NCBI GenBank assembly: GCA_945869475.1
Contig: CAMBOV010000002.1
Coordinates: 124,001 to 188,000, forward strand
Length of the DNA stretch: 64,000 nucleotides
Origin: Singulisphaera sp. GP187
GTDB lineage: Bacteria; Planctomycetota; Phycisphaerae; Phycisphaerales; SM1A02
Direction of reading: 5' to 3'
Shown: one piece after another, positions 1 through 64,000 of the stretch
Position numbering within the stretch: position 1 is the first letter of the stretch
How the letters are laid out: each line of letters begins with the position of its first letter
Notes under the pieces: model-generated
Told to the model about the DNA's origin: nothing
What the model saw: only the letters and a program-made list of their open reading frames with translations
Database searches by the model: none
Program-made: the position numbers and the translations under genes

Positions 1-660
1 GAGTTCTTGCTCAGCGAGATGTCGCGACTGACGATCTGCGATCGACGGGCGATGAACCTCGCAGACGTTGCGGCTGCGTGGAATCCGAAGGAGCTCGCGA
101 GTGAAGCGGTCGTCACGAAGTTGCTCGCGATGGCGAGTGGGCAGGGGGGTGTGACGGCGGGCGCACAGATTGTCGCGGTGCGGGCCGTGCTCGCGATCCC
201 AGCAGATTTGCTTCCCACGGGAACACTCCCGCCAACGCCGGTGGTGTTTGAGATCACGGCGGTGCCATCCAAGATGGCTTATGACCTCAAGGCGTTTTCG
301 GTCGCCCCAGGGCAAGTCGTGCAGATCAATTTTCATAATCCAGACGCCCTTGAACACAACCTGCTCGTCGTTGCGCCTGGCGCGCTCGCCGAGATGGGGG
401 TTGCAGGCGACCGAATGGGCACCTCACCAGATGGCAAACTCAAGGAATTCGTGCCATCCTCACCGAAAGTCTTGGCAGTCATGGGGATAGTCGAACCAGG
501 AAAGTCGCAGACATTCTGGTTTATCGCCCCGCAGAAGCCTGGAACCTATCCATATGTCTGCACCTATCCCAGCCACTGGCGCACGATGAACGGCAAGATG
601 AAGGTTGTGGCACCGCCGCAACCCGCGCAAACACCGCCGCAACCCGTTGCTGCTCCCTAG
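1..660 (+). CDS. Cupredoxin-domain C-terminus of a larger exported protein (5' partial)
   Basis: The frame is open to the left edge of the window, so this is only the C-terminal end of a longer protein. The first part (about 70 residues) is helical, like the end of a HEAT-repeat or membrane-dehydrogenase region. The next 125 residues form a type I copper (azurin/plastocyanin-like) domain. Counting from base 7, likely copper ligands are H117 (in ALEHN), C185 and H190 (in YVCTYPSHW), and M194 or M198. The protein ends in a Pro/Gln-rich tail. In planctomycetes such domains often close very large PVC-type membrane-bound dehydrogenases, where the copper centre would pass electrons in the periplasm. 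That parent identity is inference, since the catalytic part lies outside the window. It is convergent with the glycosyltransferase gene and overlaps it by 4 bases. Confidence 0.8.
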   Translation, partial: EFLLSEMSRLTICDRRAMNLADVAAAWNPKELASEAVVTKLLAMASGQGGVTAGAQIVAVRAVLAIPADLLPTGTLPPTPVVFEITAVPSKMAYDLKAFSVAPGQVVQINFHNPDALEHNLLVVAPGALAEMGVAGDRMGTSPDGKLKEFVPSSPKVLAVMGIVEPGKSQTFWFIAPQKPGTYPYVCTYPSHWRTMNGKMKVVAPPQPAQTPPQPVAAP

Positions 661-1610
661 CTTCTGTCGAATCCAACCTTGGATCGAATGACGAATGGTT
701 TACGGTCGGTGATGCCGTTGAGGGCATCCGAGAGCAGTTCGAGGGTCAGCCCGCTCGCAAGCAACAGAAGCGCACTCAAGAAGAACATGATCGCGAGCAG
801 AAATGGCGGACGGGTTCCCAAGTCGATGCCAACAAAGAACTTATCCCACAAGAGAAACGGCATCAGCACACAATCAACCGCGAGCAGAGCGAAGGCGACG
901 CGGCCGAAGAGATAAATCGGTCGGCTTCGAAAACTTCCCTCAAACCAGAGCAAGACGATGTCGAAGAGCACATCGAGGGTTCGGGTGATTCCATAATGGC
1001 TTGTGCCGGCGAACCGCGGTGGGGCAGTCACAAACACTTCGCCAACCCGTCCTCCACGAAGTGCAACAAGTGCGGGCAGCAGTCGGTGCTGACCCGAGCG
1101 CAACCGAAGCGAGCGCGCGAGATCGCCACGAACTGCCTTGAATCCCCCCATGTCACGCACCTCGCACCGCGAAACCCACCGCAGAAGGGCGTTGGCGATG
1201 AACGAAGGAAACCGGCGAAACAAGAGACTCTCCACTCGGTCTCGCCGACTGCCCGAGACGAGATCGAATCCATCTCCCATCGCCGAGATCAAGAGGTGAA
1301 TCTCTTCGGGTGGGTGCTGCAGATCTCCGTCCATGATGACAACGACCTCTCCAGTGCTCTCTTGCAATCCAGCAAGAAGTGCCCCACATTGACCGACATT
1401 GCGAGCAAGAAAGATGCAACGAAGGGTCGGCGCGCTCTGCACAAGCCGTTCGAGGATCGCCTCTGTCTGGTCAGTTGATCCATCAGAAACCACCACGATT
1501 TCATGTGTGTGACCCATCGCCCGCAGCGCAGCATCGGTTCGCCGAACAAACTCCTCAGCGCACGCAGCCTCGTTGTGCATTGGACAGACGATGCTGATAT
1601 GTGGAGCCAT
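657..1610 (-). CDS. Family 2 glycosyltransferase, polyprenyl-phosphate type (GtrB/DPM1-like)
   Basis: This 317-residue protein has an N-terminal GT-A fold with VVSDGSTDQT (nucleotide binding) and MDGDLQHPPEEI (the DXD-like metal and sugar-phosphate motif typical of DPM1/GtrB/ArnC enzymes). Two C-terminal hydrophobic segments (around residues 225-250 and 265-295) match the membrane anchor of bactoprenol glycosyltransferases. Family members move a sugar from a nucleotide donor to undecaprenyl or dolichyl phosphate at the inner face of the membrane. The ATG at 1610 gives a natural start (MAPHISIVCPMHNE). It is divergent from the nucleotide-sugar dehydrogenase gene, which fits a shared role in surface glycan synthesis. 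The exact sugar cannot be read from the sequence. Confidence 0.88.
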   Translation of the reverse strand: MAPHISIVCPMHNEAACAEEFVRRTDAALRAMGHTHEIVVVSDGSTDQTEAILERLVQSAPTLRCIFLARNVGQCGALLAGLQESTGEVVVIMDGDLQHPPEEIHLLISAMGDGFDLVSGSRRDRVESLLFRRFPSFIANALLRWVSRCEVRDMGGFKAVRGDLARSLRLRSGQHRLLPALVALRGGRVGEVFVTAPPRFAGTSHYGITRTLDVLFDIVLLWFEGSFRSRPIYLFGRVAFALLAVDCVLMPFLLWDKFFVGIDLGTRPPFLLAIMFFLSALLLLASGLTLELLSDALNGITDRKPFVIRSKVGFDRS

Positions 1611-1625
1611 GCATGAGGCATAGTA

Positions 1626-3074
1626 ATGAGGCGAATTGCCCCTTCACCCTGTGCTATTCTGCGAAACCCAAGAAATCGCACCATGACGACTACTCCACAT
1701 TCTCCCGCCGTTGCTCCTTCTGCACCGAAGAGGCCGTCCACGATGAGCGCGACTGCTGCAACCCTTCTTCAACGAATCGAAAACAAGACTGCCACGATCG
1801 CGGTCGTTGGCTTGGGATACGTCGGGCTTCCGCTCGTGCGCGCGATTCGCGAGAGCGGCTATCCAGTCATCGGCTTCGACGTTGATCAGCGAAAGATCGA
1901 CGCCCTCAACAGTGGCACTCGGTACATCTTGCATCTCGGTGATGACTTCTTCAGCACGCTGAAAGCCGATGCGAACTTCACGCCGACATCTGACCCAAAA
2001 GACCTTGGCAAGGCTGACCTTGTTGTGCTCTGTGTTCCGACACCACTCGGACTGCACCACGAGCCCGACCTCACCTACGTAATGGAGAGCACCAAGACTG
2101 CTGCAGCGTCGCTGCGAAAGGGTCAGCTCGTCGTGCTCGAATCGACGACCTATCCCGGCACGACGCGTGATGAGATGAAGCCGATCCTCGATGCTCGAGG
2201 ACTGAAGTGCGGCGAGGAGTACTTCTTGGCCTACAGCCCAGAGCGCGAAGATCCGGGCAGTTTCGGTCGAAGTGCGCAGCACATTCCAAAGCTCGTGGGT
2301 GGAGTGGATGACGTCTCGACAGATCTTGCGATGGCCTTCTACACGCGCGTCGTGAAATCAGCTCATCGCGTCTCGACGGCTGAGATCGCCGAGAGCGCCA
2401 AGTTGCTCGAAAACATTTACCGCGCAGTGAACATCGCACTCGTCAACGAGATGAAGGTTGTCTTGACCGACATGAACATCGATATCTGGGAAGTCATCGC
2501 TGCGGCAAGCACGAAACCCTTTGGATTCCAACCGTTTTACCCAGGCCCAGGTCTTGGTGGACACTGCATTCCGATCGATCCCTACTACCTCACGTGGAAG
2601 GCGCGCGAAGTTGGACGCAACACGCGCTTCATCGAGTTGGCCGGTGAAGTCAACACCTCGATGCCGCACTACGTCATCGAACGAACGCAACATGCGCTCA
2701 ACGGTCACACGAAGTCGATCAAGGCGTCGAACATTCTCGTGCTCGGGATCGCCTATAAGAAGAACATCGATGATCCGCGCGAGAGTCCATCCGCTGAGAT
2801 CATTGAATTGTTGCGCGACCGCGGAGCGATCGTCACCTATCACGATCCCCATCTCGCGAACTTTCCTGCGATGCGCAAGTACCGCACGAATCTCTCTTCG
2901 GTCGCGTTGACCCCTGCGACAATCGCAGCGAGCGATTGCGTGCTCATCTTGACCGACCACGATGCCGTCGATTACGCGTTGCTCGGACAACACGCGAAGC
3001 TCGTGGTCGACACGCGCAATGCGATGGCGACCGTTCCCACCAGTATGATCAAGTGCGAAATCGTGAAGTCGTAG
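1626..3074 (+). CDS. UDP-N-acetylhexosamine/UDP-glucose 6-dehydrogenase family protein (WecC/WbpA type)
   Basis: This NAD-dependent nucleotide-sugar dehydrogenase converts a UDP-hexose or UDP-HexNAc to the uronic acid. The Rossmann motif VVGLGYVGLPL starts near residue 60. The catalytic cysteine is C314 in LGGHCIPIDPYY, and the C-terminal UDP-binding domain has GIAYKKNIDDPRESPS. The PFYPGPGLGGHCIPIDPYY context resembles the WbpA/WecC (UDP-HexNAc) branch more than plain UDP-glucose dehydrogenase. The start is uncertain. The longest frame gives 482 residues, but ATG at 1683 or at 1743 (MSATAATLLQ) leaves a more normal N-terminus. Three small membrane-anchored genes follow closely on the same strand, the first 15 bases downstream. 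Confidence 0.9.
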   Translation: MRRIAPSPCAILRNPRNRTMTTTPHSPAVAPSAPKRPSTMSATAATLLQRIENKTATIAVVGLGYVGLPLVRAIRESGYPVIGFDVDQRKIDALNSGTRYILHLGDDFFSTLKADANFTPTSDPKDLGKADLVVLCVPTPLGLHHEPDLTYVMESTKTAAASLRKGQLVVLESTTYPGTTRDEMKPILDARGLKCGEEYFLAYSPEREDPGSFGRSAQHIPKLVGGVDDVSTDLAMAFYTRVVKSAHRVSTAEIAESAKLLENIYRAVNIALVNEMKVVLTDMNIDIWEVIAAASTKPFGFQPFYPGPGLGGHCIPIDPYYLTWKAREVGRNTRFIELAGEVNTSMPHYVIERTQHALNGHTKSIKASNILVLGIAYKKNIDDPRESPSAEIIELLRDRGAIVTYHDPHLANFPAMRKYRTNLSSVALTPATIAASDCVLILTDHDAVDYALLGQHAKLVVDTRNAMATVPTSMIKCEIVKS

Positions 3075-3089
3075 CGGAGACCAAACACA

Positions 3090-3329
3090 ATGTCGTTTCA
3101 AGCCCTTTCATCATCGAGTTGCGCGCACACACTGCGAGCCGTCGTGCTGGGATGCGTCATTGTGCTCTCAACACCATCGGCTCATGCGCAAGACGAGTCG
3201 AACGCGCCGCGCCAACCGACCGTTCGCAATCTCAGCCGTGCGTGGGTTGGATATGGTGCGATCACGATGATCGTCGTATTGGTGGTCGTGATCAGCCTCA
3301 TGCCGTCGAAACGTGGACATCAGGAGTAG
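3090..3329 (+). CDS. Small exported or membrane protein, unknown function
   Basis: This is a 79-residue protein. The N-terminal hydrophobic segment (residues about 15-32) ends in SAHAQ, which fits a signal peptidase I site. A second segment (AITMIVVLVVVISLM, about 57-72) is followed by a short basic tail, so the mature protein would be a tiny one-pass membrane protein. A GGAG-type ribosome site lies about 10 bases before the ATG. It is 15 bases downstream of the nucleotide-sugar dehydrogenase and 6 bases before the next gene, so it is probably cotranscribed. I recognise no family. Confidence 0.65.
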   Translation: MSFQALSSSSCAHTLRAVVLGCVIVLSTPSAHAQDESNAPRQPTVRNLSRAWVGYGAITMIVVLVVVISLMPSKRGHQE

Positions 3330-3335
3330 CGCACA

Positions 3336-3647
3336 ATGAAACTGAATCGCCGATCACGAATCGCAGCGCTCTTCGCCTTGAACGCACTGCTGCTCGTGAC
3401 GATCGTTGCACTGCCACTCGCGCGAAGTGCGGATGGCCAAGCTGGATTCGTCTCGCGCGGGCGCGCGACCTATTCAATGTCAGGGGGGGGCATCCCAGCG
3501 ACTGGGATGGGTGCGCTCTACATCGTCGATGAGACGCACGAAGAGATGATCGGCGTCGTGTGGAATGAGAAGACCAAGTCGATCAGCTCGTTTGGATATC
3601 GAAACCTCGCCGCCGATAGTGCCGCATCTTCGCGGGTGAGACCATGA
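3336..3647 (+). CDS. Small membrane-anchored protein, paralogue of the next gene
   Basis: This is a 103-residue protein with an N-terminal membrane segment (ALFALNALLLVTIVALPL) and a short extracytoplasmic domain. The domain includes ALYIVDETHEEMIGV and a final RNLAAD. The next gene has a matching arrangement (CIYLLDNRTESLMIY and VENLPALF), so the two appear to be tandem paralogues. AGGAG about 10 bases upstream supports the ATG at 3336. Its stop overlaps the next start as ATGA, which implies translational coupling. The pattern 'Y-x-LD-x-x-T-x-x-x-x' looks like one strand pair of a beta-propeller or beta-sheet unit. That reading is an inference, and the function is unknown. Confidence 0.6.
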   Translation: MKLNRRSRIAALFALNALLLVTIVALPLARSADGQAGFVSRGRATYSMSGGGIPATGMGALYIVDETHEEMIGVVWNEKTKSISSFGYRNLAADSAASSRVRP

Positions 3648-3967
3648 CCAGTGTCAAACTCGAATGGACGCTCGCGAGTGGAGCCTGCGTGCTCGTCACC
3701 ATCTTGGTGATGCTCTTTCTTCGACCGATCGAACAGAGTGCGCGCGCTGGTGACTCGACAAGCCCTGCGCCAAACGGCATCGGTGTGATCACCCTCGCCA
3801 ATGGCGATGGACCCGACAACCGTCCTCATGAGTGCATTTACCTGCTCGACAACCGAACGGAGTCGCTGATGATCTATTCAGTCGAAGTCGCTGGTGGGGG
3901 ACGAAGCATGATCCTTCGCACCGTCGAAAATCTGCCAGCGCTCTTTCGATCTGCGCGACCGCGCTGA
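3644..3967 (+). CDS. Small membrane-anchored protein, paralogue of the preceding gene
   Basis: This is a 107-residue protein with one N-terminal membrane segment (SGACVLVTILVMLFL) and a short soluble domain carrying CIYLLDNRTESLMIYSVE. It resembles the 103-residue product encoded just upstream in length, topology and the YxxD-x-x-T core, which suggests local duplication. The start ATG overlaps the upstream stop (ATGA). It ends 4 bases before deoC. I know of no assigned function. The position after a nucleotide-sugar dehydrogenase hints at an envelope role, but nothing in the sequence proves it. Confidence 0.6.
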   Translation: MTSVKLEWTLASGACVLVTILVMLFLRPIEQSARAGDSTSPAPNGIGVITLANGDGPDNRPHECIYLLDNRTESLMIYSVEVAGGGRSMILRTVENLPALFRSARPR

Positions 3968-3971
3968 CATC

Positions 3972-4940
3972 ATGCGCGACCGTCCCGTCGAAAGCGTCAC
4001 AGTCATAGCGCGCGCGACACGCTTTTCCAAGCGATCCATCAAAGGCCCGTCGAAGCGGCAGGCGCTTCGGATGGCGCTCTCGATGATCGACCTCACAACC
4101 CTCGAAGGGAAAGACTCCGCTGAAAAAGTGCGCGCACTCTGTCGCAAGGCGATCGCGCCGAGTGAGTTGGCGTTCGATCCACCGCTGCCGAGTGTCGGTG
4201 CGGTGTGCGTCTATCCAGCGCTTGTGCAAGTCGCGCGTGAGGCGCTGCAGGGAAGTTGTGTAAAGGTCGCGTCGGTTGCGACTGGCTTTCCGAGCGGTCA
4301 GTATCCACTCGATGTTCGACTTGAAGATTGTCGGCGTGCCGTGCACGCGGGGGCGCATGAGATTGACATGGTGATTTCGCGCGGACTCTTTCTCGAAGGC
4401 AAGTACGACGAGATTCGCCGAGAGATTCAGCAGACACGCGCCGTCTGTCTGGCGACCGCGCCTGGGCAGAGCGCGCCGCATCTCAAGATCATTCTCGAGA
4501 CGGGCGAACTTGGAACACTCGACTCGATTCGTCGAGCAAGTGATCTTGCAATCGATGCAGCGGTGAGTGTGCCGGGCGCCGCTGCCCCCGCAGATGGCGA
4601 TGTGTTCATTAAGACATCCACTGGAAAGGTGCAACCAGCTGCAACGATGCCGGTGACACTCGTGATGCTCGAAGCAATTCGCGATCACTTTCTCGCAACG
4701 GGCACGCGCATCGGCATGAAGCCCGCGGGAGGAATTCGCACGGCGAAGAGTGCCATCGCCTACCTCGTGATGGTGAAAGAGACTCTCGGCGAAGAGTGGC
4801 TCACTCCATCGCTCTTTCGATTTGGTGCGTCGACACTCGCCAATGATGTGATTCGGCAACTCCTCCGCCTCGAACTTCCAAGCGCGCTTGATGTTGGTGG
4901 CGGCGTTCGGTACGCAGCCTCGTACGACCCCAGTGAGTGA
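3972..4940 (+). CDS. deoC: Deoxyribose-phosphate aldolase
   Basis: This class I aldolase cleaves 2-deoxyribose-5-phosphate to glyceraldehyde-3-phosphate and acetaldehyde in deoxynucleoside catabolism. The Schiff-base lysine is K214 in DVFIKTSTGK. The partner lysine is K250 in MKPAGGIR, and the acid residue is D132 in HEIDMVISRG. At 322 residues it is longer than the usual 220-260 because of a basic N-terminal extension of about 35 residues. An internal ATG at 4071 (MALSMIDLTTLE) would remove the extension. No other deoxynucleoside genes lie nearby. The acetaldehyde it makes could feed aldehyde dehydrogenases, but the ALDH pair at 15-17 kb is too far away to infer a link. Confidence 0.93.
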   Translation: MRDRPVESVTVIARATRFSKRSIKGPSKRQALRMALSMIDLTTLEGKDSAEKVRALCRKAIAPSELAFDPPLPSVGAVCVYPALVQVAREALQGSCVKVASVATGFPSGQYPLDVRLEDCRRAVHAGAHEIDMVISRGLFLEGKYDEIRREIQQTRAVCLATAPGQSAPHLKIILETGELGTLDSIRRASDLAIDAAVSVPGAAAPADGDVFIKTSTGKVQPAATMPVTLVMLEAIRDHFLATGTRIGMKPAGGIRTAKSAIAYLVMVKETLGEEWLTPSLFRFGASTLANDVIRQLLRLELPSALDVGGGVRYAASYDPSE

Positions 4941-4958
4941 AGCGCCGAGTGCCCGGGG

Positions 4959-7595
4959 TTACAGCGTGCCCCACGACGCCAAGACGATCGCGAGATCCGA
5001 TCCATCGACGATGCCATCTCGATTGACATCGGCGATCGACTGACTCTCTGCCCACGCTGCGAGAAGTGCCGCGAGGTCTGCACCCTCGACACTGCCGTTG
5101 AGATCGATATCTCCAGCAGCGCGCTCGCATCGATCGGATGAACCATCACTGTCAACATCTGCCAGGCGAAGTTCGATGCGGGCATCTCCAACGGCAACTC
5201 CGGCGCGAATGTCGCGTGGTGCCCCCACGGCGCAGTACTCATCGCGAAGCGACACGGCGAATCCAGAACGCGCTGGAAGTGTTCGTGTCCACGCAGTGCC
5301 GTCACGCACGAACAATTCGTGCGTGCCACTGGTTTCGACGGTGCGCAGTGATCCGACCATCAACTGGTCGCCATCGAGCGAGACACGCGATCCAAACTTC
5401 TGGAGTGGCGTGGCCTGCTGTGGAAGCACACTCGCACCGACAATCCACGATGATCCTGGTGCCCCAACACGTTCGAGCATGTAGACCGCGCCACTCTCGA
5501 TGCCAACGGCAATACCTGCGCCGGGCGATCCAAGTGCGATGCGTTCTCCATCGGTCGAGACGGTGCTGCCTGCACGTCCCGCGGTTGATGGAAGACCGGT
5601 GAGGCGCGCAGCGTTTTGCCAGACGTTCGAGATTCGCGATGAGACGTAGGCGGCGCCAGTTTCGACATTGCTTGCATTCACAACGTACGGCGCGCCGACG
5701 ACGATGACATCGTTCGCAATCGCCACGGCGAATCCAAAACTTCCTTGATTCGTCGCGTCGAGTGGGGAGAGCGTCTTGACGAGCGTCCACGTCGAGCCGA
5801 GGCGTTCATACACATACGCGCGGCCACGCTGCGGTTGACCTGTTGTGACGGGCACCTCTGGACTTCCAACGACGAGCACATTGCCGCGCAGTGCAACGGA
5901 TGCGCCGAATCCGCCCGACGTCATCGGTGTCGGCGAGATCAGCGTTGCGACCAACTGCCAGGGTGCACCAGTGGATGACGCCGCGAAGATTGTGACGTCG
6001 CCCGCGGCATTGAACCCCTGCACATCGCGAGCGATACTTCCGATGGCGATGAACGCACCGTCGACCGCAACGGCGCGACCAAACAGGTCGATCTCACTTG
6101 GATTCACATGGCGAAGTGTTGTGACGAACTGAGGAATGTTTGCGGTGATCGAATAGACCGCCGCGCTGCCAGCAAAGTTGGCTCCGACATCATCGCCGTA
6201 CGCGCCCACGACGGCGGTACGACCATCGGTGTCAACTGCGAAACCGTAGTAGTTGTCGGGCACGAGTGTCGGCGATGACAATCCTGTCACGACTCCACCC
6301 GCGCAGAGAAAGCGCGCTGCGTCGAGACAGAGTGGTGTGGTCGCGAGGTCGCATGCGTCGAGAAGTCCGTTGCCATCGCAATCACTCGCCGAGCCCGCCG
6401 CGAGTTGCGTGATGTCGATGCGGCCATCGCCGTCGCAGTCACCAAAGGCGTCAGGGGGGACCGAACATCGAAAACCGCGGATGGATGGATAAGTCGTGAC
6501 GATCGTGCCTGCGTTATCGCGTCCAGGATCTGTACCAACGCTCGCGACGCCGGTGGGGGTGTTGTTGAAATTGACGAGTGGATTTGAAAAGTTGTCGATG
6601 CGCGATCCCGGTGCGTAGGCCATCACCGTTCGATATTGTGTTCCGCTTGATCCGTTGAATCGGTGACCGAGAGACTTGGGAAAGACTCCGCCGCTTGTGC
6701 AACCACCGCCGTCGTTGGGAGCGTGGCAGCATCCCATGTTGTGGCCGAGTTCATGGGCGAGTGTTTGGCTCGAGAGGCATCCCCACGCGGTCACGCTGAA
6801 ACCAATCCCAGATGATGAGACATCATTGGATGGCAAGAGATATGCGATGCCGCAGTACTCACCGGCGGAGCGAATCATTGCGACAAGATCGGCTCCGGCT
6901 GCATCGCGCAGAGGGTGCATCTCGTCGAGCACTCCATCGGCTGGGTTTGCGAGTGATGCGAGGTCGCTGCCAAAGCTCACCTCTTGATAGTCGACTTCCA
7001 TTTCGAAGACGACGCGAATACGTGGCGCGATCGCGCTGTTTGAGTATGCAGCGTTCGCGCTCGCCTCTGCGAGGTCGACCAGCGCGGCGAGTTGACCGAC
7101 TCCACCAGCTTCGACCCGTGCGTTGGGAGTCGTGAGAATCACCACGTCGACCGTTGGTGCATCAACGCAGCCGCCAGCGAGGCCGCCTTGTGCTTGTGGA
7201 TTGAAAGCTCCAGCCGCGAGAATGTGCTCTGGTGCTTCGACCGCGCCGGCGCACTCCTTCATTGCTTCTGGTGGAAGCGGCTCAAACTGCAGTGGCTTGC
7301 CAGTGACGCCGCGCGCTCCCCATCGCACACCCGAGCCGTCGACGAGAGTTGCCGCGAGAAATCCTCCGCGTTCAATAACGACCGCTTGAATCGGACCGAC
7401 CGAATCGTTGCCAGTAAGCACGCACGATCGACGTCCGCTCTCTCGCTCGATGACCTGTGATGAAGTGAACTCGATCTTCGTTGGCCACTGCGCGTGAAGA
7501 GCAGGCCATCCAATGTCTATGGCCGACGACTCGAATGGCGCTGCACAGGAAATTCCCGCCAAGAGAACATGGAGGGAGATTGCAAGCATCATCAC
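4959..7595 (-). CDS. Secreted zinc metalloprotease with FG-GAP-like repeats and C-terminal dockerin-like calcium repeats
   Basis: This 878-residue exported protein starts with a short signal peptide (MLAISLHVLLAGISCA). The zinc-binding motif HELGHNMGCCH spans residues 281-291 and is of the reprolysin-like/M12 metzincin type (HEXXHxxGxxH form). Residues about 375-425 carry calcium-binding aspartate loops (DCDGDGRID, DCDGNGLLD). Residues about 440-800 are repeated 'VxGAYxxD/VGSP' blades of an FG-GAP/beta-propeller type. The last 50 residues form a dockerin-type pair of EF-hand repeats (GDIDLNGSVEGADLAALLAAW and DVNRDGIVDGSDLAIVLASW), a hallmark of Phycisphaerae exported proteins. The start is GTG at 7595, overlapping the upstream stop (GTGA). 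It is probably secreted and cell-surface attached. The substrate is unknown. Confidence 0.88.
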   Translation of the reverse strand: MMMLAISLHVLLAGISCAAPFESSAIDIGWPALHAQWPTKIEFTSSQVIERESGRRSCVLTGNDSVGPIQAVVIERGGFLAATLVDGSGVRWGARGVTGKPLQFEPLPPEAMKECAGAVEAPEHILAAGAFNPQAQGGLAGGCVDAPTVDVVILTTPNARVEAGGVGQLAALVDLAEASANAAYSNSAIAPRIRVVFEMEVDYQEVSFGSDLASLANPADGVLDEMHPLRDAAGADLVAMIRSAGEYCGIAYLLPSNDVSSSGIGFSVTAWGCLSSQTLAHELGHNMGCCHAPNDGGGCTSGGVFPKSLGHRFNGSSGTQYRTVMAYAPGSRIDNFSNPLVNFNNTPTGVASVGTDPGRDNAGTIVTTYPSIRGFRCSVPPDAFGDCDGDGRIDITQLAAGSASDCDGNGLLDACDLATTPLCLDAARFLCAGGVVTGLSSPTLVPDNYYGFAVDTDGRTAVVGAYGDDVGANFAGSAAVYSITANIPQFVTTLRHVNPSEIDLFGRAVAVDGAFIAIGSIARDVQGFNAAGDVTIFAASSTGAPWQLVATLISPTPMTSGGFGASVALRGNVLVVGSPEVPVTTGQPQRGRAYVYERLGSTWTLVKTLSPLDATNQGSFGFAVAIANDVIVVGAPYVVNASNVETGAAYVSSRISNVWQNAARLTGLPSTAGRAGSTVSTDGERIALGSPGAGIAVGIESGAVYMLERVGAPGSSWIVGASVLPQQATPLQKFGSRVSLDGDQLMVGSLRTVETSGTHELFVRDGTAWTRTLPARSGFAVSLRDEYCAVGAPRDIRAGVAVGDARIELRLADVDSDGSSDRCERAAGDIDLNGSVEGADLAALLAAWAESQSIADVNRDGIVDGSDLAIVLASWGTL

Positions 7596-8038
7596 AATCT
7601 AGGCGGGAAATCGCGCGGCGCAAAAGCTTTTGGCGGATTCTTCAATCTTTCAATTGCAACGCACGCGCGTTCAACGTCTGCGAGACCCGCGCGAATGCGC
7701 CGCCATGGCGCGAAAATCGCGTCAAGCGCAGGACCGTCGGTGTGTTCGAGCACACTCGTTGGTGGAATTTTTGCAGTCGCGGCCGCTTTCGTTGCACCTT
7801 CCATTTCGCGAAGTGCTCGCTCAAGGTCAGCACGAAGACCTGCGAGTCGAAGTGCGGCTGGCCGCGCGCGCGGTTCACCTTCGGTGCGCTTCCACGATCC
7901 TTCGCGCGATGTTCGGCCACGAGGTGCTCCACGACCTCCAGTTGATCCGCCGCGCGAGCCGCCGAATCCCTCGCGTGGAGAGTCGTTGTCGGATGGATTT
8001 CCTTGCGGATAAAAGGGGCGATTGGGCGGGATGGGCAT
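7592..8038 (-). CDS. Hypothetical protein with Gly/Arg-rich linker and helical C-terminus
   Basis: This is about 148 residues from the ATG at 8038 (MPIPPNRPFYPQGN). The reading frame extends to 8104, but that would overlap the divergent transporter start. Residues about 25-55 are rich in Gly, Arg and Ser (GGSRGGSTGGRGAPRGR) and look disordered and basic. The C-terminal half (LRLAGLRADLERALREME onward) is strongly helical and may form a coiled coil. Its TGA overlaps the GTG start of the metalloprotease gene, so the two may be translationally coupled. I recognise no family. An RGG-like tract can bind RNA, but this is only a resemblance. Confidence 0.5.
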   Translation of the reverse strand: MPIPPNRPFYPQGNPSDNDSPREGFGGSRGGSTGGRGAPRGRTSREGSWKRTEGEPRARPAALRLAGLRADLERALREMEGATKAAATAKIPPTSVLEHTDGPALDAIFAPWRRIRAGLADVERACVAIERLKNPPKAFAPRDFPPRL

Positions 8039-8073
8039 CACGGCGAATCGTAGAGGCAGCGGCTCAGTGTGGT

Positions 8074-9018
8074 ATGACACTTCTCGTGAGAATGACACAA
8101 ACAACGATCGCCACGAGCGCGGTTGTTGTGTCGCTGGTGATTCTTGCGCTGAAACTCGCTGCGTGGTGGATGACGAAGTCGGACGCGGTCTTATCGGATG
8201 CCCTCGAGTCGATCGTGAATGTCGTTGCGAGTGGGATGACGCTCGGTGCGGTTCGAGTCGCCGCGAAGCCTCCCGATGCTGAACATCCCTATGGACACGG
8301 TCGCGTCGAGTTTGTGAGCGCCGCTGTCGAGGGCGGAATGCTCGTCGCAGCTGGAGCGTTCATCCTCATTCATTCGGTCGGGGCACTCATGCGTGACGCG
8401 CCCGCCATCACAGAGACTGGCTGGGGTCTCGCGCTCGTCGCCACTGGCGGAGTGATCAACCTCGCGCTTGCGATGGCGCTGATTTCGACGGGGCGGCGCA
8501 CGGATTCTGCCGCGCTTGTCGCCGACGGTGTGCACGTGCTGAGTGATTCGATCACGACTGCTGCGGTCATCGTTGGCCTCGTGATCATTCGATTCACAGG
8601 ATGGACGTGGGTCGATCCCGTGATTGCATTGGCGCTCGGTTGCCTACTGCTCTCAATGGGATGGCGCGTCGCGAAGAGTTCGGTCAATCGACTGATCGAT
8701 CGGCAGGATGATGGCGACATCGCGAAGCTCACTGCGCTCTTGACGAGCCACCTTGCTGAGGGTTCTCGCACTCCGACAATCTGTTCATTTCACAAGGTGC
8801 GTTGCAGACATGATGGATCGATGCACTGGATCGACATGCACATCCGCGTGCCGAGCGAGATGAGTGTTGCCCAGAGTCATGACATCGCCACTGAGATCGA
8901 GCGCAGCGCGATCGAGGCACTCGGAGGCAGTGGCGAAGCGACCGCGCACTGCGAACCCTGCGACCGTCAAGGATGTTTGTGTGCGTGCGCGCGCACGCGG
9001 TCGACGAGTACTTCGTAG
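8074..9018 (+). CDS. Cation diffusion facilitator (CDF) family metal transporter
   Basis: This 314-residue inner-membrane protein has about six hydrophobic segments. It has the CDF metal site in the second membrane segment (DAVLSDALESIVN) and the HPYGHGRVEF motif after segment 3. A cytoplasmic C-terminal domain follows (SFHKVRCRHDGSMHWIDMHI). Family members export Zn, Mn, Fe or Co in exchange for protons. The tail is rich in cysteine (CEPCDRQGCLCAC) and could bind metal ions, which is less common in the family. The start is ATG at 8074 or ATG at 8092. The longer frame back to 7630 is antisense to the neighbouring gene and is rejected. The 3' end overlaps the convergent membrane-protein gene by 52 bases. 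Confidence 0.9.
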   Translation: MTLLVRMTQTTIATSAVVVSLVILALKLAAWWMTKSDAVLSDALESIVNVVASGMTLGAVRVAAKPPDAEHPYGHGRVEFVSAAVEGGMLVAAGAFILIHSVGALMRDAPAITETGWGLALVATGGVINLALAMALISTGRRTDSAALVADGVHVLSDSITTAAVIVGLVIIRFTGWTWVDPVIALALGCLLLSMGWRVAKSSVNRLIDRQDDGDIAKLTALLTSHLAEGSRTPTICSFHKVRCRHDGSMHWIDMHIRVPSEMSVAQSHDIATEIERSAIEALGGSGEATAHCEPCDRQGCLCACARTRSTSTS

Positions 9019-9824
9019 GAACCGCTGAAGAGGGCGATGACTTCGGGAAATCCTCGAGTGAAGAGTCCTGCGCCGCAGTGATGAACGACTGAGCGAATGA
9101 GCGCCCACGTTGCGTAGAGCGCGATCCATGAAAGCGCCGAGTTCTGACGGCGGGTTATCTTCCATGAAGTAGCGAGCGCGGTGAGTGCGCTCGTGCGCGC
9201 TTCGCGTGGGTCGACGAGTGCGACGCCCGCGTATCCCAGTCGAAACTGCCAGTAGACCGCGACTGAAACGAACGGCACTGCGACGACAAGAATCGTGGTC
9301 GTGATGAGTGCAATGGATGCCGTTGGATCGTCGCTCCCCAGCGCAGAAAGAGCCCCAACGATCACAGCGACGATCAACGCGACGACCATCCAGATGATGA
9401 GTGGGATCGCCGCCGAGAGCATCAACACCACGCAGAAGATCGAAAAGTCGACGGGACGCAGATACGCGGCGAAGAGATCGCGCGCCGTGCAGGGTTCAGC
9501 GCGAATGACTCGAAGTGCCATGCGCGTTGCGCCATAGCCCAGTGGCAGCACGATGAGCACGAGCAGCAAGATCCCAACGGCGAGATGGTTGACGGTCTGC
9601 GAAAGTTGCGTCGTGAGTTCGCTCATCGACGCTTCGGTCGAGAGATCGATTGACGTTTGGCGGTTGGCGAGGAGTGCGTCGAGTGCGCCAGCGAGTGGAA
9701 TCGCCATCACCAGTGCAATGACTGCGCCCGCGACGATGAGCGCTGCGCGTGGCTTCTCGAGTGCGCGAGCGACGCGAGTTTGAATCTCACGAAGCAGCGG
9801 GGGTTGGTTGGTTGTTGAGTGCAT
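8967..9824 (-). CDS. Multipass membrane protein, unknown function
   Basis: This is a 285-residue protein with about five to six hydrophobic stretches (for example ALIVAGAVIALVMAIPLAG, VGILLLVLIVLPLGYGATR, LIIWMVVALIVAVIVGALSA and ITTTILVVAVPFVSVAVYW). A cytosolic N-terminus of about 25 residues precedes the first. It overlaps the upstream membrane-protein gene by 38 bases on the same strand. The two share the design of a six-helix hydrophobic domain with 'MA/ALxxSWxxTxxxxx' near the end (ALATSWKITRRQN here, MELSWRMTSGKA there). They are likely diverged paralogues, and may form one complex. No enzymatic motif is visible. Confidence 0.75.
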   Translation of the reverse strand: MHSTTNQPPLLREIQTRVARALEKPRAALIVAGAVIALVMAIPLAGALDALLANRQTSIDLSTEASMSELTTQLSQTVNHLAVGILLLVLIVLPLGYGATRMALRVIRAEPCTARDLFAAYLRPVDFSIFCVVLMLSAAIPLIIWMVVALIVAVIVGALSALGSDDPTASIALITTTILVVAVPFVSVAVYWQFRLGYAGVALVDPREARTSALTALATSWKITRRQNSALSWIALYATWALIRSVVHHCGAGLFTRGFPEVIALFSGSYEVLVDRVRAHAHKHP

Positions 9825-10623
9825 CTCGATTCAACAACATGTTGTAGGCAACGCCGTACTGAGTGAGCGCCAAGGGCACTCCAACAAAGATCAGTGGCAG
9901 CACACAGCAACAGAATGTTGCGGCCGCCATGACTCCAGTCGTGATGAAAAGCCCAAGAAGCGAGAGTGCCTTGCCGCTGGTCATGCGCCAGGAGAGTTCC
10001 ATTGCGCGCATCGGTCCGACCGATCCAAGCGATTCATCGGTGACGATCAACCATACGAAGAGCAAGCGGATTGCCATCCAGTACATCACGATGAGGCAGA
10101 TGAATGCCCAGGCGGTTCCGCACGCGACGGCTGCGCGTGAGCAGTCGTCGAAGTCTGCGCGTTGAACTCCACCGTTGAACGCCTCGAAGCCGACTCCGAA
10201 GTAGAGAATCGCCGCATTCACGGCCGCAGCGAGCAGGATCGGGATAAGCAAGACGAAGCACAACACCACGAGCGTGCCGATCAGTGATGGAAAGCGCCGG
10301 TATCCCTGCAGAATGTCGCGCAATTGCGGCGTCTGCCCGCGCGCGGCGCGCGTGCCCATCCAGTACATCCCACCTGTGATTGGCACGACGACAAAGATTG
10401 CCCAGAGCACGCTGAAGCACGCAAGACCACCGAGCAGAGCCGCGACCGCTGGCACATGCTCTGGTTTTGGATCGCCACCCTGTGCGTAGCTCTGAGTGGC
10501 ATTGACCGCCCACGTTGGGATGTTTGCCGCACAGTAAATCACAACACCAACCGTCAGCATCAGCCAGGACTTCTTGTAGAGCGCCCAACTTTGTCCCCAG
10601 ACGTTTGTGAATGAATATTCCAT
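9787..10623 (-). CDS. Multipass membrane protein, DUF975-like architecture
   Basis: This is a 278-residue protein. It begins MEYSFTNVWGQSWALYKKSW, a pattern of an amphipathic start followed by a first membrane helix that is common in DUF975-like and glycerophosphodiesterase-associated membrane domains. Around six hydrophobic segments follow, and near the C-terminus MELSWRMTSGKALSLL precedes the last two helices. It is likely cotranscribed with the ThuA-like gene 18 bases upstream, and it overlaps the next membrane-protein gene by 38 bases. No catalytic motif is seen. The family assignment rests on general architecture and is tentative. Confidence 0.75.
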   Translation of the reverse strand: MEYSFTNVWGQSWALYKKSWLMLTVGVVIYCAANIPTWAVNATQSYAQGGDPKPEHVPAVAALLGGLACFSVLWAIFVVVPITGGMYWMGTRAARGQTPQLRDILQGYRRFPSLIGTLVVLCFVLLIPILLAAAVNAAILYFGVGFEAFNGGVQRADFDDCSRAAVACGTAWAFICLIVMYWMAIRLLFVWLIVTDESLGSVGPMRAMELSWRMTSGKALSLLGLFITTGVMAAATFCCCVLPLIFVGVPLALTQYGVAYNMLLNRDALNNQPTPAAS

Positions 10624-10641
10624 TGTGTTCTCGGTGGTGTG

Positions 10642-11439
10642 CTACTTCGGACTCGGCGCAGGGATCGGCTGCGCCCGTTGCGGTTGAAGATTCGCGGCCC
10701 AGAGTATCCCACGCTTGATGTGTTCGCGAAAGAGTGGCTCTGAAAAAGACGCCTTGGTGTGACCGCCCGCGGTGTACCAACTGCGGCCCTTCTTCATCAT
10801 GCGCCACCAGACACAGGGGTGATCGCCATTCATTGCGCCACCTTCATACGAAGTCTCGTCGAGCGACGCGAGAACGTGTATGCCCTCGACCTTGCGCGGA
10901 TTTCGATTGAAGCGGTACCACTCATCGGTGCGTTGCCAACGCGAGGGCAGCATCGCGGTCGACGGATGTGAGTGATCCTCGACGATGATCGTCGCGATCT
11001 GCACATCAGGATGGCCCGCGAAATGCGCTCCGACCAACTCGACGAACCACGGCCACTCATGCTCAGTGTCACTCGCTGCGTGGATGCCGGCGAACCCACC
11101 ACCCGCCTCGACGAATTCTTGAAAGGCGAATTGCTGCTGTGGGTCGAGCACATCTCCAGTCGTCGAAAGAAAGACAACGGCGCGAAAACCCTTGAGGTTC
11201 TCACTGGTGAATTGCGTCGCGTCTTCGGTCGCAACAACTTCGACATCGGGAGCGAGAACTTCGCGCACACACGCGATGCCTTCAGGAATCGAATCATGAC
11301 GAAAGGTCGCGGTCTTCGAGAAGACGAGCACGCGGGGCTTTGGTGTGACGTGTGGCGCAACCTCTTGCGTTGCGATGAGTACGCCCACGAGCATCACAGC
11401 GCACGCGGTCACAAGTGGAATGCGTGAGAGAAACGTCAT
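10642..11439 (-). CDS. ThuA-like domain protein, exported
   Basis: This 265-residue protein has an N-terminal signal or anchor segment (LVTACAVMLVGVLIATQ). A class-I glutamine-amidotransferase-like fold of the ThuA family follows. Recognisable blocks are VLVFSKTATFRHDSIPEG at the start of the domain, GGGFAGIHAASDTEHEWPW in the middle, and HPCVWWRMMKKGRSWYTAGGH near the end. ThuA-like domains in planctomycetes are usually exported and linked to carbohydrate use, but their reaction is not established. The classical catalytic cysteine of amidotransferases is absent, as usual for ThuA. The gene lies 10 bases downstream of the HlyD-type adaptor on the same strand. Confidence 0.88.
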   Translation of the reverse strand: MTFLSRIPLVTACAVMLVGVLIATQEVAPHVTPKPRVLVFSKTATFRHDSIPEGIACVREVLAPDVEVVATEDATQFTSENLKGFRAVVFLSTTGDVLDPQQQFAFQEFVEAGGGFAGIHAASDTEHEWPWFVELVGAHFAGHPDVQIATIIVEDHSHPSTAMLPSRWQRTDEWYRFNRNPRKVEGIHVLASLDETSYEGGAMNGDHPCVWWRMMKKGRSWYTAGGHTKASFSEPLFREHIKRGILWAANLQPQRAQPIPAPSPK

Positions 11440-11449
11440 ATGTCTTGCG

Positions 11450-13159
11450 TCACGAGTCGCGCACTGGTTTGGTGCCAGTTGGCTGCGCTGGCTGTGTGCG
11501 ACCTACGTCTGGCTTCCCCGAATTCTTGCCCGTCGTGTTCGTTGAGTCGTTGTCTTTCGGAGTGGTCACGTCGGCTGGCAGGCGAGCGACGATCTCATCG
11601 GCAGTCGGCTCGCGCAAGAGCACGAGATCGCCTTCTTCGAGTCCAGAGAGAACTTCGGTCTCCATCTCACTCGAGCGACCAATCACCACTTGTTTTTGGC
11701 TGAAACCCATCTCGTCTGGGATGTACACAAAGGCGACCGCTCCACTTCGAAAGACCGATTGCACAGGAACGCTCAATACATCCGTCGCGCTTCCGAGCAG
11801 AATCGATGCCTTGCAGCGCATACTGGGCTTGAGTGCGAGTGACTCAGCCTCATCGAGCAAGACGCGCACCTTGTAGTCGCGGCGATTGGGGTCGCGCCAT
11901 CCGCCGCTCTCTGCGAGCACACTCACATTCATCACGGTGCCATGAATTGGAGTGGTTGGGCTCGCGTCGCTGAAAATCGTGACCCCTTGATCTGGTTTGA
12001 TCTGACCCGAGAGTGCCTCGCTCACCTTGAGGTAGGCGACCATCTGCGAAGTGTCCGGGATGATCATCGCGAGTTCGTTGGGCTTCAATTCAGTACCAGC
12101 TGCAAGCGGCGCCGAATCACCCGAGCGACCCCATCCACCAGATTCCAAACTGCTTGCGTAGACAACAAGTCCATCGGTCGGGGAGCGAATCGTTGTGTTC
12201 TCGAGTGCGCGTTCGCCTTGCGTGAGCCGTTCACTTGCGTTCTTCGTTCGAAAGAGTGCGCTCTCATGATCGGATTGCGCCTTGACGATCTCTGCGTCTT
12301 TCTTTTGTTCTGTGCGCACTCGCTCGGCAGTCGCCTGCTCGAGATCCGAACGCTTTTTCGCCTCATCTTGAGGACGCTGAAACTTCTCGTACACCTCGAT
12401 GTTGAGCGCCGACTGCTTGACCTTCGCGTCCGCCTGGATGAGAGCGATTCGATCTTTCTCATACTCGTCGCGACTGATGAATCCCTTGGCGACGAGCGAT
12501 TCGGATTCGGCGTATCGCTTGCGCAATCGCTCGGCGTCGATTGTCGCTGCTTCGATCTCGGTCGCGAGTTGCTGGCGCTTCGAGACGAGGTCGCCGCTGA
12601 TCCATCCTTCAAGTGCGAGTTGGCTGAGCTGCACCTGCAGATTGGCCTTCTCGATCTCGCTCGCGCGTTCATTCTTCTTGATCGCGAGTGCCTGTTCGTT
12701 CGAAACTGCCTCAGCCTGCGAGGTCTTGAGTTTGTCCTGCAGATCTTTGATCTTGTCCGCCGCCTCTTCGCTGGCAAACTTCAGAAGCACATCACCCTTG
12801 GCGACGCGCCGTCCTTCAGCAACGATTTCAGTGATGACCGCGCGACCCTCAAGCAAGTTGCGAACCTCAACCTGTCGCAGTGCGGCGAGTTCACCTGAGA
12901 CTGGAATGGCGATATCGAAATCGGTGCGGCTCACCGTGTGAATGTCGAGCGCACGTGCGCCGAGTAATCCGGAAGTTGGCGTCGCCCCCGAGCTCGAGCC
13001 GCTCATTGCCGCTCGCCACCTATCGAAGTTCGCCAGTGTCACGGCGGTGCCACTCACCAGGATCATGAGGATCGCGAATCGCCACCCGAAGCGTCGAAGT
13101 GGTTTGGTGCTGGTTGGCGGCGTGAATTCGACAGACATCTCTGCGAAGCCTAGCTTCAC
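11450..13159 (-). CDS. HlyD/MacA-family periplasmic adaptor protein
   Basis: This is a 569-residue membrane-fusion protein. A membrane anchor (GWRFAILMILVSGTAVTLA) is followed by a lipoyl-like half-domain (PVSGELAALRQVEVRN). A very long coiled-coil hairpin (about residues 130-320, rich in Glu/Lys/Gln) comes next, then the second lipoyl half and a beta-barrel (VRVLLDEAESLALKPSMRC). Such adaptors link an inner-membrane pump to a TolC-type channel. The GTG start at 13159 overlaps the TolC-like stop (GTGA). ATG at 13138 (MSVEFTPP) is an alternative. No ABC or RND pump gene is present in the window, so the inner-membrane partner must be encoded elsewhere. Confidence 0.9.
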   Translation of the reverse strand: MKLGFAEMSVEFTPPTSTKPLRRFGWRFAILMILVSGTAVTLANFDRWRAAMSGSSSGATPTSGLLGARALDIHTVSRTDFDIAIPVSGELAALRQVEVRNLLEGRAVITEIVAEGRRVAKGDVLLKFASEEAADKIKDLQDKLKTSQAEAVSNEQALAIKKNERASEIEKANLQVQLSQLALEGWISGDLVSKRQQLATEIEAATIDAERLRKRYAESESLVAKGFISRDEYEKDRIALIQADAKVKQSALNIEVYEKFQRPQDEAKKRSDLEQATAERVRTEQKKDAEIVKAQSDHESALFRTKNASERLTQGERALENTTIRSPTDGLVVYASSLESGGWGRSGDSAPLAAGTELKPNELAMIIPDTSQMVAYLKVSEALSGQIKPDQGVTIFSDASPTTPIHGTVMNVSVLAESGGWRDPNRRDYKVRVLLDEAESLALKPSMRCKASILLGSATDVLSVPVQSVFRSGAVAFVYIPDEMGFSQKQVVIGRSSEMETEVLSGLEEGDLVLLREPTADEIVARLPADVTTPKDNDSTNTTGKNSGKPDVGRTQPAQPTGTKPVRDS

Positions 13160-14952
13160 GCAGGGGGAATCTCAGCGGGTTGTGCGAGAATTCCCGCTCC
13201 ACGTCTATATCGGACCTCCATCCCATCGGGAGCGATGATCTCGCCATCGTCTGAGACGCGAAGCTGTCCAGTCTGTCGTAGATACTCAAGGATTGCGATT
13301 TGCACTTCGCGAAGAGCGCGTGCCTTGTCGTTTTCTGCCGCGCTCAGGGCATCCACGGCATCTGTTCGATCGCGTGGAGTCGCGCGATCGGGCGCTGCAT
13401 CGATGCTTGCCTGACGATTGCGCGCGATGTCGAGATTGCGGTCTTGAAGCGAGACGCTGTAGAGCCCGCGATCGATGCGCCGGATCGCTTGGCGAACTTC
13501 GACGGCGGCACCGTTCTGCGCAAAGATGAATGCGCGATCGAGTTGTTCGAGGCGAACCTGGGCCTTGCGAACGTTGATCTCTTCAATCGTGCGGTCGAGC
13601 GGAATATCAAACTGCATTCCCACGGTGTAATCACTGAACGAATCGTCGAGTTGAATGCCATTGAAGAAATCTGGATTCTTCAACATCGATGCGCTTGCGA
13701 CCAGATTCGCACCAGGAAGCACCGCATTGCGCGCGTTGTCGACCGCTCGCTTGGCGTCGGCGACTTGATCGCGCGTGTTCTGTAAGTCGAGTCGCCACTC
13801 GAACGCCGACGCGACTGCGCGCGCTGATTCAACGACCGGCGGATCGAGATCGAGCATCTCTGGATCGATCACGATAGGCGCGTCGGTCTCATATCCGATG
13901 CGCAGCTTAAAGCGATCGACGGCGAACTTGTAACCCTCTTCGAGACCGATGAGTCGGTCGATCACGAAGAGTGCGCGTTGCTTGGCGAGATCGGCTTGAA
14001 AGGCGACCTGCCGTCCACTCTGGACAAGAGCATCTTCGCGCTCGATGATCAGTCGAAGTCGATCGATCTGATTGCGTGTGTTTGCGATGACCTGCTGTTG
14101 CACCACCAACTCATGAAAATCACTAAAAATCGCGATGTAAAAACGCCTTCGGAACTCTTCGAAGGCGCGCGCGCCGTAGATCATGTTGCGCTTCGCCTGG
14201 ATGAGTGGTTCTTGCGCGACGAGACCGGCTCCGCGAAGAAGCGGAATCTGAAGGTTCAGTGCGATGTCGAGTGAACTCGCTTGGCCGGTTTGAATGGCGT
14301 CATTGAGTTGTTCAGATGCTTGCGCGAGAATCGTCGCGCTGATCTCGCCGCCATAGGGCAACTTCTGCCGAACCGAAAAATCGTTGACGAGTTGCAGTGC
14401 GGTCGACTGCGCTCCGTTGATCCCAAGACCTTGCACGCGCGGGGTGATCGTGTCGATGAAGCGGGGGGTCCAGAGGTGTTGCTGGATCAAGAGGTCGAGC
14501 GCGATGAGCAGGTACTGCTCTTCAGCGATGCGGTACTCGAGACTCTTGTTGATGCCATACTGCACACTCTTGGCGAGGGTGAAGTGCTCAGCATTCGCTA
14601 GCGGTTCAACCACTGCGGTGACCTCGCGAATCGTCTTGTCGGCGTCGATCACCGCGCGCTTTCGCGCCTCATACTTCAAGGTCTCGGGGGGAGGATTGTC
14701 CGTCGGCGGCTCGTTGAGTCCAGGAGAATCTGGAGTGAAGTTCACACCCGCGTAGCGCGACTCTGCTTGCTTGATCGTCGGGACGCTCGAGGGTTCGCCG
14801 ATCGATTCACTGGCCTTGCGAAGGCGATCTTCAGTCTCAGCATCTATGACTGCGAACCGCTGTTGATCGCAAGATGAGAAAATTACTGTAGCGAGAGCAG
14901 TAATGGCGACGTACGACCATCTTCTGGACTGTTTCGCGACGGATCGCGCCAT
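13156..14952 (-). CDS. TolC-type outer-membrane efflux lipoprotein
   Basis: This outer-membrane factor is about 598 residues long from ATG 14952. That start gives a clean lipoprotein signal peptide ending in the lipobox VIFSSC. The frame extends to an ATG at 15006, but this would add an unlikely charged leader. The body shows two long helical repeats typical of the OEP fold, with KLPYGGEISATILAQ and MQFDIPLDRTIEEINVRKAQVRLEQ as barrel and helix landmarks. It would form a trimeric channel through the outer membrane that docks onto the HlyD-type adaptor encoded immediately downstream (GTGA overlap). The gene lies just downstream of the short aldehyde dehydrogenase gene on the same strand. Confidence 0.87.
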   Translation of the reverse strand: MARSVAKQSRRWSYVAITALATVIFSSCDQQRFAVIDAETEDRLRKASESIGEPSSVPTIKQAESRYAGVNFTPDSPGLNEPPTDNPPPETLKYEARKRAVIDADKTIREVTAVVEPLANAEHFTLAKSVQYGINKSLEYRIAEEQYLLIALDLLIQQHLWTPRFIDTITPRVQGLGINGAQSTALQLVNDFSVRQKLPYGGEISATILAQASEQLNDAIQTGQASSLDIALNLQIPLLRGAGLVAQEPLIQAKRNMIYGARAFEEFRRRFYIAIFSDFHELVVQQQVIANTRNQIDRLRLIIEREDALVQSGRQVAFQADLAKQRALFVIDRLIGLEEGYKFAVDRFKLRIGYETDAPIVIDPEMLDLDPPVVESARAVASAFEWRLDLQNTRDQVADAKRAVDNARNAVLPGANLVASASMLKNPDFFNGIQLDDSFSDYTVGMQFDIPLDRTIEEINVRKAQVRLEQLDRAFIFAQNGAAVEVRQAIRRIDRGLYSVSLQDRNLDIARNRQASIDAAPDRATPRDRTDAVDALSAAENDKARALREVQIAILEYLRQTGQLRVSDDGEIIAPDGMEVRYRRGAGILAQPAEIPPA

Positions 14953-15017
14953 TTTTACAGACGATCGACTATTGTCAGCGATTGTTATGTGAACGTCTTC
15001 GATCATGTGCCGATCTT

Positions 15018-15899
15018 CTACGAACCAATCGTGTGCCAGACGGTCTTTGTCTCTGTCACGCCATCAAACGCTCGTGGGGAGGTCCAGAGATCATCCTTCA
15101 TGAAGTCGGCCGATGGATCGACCAACCGAACGCGCTTGAAGTTCTCAGAGACTCCCAACTGAAGGATCTTCGCATGGGCGGGTGCAACCGATGCAACGAC
15201 TGCGTCAACATCGCGGTGGGATGCCGCCACCGGAACGAGCTCATCGCGACTGCCTGTGAGCAGATTGAACACCCCCGCTGGGATGTCCGCGCTCGGCGCG
15301 CATTCGGCGACGACGAGGGCGGCAATGGGATCGGTCGAACTCGCGACCGCCACAACCGCGCAACCGCACGCGAGAGCTGGCAGGGTGAGGGTCAGAAACC
15401 CAAGGAGCGGCGAGGCTTCTGGGGCAAAGATCGCGACAACTCCGCTGGGCTCAACCTGTGAGAAGCAATGAAATGGACCCGTCACAGGATTTCGACCGCC
15501 CACGACGCACTCCAACTTATCACTCCAACCCGCGAACGAAACCGTGGCATCGATCGCGCGAGTGACCTCGCGGCGAGCATCCCCCTTGCCGATGCGACCA
15601 CTCATGCGAATCGCATCGATCAGTTCTTCAGTGCGTCCTTCGAGAACTTCAGCGAGTCGGTAAAGAATCTGCCCGCGCAGATAGCCGCTTGAGGCCGCCC
15701 ACTTTTCTTGTGCGCCGCGCGCCGCTTCGACCGCATCACGAAAATCTTTGCGCGAGGCTTGTGCCGCGTACACAACGACACGACTGGCAGCGCGTGCACG
15801 TGCGTCAACGACGGGGGCGACGCGTCCAGATTCACTTCGCGGATAGCCCCCAGCGATGAACAACTTCCAGGTCTTCGTGATGTCTGTGCGTGTGGTCAT
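15018..15899 (-). CDS. Catalytically dead short aldehyde dehydrogenase-fold protein (ALDH16 C-domain-like)
   Basis: This is 293 residues from the ATG at 15899 (MTTRTDITKTWKLFIAGGYP). It matches the N-terminal and cofactor-domain part of an aldehyde dehydrogenase (KLFIAGGYPRSESGR, GVVAIFAPEASPLLGFLTLT, ALACGCAVVAVASSTDP, DIPAGVFNLLTGSRDE). It stops before any catalytic-domain cysteine and also lacks the LELGG glutamate motif, so it cannot be an active ALDH alone. It begins 19 bases after the full-length ALDH gene. Together the two add up to about 776 residues, close to bacterial ALDH16, which carries such a degenerate second domain fused to the first. I infer a split ALDH16, with this part acting in dimerisation or scaffolding. 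Confidence 0.85.
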   Translation of the reverse strand: MTTRTDITKTWKLFIAGGYPRSESGRVAPVVDARARAASRVVVYAAQASRKDFRDAVEAARGAQEKWAASSGYLRGQILYRLAEVLEGRTEELIDAIRMSGRIGKGDARREVTRAIDATVSFAGWSDKLECVVGGRNPVTGPFHCFSQVEPSGVVAIFAPEASPLLGFLTLTLPALACGCAVVAVASSTDPIAALVVAECAPSADIPAGVFNLLTGSRDELVPVAASHRDVDAVVASVAPAHAKILQLGVSENFKRVRLVDPSADFMKDDLWTSPRAFDGVTETKTVWHTIGS

Positions 15900-15918
15900 G
15901 TGATTCCTTCTGTGGCGC

Positions 15919-17370
15919 TCACGCCAAGTATGCGGCAAGTCCCGCCCGTCCGCCCTCGCGACCGAATCCTGATTCGCGGTATCCACCAAACGGTGCCGAT
16001 GGATCGAACTGATTGAATGTGTTGCACCAGATCACTCCAGCTTTGATCTGGCGCGCAATCTCGTACGCCTTCGACCCACGGCTCGTCCAGATGCCTGCGC
16101 TCAATCCATACATTGTGTTGTTGGCGCGTGCGACCGCCTCGTCCGGAGTGCGAAAGGTCATTACGGCGAGAACCGGTCCAAAGATTTCTTCGCGCGCGAT
16201 TGTGTGTGCGGGTTGCACTCCCGTGAAGAAGCAGGGGCGACACCAGAATCCCTTCTTGGGAGTGGCGACTTCTTTGCAGGCGTTGTGTGTTGCACCTTCG
16301 GCGATTCCAACCTTGATGTACCGCTCAATGCGATCGAGTTGTGCGCGACTATTGATCGCGCCGACGTCGGTGTTCTTATCAAGTGGATCACCCACGCGAA
16401 GACTCTTCATGCGAAGGTGCAACTTCGCGATGACCTCTTCGGCGACTGACTCTTCGACAAGCAGTCGACTTCCTGCGCAACAAACTTGCCCTTGGTTCGC
16501 CCAAATCGCAGCGACCACTCCTTCGACAGCCTGATCGATCGCAGCGTCTGCAAAGATAATGTTTGGACTTTTTCCGCCTAATTCAAGTGTTAAACGCTTC
16601 TTGGTGCCAGCCACGGTTGCGGCGATTGAACGTCCGACTTCGGTCGATCCTGTGAATGCAATCTTGTCGATATCACTGTGCGCGACGATCTCGCGTCCTG
16701 TCTCGCCCGCGCCGGTCACGATGTTGACCACCCCCGCGGGGAGGTCGACCTCTTGCAAAATCTCTGCGAGGCGAAGGGCTGTGAGCGAGGTCGTCTCGGC
16801 TGGCTTCAACACAACGGTGTTGCCGCATGCGAGTGCGGGGGCGATCTTCCACGCCGCCATCAACAATGGAAAGTTCCACGGGATGATCTGTCCACAGACA
16901 CCAACAGGTTGTGGAGTGTTGCCGTCACTTGTCGCAGAGGCATAGCGCAACTTGTCGCACCATCCCGCGTGATGAAAGAAGTGCGCGGCCGCGAGCGGAA
17001 CATCTTCGTCACGCGTCTCGCGAATCGGCTTGCCGTTGTTCATCGTCTCGAGCACCGCGAGCTCACGCGCACGCTCTTGAATGCGCCGCGCAATTCGGTA
17101 GAGATACTTCGCGCGCTCAATCGCCGGAGTTCGGCGCCATCCCTTCAACGCCTTTCGCGCCGCCGCGACCGCACTATTTACATCCTTCGCGTCGGCCTCT
17201 GCGATGCGCGCGAGTGGCGCTTCAGTCGCTGGGTTGATCGTGTCAAAGAACCGACCCGACATTGGATCGCGAAACGCGCCGCCAATGAAGAGTCCGTACT
17301 GCGCTTTGATCTCGACCTTGGTCGACTCGGGCGCGGGTGAATACTGCCAGGGTGCGGCTGAACCAGTCAT
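15919..17370 (-). CDS. NAD(P)-dependent aldehyde dehydrogenase
   Basis: This is 483 residues from the ATG at 17370 (MTGSAAPWQYSPAP). The frame runs on to 17646, but that stretch is antisense to the ROK kinase start. All ALDH landmarks are present: PWNFPLL with N166, the FTGSTEVGRSIA cofactor loop, E263 in LELGGKSPN, and the catalytic cysteine C297 in NQGQVCCAG. The EEIFGPVL motif and a C-terminal PFGGYRESGFGREGG are also there. It oxidises an aldehyde to a carboxylic acid. The next gene downstream encodes a truncated ALDH-fold protein, which together with this one resembles a split bacterial ALDH16. The substrate is unknown. Confidence 0.95.
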   Translation of the reverse strand: MTGSAAPWQYSPAPESTKVEIKAQYGLFIGGAFRDPMSGRFFDTINPATEAPLARIAEADAKDVNSAVAAARKALKGWRRTPAIERAKYLYRIARRIQERARELAVLETMNNGKPIRETRDEDVPLAAAHFFHHAGWCDKLRYASATSDGNTPQPVGVCGQIIPWNFPLLMAAWKIAPALACGNTVVLKPAETTSLTALRLAEILQEVDLPAGVVNIVTGAGETGREIVAHSDIDKIAFTGSTEVGRSIAATVAGTKKRLTLELGGKSPNIIFADAAIDQAVEGVVAAIWANQGQVCCAGSRLLVEESVAEEVIAKLHLRMKSLRVGDPLDKNTDVGAINSRAQLDRIERYIKVGIAEGATHNACKEVATPKKGFWCRPCFFTGVQPAHTIAREEIFGPVLAVMTFRTPDEAVARANNTMYGLSAGIWTSRGSKAYEIARQIKAGVIWCNTFNQFDPSAPFGGYRESGFGREGGRAGLAAYLA

Positions 17371-17449
17371 AGGCGCAGTATCGCACGTTGAACTGCCCCA
17401 TGGCAAGGTGCGCCATCCATGCTCATTGCTGGTTCTGTAGCCTGTCGCG

Positions 17450-18148
17450 ATGCAACAACGCGTGCTCGCAATCGATATCGGTGGGACGAACGTCAAGTGT
17501 CGGGTCGAGAGCGATCCAGAGAAACGGTCGTTCGCCTCTGGGATGACGCTCACTCCACAACTCATGATCGAAGGAATGCAGGCGTTGGTGACTGGATGGG
17601 AGTTTGACGTCGTGTCGATTGGGCTTCCTGCGCCGATCGTTGCCAATCAACCCTCGCGCGATCCAACCAATCTGGCGCCTGGATGGGTTGACTTCGACTT
17701 CGCGCACGCGTTTGGCAAGCCCGTCAAACTCATCAACGATGCTGCGATGCAAGCCGTTGGCTCGTACGACGGCGGCCGAATGTTGTTCCTCGGACTCGGC
17801 ACAGGACTCGGCTCGTGCCTCATCGCAGATCATGTGATCTTGCCCATGGAACTCGCGCACTTACCCTTTCGCAAGGGAAAGACTTTCGAACAGTTCGTCG
17901 GAGTCAAGGCTCTCAAGAAGCTCGGCAAGAAAGAGTGGACGCGCGAAGTGCACGCGGTCATCGAGATTCTCAGCGCGGCTCTGATTCCTGATTCCGTTGT
18001 GCTCGGAGGTGGCAACTCAGTGCGCCTGAAAAAACTGCCAGAGAACTGCAAGCTCGGAGCGAACGCAAACGCCTTCGTTGGTGGCTTTCGTTTGTGGACT
18101 CCAGAGTGGGCAAAATCGGTTTCAGCGGTAGCCTCATTGCATGATTGA
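17450..18148 (+). CDS. ROK-family sugar kinase, polyphosphate-glucokinase-like
   Basis: This 232-residue protein has the sugar-kinase phosphate-1 motif (LAIDIGGTNVK) at the N-terminus. It also has a phosphate-2 loop (LFLGLGTGLGSCL) and an adenosine-type motif near the C-terminus (SVVLGGGNSVRL). It lacks the CxCGxxGCxE zinc motif of classical ROK repressors and kinases. It is therefore closer to the short ppgK-like branch, which phosphorylates glucose using ATP or polyphosphate. The gene overlaps the OprB-like porin gene by 8 bases. This suggests a sugar-uptake and phosphorylation pair, which is inferred from context. Confidence 0.85.
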   Translation: MQQRVLAIDIGGTNVKCRVESDPEKRSFASGMTLTPQLMIEGMQALVTGWEFDVVSIGLPAPIVANQPSRDPTNLAPGWVDFDFAHAFGKPVKLINDAAMQAVGSYDGGRMLFLGLGTGLGSCLIADHVILPMELAHLPFRKGKTFEQFVGVKALKKLGKKEWTREVHAVIEILSAALIPDSVVLGGGNSVRLKKLPENCKLGANANAFVGGFRLWTPEWAKSVSAVASLHD

Positions 18149-19520
18149 GACGCTCGCCGCTGCCGCGCTCGTCTCTGTGGCACTTTCACAGTCGCCAAAT
18201 AATCCATCGTCGACTCTGCAATTGGCACCTAGAGGAACATTCCTCGCGTCAGACTTAGCGATCACACAAGGATTTGCTGGGATGGACCTCATGACGAACA
18301 CCCCTGCGTTCTTCGGTACGCAGAAGAAACAATGCGAGTACAACATTTTCAACTTGCAGCCCAACGCAGTGCCGTGGGGAGCCGTTAACCCACTCTTGCC
18401 TGATCCATTTTCGTATTGCTTTTCGCCGATACGAAATCTCACAATTGCTTCGCAAGAACAGCTCGGCACACGCTGGGATATCTACAACGTGACCGTCTAT
18501 CAAGGCGCGACCTCGTCGCTGCCGGGATACTCCGGAAATGATGGGGTCAATCGATTCAACCTTCGCGCCGATCTGAAACTCTGGGATTTCGGCGGCGGAG
18601 CGATGGGACGCATCACCGCACAGATGCGCCAGACCAACGTGTTTCCAACGGACACTGACGTGGGAACACAAGTCGGAACGGATATCACCCTCGACAGTGA
18701 TTTCACGAGCCACTTTGGAACACGACTTGTGCGCCTTCGATATGAGCAGGGTTTTCTCGACAATCATGCGATGTTTGCCGTCGGCAAGTTCAATCCAAAT
18801 GATTACGTGTTGAACAATCCATACGCGGGTGATGAGACGACACAGTTTCTCGCCTCGATCTTTGATGGAAGCGACGCGGCGCAATCTGGATTTCAGGGCT
18901 ACCTCTTGGGAACGGCACTGCTCGTCGTTCCATTCGAAGGCGTCTACGCAAACTTTGTTGCGTCTGCGCCCTCGACACAGGCAACCAACGGCTTTGGCGC
19001 AGACTTGTTGGGAACAGGACTCTGGTGGTTTGCGAGTGAAGTTGGAATCGTGACGAATCTCTTGGGTGACAAAGATGCACCTGGCCGATACTCGTTGGGA
19101 TTCAACACCACCAACGCCTCGTACGAATCAACCGACATCGCGACGGCTGACTCGGGCAATGGATTCTGGTTGATGGCGACGGAGTACTTCACGGCCGACA
19201 TCGGCGCGTGGGCACAGTTCACCTACTGCGATCCTGATGTTGCTCTCTACAAGAGTGAATTCACGGCTGGGCTGTCGATCGAAAACTGTTTCGGGAGAAA
19301 ACGTGATGGGTTCGGCGCGGCGTTTGGCTACACGACGAGCCCACAAGGAGACCTCGGCGTGCAGACCGTGAGCGAGATCTACTACCGAATTCAACTCACT
19401 GATTCGGTGCAACTCACGCCTGATATTCAAGTCATCACGAATCCGACCAGCCCGAGCGCGGATACGAATTCTGGCGGCGCAATCGTTGTCTTTGGACTTC
19501 GCGTGATGGTGCGCTTTTAA
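18141..19520 (+). CDS. OprB-type carbohydrate-selective outer-membrane porin
   Basis: This 459-residue protein has a short signal peptide (MIETLAAAALVSVALSQS). It is rich in aromatic amphipathic strands and ends in an outer-membrane C-terminal phenylalanine (IVVFGLRVMVRF). OprB-like landmarks include ALSIENCFGRKRD-like turns, GAAFGYTTSPQGD, and EIYYRIQLTDSVQLTPDIQ followed by VITNPT. OprB porins pass glucose and other sugars through the outer membrane. The start overlaps the ROK kinase end by 8 bases, giving a tight sugar porin and kinase pair. The 3' end meets the convergent lgt stop with 4 bases overlap. Confidence 0.88.
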   Translation: MIETLAAAALVSVALSQSPNNPSSTLQLAPRGTFLASDLAITQGFAGMDLMTNTPAFFGTQKKQCEYNIFNLQPNAVPWGAVNPLLPDPFSYCFSPIRNLTIASQEQLGTRWDIYNVTVYQGATSSLPGYSGNDGVNRFNLRADLKLWDFGGGAMGRITAQMRQTNVFPTDTDVGTQVGTDITLDSDFTSHFGTRLVRLRYEQGFLDNHAMFAVGKFNPNDYVLNNPYAGDETTQFLASIFDGSDAAQSGFQGYLLGTALLVVPFEGVYANFVASAPSTQATNGFGADLLGTGLWWFASEVGIVTNLLGDKDAPGRYSLGFNTTNASYESTDIATADSGNGFWLMATEYFTADIGAWAQFTYCDPDVALYKSEFTAGLSIENCFGRKRDGFGAAFGYTTSPQGDLGVQTVSEIYYRIQLTDSVQLTPDIQVITNPTSPSADTNSGGAIVVFGLRVMVRF

Positions 19521-20551
19521 GGGTGCGGCGCGGCCACCAACCCACCAAGTTTGTCTCCCGCGCGTCGCGCTGACCACGCGCAGAGAAGAACGCCCAGTGC
19601 GATCATCACGAGTGAAAGCAACATCGGAAGGGTGAGCGGTCCGATTGAGAAGACTCCGATGTCTGCGAGGCGAAACTGTTCGCTGATCATCCGCGCCGAT
19701 CCGTAGGCGATGAGAAAGACTCCCGAGATCACGCCGGGTTTTCGTGGGCGGATCCAGACGAGTGCCATCGCGGTGAAGAGGATCGGTCCATCGGTCAATG
19801 CTTGGATGAAATTGTTCGGGTAGTAGGCGGTGAGCAATGGTTCGAGTTTGAGCATCACATCGTGTCGATGCAACATCGCGGCGCGGTAGACCGCGTCTTG
19901 GATGGGTTCGCCCTGCGCGACGAGTGTGTGAAGCGGCGTGAGGCGCGCGAGTGAAAAGCCTGGCTCGAAAACTTCGGCTGGATACTTGACCGCCCACCAT
20001 GGTGGATGTGCTTGCATCGACTCTGGCAACATTTTTCCCCAGAGCTCTGCGTTCACCCAGTTGGCGAGTCGACCGAGACAGAGACCGAAGGGTGCGCCAA
20101 ACGCAGTGCAGTCTGCGACGTGCAAGAATGGAACGCGCGCATGTTTCGCGAAGAGAAGCGCTGCGAGAGCGCATCCAATGATTCCGCCGTGGCTCGACAT
20201 GCCGCCCTTGTGAATGTCGAGCAGGCCCCACCAGGGAAAGTCAGCGTGAAACGAGATGAGGTCAGATGGTTCATAGAAGATGACGTGTCCGACGCGGCCG
20301 CCGATGACGACTCCCGCGATGAGATAGGTCATCAAGTCTCCGACCTGCACAGCTGTGAGTGCGATGCGGTGGCGCTTGGCGAGTTCGCGCAGCACGAGGT
20401 AGCCCAGCAGAAATCCGAGCGTGTATGCGAGTCCGTACCAGCGGATGCCAACCCCCGGCGAAAACTCAAATGCGAACGGACTCAAGCTGTGGACAAGGAC
20501 TGCAAGCACCTGCGTAGCATCCCCGACTTCGCATGGAAGCGCCACTGCCAA
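19517..20551 (-). CDS. lgt: Prolipoprotein diacylglyceryl transferase
   Basis: Lgt transfers diacylglycerol from phosphatidylglycerol to the lipobox cysteine of prelipoproteins in the inner membrane. The protein is 344 residues with about seven hydrophobic segments. It carries IRWYGLAYTLGF near the N-terminus, GGRVGHVIFY (essential arginine), GGMSSHGGIIGC (essential histidine region) and the signature GRLANWVNAELWG. An insert of about 60 residues after the signature (roughly residues 178-240) is longer than in E. coli Lgt. The annotated ATG at 20551 overlaps the divergent trpD start by 19 bases. A TTG at 20485 (LSPFAFEFSPG) would give a more typical N-terminus. The window encodes several lipoproteins that need this enzyme. 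Confidence 0.92.
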   Translation of the reverse strand: MAVALPCEVGDATQVLAVLVHSLSPFAFEFSPGVGIRWYGLAYTLGFLLGYLVLRELAKRHRIALTAVQVGDLMTYLIAGVVIGGRVGHVIFYEPSDLISFHADFPWWGLLDIHKGGMSSHGGIIGCALAALLFAKHARVPFLHVADCTAFGAPFGLCLGRLANWVNAELWGKMLPESMQAHPPWWAVKYPAEVFEPGFSLARLTPLHTLVAQGEPIQDAVYRAAMLHRHDVMLKLEPLLTAYYPNNFIQALTDGPILFTAMALVWIRPRKPGVISGVFLIAYGSARMISEQFRLADIGVFSIGPLTLPMLLSLVMIALGVLLCAWSARRAGDKLGGLVAAPHP

Positions 20552-21621
20552 ACCTCACTCCGAGCGAATTTGCTCGACCCGAGCGTGCCGGCGACCTCAC
20601 CGGGTTCTTGAAGTTGTTGATTCGCGGACAGACGCTCTCGCGCGAGCAATCGCGCGCTGCCTTCGGCGAGATCATGAGTGGATCGTCCCACCACGCTGAG
20701 ATGGGCGCGTTTCTTGCACTCCTCGCGCGTCGATTGCCAACAGTCGATGAGTTGGCTGGCGCTGCGATGGTGATGCGCGAGCACGCGACTGTCGTCGCGA
20801 CGTCGATCGACCCTGGGCAGATTCTCGACACTGCTGGCACGGGCGGCGCACCAAAGTCGTTCAATGTCAGCACGCTCGCGGCGATCGTGGCGGCGTCGGC
20901 TGGTGTCTACGTCGCGAAGCATGGAAACCGCTCGCGCACAGGTCGAGGATCGGCGGAGGTGCTGCAGGCGCTTGGAGTCTGCATCGACGCTGACGTCGAG
21001 GTGCAACGCCGCTGCCTTGAGCAGGGTCACATCGCTTTCTGCTTCGCACCGCGCCACCATCCGGCCGCGCGTCACGCGATGCCTGTTCGCCAGGCGCTCG
21101 GATTTCCAACGATCTTCAACGTGCTTGGACCTCTCACAAATCCTGCGCGCGCGCGTCGGCAGGCGATTGGGGTCTACGACCGCGCGTTCGTGCCGTTAGT
21201 CGCACAGGTGTTGTGTGAACTCGGCGCGGTGCGTGCAGTCGTCTACCACGGCCTCGATTCACTCGACGAAGTCACCACGGGGGCGACAACACTCGTCGCC
21301 GAAGTCTCGCAGAACGCACAGGGCGGATCGGTGCGTGTGTACGAGACGACGCCAGAAGCGATGGGGGTCACGCGGGTGAATCCACTCTCAGTCGCGCCTG
21401 AAACGGTCGCCGAAGCCGCTGCGCTTTTCATCGCAGTGCTCGAGGGTCGCGCGCCACTTGCGGCGACCGACTTCACACTCGTCAATGCTGCTGCTGCGCT
21501 TGTCGCGGCGGGTCGCGCTGAAGATTTGCGAGGTGGCGTTGCGCTCGCGCGAGCAACGATTGCGTCGGGGGGTTGCAAAGCAACTCTCGAAAGACTTGTC
21601 ACACTCTCACATCAACCCTGA
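20533..21621 (+). CDS. trpD: Anthranilate phosphoribosyltransferase
   Basis: This 362-residue protein joins anthranilate to PRPP in tryptophan synthesis. PRPP and anthranilate landmarks are LDTAGTGGAPKSFNVST, AKHGNRSRTGRGSAEVL, FPTIFNVLGPLTNPA and HGLDSLDEVTTG, whose DE binds magnesium. Two details differ from the textbook enzyme. GTGGDG is replaced by GTGGAP. The KHGNR loop reads SRTGR where AVSSKS or similar is usual, one residue shorter. No other trp gene is adjacent, so the gene is isolated. It is divergent from lgt with start regions overlapping by 19 bases. Confidence 0.92.
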   Translation: MEAPLPNLTPSEFARPERAGDLTGFLKLLIRGQTLSREQSRAAFGEIMSGSSHHAEMGAFLALLARRLPTVDELAGAAMVMREHATVVATSIDPGQILDTAGTGGAPKSFNVSTLAAIVAASAGVYVAKHGNRSRTGRGSAEVLQALGVCIDADVEVQRRCLEQGHIAFCFAPRHHPAARHAMPVRQALGFPTIFNVLGPLTNPARARRQAIGVYDRAFVPLVAQVLCELGAVRAVVYHGLDSLDEVTTGATTLVAEVSQNAQGGSVRVYETTPEAMGVTRVNPLSVAPETVAEAAALFIAVLEGRAPLAATDFTLVNAAAALVAAGRAEDLRGGVALARATIASGGCKATLERLVTLSHQP

Positions 21622-21632
21622 GCACTCCACAG

Positions 21633-22451
21633 ATGGATATCGCACCAACTTTCGCAACAGCAACGCAGGTCGAATTCTGGAAGCCCTATCTGCACGCGAC
21701 GATCGTCACGGTGGTCATCATTGTTGTCGCGGTAGTCGTGGCGAAGTGGGCGAAGCGTCTGATCTTGTCTGCATGTGCGCGTGGTGGACTTGATCCCACA
21801 CTCAGTCACTTCTTTTCGAAACTTGTGGGATGGGTCGTACTCCTGATCGCGGCGATCCTTGTGCTTGATCGATTTGGAGTCGACACTGCGAGTTTCGCAG
21901 TCGTTCTTGGAACGGTCGGCATCGCCATTGGTCTCGCGTTTCAGAGCACACTCTCGAACTTCGCGTCGGGTGTGATGTTGATGGTCTTTCGTCCCTACAA
22001 AATTGGTGATGGCATCGTCGTCGCTGGACAGACTGGCGTGGTCCATGAGATCGACCTCTTCTCAACGACCCTCGACACGGTCGATCGCAGGCGCATCTTC
22101 ATTCCAAACAGTGCAATCTTTGGATCGGTCATCACCAACACGAGTACACACGAGACGAGACGCGCCGACGTCAATGTGCGTGTTGACTTTCGTGCTGACA
22201 TTGATGCAACGCAGAAGGTGTTGCTTGCAGCGGCGCTCGCGACTCCGGGCCGCACCGACGATGCTCCCGAAGTTGGATTGCTCGAGATTGGATCGAACGG
22301 TGTTGATTGGCAGGTGCGCGTCTGGTGCAAGAGTGACGCTCATCCCATTGTTCGCGGAGCACTCGTGCGCAGTGTGAAGTGCGCGCTCGACGAGGCAGGC
22401 ATTGTGATCGCGACACAGGTGGTCGAGGTTCGATCCCCTCCCACCAAGTGA
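21633..22451 (+). CDS. MscS-family mechanosensitive channel
   Basis: This is 272 residues from the ATG at 21633 (MDIAPTFATATQ). There are three membrane segments. The third, VVLGTVGIAIGLAFQSTLSN, is the Gly/Ala-rich pore helix typical of MscS. It is followed by the beta-domain (FRPYKIGDGIVVAGQTG, FIPNSAIFGSVITN) and a C-terminal mixed domain. Such channels open under membrane tension to release solutes. It sits 11 bases after trpD, but a functional link is unlikely. It is the last clearly core gene before the accessory patch at 22.4-24.9 kb. Confidence 0.92.
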   Translation: MDIAPTFATATQVEFWKPYLHATIVTVVIIVVAVVVAKWAKRLILSACARGGLDPTLSHFFSKLVGWVVLLIAAILVLDRFGVDTASFAVVLGTVGIAIGLAFQSTLSNFASGVMLMVFRPYKIGDGIVVAGQTGVVHEIDLFSTTLDTVDRRRIFIPNSAIFGSVITNTSTHETRRADVNVRVDFRADIDATQKVLLAAALATPGRTDDAPEVGLLEIGSNGVDWQVRVWCKSDAHPIVRGALVRSVKCALDEAGIVIATQVVEVRSPPTK

Positions 22452-22739
22452 TCGCGATTTGTCCATCCGCCCACATGGGTCACACTTCCGTCTCGTCATG
22501 ACGCCGCTGGCACCCGTCGACACAAAGCACACAGCGAGTCGCACAGAGAGCGTCTCTGCGACACGGCGTGGGTTTCTTTTTAGGGCATGTGGGAGAGGCT
22601 CCCAGATGCCACGACCTGTCACCCATGTGCCCGAACCGTGTTGTTCTGGGGCGGGCCACGATGACGGCCGCAATGGCACGGCGTTGGCGGCCAGTCCGCA
22701 GCAACAAAGGGTTAGGGAACATGATTGCGCCAATCGACC
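22452..22739. other. Non-coding stretch with palindromic DNA between the MscS gene and a hypothetical gene
   Basis: No convincing gene is seen on either strand. It holds a strong hairpin at 22584-22610. The hairpin is nested inside a longer imperfect inverted repeat: CACATGGGTCACA at 22472-22484 against TGTCACCCATGTG at 22617-22629, 12 of 13 pairs matching. The base composition is mixed, and the open frames through it are rich in Cys/Arg/His, as expected of non-coding DNA. Confidence 0.6.
22584..22610. repeat. Hairpin-forming palindrome, possible dispersed repeat
   Basis: GGCATGTGGGAG at 22584-22595 pairs with CTCCCAGATGCC at 22599-22610 (11 of 12), with a 3-base loop. A T-rich run lies on the plus strand before the hairpin (22573-22581), the wrong side for a plus-strand terminator. 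In the minus direction the run is A-rich. It therefore does not look like an intrinsic terminator. It resembles a REP-type element, which only a genome search could confirm. Confidence 0.5.
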
Positions 22740-23258
22740 CTAGCCAATTTGTGCAGACCTTTTTGCCTCGAGCAGTTTCTTAGTTCGACGGACGACTTGC
22801 TTGGTTCCCCAGAAAATTGACGCGCCGACGACAACGGCACCACCTGCGCTGACAAGCAAACCGGCAGCCATACCTCCACCAACGAGTGCACCAAGCGCAG
22901 CAAGTCCAGAGGTGATGCCCGTTGCGCTCAGTCCCGCGATGGTTCCCGATGTGGAAACCATGGTCAGCACGGCAGTGCCACCAGCAGCAACACCAGTAGT
23001 AGCCGCAATGCTGTTTTCTACCGATCGTGCCGATCGAAATTCTTGAATTATCGAATTGGCCTCTTCACGCGCAATTCGACCATCATGGACAAGTTGGTCT
23101 AGGACCTCGCTGGCGGCTTCAACTTCCATATGCGTCGCCAATTTTTGAGCCACCTCCTTTGGCGGTAGTTTTCCCTTCAAATACGCGGATAAGGCCGATT
23201 CGGTAAATCTCTTTAGCTCAAGAATATATTTTGAGCTAAGTGGTGCTTTGGTACGCAT
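22740..23258 (-). CDS. Hypothetical protein with Gly/Ala-rich hydrophobic region
   Basis: This is 172 residues from the ATG at 23258. CTGGAGG, an excellent ribosome site, lies a few bases upstream. The first 80 residues are helical and charged (KGKLPPKEVAQKLATHMEVE, then VLDQLVHDGRIAREEANSII). Residues about 85-150 form two long Gly/Ala/Thr-rich hydrophobic stretches, such as TSGLAALGALVGGGMAAGLL and VSAGGAVVVGASIFWG. A basic tail follows (RRTKKLLEAKRS). The hydrophobic part has the spacing of glycine-zipper membrane helices. The gene uses more A/T-ending codons than its neighbours and sits in the accessory patch. I recognise no family. Confidence 0.65.
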   Translation of the reverse strand: MRTKAPLSSKYILELKRFTESALSAYLKGKLPPKEVAQKLATHMEVEAASEVLDQLVHDGRIAREEANSIIQEFRSARSVENSIAATTGVAAGGTAVLTMVSTSGTIAGLSATGITSGLAALGALVGGGMAAGLLVSAGGAVVVGASIFWGTKQVVRRTKKLLEAKRSAQIG

Positions 23259-23722
23259 CGATACCTCCAGTAATGTTGCCGAACGCAAAAGATCCCCTGC
23301 GCGGCGGTAGGTGAAACGTTGAATTGAAAATTCGAGGATAAGCCGCCGCGTCAGGTGGAGCAACTTGTTCGGTCGGATGAGCCGATGAGCCGCTCCTGCT
23401 GCCCCACGAGGTGACTCACGCCACTGCGTCAGGCTGGAAGGGCCTTGAGAACGGAGAACTTCTCCGTCTTGAGCATGTGGCGCCACTCGTACCGGAACTC
23501 CTGCGCGCATTGCAGTCGGCTGCGCCCGGTCGGCTCTACCGCGTCGGCGTCTAACTGAGCGTTCGTACCGACACGTCAGTGGACGTTTTTCAGCAGCTTG
23601 CTGAGAAGTGTTGGGTTGCGTGAAAAAAGTACATCTCTTGGACTTACCATGTCCGTCGCCACAAGTGGGTCGCAAAGAACTTGGTCTCGGGTTTCGGTTT
23701 GTGGATTCAGTGTGGGGGTTCA
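23259..23722. other. Non-coding stretch with integron-attC-like sequence signatures
   Basis: No gene is supported here. On the minus strand, bases around 23390-23345 read ACCGAACAAGTTGCTCCACC, translating to PNKLLHLT. I recall this recurring peptide from hypothetical proteins beside integron-type recombination sites, but cannot verify that here. Further out, ACCCAAC (23634-23628, minus) and GTTAGAC (23555-23549, minus) match the R'' (RYYYAAC) and R' (GTTRRRY) consensus of attC sites about 80 bases apart. The arms between them do not pair well, so a functional attC is not shown. Confidence 0.35.
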
Positions 23723-24091
23723 ATGAATGATTCGAAACAATTGACTCGATCCATCGGCGGAACCGTGCAAGAATGTCGCGTTGGTGATTGCATGGGACAG
23801 TCGACTCCAATCGCTGGCAGAAGTCTGGGATCGCTCCTCGAAGAGCACTATGTCGCACTACGCCGACTTGCTACGCGGGCGCTACGCAACAAGTCGCGGC
23901 CCGAGCGCATGAGTCCGACGAGTCTGGTCGCGGAGTCCATGCTTCGACTGCTGCAACAGCGCGTGAAGCCGACAAGCGAAAGCCACCTTCGCTTCAGGGT
24001 GCACGAGCGGAGTCGCCGCTTGACAGTCGATTTGCGGGACGTTCGCCTGCGACACTTGAAATGCGAATTCCTATGGCTATACCCTAAGCCC
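23723..24091 (+). pseudogene. ECF-type sigma factor relic (region 2 only)
   Basis: From the ATG at 23723 the frame resembles the start of planctomycete ECF sigma factors: LLEEHYVALRRLATRALR, then MSPTSLVAESMLRLLQQ. The similarity then fades, and the rest of region 2 and the whole of region 4 (the -35-binding helix-turn-helix) are missing. The frame continues without a stop into the next small gene, so a 201-residue fused product is formally possible. The better reading is a decayed fragment whose frame happens to stay open. It lies in the accessory patch, away from the complete sigma factor gene at 58.0-58.6 kb. Confidence 0.45.
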
Positions 24092-24325
24092 ATGCGACAC
24101 TCGGAATTTCAACACGAACTTTCTGATCGTTGTGATCCCGCGCTCATTTCAATTTTTCGCCGTCAAACGCCCGCCCAGAAACTTGCGATGCTTGACGCCA
24201 TGTGGCGATCCGCACGAACACTTGTTGCCGCTGGAGTTCGCGCCCAACATCCAGATTGGAGTGGGGCGAGTTTGGCGCAAGAAGTTGCCGCACGGATGTC
24301 GCATGGCGCGGTTCGACGCTCATGA
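24092..24325 (+). CDS. Small helical protein coupled to a nucleotidyltransferase
   Basis: This is 77 residues from the ATG at 24092 (MRHSEFQHELSD). The core reads FRRQTPAQKLAMLDAMWRSA, then VRAQHPDWSGASLAQEVAARM. This pattern of 'x(T/S)PAxKL' then 'A(L/M)WxSAR' then 'HPDW' occurs in small proteins encoded just before nucleotidyltransferase genes in bacteria. The stop overlaps the nucleotidyltransferase start (ATGA), so they form a two-gene unit. Such pairs are suspected toxin-antitoxin or regulatory modules, but I cannot assign roles. The frame is open upstream into the sigma-factor relic. I chose the ATG at 24092 because the family pattern begins there. Confidence 0.6.
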   Translation: MRHSEFQHELSDRCDPALISIFRRQTPAQKLAMLDAMWRSARTLVAAGVRAQHPDWSGASLAQEVAARMSHGAVRRS

Positions 24326-24885
24326 CCGAGCCCACAGAACTTCTTCGCAAGGTTGGCGCCGAACTTGATCGTATTGGGTGCGAACGATTTACAACCGGGT
24401 CGGTGGCTTCGATGATCTATGGTGAGCCGAGATTCACGAACGACATTGACATTGTTGTCCGTCTTGATGAGCACCAGGCGCGTTGTGTTGCCGCGGCGTT
24501 TACCAGCGATCAGTGGTATGTCAGTGAGGCGGCCGCACTGGACGCGGTGAGGCGCGGCGGCATGTTCAACATTATTCACGTGCCATCTGGTTTGAAAGTG
24601 GACCTGATTGTTGCTTCGAACAGCGAGTTCAATGCAGCGCGATTTAGCAGGGTTCGAAAAATTAGAATTGCCGATGATTGTGTTGAGCCGTTTTCATCAC
24701 CAGAAGATGTGATTCTGAAAAAACTGGAGTTTTTCAGAGATGGAAAATCAACAAAGCACTTACGCGATATTGCCAGCATTCTTGCCACTCAAGGAAGCGA
24801 AACATTGGATTGGACATACATGCGATCCTGGGCGGACCGCCTTGGCGTGAGAGATGAATTGAACCAGATACAAAAATCCGAGTGA
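24322..24885 (+). CDS. Nucleotidyltransferase-fold protein (DUF6036/AbiEii-like)
   Basis: This is 187 residues from the ATG at 24322 (MTEPTELLRKVG). The nucleotidyltransferase core is plain: TTGSVASMIYGEPR (the GS motif), then FTNDIDIVVRL (the metal-binding DxD) and HVPSGLKVDLIVAS, which supplies the third acidic residue. FSSPEDVILKKLEFFRDGKS and KHLRDIASIL, near the end, are typical of DUF6036-like and AbiEii-type proteins. Family members include toxins of type IV toxin-antitoxin systems and uncharacterised nucleotidyltransferases. It overlaps the small partner gene by 4 bases. The codons are AT-richer than in neighbouring core genes, which fits acquisition by transfer. Confidence 0.8.
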   Translation: MTEPTELLRKVGAELDRIGCERFTTGSVASMIYGEPRFTNDIDIVVRLDEHQARCVAAAFTSDQWYVSEAAALDAVRRGGMFNIIHVPSGLKVDLIVASNSEFNAARFSRVRKIRIADDCVEPFSSPEDVILKKLEFFRDGKSTKHLRDIASILATQGSETLDWTYMRSWADRLGVRDELNQIQKSE

Positions 24886-25055
24886 GGTTTCGTGGCGAGT
24901 GCTGCGGCTGCTGTTCGCGGCGGAACCGCCGGAAACCGCAGCGGAGTGCTCCGATTGATAGGAATTCGCTTGTCGCGTGTCGCAGGCGAATGTCGCGCGC
25001 AAGAAAAAGGGGAGTGTTTTTCAGTGGCGCCTCGGCGCACTTCTAGTGTGCTGCG

Positions 25056-28000
25056 ATGCCGCGCAGGACGAGCGGTTCCAAAGCAGCGCGCCACGCCTTT
25101 GTGCCTTGGGTCGCATCCGCCATGGTCGCTGGATGCGCGCTCACATCACTCGCGTGGCCAATGGTTGCTTTGGATTCGCACGACGCACGCTCTGTCGTCG
25201 TCGTGTTGGCCACCGTCGCACTCACCGCGCATGGACTCGCGTTGGTGTGGCGACGGTGGTGCGGCGTTGCGGCAAGTTGCTTGCTCGTTGGTGCGTGTGC
25301 TGTGGGCGCACTTCGCAGCGCGTGGTTCGACTGTTCGTGGAGCGAGACGTTGTCGGTCCTTGGCACGCAGGGTGGCGCGCCACGCCGACTCGCCTGCGTC
25401 GAGGGGCTCGTCGTCTCTGAGCCGCGCGCCGACGAATCGTGCTACCGAGATCAACTTGAACTCTGTGACTCGAATGACGAAGACACGCTCGCGCGATTCG
25501 TTCCTGACTCTCCATCCGTTCGGTTCAATCTCGACGTCGATGTGATGAGTGATGGACGGGGTCGAGAGTTGCCGGTCGCTGCGACAGTGCGCGTGGTCAT
25601 CGACGGACTCTCCGCTGGGTGCATCCCAGGCGACCGAGTGCGAATCACTGGATGGCTCACCGCCTGTTCGCTGCCTCGCAACCCAGGGGGATTCGATTCG
25701 CTCAGGTGGGGAAGATCGCGCGGCATCGCTGGCATACTCGCCGTCAGTGAGTCTGCGTTGGTCACGAGGATTGGCGCGCGATGGTCGCTCACTGCAACAC
25801 TCACTGCAACACTTGCAAGGTGGCGATCGTTCGTCGACGCGACGATGCGCGATGCGTTGAAAGAGCCGCGTGACGCAGCGGTTCGCGAGTCGCCGCAGCG
25901 ACTCGATGTCTCTGCGCTGATCGCAGCATCGACAACTGGCGCCGCGTGGCCAGGACTTCGATCGGTGTCAAAGGTTTTCGCCGCGTGTGGAGTTCAACAC
26001 CTTGTGGCGATCTCTGGATTCAACTTCGGCATTCTCGCCGGGTGCGCGCTGTGGTTGGTGCGCCGTTGCTCACTCGCGCCGCGCATCGGCGGTGTCGTGC
26101 TCGTCGCACTCGCACTGCTCTTTGTCGCGTCGATCGAAAGTGAGGTCTCATCGGTGCGCGCCGCGTTGATGGGTGGATCGACCGCGCTCGCGCTCGCATT
26201 CAATCGTGCGCTTTCGTTTGGGTTGGTGCTCGGCGGCGCCGCGATTGCAATTGTGTTGTGCGATCCACTCGCTGCATCTGAGCCCGGATTTCAATTGAGC
26301 TTCGCAGCAATTCTTGGATTGCACTCCCTCGCTCCACCGCTTGCACGTGGAATGTCGCACTTCGTGGGTGGGTACGGAGTCTGCGCAACCCTCGTGCGAC
26401 TCGCGCTGGTTCCGATCGCTGCATCGATTGCCGCGTTCAGTGCGACGGCGCCGATTGTCGCGTTTCACTTTGGAACATGTCCACTCTGGTGTGTTCCGTG
26501 CACGCTCGCTCTCTCGCCGAGCTTCGCATTGATGGTGATCTCATCAAATGCGATGTTGGTGCTGCAACCGATCGCGCCAGATCTCGCCTCGGGCGCACGC
26601 CTCATCGCGACTCTCAACGCGCGAGTCATTCTCTCGGTGGTGCGCTGGTGTGCGACTCTTCCTGGCGCGCTGCCGGGTGATGCCACCGTGCGCGCAGTCA
26701 CCGACCCGCACACATGGACGATCCGCGTCGACATGATTGATGTCGGCAATGGATCGTGCTACCTCGTGCGATCTGGAGCCTCTGCGGTCATCTTCGACTG
26801 TGGAAGTCTTGGCGCCGCAGCAGTTGGATCGCGCACGATTGTGCCAGCACTGCGCGCGCTTGGTCTCTCGTCGATCGATGCTGTGTTGATCTCGCATCCC
26901 AACCTCGATCACTATGGCGCGCTGCCCGAAATTGTGCGCGCGTTTGGTGTGCCTCGCGTTCTTGTGACCCCACACTTTCTTGTGTGGTCACAGAGGTCGC
27001 GCAGTGCTGCGGCGTGTGCACTCGACGCTGTGCGCGAGGCGGGGGCGACCATTGAAACAACCTCGCGCGGTGATGCACATTTCTTTGGTGACTCGACGTG
27101 GTCGGTGATCCATCCTGATGGAATGGCGCAGTACGCCGACTCGAACGACGGAAGTCTCATTATTCGCGTTGATTGTGGGCAGTTCTCACTGCTCTTTGCT
27201 GGCGACGCCGCGCGCGAGGCGTGTGCAACTGTGCTCGACTCGCCTGAGCAACACCAGTTGCGCGGCATCACACTCTTTGAACTTCCACATCATGGAAGTT
27301 TTCAGCCCGCGGCTGCGGCACTCGCTCAGCGTGTCGCGAGCGAGATCGTCGTGCAATCGACTGGACCACGCCGGTTCCTGAAAGATCCGTGGTCCACACT
27401 TCTGGCGCACTCAACGCGACTTGTCACCGCGCGTGATTGCGCGTGCGCGGTCGTCGTCAAGAGTGATGGCTCAATTGCACTGGGCTCTTGGGATGGTCAC
27501 ACCTATCGCTGGACGACAAGCGCGATCCACATCGCTGTTCCATCACCCCTGACCATCTGCGACGACGAGAATCGCTCGACGAAGAATGATGGTGTCGCCG
27601 ATCGGGCCGCCGCTGCCCTCCTCGATCTCGATCTCGAGCGCTCCGGCGTGAATCGCGACGTGGATCTTCGCTGTTGGATTCTTGGTCGAGATCGGATAAC
27701 GCGCGAGCTCGGTGCCTGCCTGGCGAATGACAATGCAACAATCACCCCACGTGCGCATCGATGGTGGCAACTCTGCCGTCGCATTGAAGGTGGTGAACCC
27801 TTGGGGGATTTCGTAGATGAGCCGCAGCGGCCCCCTGATCTCGAGCGCGGCTGCGGCGAGTGGTGGGTTCTGTTGTGTCGTGGTCGGCTGTGGATACTCC
27901 GCGCGTGGCAGCGCGGGTGTCGTCGGTGGGAGAGTTGTGGGCGAGAGTGTGCACAGTGGGAGAATTCGATGCGTGCTCGTGCGCACCGCGAGAATCTCTT

Positions 28001-28175
28001 GGGGCATCAGCGCAAGTGGTGGTCGCCCAGTGATCAACGACACTCCTTCGAGCACAAACGAGACGTCGTCACCACTGCGAAGTGCGTGCAGGGCGGTTCC
28101 GTCGATCACTGTTCCGTCAGTGATCCACACGCGCACCGCGCCCGCTGGTCGGGCGGCAGTGACAAGCGCGAGTGA
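25056..28175 (+). CDS. comEC: ComEC/Rec2-type DNA uptake channel with an antisense C-terminal tail
   Basis: ComEC moves single-stranded DNA across the inner membrane during natural transformation. The N-terminal part has membrane segments and a small OB-like region. The competence domain carries the signature HLVAISGFNFGILAG, followed by about six to eight membrane segments. The C-terminal metallo-beta-lactamase domain has IDVGNGSCYLV, SHPNLDHYGALPEI and LPHHGSFQ. The conserved domain ends near base 27530, but the frame runs on to 28175. This adds about 210 Arg/Trp/Cys-rich residues that are antisense to the 3' part of the NPCBM-like gene. That tail is probably not conserved. A true stop may be lost by mutation or sequencing error. 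Confidence 0.88.
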   Translation: MPRRTSGSKAARHAFVPWVASAMVAGCALTSLAWPMVALDSHDARSVVVVLATVALTAHGLALVWRRWCGVAASCLLVGACAVGALRSAWFDCSWSETLSVLGTQGGAPRRLACVEGLVVSEPRADESCYRDQLELCDSNDEDTLARFVPDSPSVRFNLDVDVMSDGRGRELPVAATVRVVIDGLSAGCIPGDRVRITGWLTACSLPRNPGGFDSLRWGRSRGIAGILAVSESALVTRIGARWSLTATLTATLARWRSFVDATMRDALKEPRDAAVRESPQRLDVSALIAASTTGAAWPGLRSVSKVFAACGVQHLVAISGFNFGILAGCALWLVRRCSLAPRIGGVVLVALALLFVASIESEVSSVRAALMGGSTALALAFNRALSFGLVLGGAAIAIVLCDPLAASEPGFQLSFAAILGLHSLAPPLARGMSHFVGGYGVCATLVRLALVPIAASIAAFSATAPIVAFHFGTCPLWCVPCTLALSPSFALMVISSNAMLVLQPIAPDLASGARLIATLNARVILSVVRWCATLPGALPGDATVRAVTDPHTWTIRVDMIDVGNGSCYLVRSGASAVIFDCGSLGAAAVGSRTIVPALRALGLSSIDAVLISHPNLDHYGALPEIVRAFGVPRVLVTPHFLVWSQRSRSAAACALDAVREAGATIETTSRGDAHFFGDSTWSVIHPDGMAQYADSNDGSLIIRVDCGQFSLLFAGDAAREACATVLDSPEQHQLRGITLFELPHHGSFQPAAAALAQRVASEIVVQSTGPRRFLKDPWSTLLAHSTRLVTARDCACAVVVKSDGSIALGSWDGHTYRWTTSAIHIAVPSPLTICDDENRSTKNDGVADRAAAALLDLDLERSGVNRDVDLRCWILGRDRITRELGACLANDNATITPRAHRWWQLCRRIEGGEPLGDFVDEPQRPPDLERGCGEWWVLLCRGRLWILRAWQRGCRRWESCGRECAQWENSMRARAHRENLLGHQRKWWSPSDQRHSFEHKRDVVTTAKCVQGGSVDHCSVSDPHAHRARWSGGSDKRE

Positions 28176-28700
28176 TGCGACGCGGTCGATTGGAACTTCG
28201 TGCGTCTGACCACTCCGATCAATCACCATTGGATCGCCAAACTTCTCGATGAATCCACGAACAACATCTCCATTGCGCAGCACGAGTTCGTCACTCTCCG
28301 TTGCGCGCGCGGTTGCAAGGGTCGGCTGAAACTGAATCGATGCGATCTGCGCCGATGGAAGGTCAATCATTCCAAGCCCCATGTGCTTCCATCGCACCGA
28401 TGACTCTGTGGCCTCACCGACAAATCCTCCGAAGGCACCAGGCACAACTTGACCGTCGTTGACAGTGAGCACCGCAAATGGGCGCTGCGCAGCGGTGGGG
28501 GCGGTACTTTCAAGCGGCATCCACGCAAGCGCGGTCGTGCCAACTTCAGTCCCTTGCTTGTTGCGCAAGAGTCCTTGGTCGTCGACCGCGGCTTCGATCC
28601 ACTGCGCGCTCGGCGTGAGAAGTTCGATTGTTGGTGTGAAGTCGGCGGTGGCGATCGTCACGAGCAGGGTGGTGATCAACATGCTTGTCATGCTTGTCAT
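27543..28700 (-). CDS. Exported NPCBM-like carbohydrate-binding-type protein
   Basis: This 385-residue protein has a short signal peptide (MLITTLLVTIATADFTPTIE). Two beta-rich blocks follow (WMPLESTAPTAAQRPFAVL and NGDVVRGFIEKFGDPMVI), probably a structural domain that senses 'VRVWITDGT'-type repeats. Residues about 285-385 look like an NPCBM/NEW2 domain (FTTFNATAELPPSM, GTELARYPISTK, ALEIEIEEGSGG, GDTIILRRAILVV), which binds glycans in other proteins. It is the last gene of the MoxR/DUF58 operon, 4 bases after the terpene-cyclase-fold gene. Its 3' 633 bases lie opposite the long tail of comEC. Confidence 0.75.
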   Translation of the reverse strand: MTSMTSMLITTLLVTIATADFTPTIELLTPSAQWIEAAVDDQGLLRNKQGTEVGTTALAWMPLESTAPTAAQRPFAVLTVNDGQVVPGAFGGFVGEATESSVRWKHMGLGMIDLPSAQIASIQFQPTLATARATESDELVLRNGDVVRGFIEKFGDPMVIDRSGQTHEVPIDRVASLALVTAARPAGAVRVWITDGTVIDGTALHALRSGDDVSFVLEGVSLITGRPPLALMPQEILAVRTSTHRILPLCTLSPTTLPPTTPALPRAEYPQPTTTQQNPPLAAAALEIRGPLRLIYEIPQGFTTFNATAELPPSMRTWGDCCIVIRQAGTELARYPISTKNPTAKIHVAIHAGALEIEIEEGSGGPIGDTIILRRAILVVADGQG

Positions 28701-28704
28701 GCCC

Positions 28705-29835
28705 TCATCGTTGAAAAATCGGAAGGTAGCGGTTGGGCATCTGAAGCACGATCAACGCCATCGCGGTCGCGTACGAACCACCCGCTTGATGATCGACCCA
28801 GGATCCATCCTCTGCTTGCATCTTGATCAGTTCATCGCGCGATTTTTCCCACCACTGCTCCCACCACGTTCCGCCCGCGAGGTACATCGCCTGACTTGTG
28901 TAGTACTGCCCATAAAAGTAATGCGCCTGCATCTGCGGGCCTGCACCGCCCCCAGCCGCGTTCGTTCGCAAGTACTCGAGTCCGCGAATGATTGAATCGT
29001 CTTCATACACACCCGCATAAAAAAGGCTCGCGACGCCAGCGGCGGTGCGAGGCCACGCGCTCGCGCCGGGTTGGCGCATGTAGCGAAAGCCCCCGTCGAC
29101 GTTCTGACAATCGCGCACATAACGCACCGCGCGGTCGATTGTGTCCTTTGGAATTCGAATACCCGCGTTGCGCGCGCTGCGCAGTGCCATCACTTCGCAG
29201 ATCGTGACTGAGACGTCGGCGTCGTATGGCACCGGGTTGTAGCGCCATCCACCCTCGTCATTCTGACTATTCAAGATGAGGTCAACCGCGCGCACGAGCA
29301 CATCACGCACGCGCGCATCGTTGGGGTTCATCCCGTAGATCTCGCCGAGAAAGAGCGTCGCAAAGCCATGGCCATACATGGGACCGGTCGTGCTCTCTGC
29401 GGCGAGCAATCCACTCTCGGACTTGTTCGAGAGCACATATTCGAGCGCGCGCGAAACCTGTTCACCAAAGCGACCCCGTCCTGGGAGGTTTCCATCAGCC
29501 ATGAACGCGAGTCCACAGAGCGCAGAGATTCCCGCGTGGCGACCATATCGACCACGACCAAACGATCCATCATCGTTTTGAGTTGATGCGAGATACGCGA
29601 GTCCGCGTTTGACGGCCTCGGTGAGTTCTGGAGTGATCTCGTCTTTGGCTGGTTTGTTCTCTGCGCCGACTCCAGCAAGTGGCGACAAAGACTGTGGTGG
29701 CGCCGTCGGTGCAACTGCTGGTGGTTTTTGCGCCGTTGGTGGTGTTTGCGCCGTTGGTGGTGTTTGCGCCTCGAGCGCCGCGGTCACCAAGAGTGTGAGT
29801 GCGAGCGTCGCTGTGAATTTCGAGATCACGTTCAT
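28705..29835 (-). CDS. Exported prenyltransferase/squalene-cyclase-fold repeat protein
   Basis: This is 376 residues from the ATG at 29835 (MNVISKFTATLALTLLVTAALEAQ), which starts with a signal peptide. A Pro/Thr/Gln linker built of three TPPTAQ-type repeats follows. The body has QW-like alpha-alpha repeats: STQNDDGSFGRG, NSQNDEGGWRYN, DCQNVDGGFRYM and KMQAEDGSWVDH. This is the alpha/alpha-toroid of terpene cyclases and of complement-like proteins. The catalytic DxDD motif of squalene-hopene cyclase is not seen, so a structural or binding role is likelier. The start overlaps the stop of the coiled-coil gene (ATGA). It is part of the MoxR/DUF58 operon. Confidence 0.85.
   Translation of the reverse strand: MNVISKFTATLALTLLVTAALEAQTPPTAQTPPTAQKPPAVAPTAPPQSLSPLAGVGAENKPAKDEITPELTEAVKRGLAYLASTQNDDGSFGRGRYGRHAGISALCGLAFMADGNLPGRGRFGEQVSRALEYVLSNKSESGLLAAESTTGPMYGHGFATLFLGEIYGMNPNDARVRDVLVRAVDLILNSQNDEGGWRYNPVPYDADVSVTICEVMALRSARNAGIRIPKDTIDRAVRYVRDCQNVDGGFRYMRQPGASAWPRTAAGVASLFYAGVYEDDSIIRGLEYLRTNAAGGGAGPQMQAHYFYGQYYTSQAMYLAGGTWWEQWWEKSRDELIKMQAEDGSWVDHQAGGSYATAMALIVLQMPNRYLPIFQR
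29717..29770. repeat. Three 18-base tandem repeats encoding TPPTAQ/TPPTAQK linker units
   Basis: Two identical 18-base units (29735-29752 and 29753-29770) and one imperfect copy (29717-29734) lie head to tail inside the terpene-cyclase-fold gene. They encode the Pro/Thr/Gln linker after the signal peptide. Copy number could vary among strains by slippage. Confidence 0.8.
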
Positions 29836-32800
29836 GGCTTGGACTCTTCGGCGATGCGGCGGTAGTACGCCTCGGTCCAACGCTTATACACCGACGACAT
29901 CTTTTCGCGAACTCCCTGTCGAAGCACGTCACGTGTTCGCGGTGGCAAGTTGCCCCACTCTTCATCGGTCTCCTCAAGCACTCCACCCTCGATCGCTTCG
30001 ACCCCAGGAGGAAGTTCGCCTGCGCGCTCGCCCTGATTCGTTTGACCACCAGGCTTGGTCGCATCGCCTTGCTGTTCGCCGTTCTTGGCGGCAGCTTCTT
30101 TCGCCCGCCTCTCCGCATCCTTGCGACGCTTCGCTTCGGCTGCTGACTCGCTCTGTCCCTTCTCGCCTTTTTCACCCTTTCCTTTGGATGACTCGCCAGC
30201 CTGTTCACCTGCTGGCTGCGACGATGACGAGCTCGAGGATGATGACGAGGATGATTGTTGCTGTTGTTGCTGCGCCGAGTTGATGAGTGTGTCGAGCCTC
30301 GCGAGAATGTCTTCGTGCAGTCGTTGCACCGCGGTGCCGCCTTCACTCTCGCCTAGCAACGTCGCACTTCGCTTCATCTCATTGATCGTCACCTCAAGTG
30401 TGTCGTGCGCTTCTTTCTCTGTGAGGATGCGCGTCAGTATTTCTTGTTGTGCACGCGCACTCTCGTCGACTGCCTTCTTCGCGTCACCTGCGCCTGATAT
30501 ACCGAGCAACTCATCGAGCGTCTTCTGATCGTTCGTGGTGGGTGGTGTTTGTGTCGCGGGTGGTGAGGGTTCTGTGGATGGCGGAGTCGGCACTGCGCCC
30601 TGCCAGTTTTTCTGTGGTGGCGTGATAATGACCGGTGCTGCCTGGTTTGCTGCCTCTTCTCGTTTCTCTTCGAGAGCACGACGCAATTCGTCTGCGATCG
30701 AAACGATGGCCGCTTGCCGTTTCGCGAGCGACTGAAGCGCCGCCGCCTGTGATCCCTTGTCGCTCACAAACTCTGTGCTTCGCGTTCGCTCGTAGACGCT
30801 CTTCTGCAAAGCTCGCAATACTTTGAGTTCGGCCAGTGGCGGAATCAGTGGCTTCTCTTGCTCGCCACCACCACCGCCGCCACCTGCCGCGGCCTGTTCC
30901 CCTTCATCGGCGAATGGATCCTTCTCCTTCTTGGATGCCTCTGAGAGTGCCTCGGTCAAGCCTCGAAGTGTCTCGAGTACCTCGCGCTCGAAATCAAGTG
31001 TGCTCGTGGTCGGAGGACCAGCACGGAGATCGGCCACCACACTCTTGGATGCTTCAACGGCGACACGTGTGGCTTCCATAAAGGTGAGCGACTTCTTCAC
31101 ATCCTCTGACTCATCTGCAATTGCCGTGAGCGCCTGTTGAATGTTCGCTTGCTCGACGCTGAGACGGCGCGCTTCGATGAGTGTGCGACGTTCTCCAGCG
31201 GCACCAACGAGTGGTTGAGTCGCTGTGAGTACACCCTCTTCGCGATCGGTAAGTTTTCGATACTCGGCTGCGAGCTCGCGTGCCCGTTGTTGTCGCTCTT
31301 GCTCTTCGTTTCGAGCTTCTTGCACACGAACCGCGTCGAGTGCCTCTTGAAAGACTGCCGTCGCTCGCACGAGTTGCTCGTGCCCAGTGGCGAGTTCTGG
31401 TTGCGCTGCCGCAAGTGCCGTCGCTGCCCGACCCGCGGCCTCTGCTCCGCGATCAATGAGTCGCACCACTCGTTGCGCGCTCGGTCCCGCGGCCCGCCCT
31501 TCATCCGAGACGCCTACTGCGTTGAGTGAGAGCTTCGCCGCTTCCTGCGCGACGTGTGGTGCAGCCTTCGCGCCCTCGCTTGCTGGTGCTGTGATGAGGT
31601 CGAGTCCAAGACCCTCAGCACTTGTTGATTGAAGCACAAGTTGTTCGAGTGCTTCAGCAAGTGTTGCAAGGCGGCGGCGCAAGGTGTCTGTGCGCGCCTT
31701 CTCGTCATCGGCGAGGTCGGCGATCATCTCTTGCACCGTCTCGCTCGCGGCGGCAGAGTTTTTCTGCGCTTCATCCATCCGATTCTCTCTCGTGGCTTGC
31801 TGCGCCTTATCCATGCGAGCCGCAAGTGATTCCTTCTCGCCGCGCTCGGCTGCTTGGCGAAGATTCATCGCGCGAGTTGGATCATCTTTCTGCACACTCT
31901 CTGCTCGTTGCTTTAATTCTTCGACCGCGTCGCGCGCTGCCTCTGCGGCTGCTTGTGCGCTCTCTGCGGCTCGGTCGAGTGCAGCAGTCTCATCGGCGTT
32001 CAACTCTTCGCGACTCCGTCCGAGTGTGCGTGCTCCCGCGCGCGACCGATCATTCTCTGCGACCTTGATCGCCTCAGCGACTCGCTCGAGTTGTCGGGCA
32101 GCCATCCACGCATCTTTATCTCGGTCGAGCAGCGATGCAAGGTCGCTGAGTTCCTGACGAACCTCACCCTGCGCCAACCGCGCCTCGTCGTGATTCTCTG
32201 GTTCATCTTGCAGTGCATTGCGAGCCTTATCGCTCTGCGCGTGCGCGGTGTCCAAAATCTCTTGTGCCGCATCGATCAGCCCGCGTGTTGCATCATCGGG
32301 AACCTGATTTCGATCGAGCCTGTTTCTCAGAGCACCCATCATGTCGTTGAAGGTGGTGATGCGTTCGCCGATCTCCGACTGCGGGCGCACCTGCGCCGAA
32401 TCTGCTTCGTCGCGCTCAATGAGTGTCTGCTGCCGGTCGCGCGTTCGCATTGCCCCTTGTCGAATCGCTGTGATTGTGTTGCGGGTCTCTTCTTCGAATT
32501 GGGGTCGGGTGACCACGCGAAGATGGCGCGCAGTCGAACGCATTGCTGCTCGCGGGGTGCCATCCAACAGAAACCCGTCGGTTGCCGTTGCGACGAGATC
32601 AAAGACATCGCCGGGTTGTGCGTTGGCGAGTTGTAAATCGAAGAGCGCGCTGATGTCTCCAGTCGTGCCAGTGGTTGGAACGCTCGCAAGTTGCTTCGAC
32701 CAACTCGGTGCGCGCGAAACTTCAAGTGTGATGTGCACGAGTCCAACGTCATCGCGCGCCTCACCACGAATTGAAATCTGCGCCGTCGCGAGCACAGTCT

Positions 32801-34088
32801 CATCCGTGCTTGGCTCAACCACGATTGCCTCGGGCGCAAGATCTTTCGCGACATCAATCATGCAGGTGATGTCGTCTGTGTTCTGAACTCCATTCTCATC
32901 GCGCAGTCGGATGTTGAGTGTGCGAGTCTGATCTGCTGTCCATGAGAGCGACCACACTCCGTTGCGCTGCGTGAATGTGCATTGAGGCGCCGCGGTGATT
33001 GGCACCGACTGACTCTCCCAGCGAAACGTTGACGCGAGCCATGACGCCCTCTGCGCGCCGGTTTCTGGAACGGTGAGTGGTCGCGAAAGTGTGATCTCGA
33101 GTGTGACGTTGGATCCCTGAAGGATTGTTGCTGGGATGCGACCCCGATGGCTTGTTGCATCGCCGAGTGGAAACGTCTGTGTTTGAAGCGCTGTTGCATA
33201 GGTGGGTGGTGTCACCGTTGCAACGATCGATTGTGCACGAGGCGCCTCGATAAAGGTGATGTGCTGCATTTCACTCTCGACATCTCGTGTCATGAATTGA
33301 AACTCGACCTCGTCGGCGCGCGACTCGATCAGTCGCTCGAAGCGTGTCTCTCCTTGGTGGATAAGTGGAAGTTGCTCCCACCCTCCAACACTCCCATCGA
33401 CTGTCGTTCGCATCCGCACCGTGACAGGCTCACTCTGTGGGTCGCCACGAAAGAGATCGGCCTTCAGTGAGAGTGCTGTGTTCTTTGGATGGTGCGTCGC
33501 AAAGGTCGTGCTGCGAATACCTGTTCGTGCGGGCCACTCCGCTGCGATCCATGGAGTCAATGTTCGCACGAGTCCTGTTGATGCAAGCTGTGGTGCGACT
33601 GCGAGAAAGCCAATCCACAAGAGCACGACGATCAAAAGTTCGCCGCAATCTCGTTTGATTCTCTTGGTGTCGATCAGGGCTCTGAGTGCGGATGGTGACG
33701 CGAGGTCGATGGCCTGCGCTCGCACCTGCGCCGCGAGTGGGTTGTTGAGAAACGACGCGTCGCTCGCAAACTCAACTCCAGACGCGAGCCGACCGCGCGC
33801 GGTTGGTGACGCCTCTTCAACACGCAATGCGAGCGTCACGCGCGATTGTGGGGGCGCACACGCTGGGATGACTCGCGTGCGAAACAACCAGACCAGCAGC
33901 GCGCCAAGAGTTCCAAGGATGATCCACCGAAGTGCGCTTGGAAAGCGAACAGCTGCGTCGGTCGCGACACACACCGAAATCGCCAGGATGAGTGTGCGCA
34001 GCACGACAACGACGACATCGGCGAGGCGAATCGTTCGGATGCGCCGCGCGATGAGATCGAATTCGCTCGGAAGATTTCGGTATGTCAA
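29832..34088 (-). CDS. Giant coiled-coil membrane protein, DUF4175-like
   Basis: This is 1418 residues. Two N-terminal membrane helices (LADVVVVVLRTLILAISVCV and RWIILGTLGALLVWLF) and a third near residue 155 (LLIVVLLWIGFLAVAPQL) come first. A beta-rich extracytoplasmic part (about 190-520) follows, then about 600 residues of Ala/Glu/Arg-rich coiled coil (about 540-1150). A Gln6-Ser12 tract begins at residue 1273, and a charged segment leads to a conserved-looking end (WGNLPPRTRDVLRQGVRE, then YKRWTEAYYRRIAEE). The N-terminal layout is that of DUF4175 proteins. In planctomycetes such genes stand between VWA and cyclase-fold genes. The function is unknown; a scaffold for the MoxR-driven complex is a fair guess. 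Confidence 0.85.
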   Translation of the reverse strand: MTYRNLPSEFDLIARRIRTIRLADVVVVVLRTLILAISVCVATDAAVRFPSALRWIILGTLGALLVWLFRTRVIPACAPPQSRVTLALRVEEASPTARGRLASGVEFASDASFLNNPLAAQVRAQAIDLASPSALRALIDTKRIKRDCGELLIVVLLWIGFLAVAPQLASTGLVRTLTPWIAAEWPARTGIRSTTFATHHPKNTALSLKADLFRGDPQSEPVTVRMRTTVDGSVGGWEQLPLIHQGETRFERLIESRADEVEFQFMTRDVESEMQHITFIEAPRAQSIVATVTPPTYATALQTQTFPLGDATSHRGRIPATILQGSNVTLEITLSRPLTVPETGAQRASWLASTFRWESQSVPITAAPQCTFTQRNGVWSLSWTADQTRTLNIRLRDENGVQNTDDITCMIDVAKDLAPEAIVVEPSTDETVLATAQISIRGEARDDVGLVHITLEVSRAPSWSKQLASVPTTGTTGDISALFDLQLANAQPGDVFDLVATATDGFLLDGTPRAAMRSTARHLRVVTRPQFEEETRNTITAIRQGAMRTRDRQQTLIERDEADSAQVRPQSEIGERITTFNDMMGALRNRLDRNQVPDDATRGLIDAAQEILDTAHAQSDKARNALQDEPENHDEARLAQGEVRQELSDLASLLDRDKDAWMAARQLERVAEAIKVAENDRSRAGARTLGRSREELNADETAALDRAAESAQAAAEAARDAVEELKQRAESVQKDDPTRAMNLRQAAERGEKESLAARMDKAQQATRENRMDEAQKNSAAASETVQEMIADLADDEKARTDTLRRRLATLAEALEQLVLQSTSAEGLGLDLITAPASEGAKAAPHVAQEAAKLSLNAVGVSDEGRAAGPSAQRVVRLIDRGAEAAGRAATALAAAQPELATGHEQLVRATAVFQEALDAVRVQEARNEEQERQQRARELAAEYRKLTDREEGVLTATQPLVGAAGERRTLIEARRLSVEQANIQQALTAIADESEDVKKSLTFMEATRVAVEASKSVVADLRAGPPTTSTLDFEREVLETLRGLTEALSEASKKEKDPFADEGEQAAAGGGGGGGEQEKPLIPPLAELKVLRALQKSVYERTRSTEFVSDKGSQAAALQSLAKRQAAIVSIADELRRALEEKREEAANQAAPVIITPPQKNWQGAVPTPPSTEPSPPATQTPPTTNDQKTLDELLGISGAGDAKKAVDESARAQQEILTRILTEKEAHDTLEVTINEMKRSATLLGESEGGTAVQRLHEDILARLDTLINSAQQQQQQSSSSSSSSSSSSQPAGEQAGESSKGKGEKGEKGQSESAAEAKRRKDAERRAKEAAAKNGEQQGDATKPGGQTNQGERAGELPPGVEAIEGGVLEETDEEWGNLPPRTRDVLRQGVREKMSSVYKRWTEAYYRRIAEESKP
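30219..30272. repeat. Trinucleotide-type tract encoding Gln6-Ser12
   Basis: On the minus strand six CAA/CAG codons are followed by twelve serine codons of mixed sort (mainly TCA/TCC/TCG/AGC). The tract is a flexible linker within the giant coiled-coil protein. Because the serine codons vary, simple replication slippage is not the only source. Confidence 0.75.
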
Positions 34089-34109
34089 GAGAACCTCGTC
34101 GGTGAAATC

Positions 34110-36398
34110 CTACGCAAGACGCAGCCACCTTCTACCAATCCATTCAACAAAGAGAAATGAAAGCACCAGCAGTAAGGCGGCTGGACTGTTCCAGAGTGGA
34201 TCGACAATCGACTGCTCGCGGCTGAGCGAGCGCTTGGGAAGAATCTCTGCGAGCCGACTGATTTCGTTGGGGCGAAGGACTGCTCCACCCGTGCGTGTGG
34301 CGAGGTCGGTCAGCTGTGGATGGTCACTCTCTGGATGGGCGAGTTCTGAATCTGTGCGCACAACCTCAACAAGTCGCTCAAGTGGACCTGTTCGCGATGA
34401 GTCGATTCGTACACGCCAGGTGCCGGGTGTCTCGGGTGACCAGAGACCAACCCACGCATCCGCTTCGCGCGAAAGTTGTGTCGTCTGACTTCCAGTTGTT
34501 GTTGTGACGTCGGTCAACTCGAGTTCTGCATCCAGGGTCTCATCTCCAGCAATGTCGCCGGCCTTCGAATCTTGAATCTCAACGCGAATCATCGCGGGCA
34601 TCCCAACCTCTGGTCGCTTTGGTTCGATAACCAATCTGAAGGCGTTGCCATCGGATTGCACAGCGCCACGTGAGAGGTAGCGAATGAACTGAATCCAGAA
34701 CCGCTCCTGATAGGTCTCACCGATACCGTGGCGCCACCGCCACGTTTCGTCGGTGGCGACATAGAGCACGAGCCCCGCGCCGTATCGCATCGAAATCGCG
34801 ACTGGAAAAGCTTCGCCACCAGAGAGTGGACGCCCACGCGCGAGCACCTCAGCCGCTGGCTTCAACGAACGAGGATCGACCCGTTGCGCCCACTCGAGTC
34901 GCCCGCGCTCACCCGCTGCTGAGAGTGCGATCGGCCACCGCTCTTTCGCGGTCGCGCCGAGTCGCATCACTCCTGCACGAAGCGCGCCATCGGTGGGCTC
35001 GAGCACAATTGGTTCATCGAAACGTTCGGGAACGCCTCGCATCGGAAGGAGATCTTCGAGTTGTGTTGCCCGCCACGAATTCGGTGTTGATCGTTCGCCT
35101 CCGATCCACATGAGACCCGCTCCGCGCTCGCTCACCGCGCGGCGAATCTGTTCGATCTGTGTCTCAGAGAGACTTCCAGCTGGAACATCACCCAACATGA
35201 AGAGGTCGTACGCCGCGAATTCGTCGTCACTTTGTGGGAGTCGCTCGAGTGGGGCGTTTCCCTCCTGCGCGAAGTCTCGGTCTGCTGAGAGCAACATCAC
35301 CGAACTTTCAAACGAGCTCTCGCGCACCAAGAGATTCTTGAGATAGCGATACTCCCACCTGGGGTATCCCTCGATGTAGAGAATTCGTAGTGGTCGATCA
35401 ATGAATTCGACATCGACCGCCTGTTGATCGTTTGTACGAACGAGGTCGTTGGCGCCAGCGCGAACTCGGATGAGCCAATGAGCAAAGCCCGCTTCGGAGC
35501 GCACTCCGGTCAAGATCGCCTCACATCGCTGATCGACAAATTCTTCTGGCGCGACTTCGATCGTGTTTAAGACTTCGCCACTCTGCGCATCAATGAGTTC
35601 GACCTGAACAGCTTCGCGAGGTGGACCTCCCGCACATTGAAGCGTCGCAACAATTGGAACCTGATCTCGAATGAATGCGCGCGCAGGTGCGTCTGCTTGT
35701 GCGATCCCAAGGTCGGTCATCGCTTCAGAAGAACCAAGCGGCACGACGAAGATTGGGACGGCGCGTGATTGAAGTGTGCGCAGGACAACCTGGTCGATCG
35801 GCCGGTTTGTTCGACCGTCCGAGAGAATGATGATTCCACTCGCTGGTCGACCGGCCAGGCGACGAAGCGCGCTTTCAATCGGTACGGTGAGATCTGTTGA
35901 CCACCCATCTGCTGCTGGCGGTTGTTGTGGATTCAGTTCGAATGCTGAAGTGTGAAAGCCAAGCCAGACGATTTCTTTCTCTGTGGCGATCTCACTCCAC
36001 ACAGTGTCCGTGAGAAGTGCCCGTGCGACTGAGTCGCGCGAGACAAAGGTGCCGTTGCTGTTGGTGGTGTCTTCAACCGACATGCTGCGACTTCGATCGA
36101 TGAGAACGGCGATCCAATCGGACTGCGTCTCGATGATTGGAAGTCTCAACAACGGACCACTCGCGAGTGCGACAAGCAGGATGAGCACGAGGGCGCGCGT
36201 GACGGCGAGTGAGATGCGCATCGAGCGAGAACCAATCAGCCATCGATAGCTCCAGAGTGCGACCGCGCAGGCACCGATCACGACGAGAAGCCATCCCCAC
36301 ATCGCAAGTGGATGCTGCCACGACAACTCCAGACCATCGGCTCCAACTGGAATTGCGTCGAGTCCAAAGAGCCAGCGGATGGTTGTTGATGTCGTCAT
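34110..36398 (-). CDS. VWA-domain membrane protein with glutamine-amidotransferase-like region
   Basis: This is 762 residues from the ATG at 36398, overlapping the upstream stop (ATGA). The frame goes back to 36458, but that would run into the preceding gene. Two membrane helices come first (PLAMWGWLLVVIGACAVALW and RALVLILLVALASG). A VWA domain follows, with an intact MIDAS (VLIDRSRSMS) that should bind a divalent metal and a partner protein. Residues about 370-600 resemble a class-I amidotransferase fold (YDLFMLGDVPAGSLSETQ, GAGLMWIGGERS) without clear catalytic residues. A last helix (ALLLVLSFLFVEWIG) places the C-terminus at the membrane. It belongs to the MoxR operon. Confidence 0.87.
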   Translation of the reverse strand: MTTSTTIRWLFGLDAIPVGADGLELSWQHPLAMWGWLLVVIGACAVALWSYRWLIGSRSMRISLAVTRALVLILLVALASGPLLRLPIIETQSDWIAVLIDRSRSMSVEDTTNSNGTFVSRDSVARALLTDTVWSEIATEKEIVWLGFHTSAFELNPQQPPAADGWSTDLTVPIESALRRLAGRPASGIIILSDGRTNRPIDQVVLRTLQSRAVPIFVVPLGSSEAMTDLGIAQADAPARAFIRDQVPIVATLQCAGGPPREAVQVELIDAQSGEVLNTIEVAPEEFVDQRCEAILTGVRSEAGFAHWLIRVRAGANDLVRTNDQQAVDVEFIDRPLRILYIEGYPRWEYRYLKNLLVRESSFESSVMLLSADRDFAQEGNAPLERLPQSDDEFAAYDLFMLGDVPAGSLSETQIEQIRRAVSERGAGLMWIGGERSTPNSWRATQLEDLLPMRGVPERFDEPIVLEPTDGALRAGVMRLGATAKERWPIALSAAGERGRLEWAQRVDPRSLKPAAEVLARGRPLSGGEAFPVAISMRYGAGLVLYVATDETWRWRHGIGETYQERFWIQFIRYLSRGAVQSDGNAFRLVIEPKRPEVGMPAMIRVEIQDSKAGDIAGDETLDAELELTDVTTTTGSQTTQLSREADAWVGLWSPETPGTWRVRIDSSRTGPLERLVEVVRTDSELAHPESDHPQLTDLATRTGGAVLRPNEISRLAEILPKRSLSREQSIVDPLWNSPAALLLVLSFLFVEWIGRRWLRLA

Positions 36399-38569
36399 CG
36401 CACCGCGTTCGTTGATTGTGTCGCCGTCGCACCAACAGATGAGCGCCTGGCCATCCACGTTTCAAGAAGTAGAAAGAGAATGACCGCGCAGAAGAACCAG
36501 ATGGCGAGCGAGTGACCATCGAGTGCCTTCGCTTGTGGTTGTTGAATCGTGTTGTTCGCGGTGCGGACATCATTGCGACCAAAGTCGGATGTGCTCACGC
36601 TGATGGCTGCTTCTTTGAACTCTGCGGTCAACTCTTCAATCGTTGTGCGTTTGGTTGATGCGGCCGCGACGTCGATGTTGGCGACGATGAGTCCAAGTGG
36701 ATGTTTCGCTGTGTCCATGCTTGAGTAGACGCCTGCGATGGTGATGGGTTCTGAGAGTGATCCACCCACGCTCACGTTGAGTGCTCGTGATTCTTCTGGC
36801 GCACTTCCCGCATCACCCATCACGAGTTGAAGTGTTGCGGATGCTGGCGAGAGGGTTGTGACACGATCGTCTCCCACCCCGACCCCTCGGTGATGATCGA
36901 CTTGTGCGATCGCTTGTCGCACACACTCTTGGATGAGCGGAACCATCAGTGGTTTCGCGGGAAGGTTGGTCCACTCGAGATCTGGTGGTGCGCAGAAGAG
37001 AATCACCGATCCACGTGCACTTTGGGGTGTGCCATGCGCTATGAGGGGTGATCCATTACTGAGTGCGAGCACCCTCTCGCCTCGACTCGCTGGAATAGTG
37101 ACCACAAACCACCGATTGACTGTGACTGGTTGTGTGAGATCTTGCAACTCTGGCGCGAGTTGACGCAGAAGCGTTGCGACACTCTCACCAGATTGGTTGA
37201 TGATTGTGAGTGGCGGATCGCTCGTCGTTGGTTCGCGTGAGATCGTCCATCCGAGGTCGAGCGCGTGAAGAAGTCCATCACTCCACGCTCCACTGGTCGA
37301 GTGGGCTGGAGGGATGACTACGAGCACCTTGCCTCGCACGACACACTGTGAAAGCACACTCCATCCTGTTGCATCGATGATGTCTGGACGCACGAGAATG
37401 ATTGCGTCGAGTGTTTGGCAGCGCTTGAGGTCGATTGATGTTGGATCGATCGTCTCGGTTTCGATATCGCCGTCGCTCGTCGGAGCGAGTGCGCGCTCAA
37501 CCCACGCTCCAACGCTATGACCACCATGCTCTGTCTGGTCTGCGTTGGTTCGATCGATGACTCCAACGCGAATTGTGTTTGATGTTGCCACGACTGCGAA
37601 GCGGGTGTTGTCCGCCATCTGTGCGTCCTGATCCGTGATCGACGCGCGAAGGGGCACCTCGGTGCGTCTGGTTGTGCCAACGACGATCGCGCTCTCGACC
37701 ACAGCCTCGATCTGCCCCTCCTCCCATTCAACGCGCAGTGATGTGTGGGTTCCATCATCGAGCGCGATGTCGATGTTCGTCCGAGTCTCATACAAACTCT
37801 CGCCTTCGCGCGCGAGTCGAAGGCGCAGTGGGATGCCACCCCGTGATGACGAGGGGCCTCGCGCTTGTGGTTCGCACGTGACCAACTGCACGTTGATCAC
37901 ATCCACTTGGCTCGGAGGTGTCACCACGATTTTCGCTCCTGTGAGCATCGTTGTCGTCTCTCGCGTGCGCGCGAGAGATCCTCTTCGAAACGCGCTGAGC
38001 ACTCCAACGGTTCGTGTCGTGCTCGCCGCGAGTTCGAGTGCGGCTGTTATGTTGGATGGTGTGCTTGAACTCTTCGTTGATTCAAGGGTTGATCTGGCCG
38101 CCGCGAGATCACGTGAAGGTGGCCAGACGAGCGGTTGGGCGCCGGCAGCACAAATGATTCCGACCGCGTCGCCTGGGTTCAGTTGGTCAATGGCGTCAAG
38201 CGCTTGTTGCTTGCTCATGGCGAATGCCTCGCCTGCGCTGTCGGTGATCTGCTGTGAGACCCCGTCATCGACCACCAGCACGAGTTCGCGTGGTGCACCC
38301 TCGACTGTTTGGGTTGAATCGGTTGGCTTCTTGATGAGTGGGCCAGCAACTGCGAGACCTGCCGCCGCGACGATGAGACACCGCACAATGAGCAGAAGGA
38401 GTTTTTCGAGGTGTCGCCGGTTTGTGGTGCGTGTGACTGCAACACGAAGCAGGTCCATCGCAGCCCACTTGATTGGTTGCTGGCGCCGCCGAAAGAAGAA
38501 GTGCATCACGATGGGTATCGCAATCGCCAGAATTCCTGCGACCGCGATGAGTGGACTCGCGATGATCAT
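36395..38569 (-). CDS. BatA-like membrane protein with degenerate VWA-type domain
   Basis: This is a 724-residue protein. The N-terminal 75 residues match the BatA/aerotolerance-regulator membrane domain (ILAIAIPIVMHFFFRRR, WAAMDLLRVAV, LLLLIVRCLIVAAAGLAV). The next domain has the VWA order but no metal site: LVLVVDDGVSQQI stands where DxSxS is expected. A long extracytoplasmic part follows, and a C-terminal helix (LAIWFFCAVILFLLLETW). It overlaps its neighbours by ATGA on both sides, so the four central genes are translationally coupled. The intact MIDAS copies are in the DUF58 protein and the next VWA protein. Confidence 0.86.
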   Translation of the reverse strand: MIIASPLIAVAGILAIAIPIVMHFFFRRRQQPIKWAAMDLLRVAVTRTTNRRHLEKLLLLIVRCLIVAAAGLAVAGPLIKKPTDSTQTVEGAPRELVLVVDDGVSQQITDSAGEAFAMSKQQALDAIDQLNPGDAVGIICAAGAQPLVWPPSRDLAAARSTLESTKSSSTPSNITAALELAASTTRTVGVLSAFRRGSLARTRETTTMLTGAKIVVTPPSQVDVINVQLVTCEPQARGPSSSRGGIPLRLRLAREGESLYETRTNIDIALDDGTHTSLRVEWEEGQIEAVVESAIVVGTTRRTEVPLRASITDQDAQMADNTRFAVVATSNTIRVGVIDRTNADQTEHGGHSVGAWVERALAPTSDGDIETETIDPTSIDLKRCQTLDAIILVRPDIIDATGWSVLSQCVVRGKVLVVIPPAHSTSGAWSDGLLHALDLGWTISREPTTSDPPLTIINQSGESVATLLRQLAPELQDLTQPVTVNRWFVVTIPASRGERVLALSNGSPLIAHGTPQSARGSVILFCAPPDLEWTNLPAKPLMVPLIQECVRQAIAQVDHHRGVGVGDDRVTTLSPASATLQLVMGDAGSAPEESRALNVSVGGSLSEPITIAGVYSSMDTAKHPLGLIVANIDVAAASTKRTTIEELTAEFKEAAISVSTSDFGRNDVRTANNTIQQPQAKALDGHSLAIWFFCAVILFLLLETWMARRSSVGATATQSTNAVR

Positions 38570-39546
38570 CGCGCCGTCCTTTGTCGCGCGAATGCTTGTC
38601 GCTTCGCAAGCAGTGCTGAGAGCACTGGACCCACGGACTCGTGTGTGTTGAAGATCGCGCAGTCGAATCCAAAGTTTCTGCTGAGTCGATTCAGTTCACT
38701 GAGATGACTCTCGAGTGCTGTGAGATAGGCGGTTCGTACAGCTCTCGAGTCAATCTCGATGGTTGGTTCGCCTTCGAGCCCCTCGAATGGTGTGTGCGCG
38801 TCGAGGTCAAATCGAAGTTCCATCTGGTCGAGCGTCACACAGCAGATCACGTCGTTTCCTCGGTGGCGCAGTCGCGCGAGGCAGGTGCGAACTTGGTCAA
38901 GTGGCGCTAAGAAGTCTGAGATGATGATGAAGAGTGTGCGACCTGAATTCTGGCTCAGGGCCTGGTCAGCCACTTTGGACCAGTTCGCGCGGTCGCTCAC
39001 TGGTTCGGTCGCGAGGGATTGCACGACCGACCTCCAGTGGTCGCTACTGCTTGATCGTCGCACGCCGCCGCGAATGCCATCAGCGAAAATGCCGACACTC
39101 ACTCGGTCGCGTTGTGCGAGTGAAAGAAATGAAAGTGCCGCGGCGATCGCTGTTGCATGGTCGTACTTCGTCCACTGGTTCTTGTTGTTTTGGGCTTTGG
39201 TTCCACCCCATCCACTCTTTGTGATGCGTGTTCCAAATCGCATCGACGCAGAGCCATCAACCAAGATCGCGATGTTGAGATTCGTCTCTTGTTGAAACTG
39301 CTTGATGTAGAGCTTGTCGTTTCGCGCAAAGACCTTCCAGTCGAGGTGTCGCACACTGTCGCCGGTGGTGTATTGCCGGTGCGATGCGAACTCGACAGCG
39401 GCACCTTGCCTCGGTGAGATGTGCAATCCATTCATCGCCCCCTCGGCCACCATCTTGGCGCGCAGTTCAAACGATGCCAACTGCGCGAGCGTTTCTGGAG
39501 CCAGATACTGCTCTGCTCGCAAGGGAGTCGGTGATCCCTCGGGCAT
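38566..39546 (-). CDS. DUF58 domain protein (MoxR-associated)
   Basis: This is 326 residues. The DUF58 signature is LDWKVFARNDKLYIKQFQQE, followed by a VWA-like fold with an intact MIDAS (AILVDGSASMRFG) and SDFLAPLDQV further on. DUF58 proteins almost always accompany MoxR ATPases, which probably act on them or load metal and protein partners. Here it is 3 bases downstream of the MoxR gene and overlaps the BatA-like gene (ATGA). No membrane segment is visible, so it is probably cytoplasmic or peripheral. Confidence 0.92.
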   Translation of the reverse strand: MPEGSPTPLRAEQYLAPETLAQLASFELRAKMVAEGAMNGLHISPRQGAAVEFASHRQYTTGDSVRHLDWKVFARNDKLYIKQFQQETNLNIAILVDGSASMRFGTRITKSGWGGTKAQNNKNQWTKYDHATAIAAALSFLSLAQRDRVSVGIFADGIRGGVRRSSSSDHWRSVVQSLATEPVSDRANWSKVADQALSQNSGRTLFIIISDFLAPLDQVRTCLARLRHRGNDVICCVTLDQMELRFDLDAHTPFEGLEGEPTIEIDSRAVRTAYLTALESHLSELNRLSRNFGFDCAIFNTHESVGPVLSALLAKRQAFARQRTAR

Positions 39547-39549
39547 CGA

Positions 39550-40575
39550 TTACGCCGCGCTATCGAGTGGGATGGTCTTCACGAGGTCGCCCACGACCTG
39601 GTCGGTGTTGACCCCGTCGGCCTGCGCGTTGAAATTCAGCATGATTCGGTGGCGCATCACCGGAAGAACCACGGCATGCAGATGGTGGGGCATCACGTGT
39701 CGCTCGCCCGACATCAACGCCTTCGCCTTTGCGGCGAGAATGAGAAACTGACTCGCGCGGGGTCCAGCTCCCCAGGAGACGTAGTCACGAATGAACTTTG
39801 GAGAACGCTCATCAAGGCGTGTCGCACGCACGATGCGAAGCGCATATTGCACGACGTGATCGGCAACCGGCACTTCGCGCACGAGTTGTTGAATGCGAAT
39901 GCACTCTGGTGCTCCGAGCACTGCGGTGGGCTTCTCGTGAGCTGTTCCTGTTGTCCGCTTCACAATCTCCATCTCTTGGCTCTCGCTTGGGTATCCAATG
40001 CGAACAAGAAACATGAATCGGTCGAGTTGCGCTTCAGGCAGTGGATACGTTCCCTCTTGCTCGATTGGATTCTGTGTCGCGAGAACAAAGAAGGGCTTCG
40101 GCAGGGCGTGTGTGTAGCCGCCAACAGTGACCTGTCCCTCTTGCATCGCCTCGAGCAGTGCAGCCTGAGTCTTCGGTGGCGTTCGGTTGATCTCATCTGC
40201 AAGAATCACATTCGCAAAGACCGGACCCTTCACAAAGTGCAGGCTTCGGCTGCCCGTTTGTTTGTCTTCTTGGATGACTTCGCTTCCGGTCACGTCGCTG
40301 GGCATCAAGTCTGGTGTGAATTGAATTCGCGAAAATCCAAGCGAGAGTGTTTGTGCGATCGTTGAAATAATCAGTGTCTTTGCGAGCCCTGGAACACCCT
40401 CCACGAGCGTGTGTCCACCGCAGAACATCGCGAGCAAGATCTGATCAAGGATCGCCTCCTGCCCGACGATCGTCTTTTGGAGCTGGGCCTTGATCTCGGC
40501 CGCGGCGGCTTCGACGGCACTGGCTGCCTCGACCGTGTCTTGGCTTTGAAGACTTTCAATAAAATTCGATGACAT
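39550..40575 (-). CDS. MoxR-family AAA+ ATPase
   Basis: This is 341 residues from the ATG at 40575 (MSSNFIESLQSQ). A GAGG-type ribosome site lies about 8 bases upstream. The Walker A is VEGVPGLAKT, the MoxR-specific FTPDLMPSDVTGSEV follows, and Walker B and sensor regions include ILADEINRTPPKTQ and LATQNPIEQEGTYPL. MoxR proteins are chaperone-like ATPases that mature a partner complex, commonly one with VWA proteins. It heads a seven-gene minus-strand operon with DUF58, two VWA/BatA proteins, the giant coiled-coil protein, the cyclase-fold protein and the NPCBM-like protein. The complex they build is not known. Confidence 0.93.
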   Translation of the reverse strand: MSSNFIESLQSQDTVEAASAVEAAAAEIKAQLQKTIVGQEAILDQILLAMFCGGHTLVEGVPGLAKTLIISTIAQTLSLGFSRIQFTPDLMPSDVTGSEVIQEDKQTGSRSLHFVKGPVFANVILADEINRTPPKTQAALLEAMQEGQVTVGGYTHALPKPFFVLATQNPIEQEGTYPLPEAQLDRFMFLVRIGYPSESQEMEIVKRTTGTAHEKPTAVLGAPECIRIQQLVREVPVADHVVQYALRIVRATRLDERSPKFIRDYVSWGAGPRASQFLILAAKAKALMSGERHVMPHHLHAVVLPVMRHRIMLNFNAQADGVNTDQVVGDLVKTIPLDSAA

Positions 40576-40887
40576 GTGGTGGACCTCACGAAAAGTATAA
40601 GGCTGCTCGTGGTGGATAATGTCTCGGTTCCCTTTAGTAGAAATCACTCCCTCCTCCTAGTATGGGTGTTCACCGATTGTGGACAACGAGACAGCCTGGT
40701 ACATAAACACATCACCAGCAACGGTTTACAACAACAAAAAAACCATCCCAAACTGTCAACTCGCAGTCGCACAAGCCCAACAGGTTTCGACACTCACAAC
40801 AAAGCCACCAGGAAAGCGCCAGCGGCCCTCGCGCAGCACCCTGTTCGTCGACACTTACAAGCAGGTTTTCAACCGAGCGCCAACAGC
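40576..40887. other. Non-coding region between dnaA and the moxR operon
   Basis: No gene is supported in these 312 bases. The middle is AT-rich (for example ACAACAACAAAAAAACC around 40730). Two sites match the DnaA box with one mismatch each. On the minus strand nearer moxR there is a good -10-like TATACT (around 40593-40598). It probably holds the moxR-operon promoter and may be a DnaA-binding region. Confidence 0.6.
40611..40686 (-). promoter_or_regulatory. Two DnaA-box-like sites
   Basis: Read on the minus strand, TTATCCACC (40619-40611) and TTGTCCACA (40686-40678) each differ from the consensus TTATCCACA by one base. Both have the same orientation and lie 67 bases apart. They sit just downstream of dnaA and upstream of the moxR operon. 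They could mark an origin, or DnaA control of the operon. Two boxes alone do not prove either. Confidence 0.4.
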
Positions 40888-42249
40888 TCAACCGACAGGC
40901 GTTTGGCGCTGAAACACGGCCTCAATTCGGTCAATCGCCTGCGAAAGGTCGAGGTCGGTGTTGCGGGTGTTTTCAATTTTCTTTTCGGCATGCAACACCG
41001 TTGTGTGGTCGCGTCCACCGAAGTAACCACCAATTTCTTCAAGGCTGTACCGCGTGTGTTTTCGCGCGAGCCACATGCACACCTGTCGCGGGAGCGCAAC
41101 CGACTTATGGCGGCGCTTCGACATGAGGTCGGAGAGTTTGAGATCGTAATACAACGTCACAGCATCAACGATCATCTGAATGGATGGCTTCGTCGAAACA
41201 CCCGACGACGGACGATCATCAGCGAGCGCACGTTTGGCGGTCTCGAGCGAGAGCGGGAGCGCATTCGCCATCGCAAATCCGCGCACCTTCGTCAGCGATC
41301 CTTCAAGCTCGCGGATGTTCGTGTCGACACGCGAGGCGATGAACGCAGGAATGTCGTCAGGAAGATCGAGTCCAAGCAGCGCAGTTTTCGCCTTCAAGAT
41401 CGCCACGCGGGTTTCGTAGCACGGCTTATCGACACGTGCGACGAGTCCACAATTGAAACGGCTCACGAGTCGCGCCTCAAGATCTGGAATCTCATTTGGT
41501 GATGCGTCGGACGAGAGCACAATCTGCTTTCCAGCCTGATAAAGCGAGTTAAAAGTGTGAAAAAACTCTTCCTGTGTCTGGTCACGCTTCGAGAGAAAGT
41601 GAATGTCATCGATCACCAACATGTCGAGGTTTCGAAATCGGTGGCGAAAGTCTTGCATGCGTCCCGACTTCACACATCCCAAGAACAACTCAGAGAATGT
41701 TTGGCATGAGAGATAGCCAATGCGCGCAGAGGGTCGTTGCCGAAGCACACACTGGCAGATCGCTTGCAAGACATGCGTTTTGCCCAGTCCAACACCGCCA
41801 TGAATAAAGAGTGGGTTGTACGCACCACCGAGATTTGCACTTACCGCGACCGAGGCGGCATGGGCGAGGCGGTTTCCTGGCCCGACCACAAACGTATCAA
41901 AGGTGTAGTCGGGAGAGAGGAGGAGTTGTTCTTCGAGTTCAGCGACAGCGAGTCCACCACTCGTCGCAGCAACCTTTGTGTCACCGCCATCGCCAACCTC
42001 GCCGACAAACCGAACAGCGAGCAACCGTCCAGTAATCGCCTGTGCGGCTTCAGTGAAGGGTCCTGAACAGGTTCGCTGTAAATAGTTGCGCCGAACAGAT
42101 TCGCCAACAACAAGCGTCAAGACGCCGCCATCAATTCCAGTTGGTTCAATCTCATCGAACCAATGGCGACAGATCTCAGGATGGTTCTTGCGTAGAAACG
42201 CAGTGAGCTGAACCTTCAGGTCGTCAGTTGGCGCGGGCATCTTTCTCAT
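40888..42249 (-). CDS. dnaA: Chromosomal replication initiator protein DnaA
   Basis: This is a 453-residue protein. Domain I (residues 1-80) has VQLTAFLRKNHPEICRHWF, followed by a short linker. The AAA+ domain has Walker A (FIHGGVGLGKTHVLQ), Walker B (MLVIDDIHFLSKRDQTQEE), and sensor and arginine regions such as LVSRFNCGLVARV. Domain IV ends with the DnaA signature GGRDHTTVLHAEKKIE, which binds TTATCCACA boxes. ATP-bound DnaA opens the origin. ATG at 42249 or at 42240 (MPAPTDDLK) may be used; GAGAAAG precedes the latter. No dnaN, recF or gyrB lies nearby, so the classic origin gene order is absent. A candidate promoter lies 30 bases upstream. Confidence 0.95.
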   Translation of the reverse strand: MRKMPAPTDDLKVQLTAFLRKNHPEICRHWFDEIEPTGIDGGVLTLVVGESVRRNYLQRTCSGPFTEAAQAITGRLLAVRFVGEVGDGGDTKVAATSGGLAVAELEEQLLLSPDYTFDTFVVGPGNRLAHAASVAVSANLGGAYNPLFIHGGVGLGKTHVLQAICQCVLRQRPSARIGYLSCQTFSELFLGCVKSGRMQDFRHRFRNLDMLVIDDIHFLSKRDQTQEEFFHTFNSLYQAGKQIVLSSDASPNEIPDLEARLVSRFNCGLVARVDKPCYETRVAILKAKTALLGLDLPDDIPAFIASRVDTNIRELEGSLTKVRGFAMANALPLSLETAKRALADDRPSSGVSTKPSIQMIVDAVTLYYDLKLSDLMSKRRHKSVALPRQVCMWLARKHTRYSLEEIGGYFGGRDHTTVLHAEKKIENTRNTDLDLSQAIDRIEAVFQRQTPVG

Positions 42250-42278
42250 AGGGAATCTGACACACGTGCCAGAGGTTC

Positions 42279-42307
42279 CAAGTTAGAACTCCGTACGGGC
42301 GGCGTCA
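42279..42307 (-). promoter_or_regulatory. Candidate sigma-70-type promoter for dnaA
   Basis: On the minus strand TTGACG (42307-42302) and TAACTT (42284-42279) are separated by 17 bases. The -35 matches the consensus at five of six positions, and the -10 is weaker. The start of transcription would fall near 42272, giving a leader of about 25-30 bases before the dnaA start codons. Confidence 0.45.
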
Positions 42308-42313
42308 ACTTCT

Positions 42314-43270
42314 TTATGTGTTTTCACCCGAAGAAACTTCACCCATCGCACCATCAACGACTGGCACCACATCAAACTCAGCGGCCTGCGCCTCGAGGCG
42401 CTTTCGATTCGCGCGAAAGTCCATCAACATATGAACCGAATCGACAGGGCGTCCAGCAGCAACGTCGTTCAGTCGCTCGCGTGCGTGCGAGAGAAGGGCG
42501 CGACGGGAGGCGTGAACAATGACGATATGTTGTGCCTTCCACGCAGCGAGGAGTGGTCGCAGATCTTCAACGTGCAGATGCTTTCCAAACTTCGCCTTGT
42601 CCTGATGATCGCGATCAAAAAAAGTGCACTCAGCGATGACGACGCGCGCATTCACAAAATCGGCGTGGTAGAGAAATGGCGCCGGCTCCGTATCACCGGT
42701 GTAAGCAACAAGCGGCACCTCAACAACCCGTGAAATCTCTTCACCAGAAAGTCGGAGTTGTCGAACACGCTCCTGCGGAAGGTCAACAAACTCATCACGC
42801 AACTTCTTGCGCCTCTCGACGAGCGCATACGCAAGACTTGGTATGGTGTGACTCGAGGCATGCGCTCGCAAATAGGTGTTGGGCTTCACCTCAATCTCAT
42901 CCCCAGGCTCCATCCCAATGATTTCAAACGGCGTCTCTTGGCGCTCGAGAGCGATCCACGAACGCATCATGGCTCGAAGTGGTTCAGCCATCACTGCCGG
43001 GCAGTAACACCGGCCGGTTGGCAATTTTTGAAAAAACCGCTGACTGAAGTAGTAAGGCAACCCAGCCACGTGGTCCATGTGGGTGTGAGAAAGCGCCAAT
43101 ATCTGGGCAGAAAGCACAGGTCGTGGGCAGAGTCCGATATCGAAAACGATGTCATATTCAGGAATTCCTACCGCAGTTTGCTCTCCGGCGACCGAGATGC
43201 CCTGCACCCGGATGGGTGGCAGGTACAGAAACCCAATTTGACCATCACGTGGAGATTGTCTTGGGACCAT
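42314..43270 (-). CDS. MBL-fold hydrolase, ribonuclease Z-like
   Basis: This is a 318-residue protein with a metallo-beta-lactamase fold. The metal motif is SHTHMDHVAGLPYY (H62, H64, D66, H67). Later ligands are in YTGDTEPAP and a final histidine block, VHASRRALLSHARER. The order and spacing resemble tRNase Z-type phosphodiesterases, which trim the 3' end of tRNA precursors. The exosite arm of the enzyme is not obvious, so another nuclease or cyclic-nucleotide phosphodiesterase role remains possible. It lies just upstream of dnaA on the same strand, with 64 bases between. Confidence 0.8.
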   Translation of the reverse strand: MVPRQSPRDGQIGFLYLPPIRVQGISVAGEQTAVGIPEYDIVFDIGLCPRPVLSAQILALSHTHMDHVAGLPYYFSQRFFQKLPTGRCYCPAVMAEPLRAMMRSWIALERQETPFEIIGMEPGDEIEVKPNTYLRAHASSHTIPSLAYALVERRKKLRDEFVDLPQERVRQLRLSGEEISRVVEVPLVAYTGDTEPAPFLYHADFVNARVVIAECTFFDRDHQDKAKFGKHLHVEDLRPLLAAWKAQHIVIVHASRRALLSHARERLNDVAAGRPVDSVHMLMDFRANRKRLEAQAAEFDVVPVVDGAMGEVSSGENT

Positions 43271-43406
43271 GAGAAGAATGCCTGAAAGTTCGATTCGATC
43301 AAAGGTGAGTGTTCGATAGTAGCAAGGCAGTGATTCTCAAAATCTCCAACAGTTCATTTGCACGAAATCGAAACAAATCCGAGGATGTGAAAGGAATGAC
43401 ACACCC

Positions 43407-43736
43407 TTGACACCACCACCAGCCGACTTCAGCCGATCACCACTCCCAAGCTCGCTAGCCAACGATCCAAACGTTCAAGACCTCGTCAAACTCTTTATCG
43501 CTGAAATGCCTGGACGGATCAAATTTGCAAACGATGCATTCATCCGTGGTGACCGATTGAGGTTGCAATTCTGGGCCCACCAACTCAAAGGGTGCGCGGG
43601 CGGATATGGTTTCGCACAGATCACACACGAAGCATCTGCACTCGAAGAAGCAATCATTCGCAACGAATCAACCAACAATGTCTTCGCAGCACTGCTTCGA
43701 GTGTTCGAACTTTGTGAGCGCACAACACTCGAGTGA
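43407..43736 (+). CDS. Hpt (histidine phosphotransfer) domain protein
   Basis: This is a 109-residue single Hpt domain. The phosphorylatable histidine is H58 in FWAHQLKGCAGGYGF. The surrounding four-helix pattern includes DLVKLFIAEMPGRIKFANDA and ITHEASALEEAIIRN. Hpt proteins relay phosphate from a hybrid histidine kinase to a response regulator. The start is TTG at 43407, with an AAGGA site about 12 bases before it. Its stop is 3 bases before the receiver-diguanylate cyclase gene, so the latter is a likely phosphate acceptor. No histidine kinase gene lies in the window. Confidence 0.85.
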   Translation: MTPPPADFSRSPLPSSLANDPNVQDLVKLFIAEMPGRIKFANDAFIRGDRLRLQFWAHQLKGCAGGYGFAQITHEASALEEAIIRNESTNNVFAALLRVFELCERTTLE

Positions 43737-43739
43737 ACG

Positions 43740-44681
43740 ATGTTCGACGCAACAGAAACAAACCTTCCAATTCTCCTTTCGATCGACGACTCCGAGTTGA
43801 TTCATCGACTCTTGCGAGCGCGTCTTCACAACGAGCGCGTACAACTTCACACCGCGAGCAGTTCGAAAGAGGGGCTTGAACTCGCGCGCAGACTGAAACC
43901 AGACGTGATCCTTCTCGATCTCGACATGCCAGAGATGGATGGATTCGAGATCATCACACGCCTCAAGGACGATCCGGCGACACAGAATATCGCGGTGATC
44001 TTTGTGAGCGCATCGAACGACACAGCGAACCGAGTGCGCGGACTCGACCTTGGCGCAGTCGACTTCATCGCGAAGCCATTTGATGTTGTTGAACTCAAGG
44101 CGCGACTGCGATCGGCACTGAGGGTGCAGCATCTCATCAAGATCCTTGCACAAAAGGCACAGATCGATGGGGCGAGCGGACTCTGGAACCGCACCTACTT
44201 TGATAAGCGGCTCGAGGCGGAGGTCTCAGAGGCTCTTCGATACAACAAGCCACTCTCAATCATCGTTGTCGATCTCGACCGGTTCAAGTCGACAAACGAT
44301 CAGTTTGGCCATCTCTTTGGCGATCTTGTGATTGAGCGTTTCGCGACCATCATGAGTGGTGGACGCACCAGCGACGTTGTCTGTCGGTATGGTGGCGAAG
44401 AGTTCGGCATCATTCTTCCCCAAACGACAGCAGCCGAAGCAGCCGAGGTAGCCGAACGTTGGCGCAACAAACTCGCAGGCACCACATGGCAAGACCACTC
44501 AGGCCTCGTGCTCACAGCAAGTTTTGGAATCTGTGATCTCGCGAGTCTCGAGGCTCCAAAGACACCGACCGCACTCTTCGCAGCAGCAGACAAAGCGATG
44601 TACCAAGCGAAGAAGGATGGTCGCAACCGCGTCGAAGTCTGGCCGTCGAAGCGTCTTCCCATTCTCGTCACCGGATCCTAG
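43740..44681 (+). CDS. PleD-like response regulator with diguanylate cyclase (GGEEF) domain
   Basis: This is a 313-residue two-domain protein. The receiver domain (1-130) has the acidic pair near D16-D17, phospho-acceptor D60 in ILLDLDMPEMDG, and the lysine in FIAKPFD. The cyclase domain (about 140-305) has VVDLDRFKSTND and the active-site GGEEF at residues 218-222. The inhibitory I-site RTSD lies at 209-212, five residues upstream, so feedback control by c-di-GMP is expected. It makes cyclic di-GMP from GTP. The Hpt gene is 3 bases upstream. A PilZ protein encoded at 46.7 kb could be one target. Confidence 0.94.
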   Translation: MFDATETNLPILLSIDDSELIHRLLRARLHNERVQLHTASSSKEGLELARRLKPDVILLDLDMPEMDGFEIITRLKDDPATQNIAVIFVSASNDTANRVRGLDLGAVDFIAKPFDVVELKARLRSALRVQHLIKILAQKAQIDGASGLWNRTYFDKRLEAEVSEALRYNKPLSIIVVDLDRFKSTNDQFGHLFGDLVIERFATIMSGGRTSDVVCRYGGEEFGIILPQTTAAEAAEVAERWRNKLAGTTWQDHSGLVLTASFGICDLASLEAPKTPTALFAAADKAMYQAKKDGRNRVEVWPSKRLPILVTGS

Positions 44682-44699
44682 AAACTAGGCTGCGCTGCG

Positions 44700-45470
44700 A
44701 TGACAGCGTGCGACGACGAAGCGGTTTGTATCCGCCACTGGGATTATTCCGAGACGAGCCAGACGGTTGGGTTGTTCTCGAGAAATCACGGACTCATCCG
44801 AGCAATCGCCAAGGGATCACGCCGAGAACGCGCTGGTTTTTCGGGTGGCGTCGACCTGCTCACGCACGCAGATTTTTCAATGACACTCAAGCCAGCAAGC
44901 GACCTTGCGACGTTGGTGCACTGGTCCCTTCGCGAAAACTTTCCACTCATTCGCACAGATATGCACGCGAACAAGATCGGTTACTTCGCAGCTGACTTGG
45001 TTGGAAGGGTGCTCGAGGGGGGCGATCCTCACCCAAATGTCTTTGGAGCACTCCTCGCACTCCTTCGCACGATCGGTCGGAGCAACGACGAGGAAGGCGT
45101 CCACAGCACACCAACAGCGGCGTTGAACGTCTGCGCACTCATCGACTTTCAGTGGATCCTCTTGCGAGAGGCTGGATATCAGCCAATTCTCGGAGCGATT
45201 TTAGAGGGTGCGGATGTCACACACTTCGACCCACGCGAGGGTGGGCGGGTGAGTGCGACGCCAACTCCGACGACATGGAGGGTGCGAACAAGCACAATCA
45301 CAGCGCTCCAACGCGTGAAAGATCACCAGGGCGACGCGCTGCTTTTGATCGATCCAGAAGATGCGAATCGCGCGAATAGACTTCTCGCCGCGTACGTGCG
45401 AGAGGTGATCGGGGAGGAACCCTTCACTATGCGTCGGCTCTTTGGTGTGCTCCCGAAGCCGAGCGCATGA
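44700..45470 (+). CDS. recO: DNA repair protein RecO
   Basis: This is a 256-residue protein. The N-terminal OB fold includes RHWDYSETSQTVGLFSRNHG and AKGSRRERAGFSGG. A helical domain follows with HANKIGYFAADLVGRVLEGG and ALIDFQWILLREAGYQPIL. RecO with RecR loads RecA onto single-stranded DNA covered by SSB. The zinc-binding cysteines of some RecO proteins are not seen, which is common in the family. It starts 18 bases after the diguanylate cyclase gene and ends 44 bases before the M16 peptidase gene. The functional link to either is unclear. Confidence 0.9.
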   Translation: MTACDDEAVCIRHWDYSETSQTVGLFSRNHGLIRAIAKGSRRERAGFSGGVDLLTHADFSMTLKPASDLATLVHWSLRENFPLIRTDMHANKIGYFAADLVGRVLEGGDPHPNVFGALLALLRTIGRSNDEEGVHSTPTAALNVCALIDFQWILLREAGYQPILGAILEGADVTHFDPREGGRVSATPTPTTWRVRTSTITALQRVKDHQGDALLLIDPEDANRANRLLAAYVREVIGEEPFTMRRLFGVLPKPSA

Positions 45471-45514
45471 GTGTTATAGGAGCCCCACCCAATCCACACC
45501 CGTAGACTCAAGGT

Positions 45515-46762
45515 GTGAAGACAACATATCGAGAGACACAACTTCCAAACGGTTTGCGCATCGCAGCAGAGTGTGCACCAGACGCAGCGAGTGCGGCCGT
45601 TGGACTCTTTGTCGCGACAGGCGCACGCGACGAGCCCAAAGAACTCATGGGCGTGAGCCACTTTCTCGAGCACATGATGTTCAAGGGCTCTCTCACCAGG
45701 CCTGCAAGTGAAGTGAACGAGGCGTTCGACCGAATCGGAGCACGAAACAACGCATTTACCTCACACGAGATGACGGCGTACCACGCGCATGTGCTTCCAG
45801 AGCATCGCGCAGAGTCACTTGCACTTGTCTGCGACCTCTTGCGCCCCGCACTTCGCGAAGAGGACTTCCAACAAGAACGCAATGTGATTCTCGAAGAGAT
45901 CGCGATGTATGAGGACAACCCATTCTGGGTTCTCTACGAGCGGGCACTCGAGACCTATTTCAAAGATCATCCACTTGGATTTCGAGTGCTCGGCACGAAA
46001 GAATCTGTGGGGGCACTCACGCGCGAGCAGATGCAGGACTACTTCACACAGCGATACTCACCCGCAAACACAGTGCTCGTTGCAGCTGGCAATGTCAACT
46101 TTGACGCGCTTGTCGAACAGGCTTCGCGCGAGACAGCAGGATGGACATCAACGAGCGTCAAGCGTGCGTATCCAGCGTGGCAGCCCAATCCAGGAACGAT
46201 CACCATCGAGATCGAAAAGGCAACACGGGGGTACATGGTCTTACTCTGGCCAGCACCAGCACAGAGCGATCCCAGGCGGTATGCCGCAATGCTCTGCGCG
46301 CAGGTGATCGGAGATGCTGATGGATCGCGCTTGCACTGGGCACTCGTCGAGACGGGGCTTGCCGTGCACGCAGCTGTCGGCTTTCAGGGGCGCGACGGAT
46401 GCGGAGAGTGCGTCGCCTCAATTGTGTGTGCGACCGAAGACCTCGACAAAGCTGAATCGATCGTGCGCAGTGAATGTAAGAAACTGAGCGACTCACTCAC
46501 CGAAGACGACCTCCTGCGGGCGCGCGCAAAGATCGCGACAGCGGTCGCGATGGCGGGCGAGAGTCCATCTGGTCGAATGCAGCGCCTCGGAAGCATGTTG
46601 ACATCGATCGGTGTGTTCAGTCCCCTCGAAGCAGAACTCGAAAAGATCAACGCGCTCTCACTCGAAGATCTTCGTACGCACTTGCGAGAGTTTCCTTATG
46701 AGCCAGTCGTCGTCGCGCGAGCGGTCCCGCCATCAGAGAAGGCGGCGCTAGAGAAGACGTAA
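45515..46762 (+). CDS. M16B peptidase subunit with zinc site but without the R/Y pair
   Basis: This is a 415-residue protein with the inverted zinc motif H49-F-L-E52-H53 in GVSHFLEHMMFKGS and the third ligand in ERNVILEEIAMYEDNP. The C-terminal half has the M16 fold (SRLHWALVETGLAVHAAVGF). The Arg/Tyr pair needed for substrate binding is missing, with T280 and V284 in those places. M16B enzymes often work as heterodimers: one subunit carries zinc and the other the Arg/Tyr pair. The protein encoded at 56.1-57.3 kb has exactly the opposite pattern. The GTG start at 45515 follows AAGG. Such enzymes cut peptides in the periplasm or cytoplasm. Confidence 0.9.
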   Translation: MKTTYRETQLPNGLRIAAECAPDAASAAVGLFVATGARDEPKELMGVSHFLEHMMFKGSLTRPASEVNEAFDRIGARNNAFTSHEMTAYHAHVLPEHRAESLALVCDLLRPALREEDFQQERNVILEEIAMYEDNPFWVLYERALETYFKDHPLGFRVLGTKESVGALTREQMQDYFTQRYSPANTVLVAAGNVNFDALVEQASRETAGWTSTSVKRAYPAWQPNPGTITIEIEKATRGYMVLLWPAPAQSDPRRYAAMLCAQVIGDADGSRLHWALVETGLAVHAAVGFQGRDGCGECVASIVCATEDLDKAESIVRSECKKLSDSLTEDDLLRARAKIATAVAMAGESPSGRMQRLGSMLTSIGVFSPLEAELEKINALSLEDLRTHLREFPYEPVVVARAVPPSEKAALEKT

Positions 46763-47089
46763 CCCAGCTTCCCACTCATCGATGCGTCCAGACTCGTCGC
46801 GTACCCCGCGGCACCAAGTAATCACAGCTGCCTGATCGAAAGCGATTGAGCCAGCTTGAAAGATCGCGCGTCCGGTCATCCCCTCAGGAAGGACAGTCGT
46901 CGAGCGAATGCGCAGCCCGCTCTCAGAGAGATCGAGACCCTCATAGGAGTGTGTGATGAGTGGAGAGTGATGCCAACGAATGGCAACCGGACAGGAAATC
47001 GGACGACGACCATTGTCACGCCGCTCATCAGCGAGTGCTTGCTCAGCAGCCCGCCGCAGAACCGCACGAAGTGATTCAGTTGTTGTCAT
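46748..47089 (-). CDS. PilZ-domain-like protein
   Basis: This is 113 residues. After an N-terminal helix (LRAVLRRAAEQALADERR) comes a PilZ-type beta-barrel: RPISCPVAIRWHHS, GLDLSESGLRIRSTTVLPEG and EWEAGLRLL. The pattern 'x-LS-x-x-G' (DLSESGLRI) is characteristic. The usual RxxxR c-di-GMP loop is only partly kept, so binding is uncertain. PilZ domains sense c-di-GMP, and the diguanylate cyclase gene is 2 kb away. Its 3' end overlaps the M16 gene by 15 bases (convergent). Confidence 0.7.
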   Translation of the reverse strand: MTTTESLRAVLRRAAEQALADERRDNGRRPISCPVAIRWHHSPLITHSYEGLDLSESGLRIRSTTVLPEGMTGRAIFQAGSIAFDQAAVITWCRGVRDESGRIDEWEAGLRLL

Positions 47090-47223
47090 GTCGTGACCCT
47101 CTCCAGTTCAAAGCAGACAGACCAAACACTCATCATCACCTCTGCGCACGTGCAGAGTGACACCTCTCAACCTGTTATATGCAGGGTCAAGATGCAAAAT
47201 GAGATCAGTCGATTTTAGAAATT

Positions 47224-48264
47224 TCAGAGAGAGTGTGCCGGTGGCTCTTCGAGCCGAAGTGCTTGTTCTTCAGCGTGATACGAACTTCTCACCATTGGTC
47301 CACTTTCGCAGACGCGAAATCCACGAGCGAGGGCCTCAACTTTGAAGCGATTGAAAGTCTCTGGATGCACCCACCTGTCAATGGGCAGGTGATTGCGGGT
47401 CGGTTGGAGGTATTGGCCAATCGTGATGACGTCGGCGCGCGATGCGGTTTGAATGTCGTCGAGAACCTCGAGTACCTCGTCGTCGCGCTCACCGATCCCC
47501 ACCATGATGCCCGTCTTCGTGACAAGTCCAGACGCTTTGAAGATCGAGAGCACATCGAGACTGCGCTCGTACTTGGCTTGTGGTCGCACGGCGGCGTGCA
47601 TCCGGCGAACAGTCTCAAGGTTGTGGCTGATGATTTCGGGACGCGCGTCACACACAACCTGAATCGCAGCGCGATCACCACAGAAATCACCAACAAGTAC
47701 CTCAACACTCATCTTCGGACAGGCCTCATGCACTCGGTGAATCGTCTCGGCCCAGATCGCTGCGCCACCATCTGGAAGTTCATCCCGATTCACACTCGTG
47801 ATGACAACATGCTTCAGTCCAAGCAATTTCAAACTCGCAGCAACACGCCGAGGTTCATCGAGATCAAGCAGTGGTGGACGCCCCGTCTTGACATTACAGA
47901 ATCCGCACGAGCGCGTGCACGTATCGCCGAGGATCATGATGGTGGCAGTGCCACGGCTCCAACACTCACCCATGTTTGGGCAACTGGCCTCTTGGCAAAC
48001 CGTGTGCAGCTTGTGCTCATCGATGATCGACTTGAGCCGCAGATAACCCTCGCCGCCCGGCATCTTCGCCCGCAACCACTCAGGCTTTCGTCGGATGCCG
48101 AGTTGCTGCACACTCTCAGCGCCATCCTGTGTACGGTTGTTGAGAACTTGATCGCTCAAACTGAACGCAGCACTGCCCGTTGAGCGAAGCGTGTCTCCTC
48201 CGAGAGCCCGCGGATGGCGGGCGAGTGTGCGCGAGAGAGCATTTTCGTCAGATCGATGAATCAC
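47224..48264 (-). CDS. lipA: Lipoyl synthase
   Basis: This is a 346-residue radical-SAM enzyme that inserts two sulfurs into octanoyl-protein to make the lipoyl cofactor of 2-oxoacid dehydrogenases. Both clusters are visible. The auxiliary 4Fe-4S cysteines are C90, C95 and C101 in CQEASCPNMGEC, plus the SxR region near the end. The radical-SAM cysteines are C116, C120 and C123 in CTRSCGFCNV. The GTG start at 48264 gives about 20 residues more than usual, so a later start is possible. The gene is 9 bases after a lipoprotein gene. No lipB appears in the window. Confidence 0.95.
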   Translation of the reverse strand: MIHRSDENALSRTLARHPRALGGDTLRSTGSAAFSLSDQVLNNRTQDGAESVQQLGIRRKPEWLRAKMPGGEGYLRLKSIIDEHKLHTVCQEASCPNMGECWSRGTATIMILGDTCTRSCGFCNVKTGRPPLLDLDEPRRVAASLKLLGLKHVVITSVNRDELPDGGAAIWAETIHRVHEACPKMSVEVLVGDFCGDRAAIQVVCDARPEIISHNLETVRRMHAAVRPQAKYERSLDVLSIFKASGLVTKTGIMVGIGERDDEVLEVLDDIQTASRADVITIGQYLQPTRNHLPIDRWVHPETFNRFKVEALARGFRVCESGPMVRSSYHAEEQALRLEEPPAHSL

Positions 48265-48273
48265 GATATGAGT

Positions 48274-49011
48274 CTAGGGAGCAGCAGGCTGCGGCAAAAG
48301 CAATACAGGCGCCACAAAGAGTCGGTCAGGGTTCAACACAAGTCGCTGTTCATCACTCATCGAGACGGTCATCGTGCCTGCAACAACCTCGAACGATCCG
48401 AGCGAGATCGGAACACCATCGACTCCGCCAGTCTTAATGCCACTCTCAGCGGTCCAGGTCCACCGTCCATCCTCGACCTTTCCACTCTTCCACGTGCGCA
48501 TCCGGCCATCAGCAAGAAAGAGGATCGCATCGGCCTCAACAAATCCAGCAGTCGACTGCGCAGTGTCGATGTGCCACTTTCCACAGAGCGCGGCAGCAGC
48601 GCGGTTGACGGGCACTGCTTTGCGAACTCCACCAAGGCGCGCAGGCTTCTTTCCAGCAGGATCACGTGAGGGCATTGATGTGCGCCGCGCAGTTGTGCCA
48701 TCCGTTGCAGCAGCGGTTCCATCATCTGCGGTGGTGGCCGCACCTGCCGCATCCTTCTCGGTGGGTTGTGTTGATTCGGGTCGCGTCGGCGCAGCGAGGA
48801 ATCGTCGCTCAGGTACAACCTCTGACTCGGTGTAGAACGGGACGATCGCATCCTCATCATGGGCTGTGACGGTCGCCACGATCGGCGCCTCTGCTTCAAC
48901 AGGTTGTTCGAGCGACGGGTCAACGGCCTTTGGAGCGCAACCACCAGTCACAACCAGCGCGACCGTGAGAACGAGATGAGCCATCAAAGAGAGAGATCGC
49001 ATGCGTGACAC
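48274..49011 (-). CDS. Lipoprotein, unknown function
   Basis: This is 245 residues. A type II signal peptide with the lipobox VTGGC is at the N-terminus (LVLTVALVVTGGC). A low-complexity linker rich in Thr/Ala/Asp follows (ATTADDGTAAATDGTTA). The last 110 residues have a beta-rich fold: LCGKWHIDTAQSTAGF, ILFLADGRMRTWKSGKVEDG and RWTWTAESG. This pattern is like a lipocalin-style or 'DUF-type' scoring domain that measures residual text, but no precise family is recognised. It would be anchored to the membrane by Lgt-dependent lipidation. It lies between htpX (9 bases away) and lipA. Confidence 0.7.
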   Translation of the reverse strand: MSRMRSLSLMAHLVLTVALVVTGGCAPKAVDPSLEQPVEAEAPIVATVTAHDEDAIVPFYTESEVVPERRFLAAPTRPESTQPTEKDAAGAATTADDGTAAATDGTTARRTSMPSRDPAGKKPARLGGVRKAVPVNRAAAALCGKWHIDTAQSTAGFVEADAILFLADGRMRTWKSGKVEDGRWTWTAESGIKTGGVDGVPISLGSFEVVAGTMTVSMSDEQRLVLNPDRLFVAPVLLLPQPAAP

Positions 49012-49020
49012 ACCACTACG

Positions 49021-50793
49021 TTAGGTGATCGCCGGCAGTGGGATCGCCAACCGTTCCGAAATCACGCGCAACAACAGGTACTCGCGAGCGAACGTTTGGT
49101 GGTCGGTAGCGACACATACAAGTGCCGCGACCAGCAAAATCCCAGCCGCAGATGGGCGCAAGGTCTCGAGCAGATCAAGGTCGGCGGCGATCGAGTCGAG
49201 CGTGCGCTCCGATCGATTAGGGAGCGCACACCGTGGTAGTTTGGCCTCGCTCAACGCACGATGCAGAGCGACTTCTGCACCACCATCATCATCGTGACCC
49301 TGCAATGCAAGCAACCCGAGGATGCGCTGCGCATTCACAGTGACGTCACCGAGCGATGCGCGGCGCGCCGGTAGTTTGTGTCCACGACGAACAGCCATCG
49401 GCAACTCAACGCGCATCCGCAAGACTTGCGTGATCGTCCACTCAAGCAGATCGATCGTGCCATCGACGCGAATCGAATCTGAGAGAAGTGTTCGAAACTC
49501 TTTGTACTCACTGTTCGGTTGTGTCACGAGTGTCGCGCACGCCCTGTCGACGAGTTCAAGTCGATTCTCGATGGTGAATGACCGCACCTCACTCTCGAGT
49601 CGCGAGAAGTCGTGCGAGAGCGCCGGCGCGCGCGCCTCGATCAACGATCGTTGAAGTGAAGCTTTCGTCGCATCTTCAGATTGAGCACAGAGCAACACAA
49701 GCGCCTGGGCCTCATGCAGATCATGAATCGCTGCATCGAGTGGAGCGCTCTGCGAAGCGTGCAGCCCTACAACATGGGCGAGTCCGGCCGCGGGGATCGA
49801 TCCAACCGAGGCGACACTCCGCGCAACGGTCGACACGGCAGGCTCGGCGAGAACACCAGCAGCCATCGTTCGAATGCGTTCGATGCGCGCCAAAAGCGGC
49901 GGGTGAGAGGCAAAGAGTGTGTTCACTCCCTCAGTGAAGAGCATGTGGTTGAATTGGCTCGCTTGGGGGTGTTGCATTGCGCTCGTTGATTGCTGCACGA
50001 TTTTTTGAAGAGCGCCTCCGATTCCAGCCGGGTTGCGCGTGTACTGCACCGCGCTGGCATCGGCGAGAAATTCACGCTGACGACTGATCGCCGCCTGCAT
50101 CAACCGTCCAAAAAAGGTGCCGATGCAACCGATGACCACAAAAGCAAGTCCAACGACTGCGATCCCAGCCGTCGCCTTTCCATCGGAACGACGCGAGGTG
50201 CGCGGCGCATACATCGTTGTGCGCAAGATGAAATAGCCGATGTATCCCACCGCCATCACCGAAAAGATCGCAGCGATCGCACGCATGTTGATGCGCATGT
50301 CTCCGTGAAAGATGTGGCTGAACTCATGAGCCATCACCCCTTGCAACTCATCGCGCGACAGCGTTTCGATCGCGCCGCGCGAGACGCCGATGGCAGCATT
50401 CGATGGCAGTGTTCCGGCCGCGAAAGCGTTGATGCACTCTTCATCGAGCACGTAGACAGGCGGAATGGGCATCCCACTGGCGATCGCCATCTCTTCGACA
50501 ATATTGAGCACCTTGCGCTCGTTGGAGTCGCGAGTCGCAGGGCTGATACGTGTTCCACCAAGCGACTCGGCGACGACCGATCCACCAGAGCCGAGCGAAG
50601 AAAGCTTGAAGAAGAATGGGATCGCAATCATCAAGACGCTGAGACCGATCGCGAGCGGCACCGAATCTGGAACCAGCATCGACATCACGAGAGTGATCGC
50701 GGCGGTCAACCCACATGCGCCAAATAAAAAGAGCACCACAAGCCACAGTGTGGCGCTCTGCGCACGGTCTTGATGTTCAAAAAAGCTTGCCAT
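49021..50793 (-). CDS. HtpX-like M48 membrane metalloprotease with long C-terminal extension
   Basis: This is a 590-residue protein. Two membrane helices come first (TLWLVVLFLFGACGLTAA and PLAIGLSVLMIAIPFFFKL). The zinc motif MAHEFSHIFHGD and the third ligand region REFLADASAVQYTRNP follow, between a further pair of helices. This part of about 340 residues is a usual HtpX-type enzyme for quality control of membrane proteins. The last 250 residues form a mostly helical extension not found in E. coli HtpX (DAAIHDLHEAQALVLLCAQ, SIAADLDLLETLRPSAAG). The gene follows lemA, a pair seen in many bacteria. Confidence 0.93.
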   Translation of the reverse strand: MASFFEHQDRAQSATLWLVVLFLFGACGLTAAITLVMSMLVPDSVPLAIGLSVLMIAIPFFFKLSSLGSGGSVVAESLGGTRISPATRDSNERKVLNIVEEMAIASGMPIPPVYVLDEECINAFAAGTLPSNAAIGVSRGAIETLSRDELQGVMAHEFSHIFHGDMRINMRAIAAIFSVMAVGYIGYFILRTTMYAPRTSRRSDGKATAGIAVVGLAFVVIGCIGTFFGRLMQAAISRQREFLADASAVQYTRNPAGIGGALQKIVQQSTSAMQHPQASQFNHMLFTEGVNTLFASHPPLLARIERIRTMAAGVLAEPAVSTVARSVASVGSIPAAGLAHVVGLHASQSAPLDAAIHDLHEAQALVLLCAQSEDATKASLQRSLIEARAPALSHDFSRLESEVRSFTIENRLELVDRACATLVTQPNSEYKEFRTLLSDSIRVDGTIDLLEWTITQVLRMRVELPMAVRRGHKLPARRASLGDVTVNAQRILGLLALQGHDDDGGAEVALHRALSEAKLPRCALPNRSERTLDSIAADLDLLETLRPSAAGILLVAALVCVATDHQTFAREYLLLRVISERLAIPLPAIT

Positions 50794-50831
50794 CGTGTCA
50801 GCGTGTCATCTTGCTTGCGGCATCAAATGAA

Positions 50832-51425
50832 TCAGAATTTTACTTCAGGCAGAAGGCGGCTCGCCACCTCAGCCTCGAACAAGGTCATCGCGAGAAATCC
50901 AAAGAGCGATGCAACCACACTCGACGGAAAGACCGCGACCTGGGTGTTGAAGGTCATAACACTGTCGTTGTACGCCTGTCGCGCGAAGGCGATTCGATTC
51001 TCGGTCGAGGACAACTCTTCCTGCAGACTCAACACATTCGCACTCGCCTTGAGATCGGGATAGTTCTCAATGGAAATAGTCAAGCGCATCAAGAGTTGAT
51101 CGAGTGCACCGCTTGCACCAGCAACAGCACGAATGGCGACGGCGTCTCGTGGGCTTGCGCCAAGAGCACTCAATCCAGCGACAGCCGAATTGCGCGCGAC
51201 GATCACCGCTTCGAGCGTCTGACGTTCGTGCGCCATGTATCCCTTGACAGCTTCAACAAGATTTGGGATCAGTTCGCATCTGCGTTTGAGTTGCACATCG
51301 ATTTGGCTCAGGCTGTTGCCCGCGCGAATGCGTCCTCGGGCGAGTCGGTTGTAGGCGCCCACGATCCACAGTCCCAGAACAAGCAGCACCACAACGAGAA
51401 TGGCAATGAGGTAATCCACGCCCAA
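50832..51425 (-). CDS. lemA: LemA family protein
   Basis: This is about 197 residues from the TTG at 51425 (or 195 from GTG at 51419). The frame continues to 51758, but that is antisense to the helicase start and is rejected. One N-terminal membrane helix (YLIAILVVVLLVLGLWIVGA) is followed by an all-helical domain: SLSQIDVQLKRRCELIPNLV, VKGYMAHERQTLE, LKASANVLSLQEELSSTENR and RQAYNDSVMTFN. LemA proteins have an extracytoplasmic N-terminus and often accompany htpX. Their exact role is not established. The gene lies 38 bases upstream of htpX. Confidence 0.9.
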   Translation of the reverse strand: MGVDYLIAILVVVLLVLGLWIVGAYNRLARGRIRAGNSLSQIDVQLKRRCELIPNLVEAVKGYMAHERQTLEAVIVARNSAVAGLSALGASPRDAVAIRAVAGASGALDQLLMRLTISIENYPDLKASANVLSLQEELSSTENRIAFARQAYNDSVMTFNTQVAVFPSSVVASLFGFLAMTLFEAEVASRLLPEVKF

Positions 51426-51455
51426 AGAATAGGGCGGCACTACTCTTGCGTTGAA

Positions 51456-52979
51456 GTGACCGAACAGCAAGCAACCAGCACCATTCCCGCCGCCGTAGAG
51501 CAAAGCCTCGCACGACTTGGTTTCGCGACCCCCACCGAGATTCAGGTCGCAATGCACACCCCGATTCTCGAGGGCAAAGATGTTCTTGCGCTCGCTCCAA
51601 CCGGAAGCGGCAAGACGCTCGGGTTTGGGATTCCGATGATCGTCAATCTGCTGCGCAACGCCCCCAAGGCCAAGCGGGGCACAGGTGGCAGTAAGTACGT
51701 CGAGCCCTGCGAGCGATTGCGCGCGATCGTCATCTCGCCAACCCGCGAGTTGGCTCAACAGGTGGCCAGTGACATTGCGTCGGTCGCCAAGGGCGGGGTC
51801 TTGCGAATCGCTTCGGTCTATGGCAAGAGTCCATCAGCTCCGCAACGCGCAGAGATTCGAGCAGGACTCGATCTTCTCGTGGGCACACCAGGGCGACTGC
51901 GCGAGTTTCTCGACGATGGCACACTGACATTCGCCAACGTGCGCACGGTCGTGATCGATGAGGCTGACCGGATGGCCGACATGGGATTCCTCCCCCAGAT
52001 CGAACAGTTGCTCAGCACGATCCCATCGCCGCGCCAAGTCATCTGCATGAGCGCGACGCTGCCTGCGACGATCGAGGCGCGCGTTCGATCGTTGTTGCGC
52101 GATCCTGTGATGGCTGAGGTCGGCAGTCGAAACGCTCCTGCGAGTCGCGCAAACAAGCACTATCAAGTGGCCGACGATGACAAGGTCGCGCTCTTGCTCG
52201 CACTCTTGCGAGATGGTCATCGACGGGGTGTTGCGGTCTACGTTCGAACCCGCCGTCGCGCTGGATGGGTCGCGCAGGCACTGCGACGCAACGAAATCAC
52301 CGTTTCGCTTTTGCATGGTGATCGCTCGCAACGCTCGCGAAATGAAGCGCTCGCAGCCTTCGCCGAGGGCGATTGCGATGTGCTTGTGGCAACAGATGTT
52401 GCGGCACGCGGATTGCATGTTCCACGCATCAAGACGGTCATCAACTACGACGTTCCACTCATGCCAGAAGACTTTGTGCACCGTATTGGTCGCGCCGGTC
52501 ACGGTGGAGGGATGGCCGAGAGTTTCACATTCGTCGACGCGCTTGAAGAGAGGGCGTGGGCGCGCGTAAACGAACTCGTCGGCACAGCGATCCAACCAGC
52601 TGCAGCGATCGACTTCGAGAAGTTCAAGCGGCGCGTCGAACCCTCGCTCGAAGAGCGCACGGCAGCGCAACTCGCCTGGCGACCGAGCGGCATTGGAGCA
52701 CCCAGGTCTGCACCGACGGCGACACCCTTTGTCAAGGGCGCTGGACGCACATCCAAGAAGACCACGACCAAAAAACTCTCGCCCAAGGCACGAGCGAAGG
52801 CGACGAGCGAGAAGAAGTTGATGCTCGCGCTCGAACGTGGAAAGACCAAAAAACTCTTCTCGGTCAGTGGAAAACTTCTCACGACTCGCGAGATTCGAAA
52901 GAAGCGCGAACGATCTGCTCCGCTCAAGCGAGAGAATCGTCCAGGTGGCGGAATCCGCCGCTCGGGACCTAGCGCGTGA
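51456..52979 (+). CDS. DEAD-box RNA helicase (RhlE-like)
   Basis: This is 507 residues from the GTG at 51456 (VTEQQATSTIPAAV). The longer frame starting at 50715 is antisense to lemA and is rejected. It has the Q motif (FATPTEIQ), Walker A (APTGSGKT), PTRELAQQ, TPGR, DEAD (VIDEADRM), SAT, and VATDVAARGLHVPRI. Motif VI is HRIGRAGHGG rather than the common HRIGRTGR. The last 100 residues are Lys/Arg-rich (SKKTTTKKLSPKARAK), suiting RNA binding. It probably unwinds RNA during ribosome assembly or RNA decay. Its TGA overlaps the GTG start of the next gene. Confidence 0.93.
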   Translation: MTEQQATSTIPAAVEQSLARLGFATPTEIQVAMHTPILEGKDVLALAPTGSGKTLGFGIPMIVNLLRNAPKAKRGTGGSKYVEPCERLRAIVISPTRELAQQVASDIASVAKGGVLRIASVYGKSPSAPQRAEIRAGLDLLVGTPGRLREFLDDGTLTFANVRTVVIDEADRMADMGFLPQIEQLLSTIPSPRQVICMSATLPATIEARVRSLLRDPVMAEVGSRNAPASRANKHYQVADDDKVALLLALLRDGHRRGVAVYVRTRRRAGWVAQALRRNEITVSLLHGDRSQRSRNEALAAFAEGDCDVLVATDVAARGLHVPRIKTVINYDVPLMPEDFVHRIGRAGHGGGMAESFTFVDALEERAWARVNELVGTAIQPAAAIDFEKFKRRVEPSLEERTAAQLAWRPSGIGAPRSAPTATPFVKGAGRTSKKTTTKKLSPKARAKATSEKKLMLALERGKTKKLFSVSGKLLTTREIRKKRERSAPLKRENRPGGGIRRSGPSA

Positions 52980-53620
52980 GCATGAGGTTCGCGCGCCCAA
53001 TGCTCACGTTGGCGGTCGCGGTGGTACTCGCAACACTCTCAGTCGCATTCGCGACCTGGATTCTCATGGATCGCCTCGCGTCATCAGAATCGATTGCCAC
53101 ATCGATCCCAGGTCGCATTGCCGTTCGCGGCGGCACCAACGTTTGGACACTCGGCGGAGCCGACGCGACGGGAGTCTGGTGGAGGCTTGCTCAACAGACG
53201 GCAGATCTGCGCGTGGCGCAGGCAGATCTCGAGGTGACAGCGGGGGAGTTCGATGACGGCACGCGCCAAGGGTGGTGTCTGCTCGCGCCACACCCGGCAC
53301 GCACAGCCTCAATCGCCGTGGGATGGCCCGCACCGTGGATTCTCTGGCGCTTTGCAGCACATTCCTCAACCGAGGCGTTTCCACCTTCGCCCGAAATCGC
53401 TGATGAAATCGAGGGGATCACCCGAGGCGTCGAACGGGCATTGAAAGGTGAGGGTCGCATCGCGTTCACTGCACGAGTCGCCGCGATGGCACTCACAGTG
53501 ATCACACTCGCTTCGTGCGGTTGGTGGTGGCTTGTGCGACGACTCCTGCGCCACCGACTATCCAACGCGAAGCATCGGGATGACCAAGTACACAAAGAGA
53601 TACATCGCCGCGCCGAGTGA
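52976..53620 (+). CDS. Two-helix membrane protein, unknown function
   Basis: This is 214 residues. The N-terminal helix (LTLAVAVVLATLSVAFATWI) and a helix near the C-terminus (VAAMALTVITLASCGWWWLV) bracket a soluble part with PGRIAVRGGTNVWTLGG and LEVTAGEFDDGTRQGW. The start GTG at 52976 overlaps the helicase stop. ATG at 52982 is an alternative. It would have both ends at the membrane and a periplasmic or cytoplasmic loop of about 140 residues. I recognise no family. The 3' end overlaps the convergent small membrane-protein gene by 63 bases. Confidence 0.6.
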   Translation: MSMRFARPMLTLAVAVVLATLSVAFATWILMDRLASSESIATSIPGRIAVRGGTNVWTLGGADATGVWWRLAQQTADLRVAQADLEVTAGEFDDGTRQGWCLLAPHPARTASIAVGWPAPWILWRFAAHSSTEAFPPSPEIADEIEGITRGVERALKGEGRIAFTARVAAMALTVITLASCGWWWLVRRLLRHRLSNAKHRDDQVHKEIHRRAE

Positions 53621-53809
53621 TCCCATCGCGACGGTTGACTTCACTGAAAAGGTGAGCACACCGCGCCAGAATCCAGCGAGGTCAGACTGATGGGTTGCCC
53701 GGTAGGCGATCGAGATGCCCACCACCAGCGGAAAGAGCAGAAGCCACCAGTAGTTTCCGAGTGATCCACCGGGCTGCAGGATTGGAATCCACGCCAGTAT
53801 CGGGTTCAT
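53558..53809 (-). CDS. Small two-helix membrane protein
   Basis: This is 83 residues with two hydrophobic stretches (YWWLLLFPLVVGISIAYRA and STVAMGSLGAAMYLFVYLVI). The start ATG overlaps the stop of the DUF6677-like gene (ATGA), so the two are coupled. No family is recognised. The two-gene arrangement suggests a small membrane complex. The reading frame overlaps the opposite-strand gene by 63 bases at its end. Confidence 0.65.
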   Translation of the reverse strand: MNPILAWIPILQPGGSLGNYWWLLLFPLVVGISIAYRATHQSDLAGFWRGVLTFSVKSTVAMGSLGAAMYLFVYLVIPMLRVG

Positions 53810-54291
53810 CTGGCGTGCCCCTTCGTTGAGTCATCTCGTTCAAGAGGGCGGCGTTTGAGCGCGTCGAAGATGACAACGAGGTTCATGAGTCCAGCGAGCG
53901 CGCAGTAGAGAGTGCCGATTTCGTTGGCAGGGGTGACCGTCTTGAATGAACTGACCAGCATCGGCGCCGCTCGCGGCATCGAAGAGGGGGTCTCAACGAG
54001 CTCGCCGACCTTGCCTGTTTTCAGCAGCGCAGAGTTTGCCCAGTCAGCGGCGAGCGCAATGGGACCGCTGCCAGCCTGCGCGTAGAACCAAAGTGGATCT
54101 TCGTGCCGGTCGACGCAATCGACGCCACCGATGAGAAGTCCACCCAGAAACAATCCAAGAATGCCGACACCCGCGAGAATTCCACGGCGCGCATGACCGA
54201 TCGAAACCTGCCCCAAACCGGGCACAATCCAGCCAAAAAAAGCCGCTCCCCAGTTCAGTGGTTCGTCAGAATGTGTTGAGTCGTGCGACAT
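53806..54291 (-). CDS. DUF6677-like membrane protein
   Basis: This is 161 residues. It starts with a soluble stretch, then LNWGAAFFGWIVPGLGQVSIGH and ARRGILAGVGILGLFLGGLL. This 'GWxxPGLGQxxxGHxxRG' motif is that of the planctomycete family I know as DUF6677. A third helix (LYCALAGLMNLVVIFDAL) ends the protein. Function is unknown; the first helices resemble those of small membrane organisers. It shares an ATGA overlap with the small two-helix protein gene, and is divergent from the next plus-strand gene. Confidence 0.75.
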   Translation of the reverse strand: MSHDSTHSDEPLNWGAAFFGWIVPGLGQVSIGHARRGILAGVGILGLFLGGLLIGGVDCVDRHEDPLWFYAQAGSGPIALAADWANSALLKTGKVGELVETPSSMPRAAPMLVSSFKTVTPANEIGTLYCALAGLMNLVVIFDALKRRPLERDDSTKGHAR

Positions 54292-54349
54292 CGAGATGAA
54301 TGTGATTCGACGGCTACAGTACCCTCGTTCAGGAACAGAAGGAGCTCAC

Positions 54350-54754
54350 ATGGCGCACGATCACTCACCGAAGAAGGACAGTTCGAACAATCAAGAGGAC
54401 GAATCAGTCGTCGATCGCCGACTCGGTGTCGACCGGCGCGATCTTGAGCCGACGTCGCCAACGAATCTCGAGCGACGTCGTGGTCCAGGGAGGCGGCTGA
54501 CGGACTTTGTGAAATCGGCTGAAGAGGGAGAGATGTCGCGCGAGCAGTACACCTTCCTTTTGGCGATTGACGCCTTCAAGCGGGTCAACCACAAGACATT
54601 TCCGAGTTGGACGGACGTGCTCGAGGTCGTTCGCAAGCTCGGATATCGAAAGACGATGGTTTCTGAGCTCAACCTCGGTGGCAAGGCACAGGATTGGACC
54701 GAAAAGCCAGACTCGATCAGCGGTGTGAACAAGCCCTCGACCGACGCAGACTGA
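54350..54754 (+). CDS. Hypothetical protein with DRR repeats
   Basis: This is 134 residues from the ATG at 54350. An AAGGAGC ribosome site sits 6 bases upstream and decides this start over the ATG at 54296. The N-terminal third is charged with DRR motifs (VVDRRLGVDRRD, LERRRGPGRRL). The rest looks like a small helical domain (REQYTFLLAIDAFKRVNHKT and SWTDVLEVVRKLGYRKT). The latter resembles a winged-helix-like fold, without firm assignment. The DRR tract is of the type found in short planctomycete regulators, but I do not recognise a named family. Confidence 0.7.
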   Translation: MAHDHSPKKDSSNNQEDESVVDRRLGVDRRDLEPTSPTNLERRRGPGRRLTDFVKSAEEGEMSREQYTFLLAIDAFKRVNHKTFPSWTDVLEVVRKLGYRKTMVSELNLGGKAQDWTEKPDSISGVNKPSTDAD

Positions 54755-54823
54755 TCGCGTCATCCGAACCGGTGGCGGGGGTCGTTTGGTCATCCCCGGG
54801 ACAAGAAAAATTTTTTCAATTTT

Positions 54824-55084
54824 CTACTTCTTGAACCAGTTGGCGTTGATCTCGATGTACTTGTGCCACTCCGCGGGCAAGTCATCTTTCGGAAAGATCG
54901 CCTGCACTGGACACTCGTCAACACACAATCCGCAATCGATGCATGTCTCTGGATCGATGTAGAGCTGCTCAACCTTTTGATAGCCATCCCCCTTCTTCGT
55001 TGGATGGATGCAATCAACGGGACAGACCTCGATGCACGATGCGTCCTTTGTCCCAATGCACGGTTCAGCAATGATGTGAGGCAT
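54824..55084 (-). CDS. Seven-iron ferredoxin (3Fe-4S/4Fe-4S type)
   Basis: This is an 86-residue ferredoxin. The first cluster motif is C9-x7-C17-x3-C21-x3-C25 (CIGTKDASCIEVCPVDC), a 3Fe-4S-type pattern. The second is C48-x2-C51-x2-C54-x3-C58 (CIDCGLCVDECPV), the 4Fe-4S pattern. This is the layout of FdxA-type seven-iron ferredoxins, which carry single electrons between enzymes in the cytoplasm. The ATG at 55084 has a poor ribosome site. A terminator for the tiny gene upstream lies 46 bases before it, so it is probably transcribed separately. Confidence 0.93.
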   Translation of the reverse strand: MPHIIAEPCIGTKDASCIEVCPVDCIHPTKKGDGYQKVEQLYIDPETCIDCGLCVDECPVQAIFPKDDLPAEWHKYIEINANWFKK

Positions 55085-55129
55085 GATCGAAAAATACCAT
55101 CAAACAGCGGCAAAATGTGGTCCAAAACG

Positions 55130-55160
55130 ACCGGAAGCCGGCACAAGGCCGGCTTCCGGT
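55130..55160 (-). terminator. Intrinsic terminator after the Lys/Ala peptide gene
   Basis: A perfect 13-base stem (ACCGGAAGCCGGC pairing with GCCGGCTTCCGGT) with a 5-base loop is followed on the minus strand by CGTTTTGG. It lies 24 bases after the stop of the 18-residue peptide gene. It should end that transcript before the ferredoxin gene. Confidence 0.8.
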
Positions 55161-55183
55161 ACAAAACATTCGGTCACTGCGAC

Positions 55184-55240
55184 TTACCGGCTCTTCTTAG
55201 CCTTCTTCGCAGCCTTCTTAGCAGCTTTCTTCTTTGCCAT
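55184..55240 (-). CDS. 18-residue Lys/Ala-rich peptide
   Basis: A very short gene encodes MAKKKAAKKAAKKAKKSR. The codons run ATG at 55240 to TAA at 55184-55186. Support comes from an AAAGGAAG ribosome site about 7 bases upstream and a perfect intrinsic terminator 24 bases after the stop. The nearest upstream feature is a palindrome at 55278-55310. The repeated KKAA pattern is like the tails of histone H1-like proteins, and would bind nucleic acid or acidic lipids. It is cationic, without any hydrophobic face. The product may be real, or its message may act as an RNA. Confidence 0.6.
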   Translation of the reverse strand: MAKKKAAKKAAKKAKKSR

Positions 55241-55277
55241 GGTGTGGCTTCCTTTAGTTACGCTGTTGCGTCGGAGA

Positions 55278-55310
55278 GAGTGCTCGCTAGCGTAACGAGG
55301 GCGAGCACTC
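55278..55310. promoter_or_regulatory. Perfect 10-base inverted repeat upstream of the Lys/Ala peptide gene and dapB
   Basis: GAGTGCTCGC (55278-55287) and GCGAGCACTC (55301-55310) form a perfect inverted repeat with a 13-base spacer. It lies in the 119-base gap between the divergent peptide gene and dapB. It may be an operator or a leader hairpin in the peptide gene's 5' region. No regulator is identified. Confidence 0.5.
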
Positions 55311-55359
55311 AGGAACAATCAATACTGTTATCGACTGTTCGTGATCGGGACTTGACACC

Positions 55360-56097
55360 ATGATTCCACAATCACCCCCTACCTGTCAAGTCCATCCTCT
55401 GAAAATTTGTCTCTTCGGAGCAAGTGGACGGATGGGAGAGCGCATCCTCGAGGCGTCCAACCATCCACATGAGAACGCGAGCGTGACGCTTCGACGTTCG
55501 CATGACGATCGCTCGATTGATGCATCCGACGCATTCGATGTCATTGTCGATTTCTCATCGGACGAGGGAACAAAGTCGGCCGCGGCACTCGCAATCGCGT
55601 CGAAGCGACCACTACTCGTTGGCACAACGGGTCTGAGCGAGGCCACACGCACGATTCTCACCCGAGCCTCGCAAGACGTTGCCGTGTTGATCGCTCCCAA
55701 CACATCCATCGGCATCGTTGTGATGCGATCGCTCGCGACCGATGCAGCTCGATTGCTCGGAGCTGACTTCAAAGTCACCATCACAGAGGTTCACCACACA
55801 CAGAAGCGCGATCAGCCGTCTGGCACAGCACTTGCACTTGCAGATGCAGTCGCGCGCGGGGGTGGCAGCGTGCTCAAGCGCGACCAGATTCACTCGATTC
55901 GCACCGGCGACATTGTGGGAGATCACGATGTGCTCTTCGCGAGCGAGAGTGAAGAGATCACACTGCGCCACCACGCCAAAAACCGCAGTGTTTTCGCCTG
56001 TGGAGCGCTTCGGTTGGCTCATTGGATCGTCTCGCGACCAGCGGGCATGTATGGTCTCGATGATTGGTTCAGCGACCTCAAGAAAGAAGAGAAGTGA
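55360..56097 (+). CDS. dapB: 4-hydroxy-tetrahydrodipicolinate reductase
   Basis: This is 245 residues. DapB reduces 4-hydroxytetrahydrodipicolinate in lysine and diaminopimelate synthesis. The Rossmann motif is LFGASGRMGERI, and the catalytic HH-x-x-K block is ITEVHHTQKRDQPSGTA. Both are well kept. The ATG at 55360 has no clear ribosome site, and TTGACA sits just before it. No other dap gene is present in the window. The stop overlaps the GTG start of the M16-like gene (GTGA), so the two are translationally coupled. Confidence 0.94.
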   Translation: MIPQSPPTCQVHPLKICLFGASGRMGERILEASNHPHENASVTLRRSHDDRSIDASDAFDVIVDFSSDEGTKSAAALAIASKRPLLVGTTGLSEATRTILTRASQDVAVLIAPNTSIGIVVMRSLATDAARLLGADFKVTITEVHHTQKRDQPSGTALALADAVARGGGSVLKRDQIHSIRTGDIVGDHDVLFASESEEITLRHHAKNRSVFACGALRLAHWIVSRPAGMYGLDDWFSDLKKEEK

Positions 56098-57344
56098 CGA
56101 GAGATACAGCAAGCGTTTTTTCAGTCGCCGGAGGATTCCAAGTCGCAGTTGAGCCCATCGCGGGGGCGACAACGACCGCTGTGGTCTGGCAAGTGCCCGT
56201 TGGGACGGCGGGCGATCCACTTGATGGCGGTGGATGCGGCGAGTCGGCCGTGCTTGCCGAGATGATTTCGCGCGGCGCTGGCAACCTCTCGAGTCGCGAA
56301 TTCAGCGATTCGATGGATCGCCTTGGGGTGCAACGATCAACCTCGAGCGCGACCTATTCGATCACGCTTTCGGCAGTCTGCCTCGCCGAATCCCTCGATG
56401 GACTGCTCGAACTGCTCTCACAGGTTGTGCTTCGTCCCCGACTTGAACAAGAGGCACTCGATGCGAGTCGCGAACTCGCGCTTCAGTCATTGCGATCGTT
56501 GCAAGATGATCCACAACACTTCGCGAGCATCAAGATTGGTGAGATCGCGCTACCCGCGCCATTCAATCGACATGGGTTCGGCACCGAGGCCGGACTCGCG
56601 GCGTTGACCATCGAAAGTTTGCGCGCAACGTGGCAGCGTCGATGTCGTCCGGGAGGCAGCATGGTTGGGATCGCAGGCGCCGTTGACACAGATCATGTGC
56701 GAGGAGTGCTCGAGAAATTGCTTGCGACCTGGAGTGGAACATCGCTCGAACCCATCGAGAGTGCAGCCGCCGTTCGAGGAACTCTGCACGAGCATCAAGC
56801 CTCTGCGCAGTCGCACATCTGCATCGCGTTTCCGGCGCCAAAGCAGGCGGATCCAGAGAGCCTTGCGCACCGACTCATGGTGCGCGTGTTCGGTGGCGGA
56901 GGGATGTCAAACCGCCTCTTTGGTGAGGTTCGCGAGAAGCGCGCACTCTGCTATTCGGTGGGCGCGAACTATGCCTGTGGGCGCGACCGTGGACTGCTCT
57001 CGATTTACGCGGGAAGCACCCCAGAACGGGCTGCTGAGACACTTGCGTGCATTCGCGCAGAACTCTTGAAGATGGCGGATGGCATCTCAGTCGAAGAATT
57101 CGACCGCGCGATCATTGGGCTCAAGAGCGGCATCGTCATGGGCGGTGAGAGCACTTCCGCACGAGCGTCGGCGCTCGTGGGCGATCTCTTTCGCATTGGA
57201 CGGGTTCGCTCGCTCGCTGAGGTTGTGGCTGAAGTCGAGGCACTCACGCTCGCGCAGGTGAACAACCACGCCGCCAGGGTCATGACACCATCACACCTCG
57301 ACGCGGCGTCGCTGGTCGTGGTTGGTCCATCGCCGCTGCTGTGA
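56094..57344 (+). CDS. M16B peptidase-like subunit lacking the zinc motif but keeping the R/Y pair
   Basis: This is 416 residues from the GTG at 56094. The fold is M16: ALCYSVGANYACGRDRGLLS and KSGIVMGGESTSARASALVG in the second half. The zinc motif is lost, as AVLAE at residues 52-56 stands where HFLEH belongs. In contrast the Arg/Tyr pair of the C-terminal half is intact (R283 and Y287 in EKRALCY). In M16B heterodimers one subunit holds the zinc and the other this pair. This protein would fit as the second subunit of the one encoded at 45.5 kb. It is coupled to dapB by GTGA. It is not an active protease by itself. Confidence 0.88.
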   Translation: MTRDTASVFSVAGGFQVAVEPIAGATTTAVVWQVPVGTAGDPLDGGGCGESAVLAEMISRGAGNLSSREFSDSMDRLGVQRSTSSATYSITLSAVCLAESLDGLLELLSQVVLRPRLEQEALDASRELALQSLRSLQDDPQHFASIKIGEIALPAPFNRHGFGTEAGLAALTIESLRATWQRRCRPGGSMVGIAGAVDTDHVRGVLEKLLATWSGTSLEPIESAAAVRGTLHEHQASAQSHICIAFPAPKQADPESLAHRLMVRVFGGGGMSNRLFGEVREKRALCYSVGANYACGRDRGLLSIYAGSTPERAAETLACIRAELLKMADGISVEEFDRAIIGLKSGIVMGGESTSARASALVGDLFRIGRVRSLAEVVAEVEALTLAQVNNHAARVMTPSHLDAASLVVVGPSPLL

Positions 57345-57380
57345 CGGGGTCGGCGCTGCCGTGACTCAGTCGGCGCTGCC
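57341..57380. repeat. Two 20-base direct repeats
   Basis: GTGACGGGGTCGGCGCTGCC (57341-57360) and GTGACTCAGTCGGCGCTGCC (57361-57380) are 17/20 identical, adjacent, and follow the M16-like stop. They occupy the space before the next start at 57400. Confidence 0.75.
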
Positions 57381-57399
57381 AGGCTCGTATACTCGCGCG

Positions 57400-57648
57400 A
57401 TGTTCGAATTCTCTTCACTCACGGTCGGAACACGCGTGCGTGTGACGCAGCAGATGCCCGCACCCGAGGGAGCGTGGACGACGACCGTCGAAGGCAGCGT
57501 TCAGCGGTGGAGACAAGCCACAACAGGAGCCTGGTTCGCGCACAGCAAGGATGATCGACTCTGGCTCGATCGCCTCGAGGTGCGCCTCGACAGTGGCGAG
57601 ATCACGCTTCTCAACCTCGACCAATACTCGGTCGTCGAGAGGGTCTGA
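57400..57648 (+). CDS. Small hypothetical protein
   Basis: This is 82 residues from the ATG at 57400 (MFEFSSLTVGTRVRVTQQMP). The frame opens at 57322, but this part overlaps the M16-like end. The protein looks beta-rich: RVRVTQQMPAPEGAWTTTVEG, then VQRWRQATTGAWFAH and RLEVRLDSGEITLLN. This resembles a small SH3- or KOW-like barrel that handles a 'VxxW...DRLWLDRLxxxLD' motif. I recognise no named family. A 20-base direct repeat lies directly upstream. Confidence 0.65.
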   Translation: MFEFSSLTVGTRVRVTQQMPAPEGAWTTTVEGSVQRWRQATTGAWFAHSKDDRLWLDRLEVRLDSGEITLLNLDQYSVVERV

Positions 57649-57680
57649 GCGGGACGCGTACGGTCAGTGAGTATCAGTTC

Positions 57681-58022
57681 TCACCGCGAATCGCACGCGA
57701 TCAGTGTGACTATTGCGCCTTGTCGCATGAGCCCCTCGCAGCGACCTGCGTCGCGAAGTGCTTCGAGAAGTTCATCGTCGGTTTCGATGATTTCGACGTA
57801 CGCGGGAAGCAATGCAACGACCGGAGTCACTGAAACCTGCGCGAACTGCTCACCCCCCGCGAACTGCTCACCCTCGCGCGACAGAATTACTGCGGCAGCG
57901 CAGATCAGAATGAGCGCGGCGGCACCGACACGCGATCGAACGCGACGCGCCAGACCCGCGCGATCAAACTCGGCCAGTGTGCGCTTGCGTAGGCGATCTC
58001 GGGTGTTTGATTCGTCGCTCAC
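57681..58022 (-). CDS. One-pass membrane protein coupled to the ECF sigma factor (possible anti-sigma partner)
   Basis: This is 113 residues. The N-terminal 27 residues are basic (TRDRLRKRTLAEFDRAGLARR). One membrane helix follows (VGAAALILICAAAVIL), then an extracytoplasmic part with VSVTPVVALLPAYVEIIETD. The start overlaps the sigma-factor stop (ATGA), so the two are co-translated. This layout fits an anti-sigma factor, although the cytoplasmic part is too short for a usual zinc-binding anti-sigma domain and has no HxxxCxxC motif. The short duplicated GEQFA segment is also odd. Confidence 0.65.
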   Translation of the reverse strand: MSDESNTRDRLRKRTLAEFDRAGLARRVRSRVGAAALILICAAAVILSREGEQFAGGEQFAQVSVTPVVALLPAYVEIIETDDELLEALRDAGRCEGLMRQGAIVTLIACDSR

Positions 58023-58642
58023 TGCGGGCCCTCGAGAGTCACGCGCGCTTGCGCGGCCGCTCGCCTCAACTTGCTATCAAGTGCTGATGCTCCGATCCCA
58101 AGAGACTTTGCCAACTGCGCGATCGTGACCTCGGACCGTGCGCGCAACGCCAGAAGCAGTGCGCCACCACTCGCGTCGCGTTCGAGTGACGTAAGCGCGA
58201 CTCGCGCTTCTTCAAGTCGATCGTGATCATCGAGAAACCGAACTGCCTCGGCATTCGTTCGACTGAACGCGCGCTCGCGCACTCGTCGCGCAAGTTCGCT
58301 TCGAAGGAGGTCGATCGATGCGCTCATCGCGACTTTTCGCAACCACGCTGCCAACTGCCCTGCGCTCGAGCACTCAACGGGCCTGCGCGCAACACGCAGC
58401 CACGCCTCCTGCGCCGCATCCTCGGCGAGCATCGAATTGGGCCCAGATGACTTGCGACATTCATTCAGCATCATTGTGTAATACCTATCGAAGAGGCGTC
58501 CAAGTGCTTCGCGATCGCCTCGAGTGATCGCGACGGTCAGGGCGTGTACGTCGACATCGTTCGAACTCGAGCCGCTTTCGACATCCTGCCCTTGGCTCGT
58601 CGATCCGTTCATTCGGATTCCTATGGACCGGGAGTGTGCCAT
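58019..58642 (-). CDS. ECF-type RNA polymerase sigma factor
   Basis: This is 207 residues. Region 2 is visible in ALGRLFDRYYTMMLNECR and LAEDAAQEAWLRVARRP, and continues to LAAWLRKVAMSASIDLLRSE. Region 4 has VTIAQLAKSLGIGASALDSKL, a helix-turn-helix that would read the -35 element. The N-terminal 35 residues are acidic or Ser-rich (DVESGSSSNDVDVHA). It would direct polymerase to a small set of promoters. The next gene is a coupled one-pass membrane protein that may restrain it. The signal and targets are unknown. Confidence 0.88.
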   Translation of the reverse strand: MAHSRSIGIRMNGSTSQGQDVESGSSSNDVDVHALTVAITRGDREALGRLFDRYYTMMLNECRKSSGPNSMLAEDAAQEAWLRVARRPVECSSAGQLAAWLRKVAMSASIDLLRSELARRVRERAFSRTNAEAVRFLDDHDRLEEARVALTSLERDASGGALLLALRARSEVTIAQLAKSLGIGASALDSKLRRAAAQARVTLEGPQ

Positions 58643-58672
58643 GCATCGGACATTCTCGCAGAAACGGACATG

Positions 58673-59614
58673 TCAAGGCGCGGGGGCGCTGATGATGACG
58701 TCGTCGAACTGCGGGACCGCTACGAGCTCAACGACCTGATGCACCATCCGAAGTTCCTCAGGAGACCCCTTCACGAAAATTGTTCCAGTCGGTCGATGCA
58801 GTTTGATTTGGAACTCTGGACTTCGCCCCATCACTTCGAGCCCCGTATCGATCGCAGCGAGAATGCTGTCTTGAGATTTTTCGATCAGCTCCACTTCGTT
58901 GGGAATCGATCGTTGCGTTCCGTCAATTTTGTAGACCGCACTTTGCGGAGCTTGGCGCACCACCGGACTGGATGATTGATTCGGAAAGACCGTCCTCTCG
59001 ATCAACATGACTCGGCTCTCGGTATGAGGCGACTTTGGTTGACCGCGCCAGGAATCGTCGGCAACTTCAATGCTGAACGACACAGGTTGATCGACCATGA
59101 GCTTTGGAATCAACGTGGCGACTGTTTCGAAACCGACTGCACGAAGTTTCGTTTTCACCATCCGCAACTTGAGCAATTCTGGGTCGGTCACCACAACATT
59201 CAGCACGAATCCTTCCTCAACGAATGCCGCCTCGATACACGCGAGCGTCTCGCCGAGTGTCGGGCCGGTCTCCAGATCGAACGGAGGCACTCCCTTTCCT
59301 ATCCGATACTGTTCGAACTTTCGAGCGAGATCCTCAATCGTAAGAACGCCGTCCGGTGGGCCCGTGAGGATGATTGACCGACCGGTCATCGACATTGTTA
59401 CGCCAGCGTCCCTCGCAGCTACGCCCAATGAATTGACCATTGGCTCCACTGCCCCCCTCAACTGAATTGTCTTGGTCTCTTGCTTGGAGAGTGGCTCGCT
59501 CGGCTGCGCAGGTGCGTTTGGCGGCGCAGGTTCTTGGGCGAGGGATCGCTGGGATGAAAGCCCAAGAGCAAGAGCGAGGGCGAGTGAGAGAATTGTTTGA
59601 ATGGTTGTGTGCAT
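58673..59614 (-). CDS. Exported protein with secretin-N-like region, unknown function
   Basis: This is 313 residues from the ATG at 59614. A GGAGG ribosome site sits 7 bases upstream, so the start is firm. A signal peptide (ILSLALALALGLSSQRSLAQ) is followed by a Pro/Ala linker, then LRGAVEPMVNSLGVAARDAG. The C-terminal part has TGTIFVKGSPEELRMVHQVV, reminiscent of the small N-domains of secretins, where 'GSxEEIxxVxxLI' is common. No secretin barrel is seen. It may be a periplasmic binding or scaffold protein. It follows the sigma-factor pair on the same strand. Confidence 0.65.
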   Translation of the reverse strand: MHTTIQTILSLALALALGLSSQRSLAQEPAPPNAPAQPSEPLSKQETKTIQLRGAVEPMVNSLGVAARDAGVTMSMTGRSIILTGPPDGVLTIEDLARKFEQYRIGKGVPPFDLETGPTLGETLACIEAAFVEEGFVLNVVVTDPELLKLRMVKTKLRAVGFETVATLIPKLMVDQPVSFSIEVADDSWRGQPKSPHTESRVMLIERTVFPNQSSSPVVRQAPQSAVYKIDGTQRSIPNEVELIEKSQDSILAAIDTGLEVMGRSPEFQIKLHRPTGTIFVKGSPEELRMVHQVVELVAVPQFDDVIISAPAP

Positions 59615-59702
59615 AGAGAGCCTCCAATAGAAGAACGGAGGCGACTGGGAGATTTCGTCGCCTTCTCTCACGCAAAGTTCGACGAAAGCGACGTCGCGAA
59701 AT

Positions 59703-60557
59703 CTAGTTCGGCGTCGTCGCAGATCTCTGTGGAGCCGCAGCAGGACGGCCACGCGAATCTTTCGTATCGGGAGCGTTTGGCGTTCCAGGAACTGGTGGAA
59801 CCGTGGGGGATGGTCGCCGCGCCAATGGTGATGGTTGCAGTTGTGACGGCAGCGGCACGTGCTTCCATGGCAGCGTCGCAATCGTGAAGTCTTTCGTGGT
59901 TGCGCCACGGCGAATTGTCAAGACGATCGACTCGCCTGCGGTCATCGTTGTAAGCCGCTGACGAATATCCGCGGGAGAAGCAGGTGATTTTCCGTCGATC
60001 GCCGTGACGAGATCGAAGTCTTCGACGCCAGCGAGGTAGCCGGGTGATTGATCAAGAACAGCCACGACAAGGGCGCACGTCGCCGCATCACCACCGAGTT
60101 GTTTGACGAGGGCTGGGCCTGGACTCTCGAATCGCACTCCAATCATGACCGGCGGATGTTCCTTTGGTTGCGGAATCGCGATGGTCTGCAGTACGACCCC
60201 AGCACTGCTGATGATCTCGACGGCACTCTCAGTGCGCCGCAGGTGCTCCTTTGCGACGCGAGTTCCATCAATTGAAACTCGAACCTCTTCGCCCACGAAT
60301 TCAACGTCGATGCGAGGAGTGGCAACTGGCGGCGGCGGTTCTGCGGCGACTGGCTCAGTCACCACCACGAGCTCAGCCGCAACAATGGGCTCGGCCACAA
60401 CGGGCTCGACCACAACGGGCTCGACCGCAACAGGCTCGGCTGGCGGAACATCGACCGCGGCGGCGCCGACCTCTCCCGGTCGTGGACTCTGATCCGAGGC
60501 GCATCCAACAAGAGCCGCAAGAGTGAACGTGATGATGAGCGCAATGCGTGGCATCAC
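59703..60557 (-). CDS. PDZ-domain lipoprotein
   Basis: This is 284 residues. The lipobox is LAALVGC. A Pro/Val/Glu linker follows, with 4-5 EPV-type repeats that come from a 15-base DNA tandem around 60385-60445. The last 150 residues form a PDZ domain: IGVRFESPGPALVKQLGG, LDQSPGYLAGVEDFDLVTAI, DGKSPASPADIRQRL and ESIVLTIRRGATTKDF. PDZ domains in exported proteins bind the C-terminal ends of partner proteins. No protease domain is fused, so this is a membrane-anchored adaptor. It lies 88 bases from the exported secretin-N-like gene. Confidence 0.8.
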   Translation of the reverse strand: MMPRIALIITFTLAALVGCASDQSPRPGEVGAAAVDVPPAEPVAVEPVVVEPVVAEPIVAAELVVVTEPVAAEPPPPVATPRIDVEFVGEEVRVSIDGTRVAKEHLRRTESAVEIISSAGVVLQTIAIPQPKEHPPVMIGVRFESPGPALVKQLGGDAATCALVVAVLDQSPGYLAGVEDFDLVTAIDGKSPASPADIRQRLTTMTAGESIVLTIRRGATTKDFTIATLPWKHVPLPSQLQPSPLARRPSPTVPPVPGTPNAPDTKDSRGRPAAAPQRSATTPN

Positions 60558-60584
60558 TCGAGGCTACCCGTACTATCGGCAGCG

Positions 60585-61103
60585 ATGCGGACTGCGTTGT
60601 GTTCTCTCGTTGCGATTGTGGTGATGTGCGGCGGTTGCGCTGCGACAATTCCGACACTGCTCGATGGCGGCATTGCGTACCCGTATGGACCCAAGGCCTT
60701 CAACATTCATCCGCTGAGTCGTCTCACAGGCGCACAACCCAGCGAACTCTCAACTCTCTGGCTCTGTGTCGAGTTCACCGATATCGACCATCAGACGACG
60801 CGTGCGACGGGCACGGTCTTGGCGCGAATCAGAGTTCCAGGGCGACCCGAGATCGAGCAGTCGTTCGACCTCAACGACCTCACGTTGAACAACGAACTCT
60901 GGGATCGCCCCACGCGCATGTACCAACTGCGATTTCAGATTGACCCACCGCTCGCGGATGCGCGGCGAGCCGCCGTCGCAGTTGAGGTGCGCTGGACTCC
61001 CGTCAACGCGGCGCCGGCGGAGGAGCGGGGAGAGGTGCGGGCGCCGGAACCTCGCGCTTCGGTGCCGTCGGCGGGGCATACTTCTGATCGTATTTCGCCT
61101 TGA
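60585..61103 (+). CDS. Lipoprotein, unknown function
   Basis: This is 172 residues. The lipobox CGGC (ALCSLVAIVVMCGGC) is at the N-terminus. The body is beta-rich (TLWLCVEFTDIDHQTTRATG, RIRVPGRPEIEQSFDLND, MYQLRFQIDPPLADARR). The last 35 residues lie antisense to the end of the amidohydrolase gene and are rich in Pro/Ala/Glu. The frame ends at 61103 with a convergent overlap of 101 bases. No family is recognised. It is divergent from the PDZ lipoprotein gene and may share a promoter region of about 27 bases with it. Confidence 0.6.
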   Translation: MRTALCSLVAIVVMCGGCAATIPTLLDGGIAYPYGPKAFNIHPLSRLTGAQPSELSTLWLCVEFTDIDHQTTRATGTVLARIRVPGRPEIEQSFDLNDLTLNNELWDRPTRMYQLRFQIDPPLADARRAAVAVEVRWTPVNAAPAEERGEVRAPEPRASVPSAGHTSDRISP

Positions 61104-62373
61104 GTTCAGTCTGATGGCTTCGAAGTTCGATCGTGCGTCCGTCGATCCACGCACGCTGAACATTCGTCGTGACTTCAAGAGGATCCCCATCGAGTAAGAG
61201 CAGTGTGCCGCTTCGTCCCACTGCGATCGTTCCATAGCGCGCGTCGACTCCGGCGAGTTGCGCAGGCACACGTGTGATTGCGGCGATCGCCTCGTCGCGG
61301 GGCAATCCAAATGCAGCAGCCATTGCCGCATGGTGCACAAGATTGCGATCATTAGATGGCTCGTCGCCGGTCGCGATCGCGACCGTGATTCCTTTGGATG
61401 CCAAGCGCGCGGGAAGGGTGTACGCACTGTCATAGTCGTCGTGGTCGAATCGCGGCAATCGCAAGACTCCTTGCACGATGACCGGCACCTTGTGTGTGCG
61501 AAGCAGGTCGGCGACCGCGGGTGCTCCATCACCACCCACGATGATTGGCTTCATCGCGCGCGCGATTGCCCACAAAACGGCCGACTCAATCTGGCCACTG
61601 CTCGCCGCCTCGATGAACAGCGGTCGACTTCCGTCGAGCACATCACGAAGTCGATCGAAGCGCAGGTCGAGCGGCAGGGATGGGTCAGCTGTGCGCGCAC
61701 GAACGTACGCCTGCGCAGCGTCGAAGAAGTCATCGAATGCACGAAGCGTGGTGCGTCGTTGTTTCTCTTGTTCATCGGCACTCTTCGAGGTGAACCACCG
61801 AGGCGCAGGCTCGGTCGCGGGCCATCGAAGCACGGTGCCAGCGTCGGGCACGACGGCGAGTTCGTCGGTGGTCCATCCATCCAGTCGAATCAAACTCGCT
61901 TCGCCGCTGAGACTCCCACCCTGAGGAAAGACGATCGCCATCAGAACGCCCCCCATGCGCGCGACTGGAAGCAGATTGCTGTCAGGATTCACGGCGAGCC
62001 ACGCCGAAGCCTCCGGATGAAAATCACCAAACTCAGCGCGGTCGTCCGTCGCGCGCACTTGAAGCGTCTCGACCAAACCAAGCGTCGTCGCTGCAGAGAT
62101 GAAGCCAGGGGTGACGTGCATGCCACGCGCATCAATGCGCACAGCGTCTGCTGGTGGTGGCTCGCCGGTTGCGCCGCGGGCTTCTCCACTGCCGAGCGCG
62201 ACAATCGTGCCCGCGTCGATGATGAGATATCCATCGGAGATCGTGGTCGCTCCAGCAACGGCGGTGTGAATGGTCGCGTGCTCGATGATGATTGGACGGG
62301 TTTGCGGCGGCGCTGGAACAAGCGTGCTCTGCGCGATGACCGATGCAAGAACCGTGGTGAGAGTCAGAATCAT
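61003..62373 (-). CDS. Amidohydrolase-like exported protein
   Basis: This is 456 residues from the ATG at 62373, which overlaps the upstream stop (ATGA). AGGAGG lies about 8 bases upstream. A signal peptide (MILTLTTVLASVIAQS) precedes an imidazolonepropionase-like amidohydrolase fold: IIIEHATIHTAVAGATTISD and VRIDARGMHVTPGFI, with GRSGTLLLLDGDPLEVTT near the end. The HxH metal motif that should follow GFI is absent (it reads SAATTLG), so catalysis is doubtful. The coupled upstream gene encodes a related protein that keeps HSH. The pair may form a heterodimer or act together. Confidence 0.85.
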   Translation of the reverse strand: MILTLTTVLASVIAQSTLVPAPPQTRPIIIEHATIHTAVAGATTISDGYLIIDAGTIVALGSGEARGATGEPPPADAVRIDARGMHVTPGFISAATTLGLVETLQVRATDDRAEFGDFHPEASAWLAVNPDSNLLPVARMGGVLMAIVFPQGGSLSGEASLIRLDGWTTDELAVVPDAGTVLRWPATEPAPRWFTSKSADEQEKQRRTTLRAFDDFFDAAQAYVRARTADPSLPLDLRFDRLRDVLDGSRPLFIEAASSGQIESAVLWAIARAMKPIIVGGDGAPAVADLLRTHKVPVIVQGVLRLPRFDHDDYDSAYTLPARLASKGITVAIATGDEPSNDRNLVHHAAMAAAFGLPRDEAIAAITRVPAQLAGVDARYGTIAVGRSGTLLLLDGDPLEVTTNVQRAWIDGRTIELRSHQTELKAKYDQKYAPPTAPKREVPAPAPLPAPPPAPR

Positions 62374-64000
62374 CGTGCAACCTCCTCGCAACCGCAGACG
62401 CCGGCGCGACTCAACGTCCGAAGATCAAGTCCACGCCGCCAGAGATCGAGATAGGCATCTTCGCGCGTGCTGAGCATGCGTTCTCGCAAGCGAGTTGGTG
62501 GTGGTATCGCAGGTTTTTCATCCTTTAGAGGCGCCGCACCATCGACAGGCTTTCCAACTTGCAACGCCGCAACGATCAGTTGCTGTCGCAGTAACTCGCG
62601 ACCAGGCCGCGCAGCGAGGTCGTCCGCGCGATCAAAGCGCTTCGTGCCTTCAATCCACGTCTGCTCACAGAGACTGAGCGGACTCAGCGGATCGCCCGAC
62701 CAGAGAACAAGGTCAGCATCCTTTCCGACCTCGATGCTGCCTGTGCGATTGCCAATGCCGAGTTGACGCGCGGGATTGATCGTGACGAATTCGAGCGCGC
62801 GCGCCGGCGAGAGATTTCCGTACTTCACAGCCTTCGCCGATTCTGTATTGAGATGGCGCGCGAGTTCGCTCGAATCAGAATTGAACGACATGAGCACTCC
62901 CTGACCCTGCATCATCGCACCGGCCCACGGAATCGCATCCATCACTTCCATCTTGTACGCCCACCAATCACTGAAGCACGATCCACCAGCGCCGTGTCGC
63001 GCGATGGCGTCTGCGACCTTGTAGCCCTCGAGAATGTGCTGAAACGTTCCGATTCTGAAACCGAATTCGTCGGCGAGATGAATCAACATCAAGATTTCAT
63101 CCTGTCGGTAGGAGTGACAGTGGATGATGCGCGTGCCATCGAGTATCTCAGCGAGTGTTTGCAATTCGAGATCGACGCGCGGTGCGGCCTCACTCGGCTG
63201 CGCACCGACACGCGCGGCGGCAGCGAGCGTCGCGTAAGCCCTGTGCGCGGCGGCATACTCACGCGCCGCGCGAAAACGGTCACGCATATACGCCTCGACA
63301 CCCATTCGCGTCTGTGGGTATCGACCCTTAGGGCGCACCACGTTCTCACCAAGCGCGAACTTGATTCCAGGAAGAGCTCCAGCGACAGGCCACTCTGCGA
63401 CGGGTGATCCCCATTTCAATTTAACGACACTATTCTGACCACCGATTGGATTGGCGCTTCCATGCAGTTGGTTCGCGCAGGTGAGGCCGCCCGCGAGTTC
63501 GCGATACCACCCGACATCATCAGGATCGATCACATCATTGACGCGAACCTCAGCGGTGCACGCTTGGGTCCACTCGTTGACGTCACCATCGATGCCTGTG
63601 TGACTGTGGCAGTCGATGAGTCCAGGTGTGATGTGTCGACCAGCGCACTCGACGACGCGACCTCCAACGGGCGCAGCGAGGGCCTTTCCGATCTGCACGA
63701 TGAGACCATCTTTCACGAGCACATCGGTGTGCGGCCGAATGCCATCGGGCGAACTTGTCCAGAGTGTGGCGTCGCGAAAAAGCACATGTTCTTGCGCTGG
63801 AACAGCCGCGAGTCCAAAGTCGCCCACGGGCTGCGTGAGTGTTATTTTTGGACGCCCCTTCGTCGCATCTGCAACTTTCTTTGGCTCATCCGCTGGCGCG
63901 GCTGTCGCAACGAATTGCGAGGTGCTTCCGTCGGGCGAGAGCGCTTCGATGCGCAGTGCACCAAGATCGATGCGCATCGTGCAGCGGATGGGTCCAACGA
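62370..64000 (-). CDS. Amidohydrolase family protein (5' partial)
   Basis: The frame is open through the right edge of the window, so the true N-terminus is outside. The visible 540 or so residues begin in a domain with LRIEALSPDGSTSQFVA. The amidohydrolase core follows: VLVKDGLIVQIGKALAAPVG, ITPGLIDCHSHTG (the HxH metal pair), IIHCHSYRQDEI and VTINPARQLGIG. Near the end GSIEVGKDADLVLWSGDPLS is typical. Planctomycete proteins of this kind have an extra N-terminal domain of several hundred residues. It would hydrolyse a cyclic amide or similar bond, probably outside the cytoplasm. It is translationally coupled to the smaller amidohydrolase-like gene. Confidence 0.85.
   Translation of the reverse strand, partial: VGPIRCTMRIDLGALRIEALSPDGSTSQFVATAAPADEPKKVADATKGRPKITLTQPVGDFGLAAVPAQEHVLFRDATLWTSSPDGIRPHTDVLVKDGLIVQIGKALAAPVGGRVVECAGRHITPGLIDCHSHTGIDGDVNEWTQACTAEVRVNDVIDPDDVGWYRELAGGLTCANQLHGSANPIGGQNSVVKLKWGSPVAEWPVAGALPGIKFALGENVVRPKGRYPQTRMGVEAYMRDRFRAAREYAAAHRAYATLAAAARVGAQPSEAAPRVDLELQTLAEILDGTRIIHCHSYRQDEILMLIHLADEFGFRIGTFQHILEGYKVADAIARHGAGGSCFSDWWAYKMEVMDAIPWAGAMMQGQGVLMSFNSDSSELARHLNTESAKAVKYGNLSPARALEFVTINPARQLGIGNRTGSIEVGKDADLVLWSGDPLSPLSLCEQTWIEGTKRFDRADDLAARPGRELLRQQLIVAALQVGKPVDGAAPLKDEKPAIPPPTRLRERMLSTREDAYLDLWRRGLDLRTLSRAGVCGCEEVAR

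Follow-up and report, generated by a model that had tools for sequence, protein, structure and literature searches.

A two-gene sister form of ALDH16, widespread in bacteria, in which a dead subunit probably completes its catalytic partner

We show here that two neighboring genes in a 64,000-nucleotide stretch of DNA from Singulisphaera sp. GP187 (the window) represent a two-gene sister form of ALDH16, rather than a one-chain ALDH16. The long gene is predicted to encode an NAD-dependent aldehyde dehydrogenase (ALDH), and the short gene a pseudo-ALDH composed of an NAD-binding-type Rossmann domain, a beta-hairpin, and the last strand of the classical fold, the catalytic domain being gone. We consider it likely that the two products form an obligate heterodimer, probably arranged as (alpha-beta)2, in which the dead chain would donate a strand and which would oxidize acetaldehyde derived from DeoC. 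The relevant features of the window are as follows.

15919-17370, minus strand: catalytic subunit, ALDH16 N-part, 483 aa (P0002); ORF with ATG start, assigned by PDB, Pfam, and N-part trees
15018-15899, minus strand: dead ALDH-fold subunit, ALDH16 C-part, 293 aa (P0001); ORF with ATG start, assigned by PDB and AlphaFold
15900-15918, minus strand: spacer of 19 nt with Shine-Dalgarno-like AGAAGGA ahead of the short-gene ATG; read from the sequence
16480-16482, minus strand: codon of the catalytic Cys297 (first Cys of GQVCCAG); C in 295/295 unique N-part rows
16582-16584, minus strand: codon of the general base Glu263 (LELGG); E in 294/295 unique N-part rows
15030-15056, minus strand: C-terminal strand, residues 282-290 of the dead subunit; DSSP on the model, KTVW motif, tail counts, and structural alignment
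3972-4940, plus strand: deoC, deoxyribose-phosphate aldolase, 322 aa; TIGR00126 2.7e-41 (over cut-off), Pfam DeoC 1.6e-8

A first-pass annotation had described a complete ALDH carrying C297, E263, and N166, followed after 19 bases by a 293-residue ALDH-fold protein devoid of the catalytic Cys and Glu, with lengths totaling about 776 residues. This description was borne out in every part. The long protein retains N166, E263, and C297, the lengths add up to 483 + 293 = 776 residues, and the long-gene stop codon, followed by 19 nt and the short-gene ATG, delimits two ORFs, not a single chain. Pfam Aldedh matches both proteins (long, 1.2e-165; short, 1.6e-36). At the positions of E263, C297, and E395, the alignment has gaps in 325/325 unique C-domain rows; the cofactor lysine K189 is missing in 325/325 unique C-part rows and present in 295/295 N-part rows, and the catalytic domain is wholly missing from the short protein. 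A Shine-Dalgarno-like string ahead of the short gene was found in 142/216 split loci, a raw count with no control. Downstream of the pair (10642-15006, minus strand) lie genes for an outer-membrane efflux protein, an HlyD-type fusion protein, and a ThuA-domain protein, and a ROK-like gene (17450-18148, plus strand; Pfam ROK just below cut-off) is divergent from it.

The proposal that the pair corresponds to the two parts of ALDH16 was supported by sequence searches against the PDB, in which each part matched its own half of the one-chain ALDH16 from Loktanella sp. (6mvr, 6mvs, 6mvt, 6mvu), the closest PDB relative of both by sequence. The long protein matched 6mvr residues 12-474 with 565 bits (next ALDH, 418), and the short protein 6mvr/6mvu residues 499-765 with 165 bits and E 2e-47 (next, 88). 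These ranges map the break point to the linker. A profile of the short protein, built from 78 relatives including a few fused ones, likewise ranked 6mvr first (360.8 bits; next, 161). As a single chain, the short protein was predicted by AlphaFold to adopt a confident fold (pLDDT 95.8, pTM 0.93), and a Foldseek search with this model ranked 6mvs, 6mvr, and 6mvu first, 269 residues aligning with 6mvs at 1.4 A and Z 36.2. However, many classical ALDHs also reach Z ~36 against this model, so that the fold alone cannot decide on ALDH16 membership and the decision falls to sequence and trees. PDB searches together with the C-part and rooted trees place the short protein with ALDH16 C-terminal domains rather than with ordinary ALDH fragments; it is an ALDH16 C-terminal domain. 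The Loktanella protein resembles the window's pair in domain order and in its dead C-part, but it is one chain of 767 residues, whereas the window holds two genes; the Loktanella chain itself is no row in the trees, in which split and fused sequences form sister clades.

A dead C-terminal ALDH-like domain beside an active ALDH domain also occurs in large PutA (types B and C), which, unlike two-gene ALDH16, is a one-chain proline-catabolic enzyme. PutA was missing among the best 60 of 209 profile matches of the short protein, which is weak evidence, as the list is partial. A literature search covering few subscription journals found no paper on the PutA C-terminal ALDH-like domain.

The first-pass annotation was right that the parts are separate genes here, but this is not peculiar to the window's genome. 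With a row below E 1e-38 taken as presence, the short gene occurs in 34/61 genomes searched (own, genus, family, and order), or in 33/60 without the own genome: 17/19 in the genus, 13/18 among other family members, and 4/24 among other order members. At 28 of the 29 loci from other genomes among these relatives, the long gene is a separate ORF located upstream and on the same strand; at the remaining one (L025), it lies ~2 kb upstream (L102). A scan of named genomes extended this to Actinomycetota, Bacteroidota, Balneola, Salinivenus, Verrucomicrobiota, Planctomycetota, Chloroflexi, Neomarinimicrobiota, and Proteobacteria. Among the best 80 of at least 596 stretches, 78 were split and 2 cut by a contig end; the query, a computed consensus, was biased toward split sequences, and 78/80 therefore shows spread, not frequency.

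Sampling by phylum, with the phylum of each genome taken as that of the named locus used as search centre, gave matches in 64/392 genomes of the own phylum, 44/398 of Pseudomonadota, 71/296 of Actinomycetota, 58/296 of Bacteroidota, 30/240 of Verrucomicrobiota, and 62/201 of Chloroflexota. A more permissive cut-off was applied to the own phylum, where the last 8 rows, with frames of 491-564 aa, resemble N-type ALDHs. The state was checked on part of the matched loci, with some genes entering twice, and the following are counts of loci, not of genomes: Planctomycetota, 69 split, 21 fused, 6 without an adjacent N-part, and 2 without a C-part; Actinomycetota, 27 split, 0 fused, and 2 without an N-part; Bacteroidota, 21 split, 4 fused, and 2 without; Verrucomicrobiota, 13 split, 2 fused, and 12 without; Chloroflexota, 22 split, 17 fused, and 1 without; Pseudomonadota, 48 fused and 1 split. 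The two-gene form is thus widespread across bacterial phyla and no local oddity. A long open frame as a sign of fusion was dropped in the course of this work: G409, G348, and G408 seemed fused by it and proved split when the N-part was sought in the same frame, and several Actinomycetota loci with long frames were likewise split.

When 91 C-parts were placed in a quick tree, they fell on two sides of one branch (SH-aLRT 100), 29 rows on one and 62 on the other. The 62-row side holds 55 split loci and 7 without an N-part, and the 29-row side 27 fused loci, the nominally split L334, and L352 without an N-part. In L334 (Chloroflexota), the N-part and C-part lie in different frames ~100 nt apart, and in L352 (Verrucomicrobiota), the end of an N-part shares the frame with the C-part; both look like broken fused genes. 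The break in L334 falls between the two parts and reflects a sequence error or else a split that is still fresh. N-part trees, also from quick searches, recover the same two groups (fused 100, split 99; with closer outgroups, fused 99 and split 93). In a careful tree rooted with N-parts and other ALDHs, all C-parts form one clade (100/100) made of two sisters, fused (100/98) and split (96/98); the outgroups of the N-part and rooted trees include long branches. With the truncated N rows of the rooted tree, split N-parts are weakly paraphyletic (80/62), a pattern that full-length N rows do not reproduce. Split and fused forms are thus two deep sister clades in both parts, from which we conclude that the two-gene form is ancient and that there was a single change of state, well before the window's lineage arose.

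This bears on the first-pass suggestion of either an ancestral unfused state or a fission: the one deep branch in both parts contradicts a fission that is recent and confined to this lineage, and the ancestral state may have been either split or fused. That a fused ALDH16 broke up only recently among the window's close kin, or that an assembly frameshift mimics a split, might have been suspected from the fused forms within the same phylum and from L334, the one fused-clade locus that resembles a frameshift, but it is highly improbable given that branch and the fact that spacer lengths and reading-frame relations differ among relatives. An origin in the split form needs fewer steps if a stand-alone gene was the start, which is an argument, not a test.

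Selection on the short gene was estimated within the genus, where 74/120 pairs were dropped as saturated. Over the 46 unsaturated pairs, omega had a median of 0.102 in the dead gene and 0.055 in its catalytic counterpart, which shows that purifying selection acts on the dead gene. With its codons so constrained and the gene present in 33 of the 60 relatives, the pair is neither chance nor a sequencing slip. The absence of all catalytic residues could also be read as the mark of a functionless, decaying ALDH fragment; against the low omega, the retention of the split state in several phyla, and the confident predicted fold, we regard this as almost certainly wrong.

The ends of the two proteins suggest what the dead chain may do. 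When classical ALDHs dimerize, each chain packs its terminal strand against the other. Classical tetrameric ALDHs such as ALDH2 share the fold of both subunits and are homo-oligomers, each chain of which has a catalytic domain and a terminal strand, whereas here these would be divided between the two chains of a complex. The model of the short protein aligns with ALDH2 residues 16 to 497 over 280 residues of the 493-residue chain, as would be expected for a classical ALDH minus its catalytic domain. Close stand-alone relatives end in '...LELY-TQVKSVWINLGS'. The catalytic chain differs from these in that the C-terminal strand motif is missing at its end: it ends in '...LAAYLA', just short of the terminal strand and 1 residue past the model end. 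The dead chain ends in '...TETKTVWHTIGS', i.e., it keeps the terminal strand. In the fused chains inspected, a linker takes the place of the N-part strand and the strand lies at the far C-terminal end.

Scored with one motif on unique sequences, the tail motif is present in 192/214 split, 83/86 fused, and 20/25 C-parts without an adjacent N-part, in 8/8 close stand-alone relatives, and in none of the N-parts (0/220 split, 0/86 fused linkers). These are the counts we use; the C-part figures are lower than those obtained with separate motifs for C and N on loci with repeats (C-parts, 226/231 split, 91/92 fused, and 25/25 others; N-parts, 0/231 and 0/90). Split N-parts extend at most 10 residues beyond the model end in 224/231 loci. 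The motif was found in 0/6 other, more distant ALDHs of the window's genome, which carry 11-36 other residues there. Eight stand-alone planctomycete ALDHs near the ALDH16 N-part (L108, L375-L381) have the classical terminal strand and are a useful outgroup.

That the strand is kept in the dead chain and lost from the catalytic one is more consistent with the two chains pairing with each other than with two homodimers. These complementary losses are an argument, from sequence alone, for an obligate heterodimer. We therefore propose that the dead chain pairs with the catalytic chain and donates its missing terminal strand, and that two such pairs would assemble into a heterotetramer that mimics the classical tetramer, as the one-chain ALDH16 reportedly does as a dimer.

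The two parts also occur together. We searched 42 genomes picked with their C-part status known and took as a true N-part a row of at least 59% identity, others being at 47-52%. All 24 genomes without a true N-part also lacked the C-part. Among the 18 with one, 15 hold the C-part (partial in G009), and the others are G021, in which the C-part is cut by the contig end, G006, in which the N-part lies at a contig end, and G032 (72% complete), in which the N-part lies at a contig start and no C-part was found in the available 3 kb downstream. In 7 genomes the C-part lies apart from the N-part; all 7 hold an N-part elsewhere, 4 of them on another contig. Because the C-part is not always beside the N-part and sometimes is on another contig, the two parts need not be translated together. 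Six Verrucomicrobiota regions (L359-L363, L369) have deoC, the N-part, 1.4-2.2 kb, and the C-part in this order on one strand, and in both loci tested a gene for a POT-family transporter lies between the two parts (L360, 7496-8995, plus strand; L369, 9906-11303, minus strand). N-part to C-part spacing in L359 and L361-L363 is similar to that in L360 and L369. The POT/MFS-family transporter is possibly an importer of the pathway.

These distant arrangements, with another contig in 4 of the 7 cases and the transporter gene in between in 2/2 loci, would suit a different role for the short protein, as a separate regulator or scaffold (e.g., an aldehyde or DeoC sensor) only transiently bound to the ALDH. 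We consider this unlikely, as the terminal-strand motif is missing in 220/220 unique split N-parts, suggesting a permanent partner, as the trees of both parts share the same deep division, and as the fused sister clade ties the parts one to one.

The genomic context of the pair points to a substrate. DeoC converts deoxyribose 5-phosphate to glyceraldehyde 3-phosphate and acetaldehyde, which makes acetaldehyde the likely substrate. Among distinct N-parts that had 1.3 kb or more of upstream flank, whatever was found there, deoC lies directly upstream in 104/113 loci (split, 87/92; fused, 17/21), most of them from the named scan, and deoC-adjacent cases occur in all six phyla sampled. A looser count of 152/161 leans upward, since loci with a short flank were admitted if deoC was seen and set aside otherwise. 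In 4/4 annotated plasmid records (Marivivens, Qingshengfaniella, Roseicitreum, and Pacificitalea), deoC is annotated directly before the fused gene. We propose that the heteromeric complex would oxidize the acetaldehyde released by DeoC in deoxyribose breakdown.

Around the window, this linkage is looser. In the window itself, deoC is ~10 kb from the pair on the opposite strand, and in those genomes of its genus that have both on one contig, 4-13 kb separate the two, again with opposite orientation. Among the 34 genomes with the short gene, deoC lies at most 600 nt upstream in 6 and ~1-2 kb upstream in 4 (G020, G024, G031, and G034, by coordinates and not immediately upstream), and is elsewhere or not found in 24, which include all 17 short-gene genomes of the window's genus. 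It is hence possible that the chains pair on a substrate other than DeoC-derived acetaldehyde and that the deoC linkage reflects shared regulation only. Tight linkage in only 6 of 34 genomes of the wider order and the distance and orientation in the window's genus led us to rate this alternative slightly higher and to lower slightly our confidence in the heterodimer acting on DeoC-derived acetaldehyde; set against the 104 of 113 loci and the cases in all six phyla, we hold the alternative to be doubtful.

Human ALDH16A1 shares the family name and the two-part build, a likeness by description, not by sequence. In PMC10650815, it is called a pseudoenzyme with unclear roles and is one chain without the whole catalytic triad, whereas the window's catalytic chain has the triad. 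In the prozyme system of the TbPRMT1 PRO/ENZ heterotetramer (PMC10211241), an active enzyme is likewise joined by a dead paralogue whose Rossmann fold is altered; this system belongs to another enzyme family, and its pairing was shown, that of the ALDH16 chains being our proposal. A literature search covering few subscription journals found no account of two-gene ALDH16 or of its deoC link.

The deoC linkage in both forms suggests a substrate and a pathway for the bacterial ALDH16 family. In the two-gene form, the dead part can be removed, re-added, or swapped without cutting a chain, and its role is therefore directly testable. We tentatively picture an origin from two genes, which we would not yet favor outright, in which a homo-oligomeric ALDH was duplicated, one copy was stripped of its catalytic domain and the other of its terminal strand, each came to depend on the other, and one later fusion gave rise to the one-chain form; the dead strand donor may still be serving an acetaldehyde dehydrogenase fed by DeoC in many phyla.
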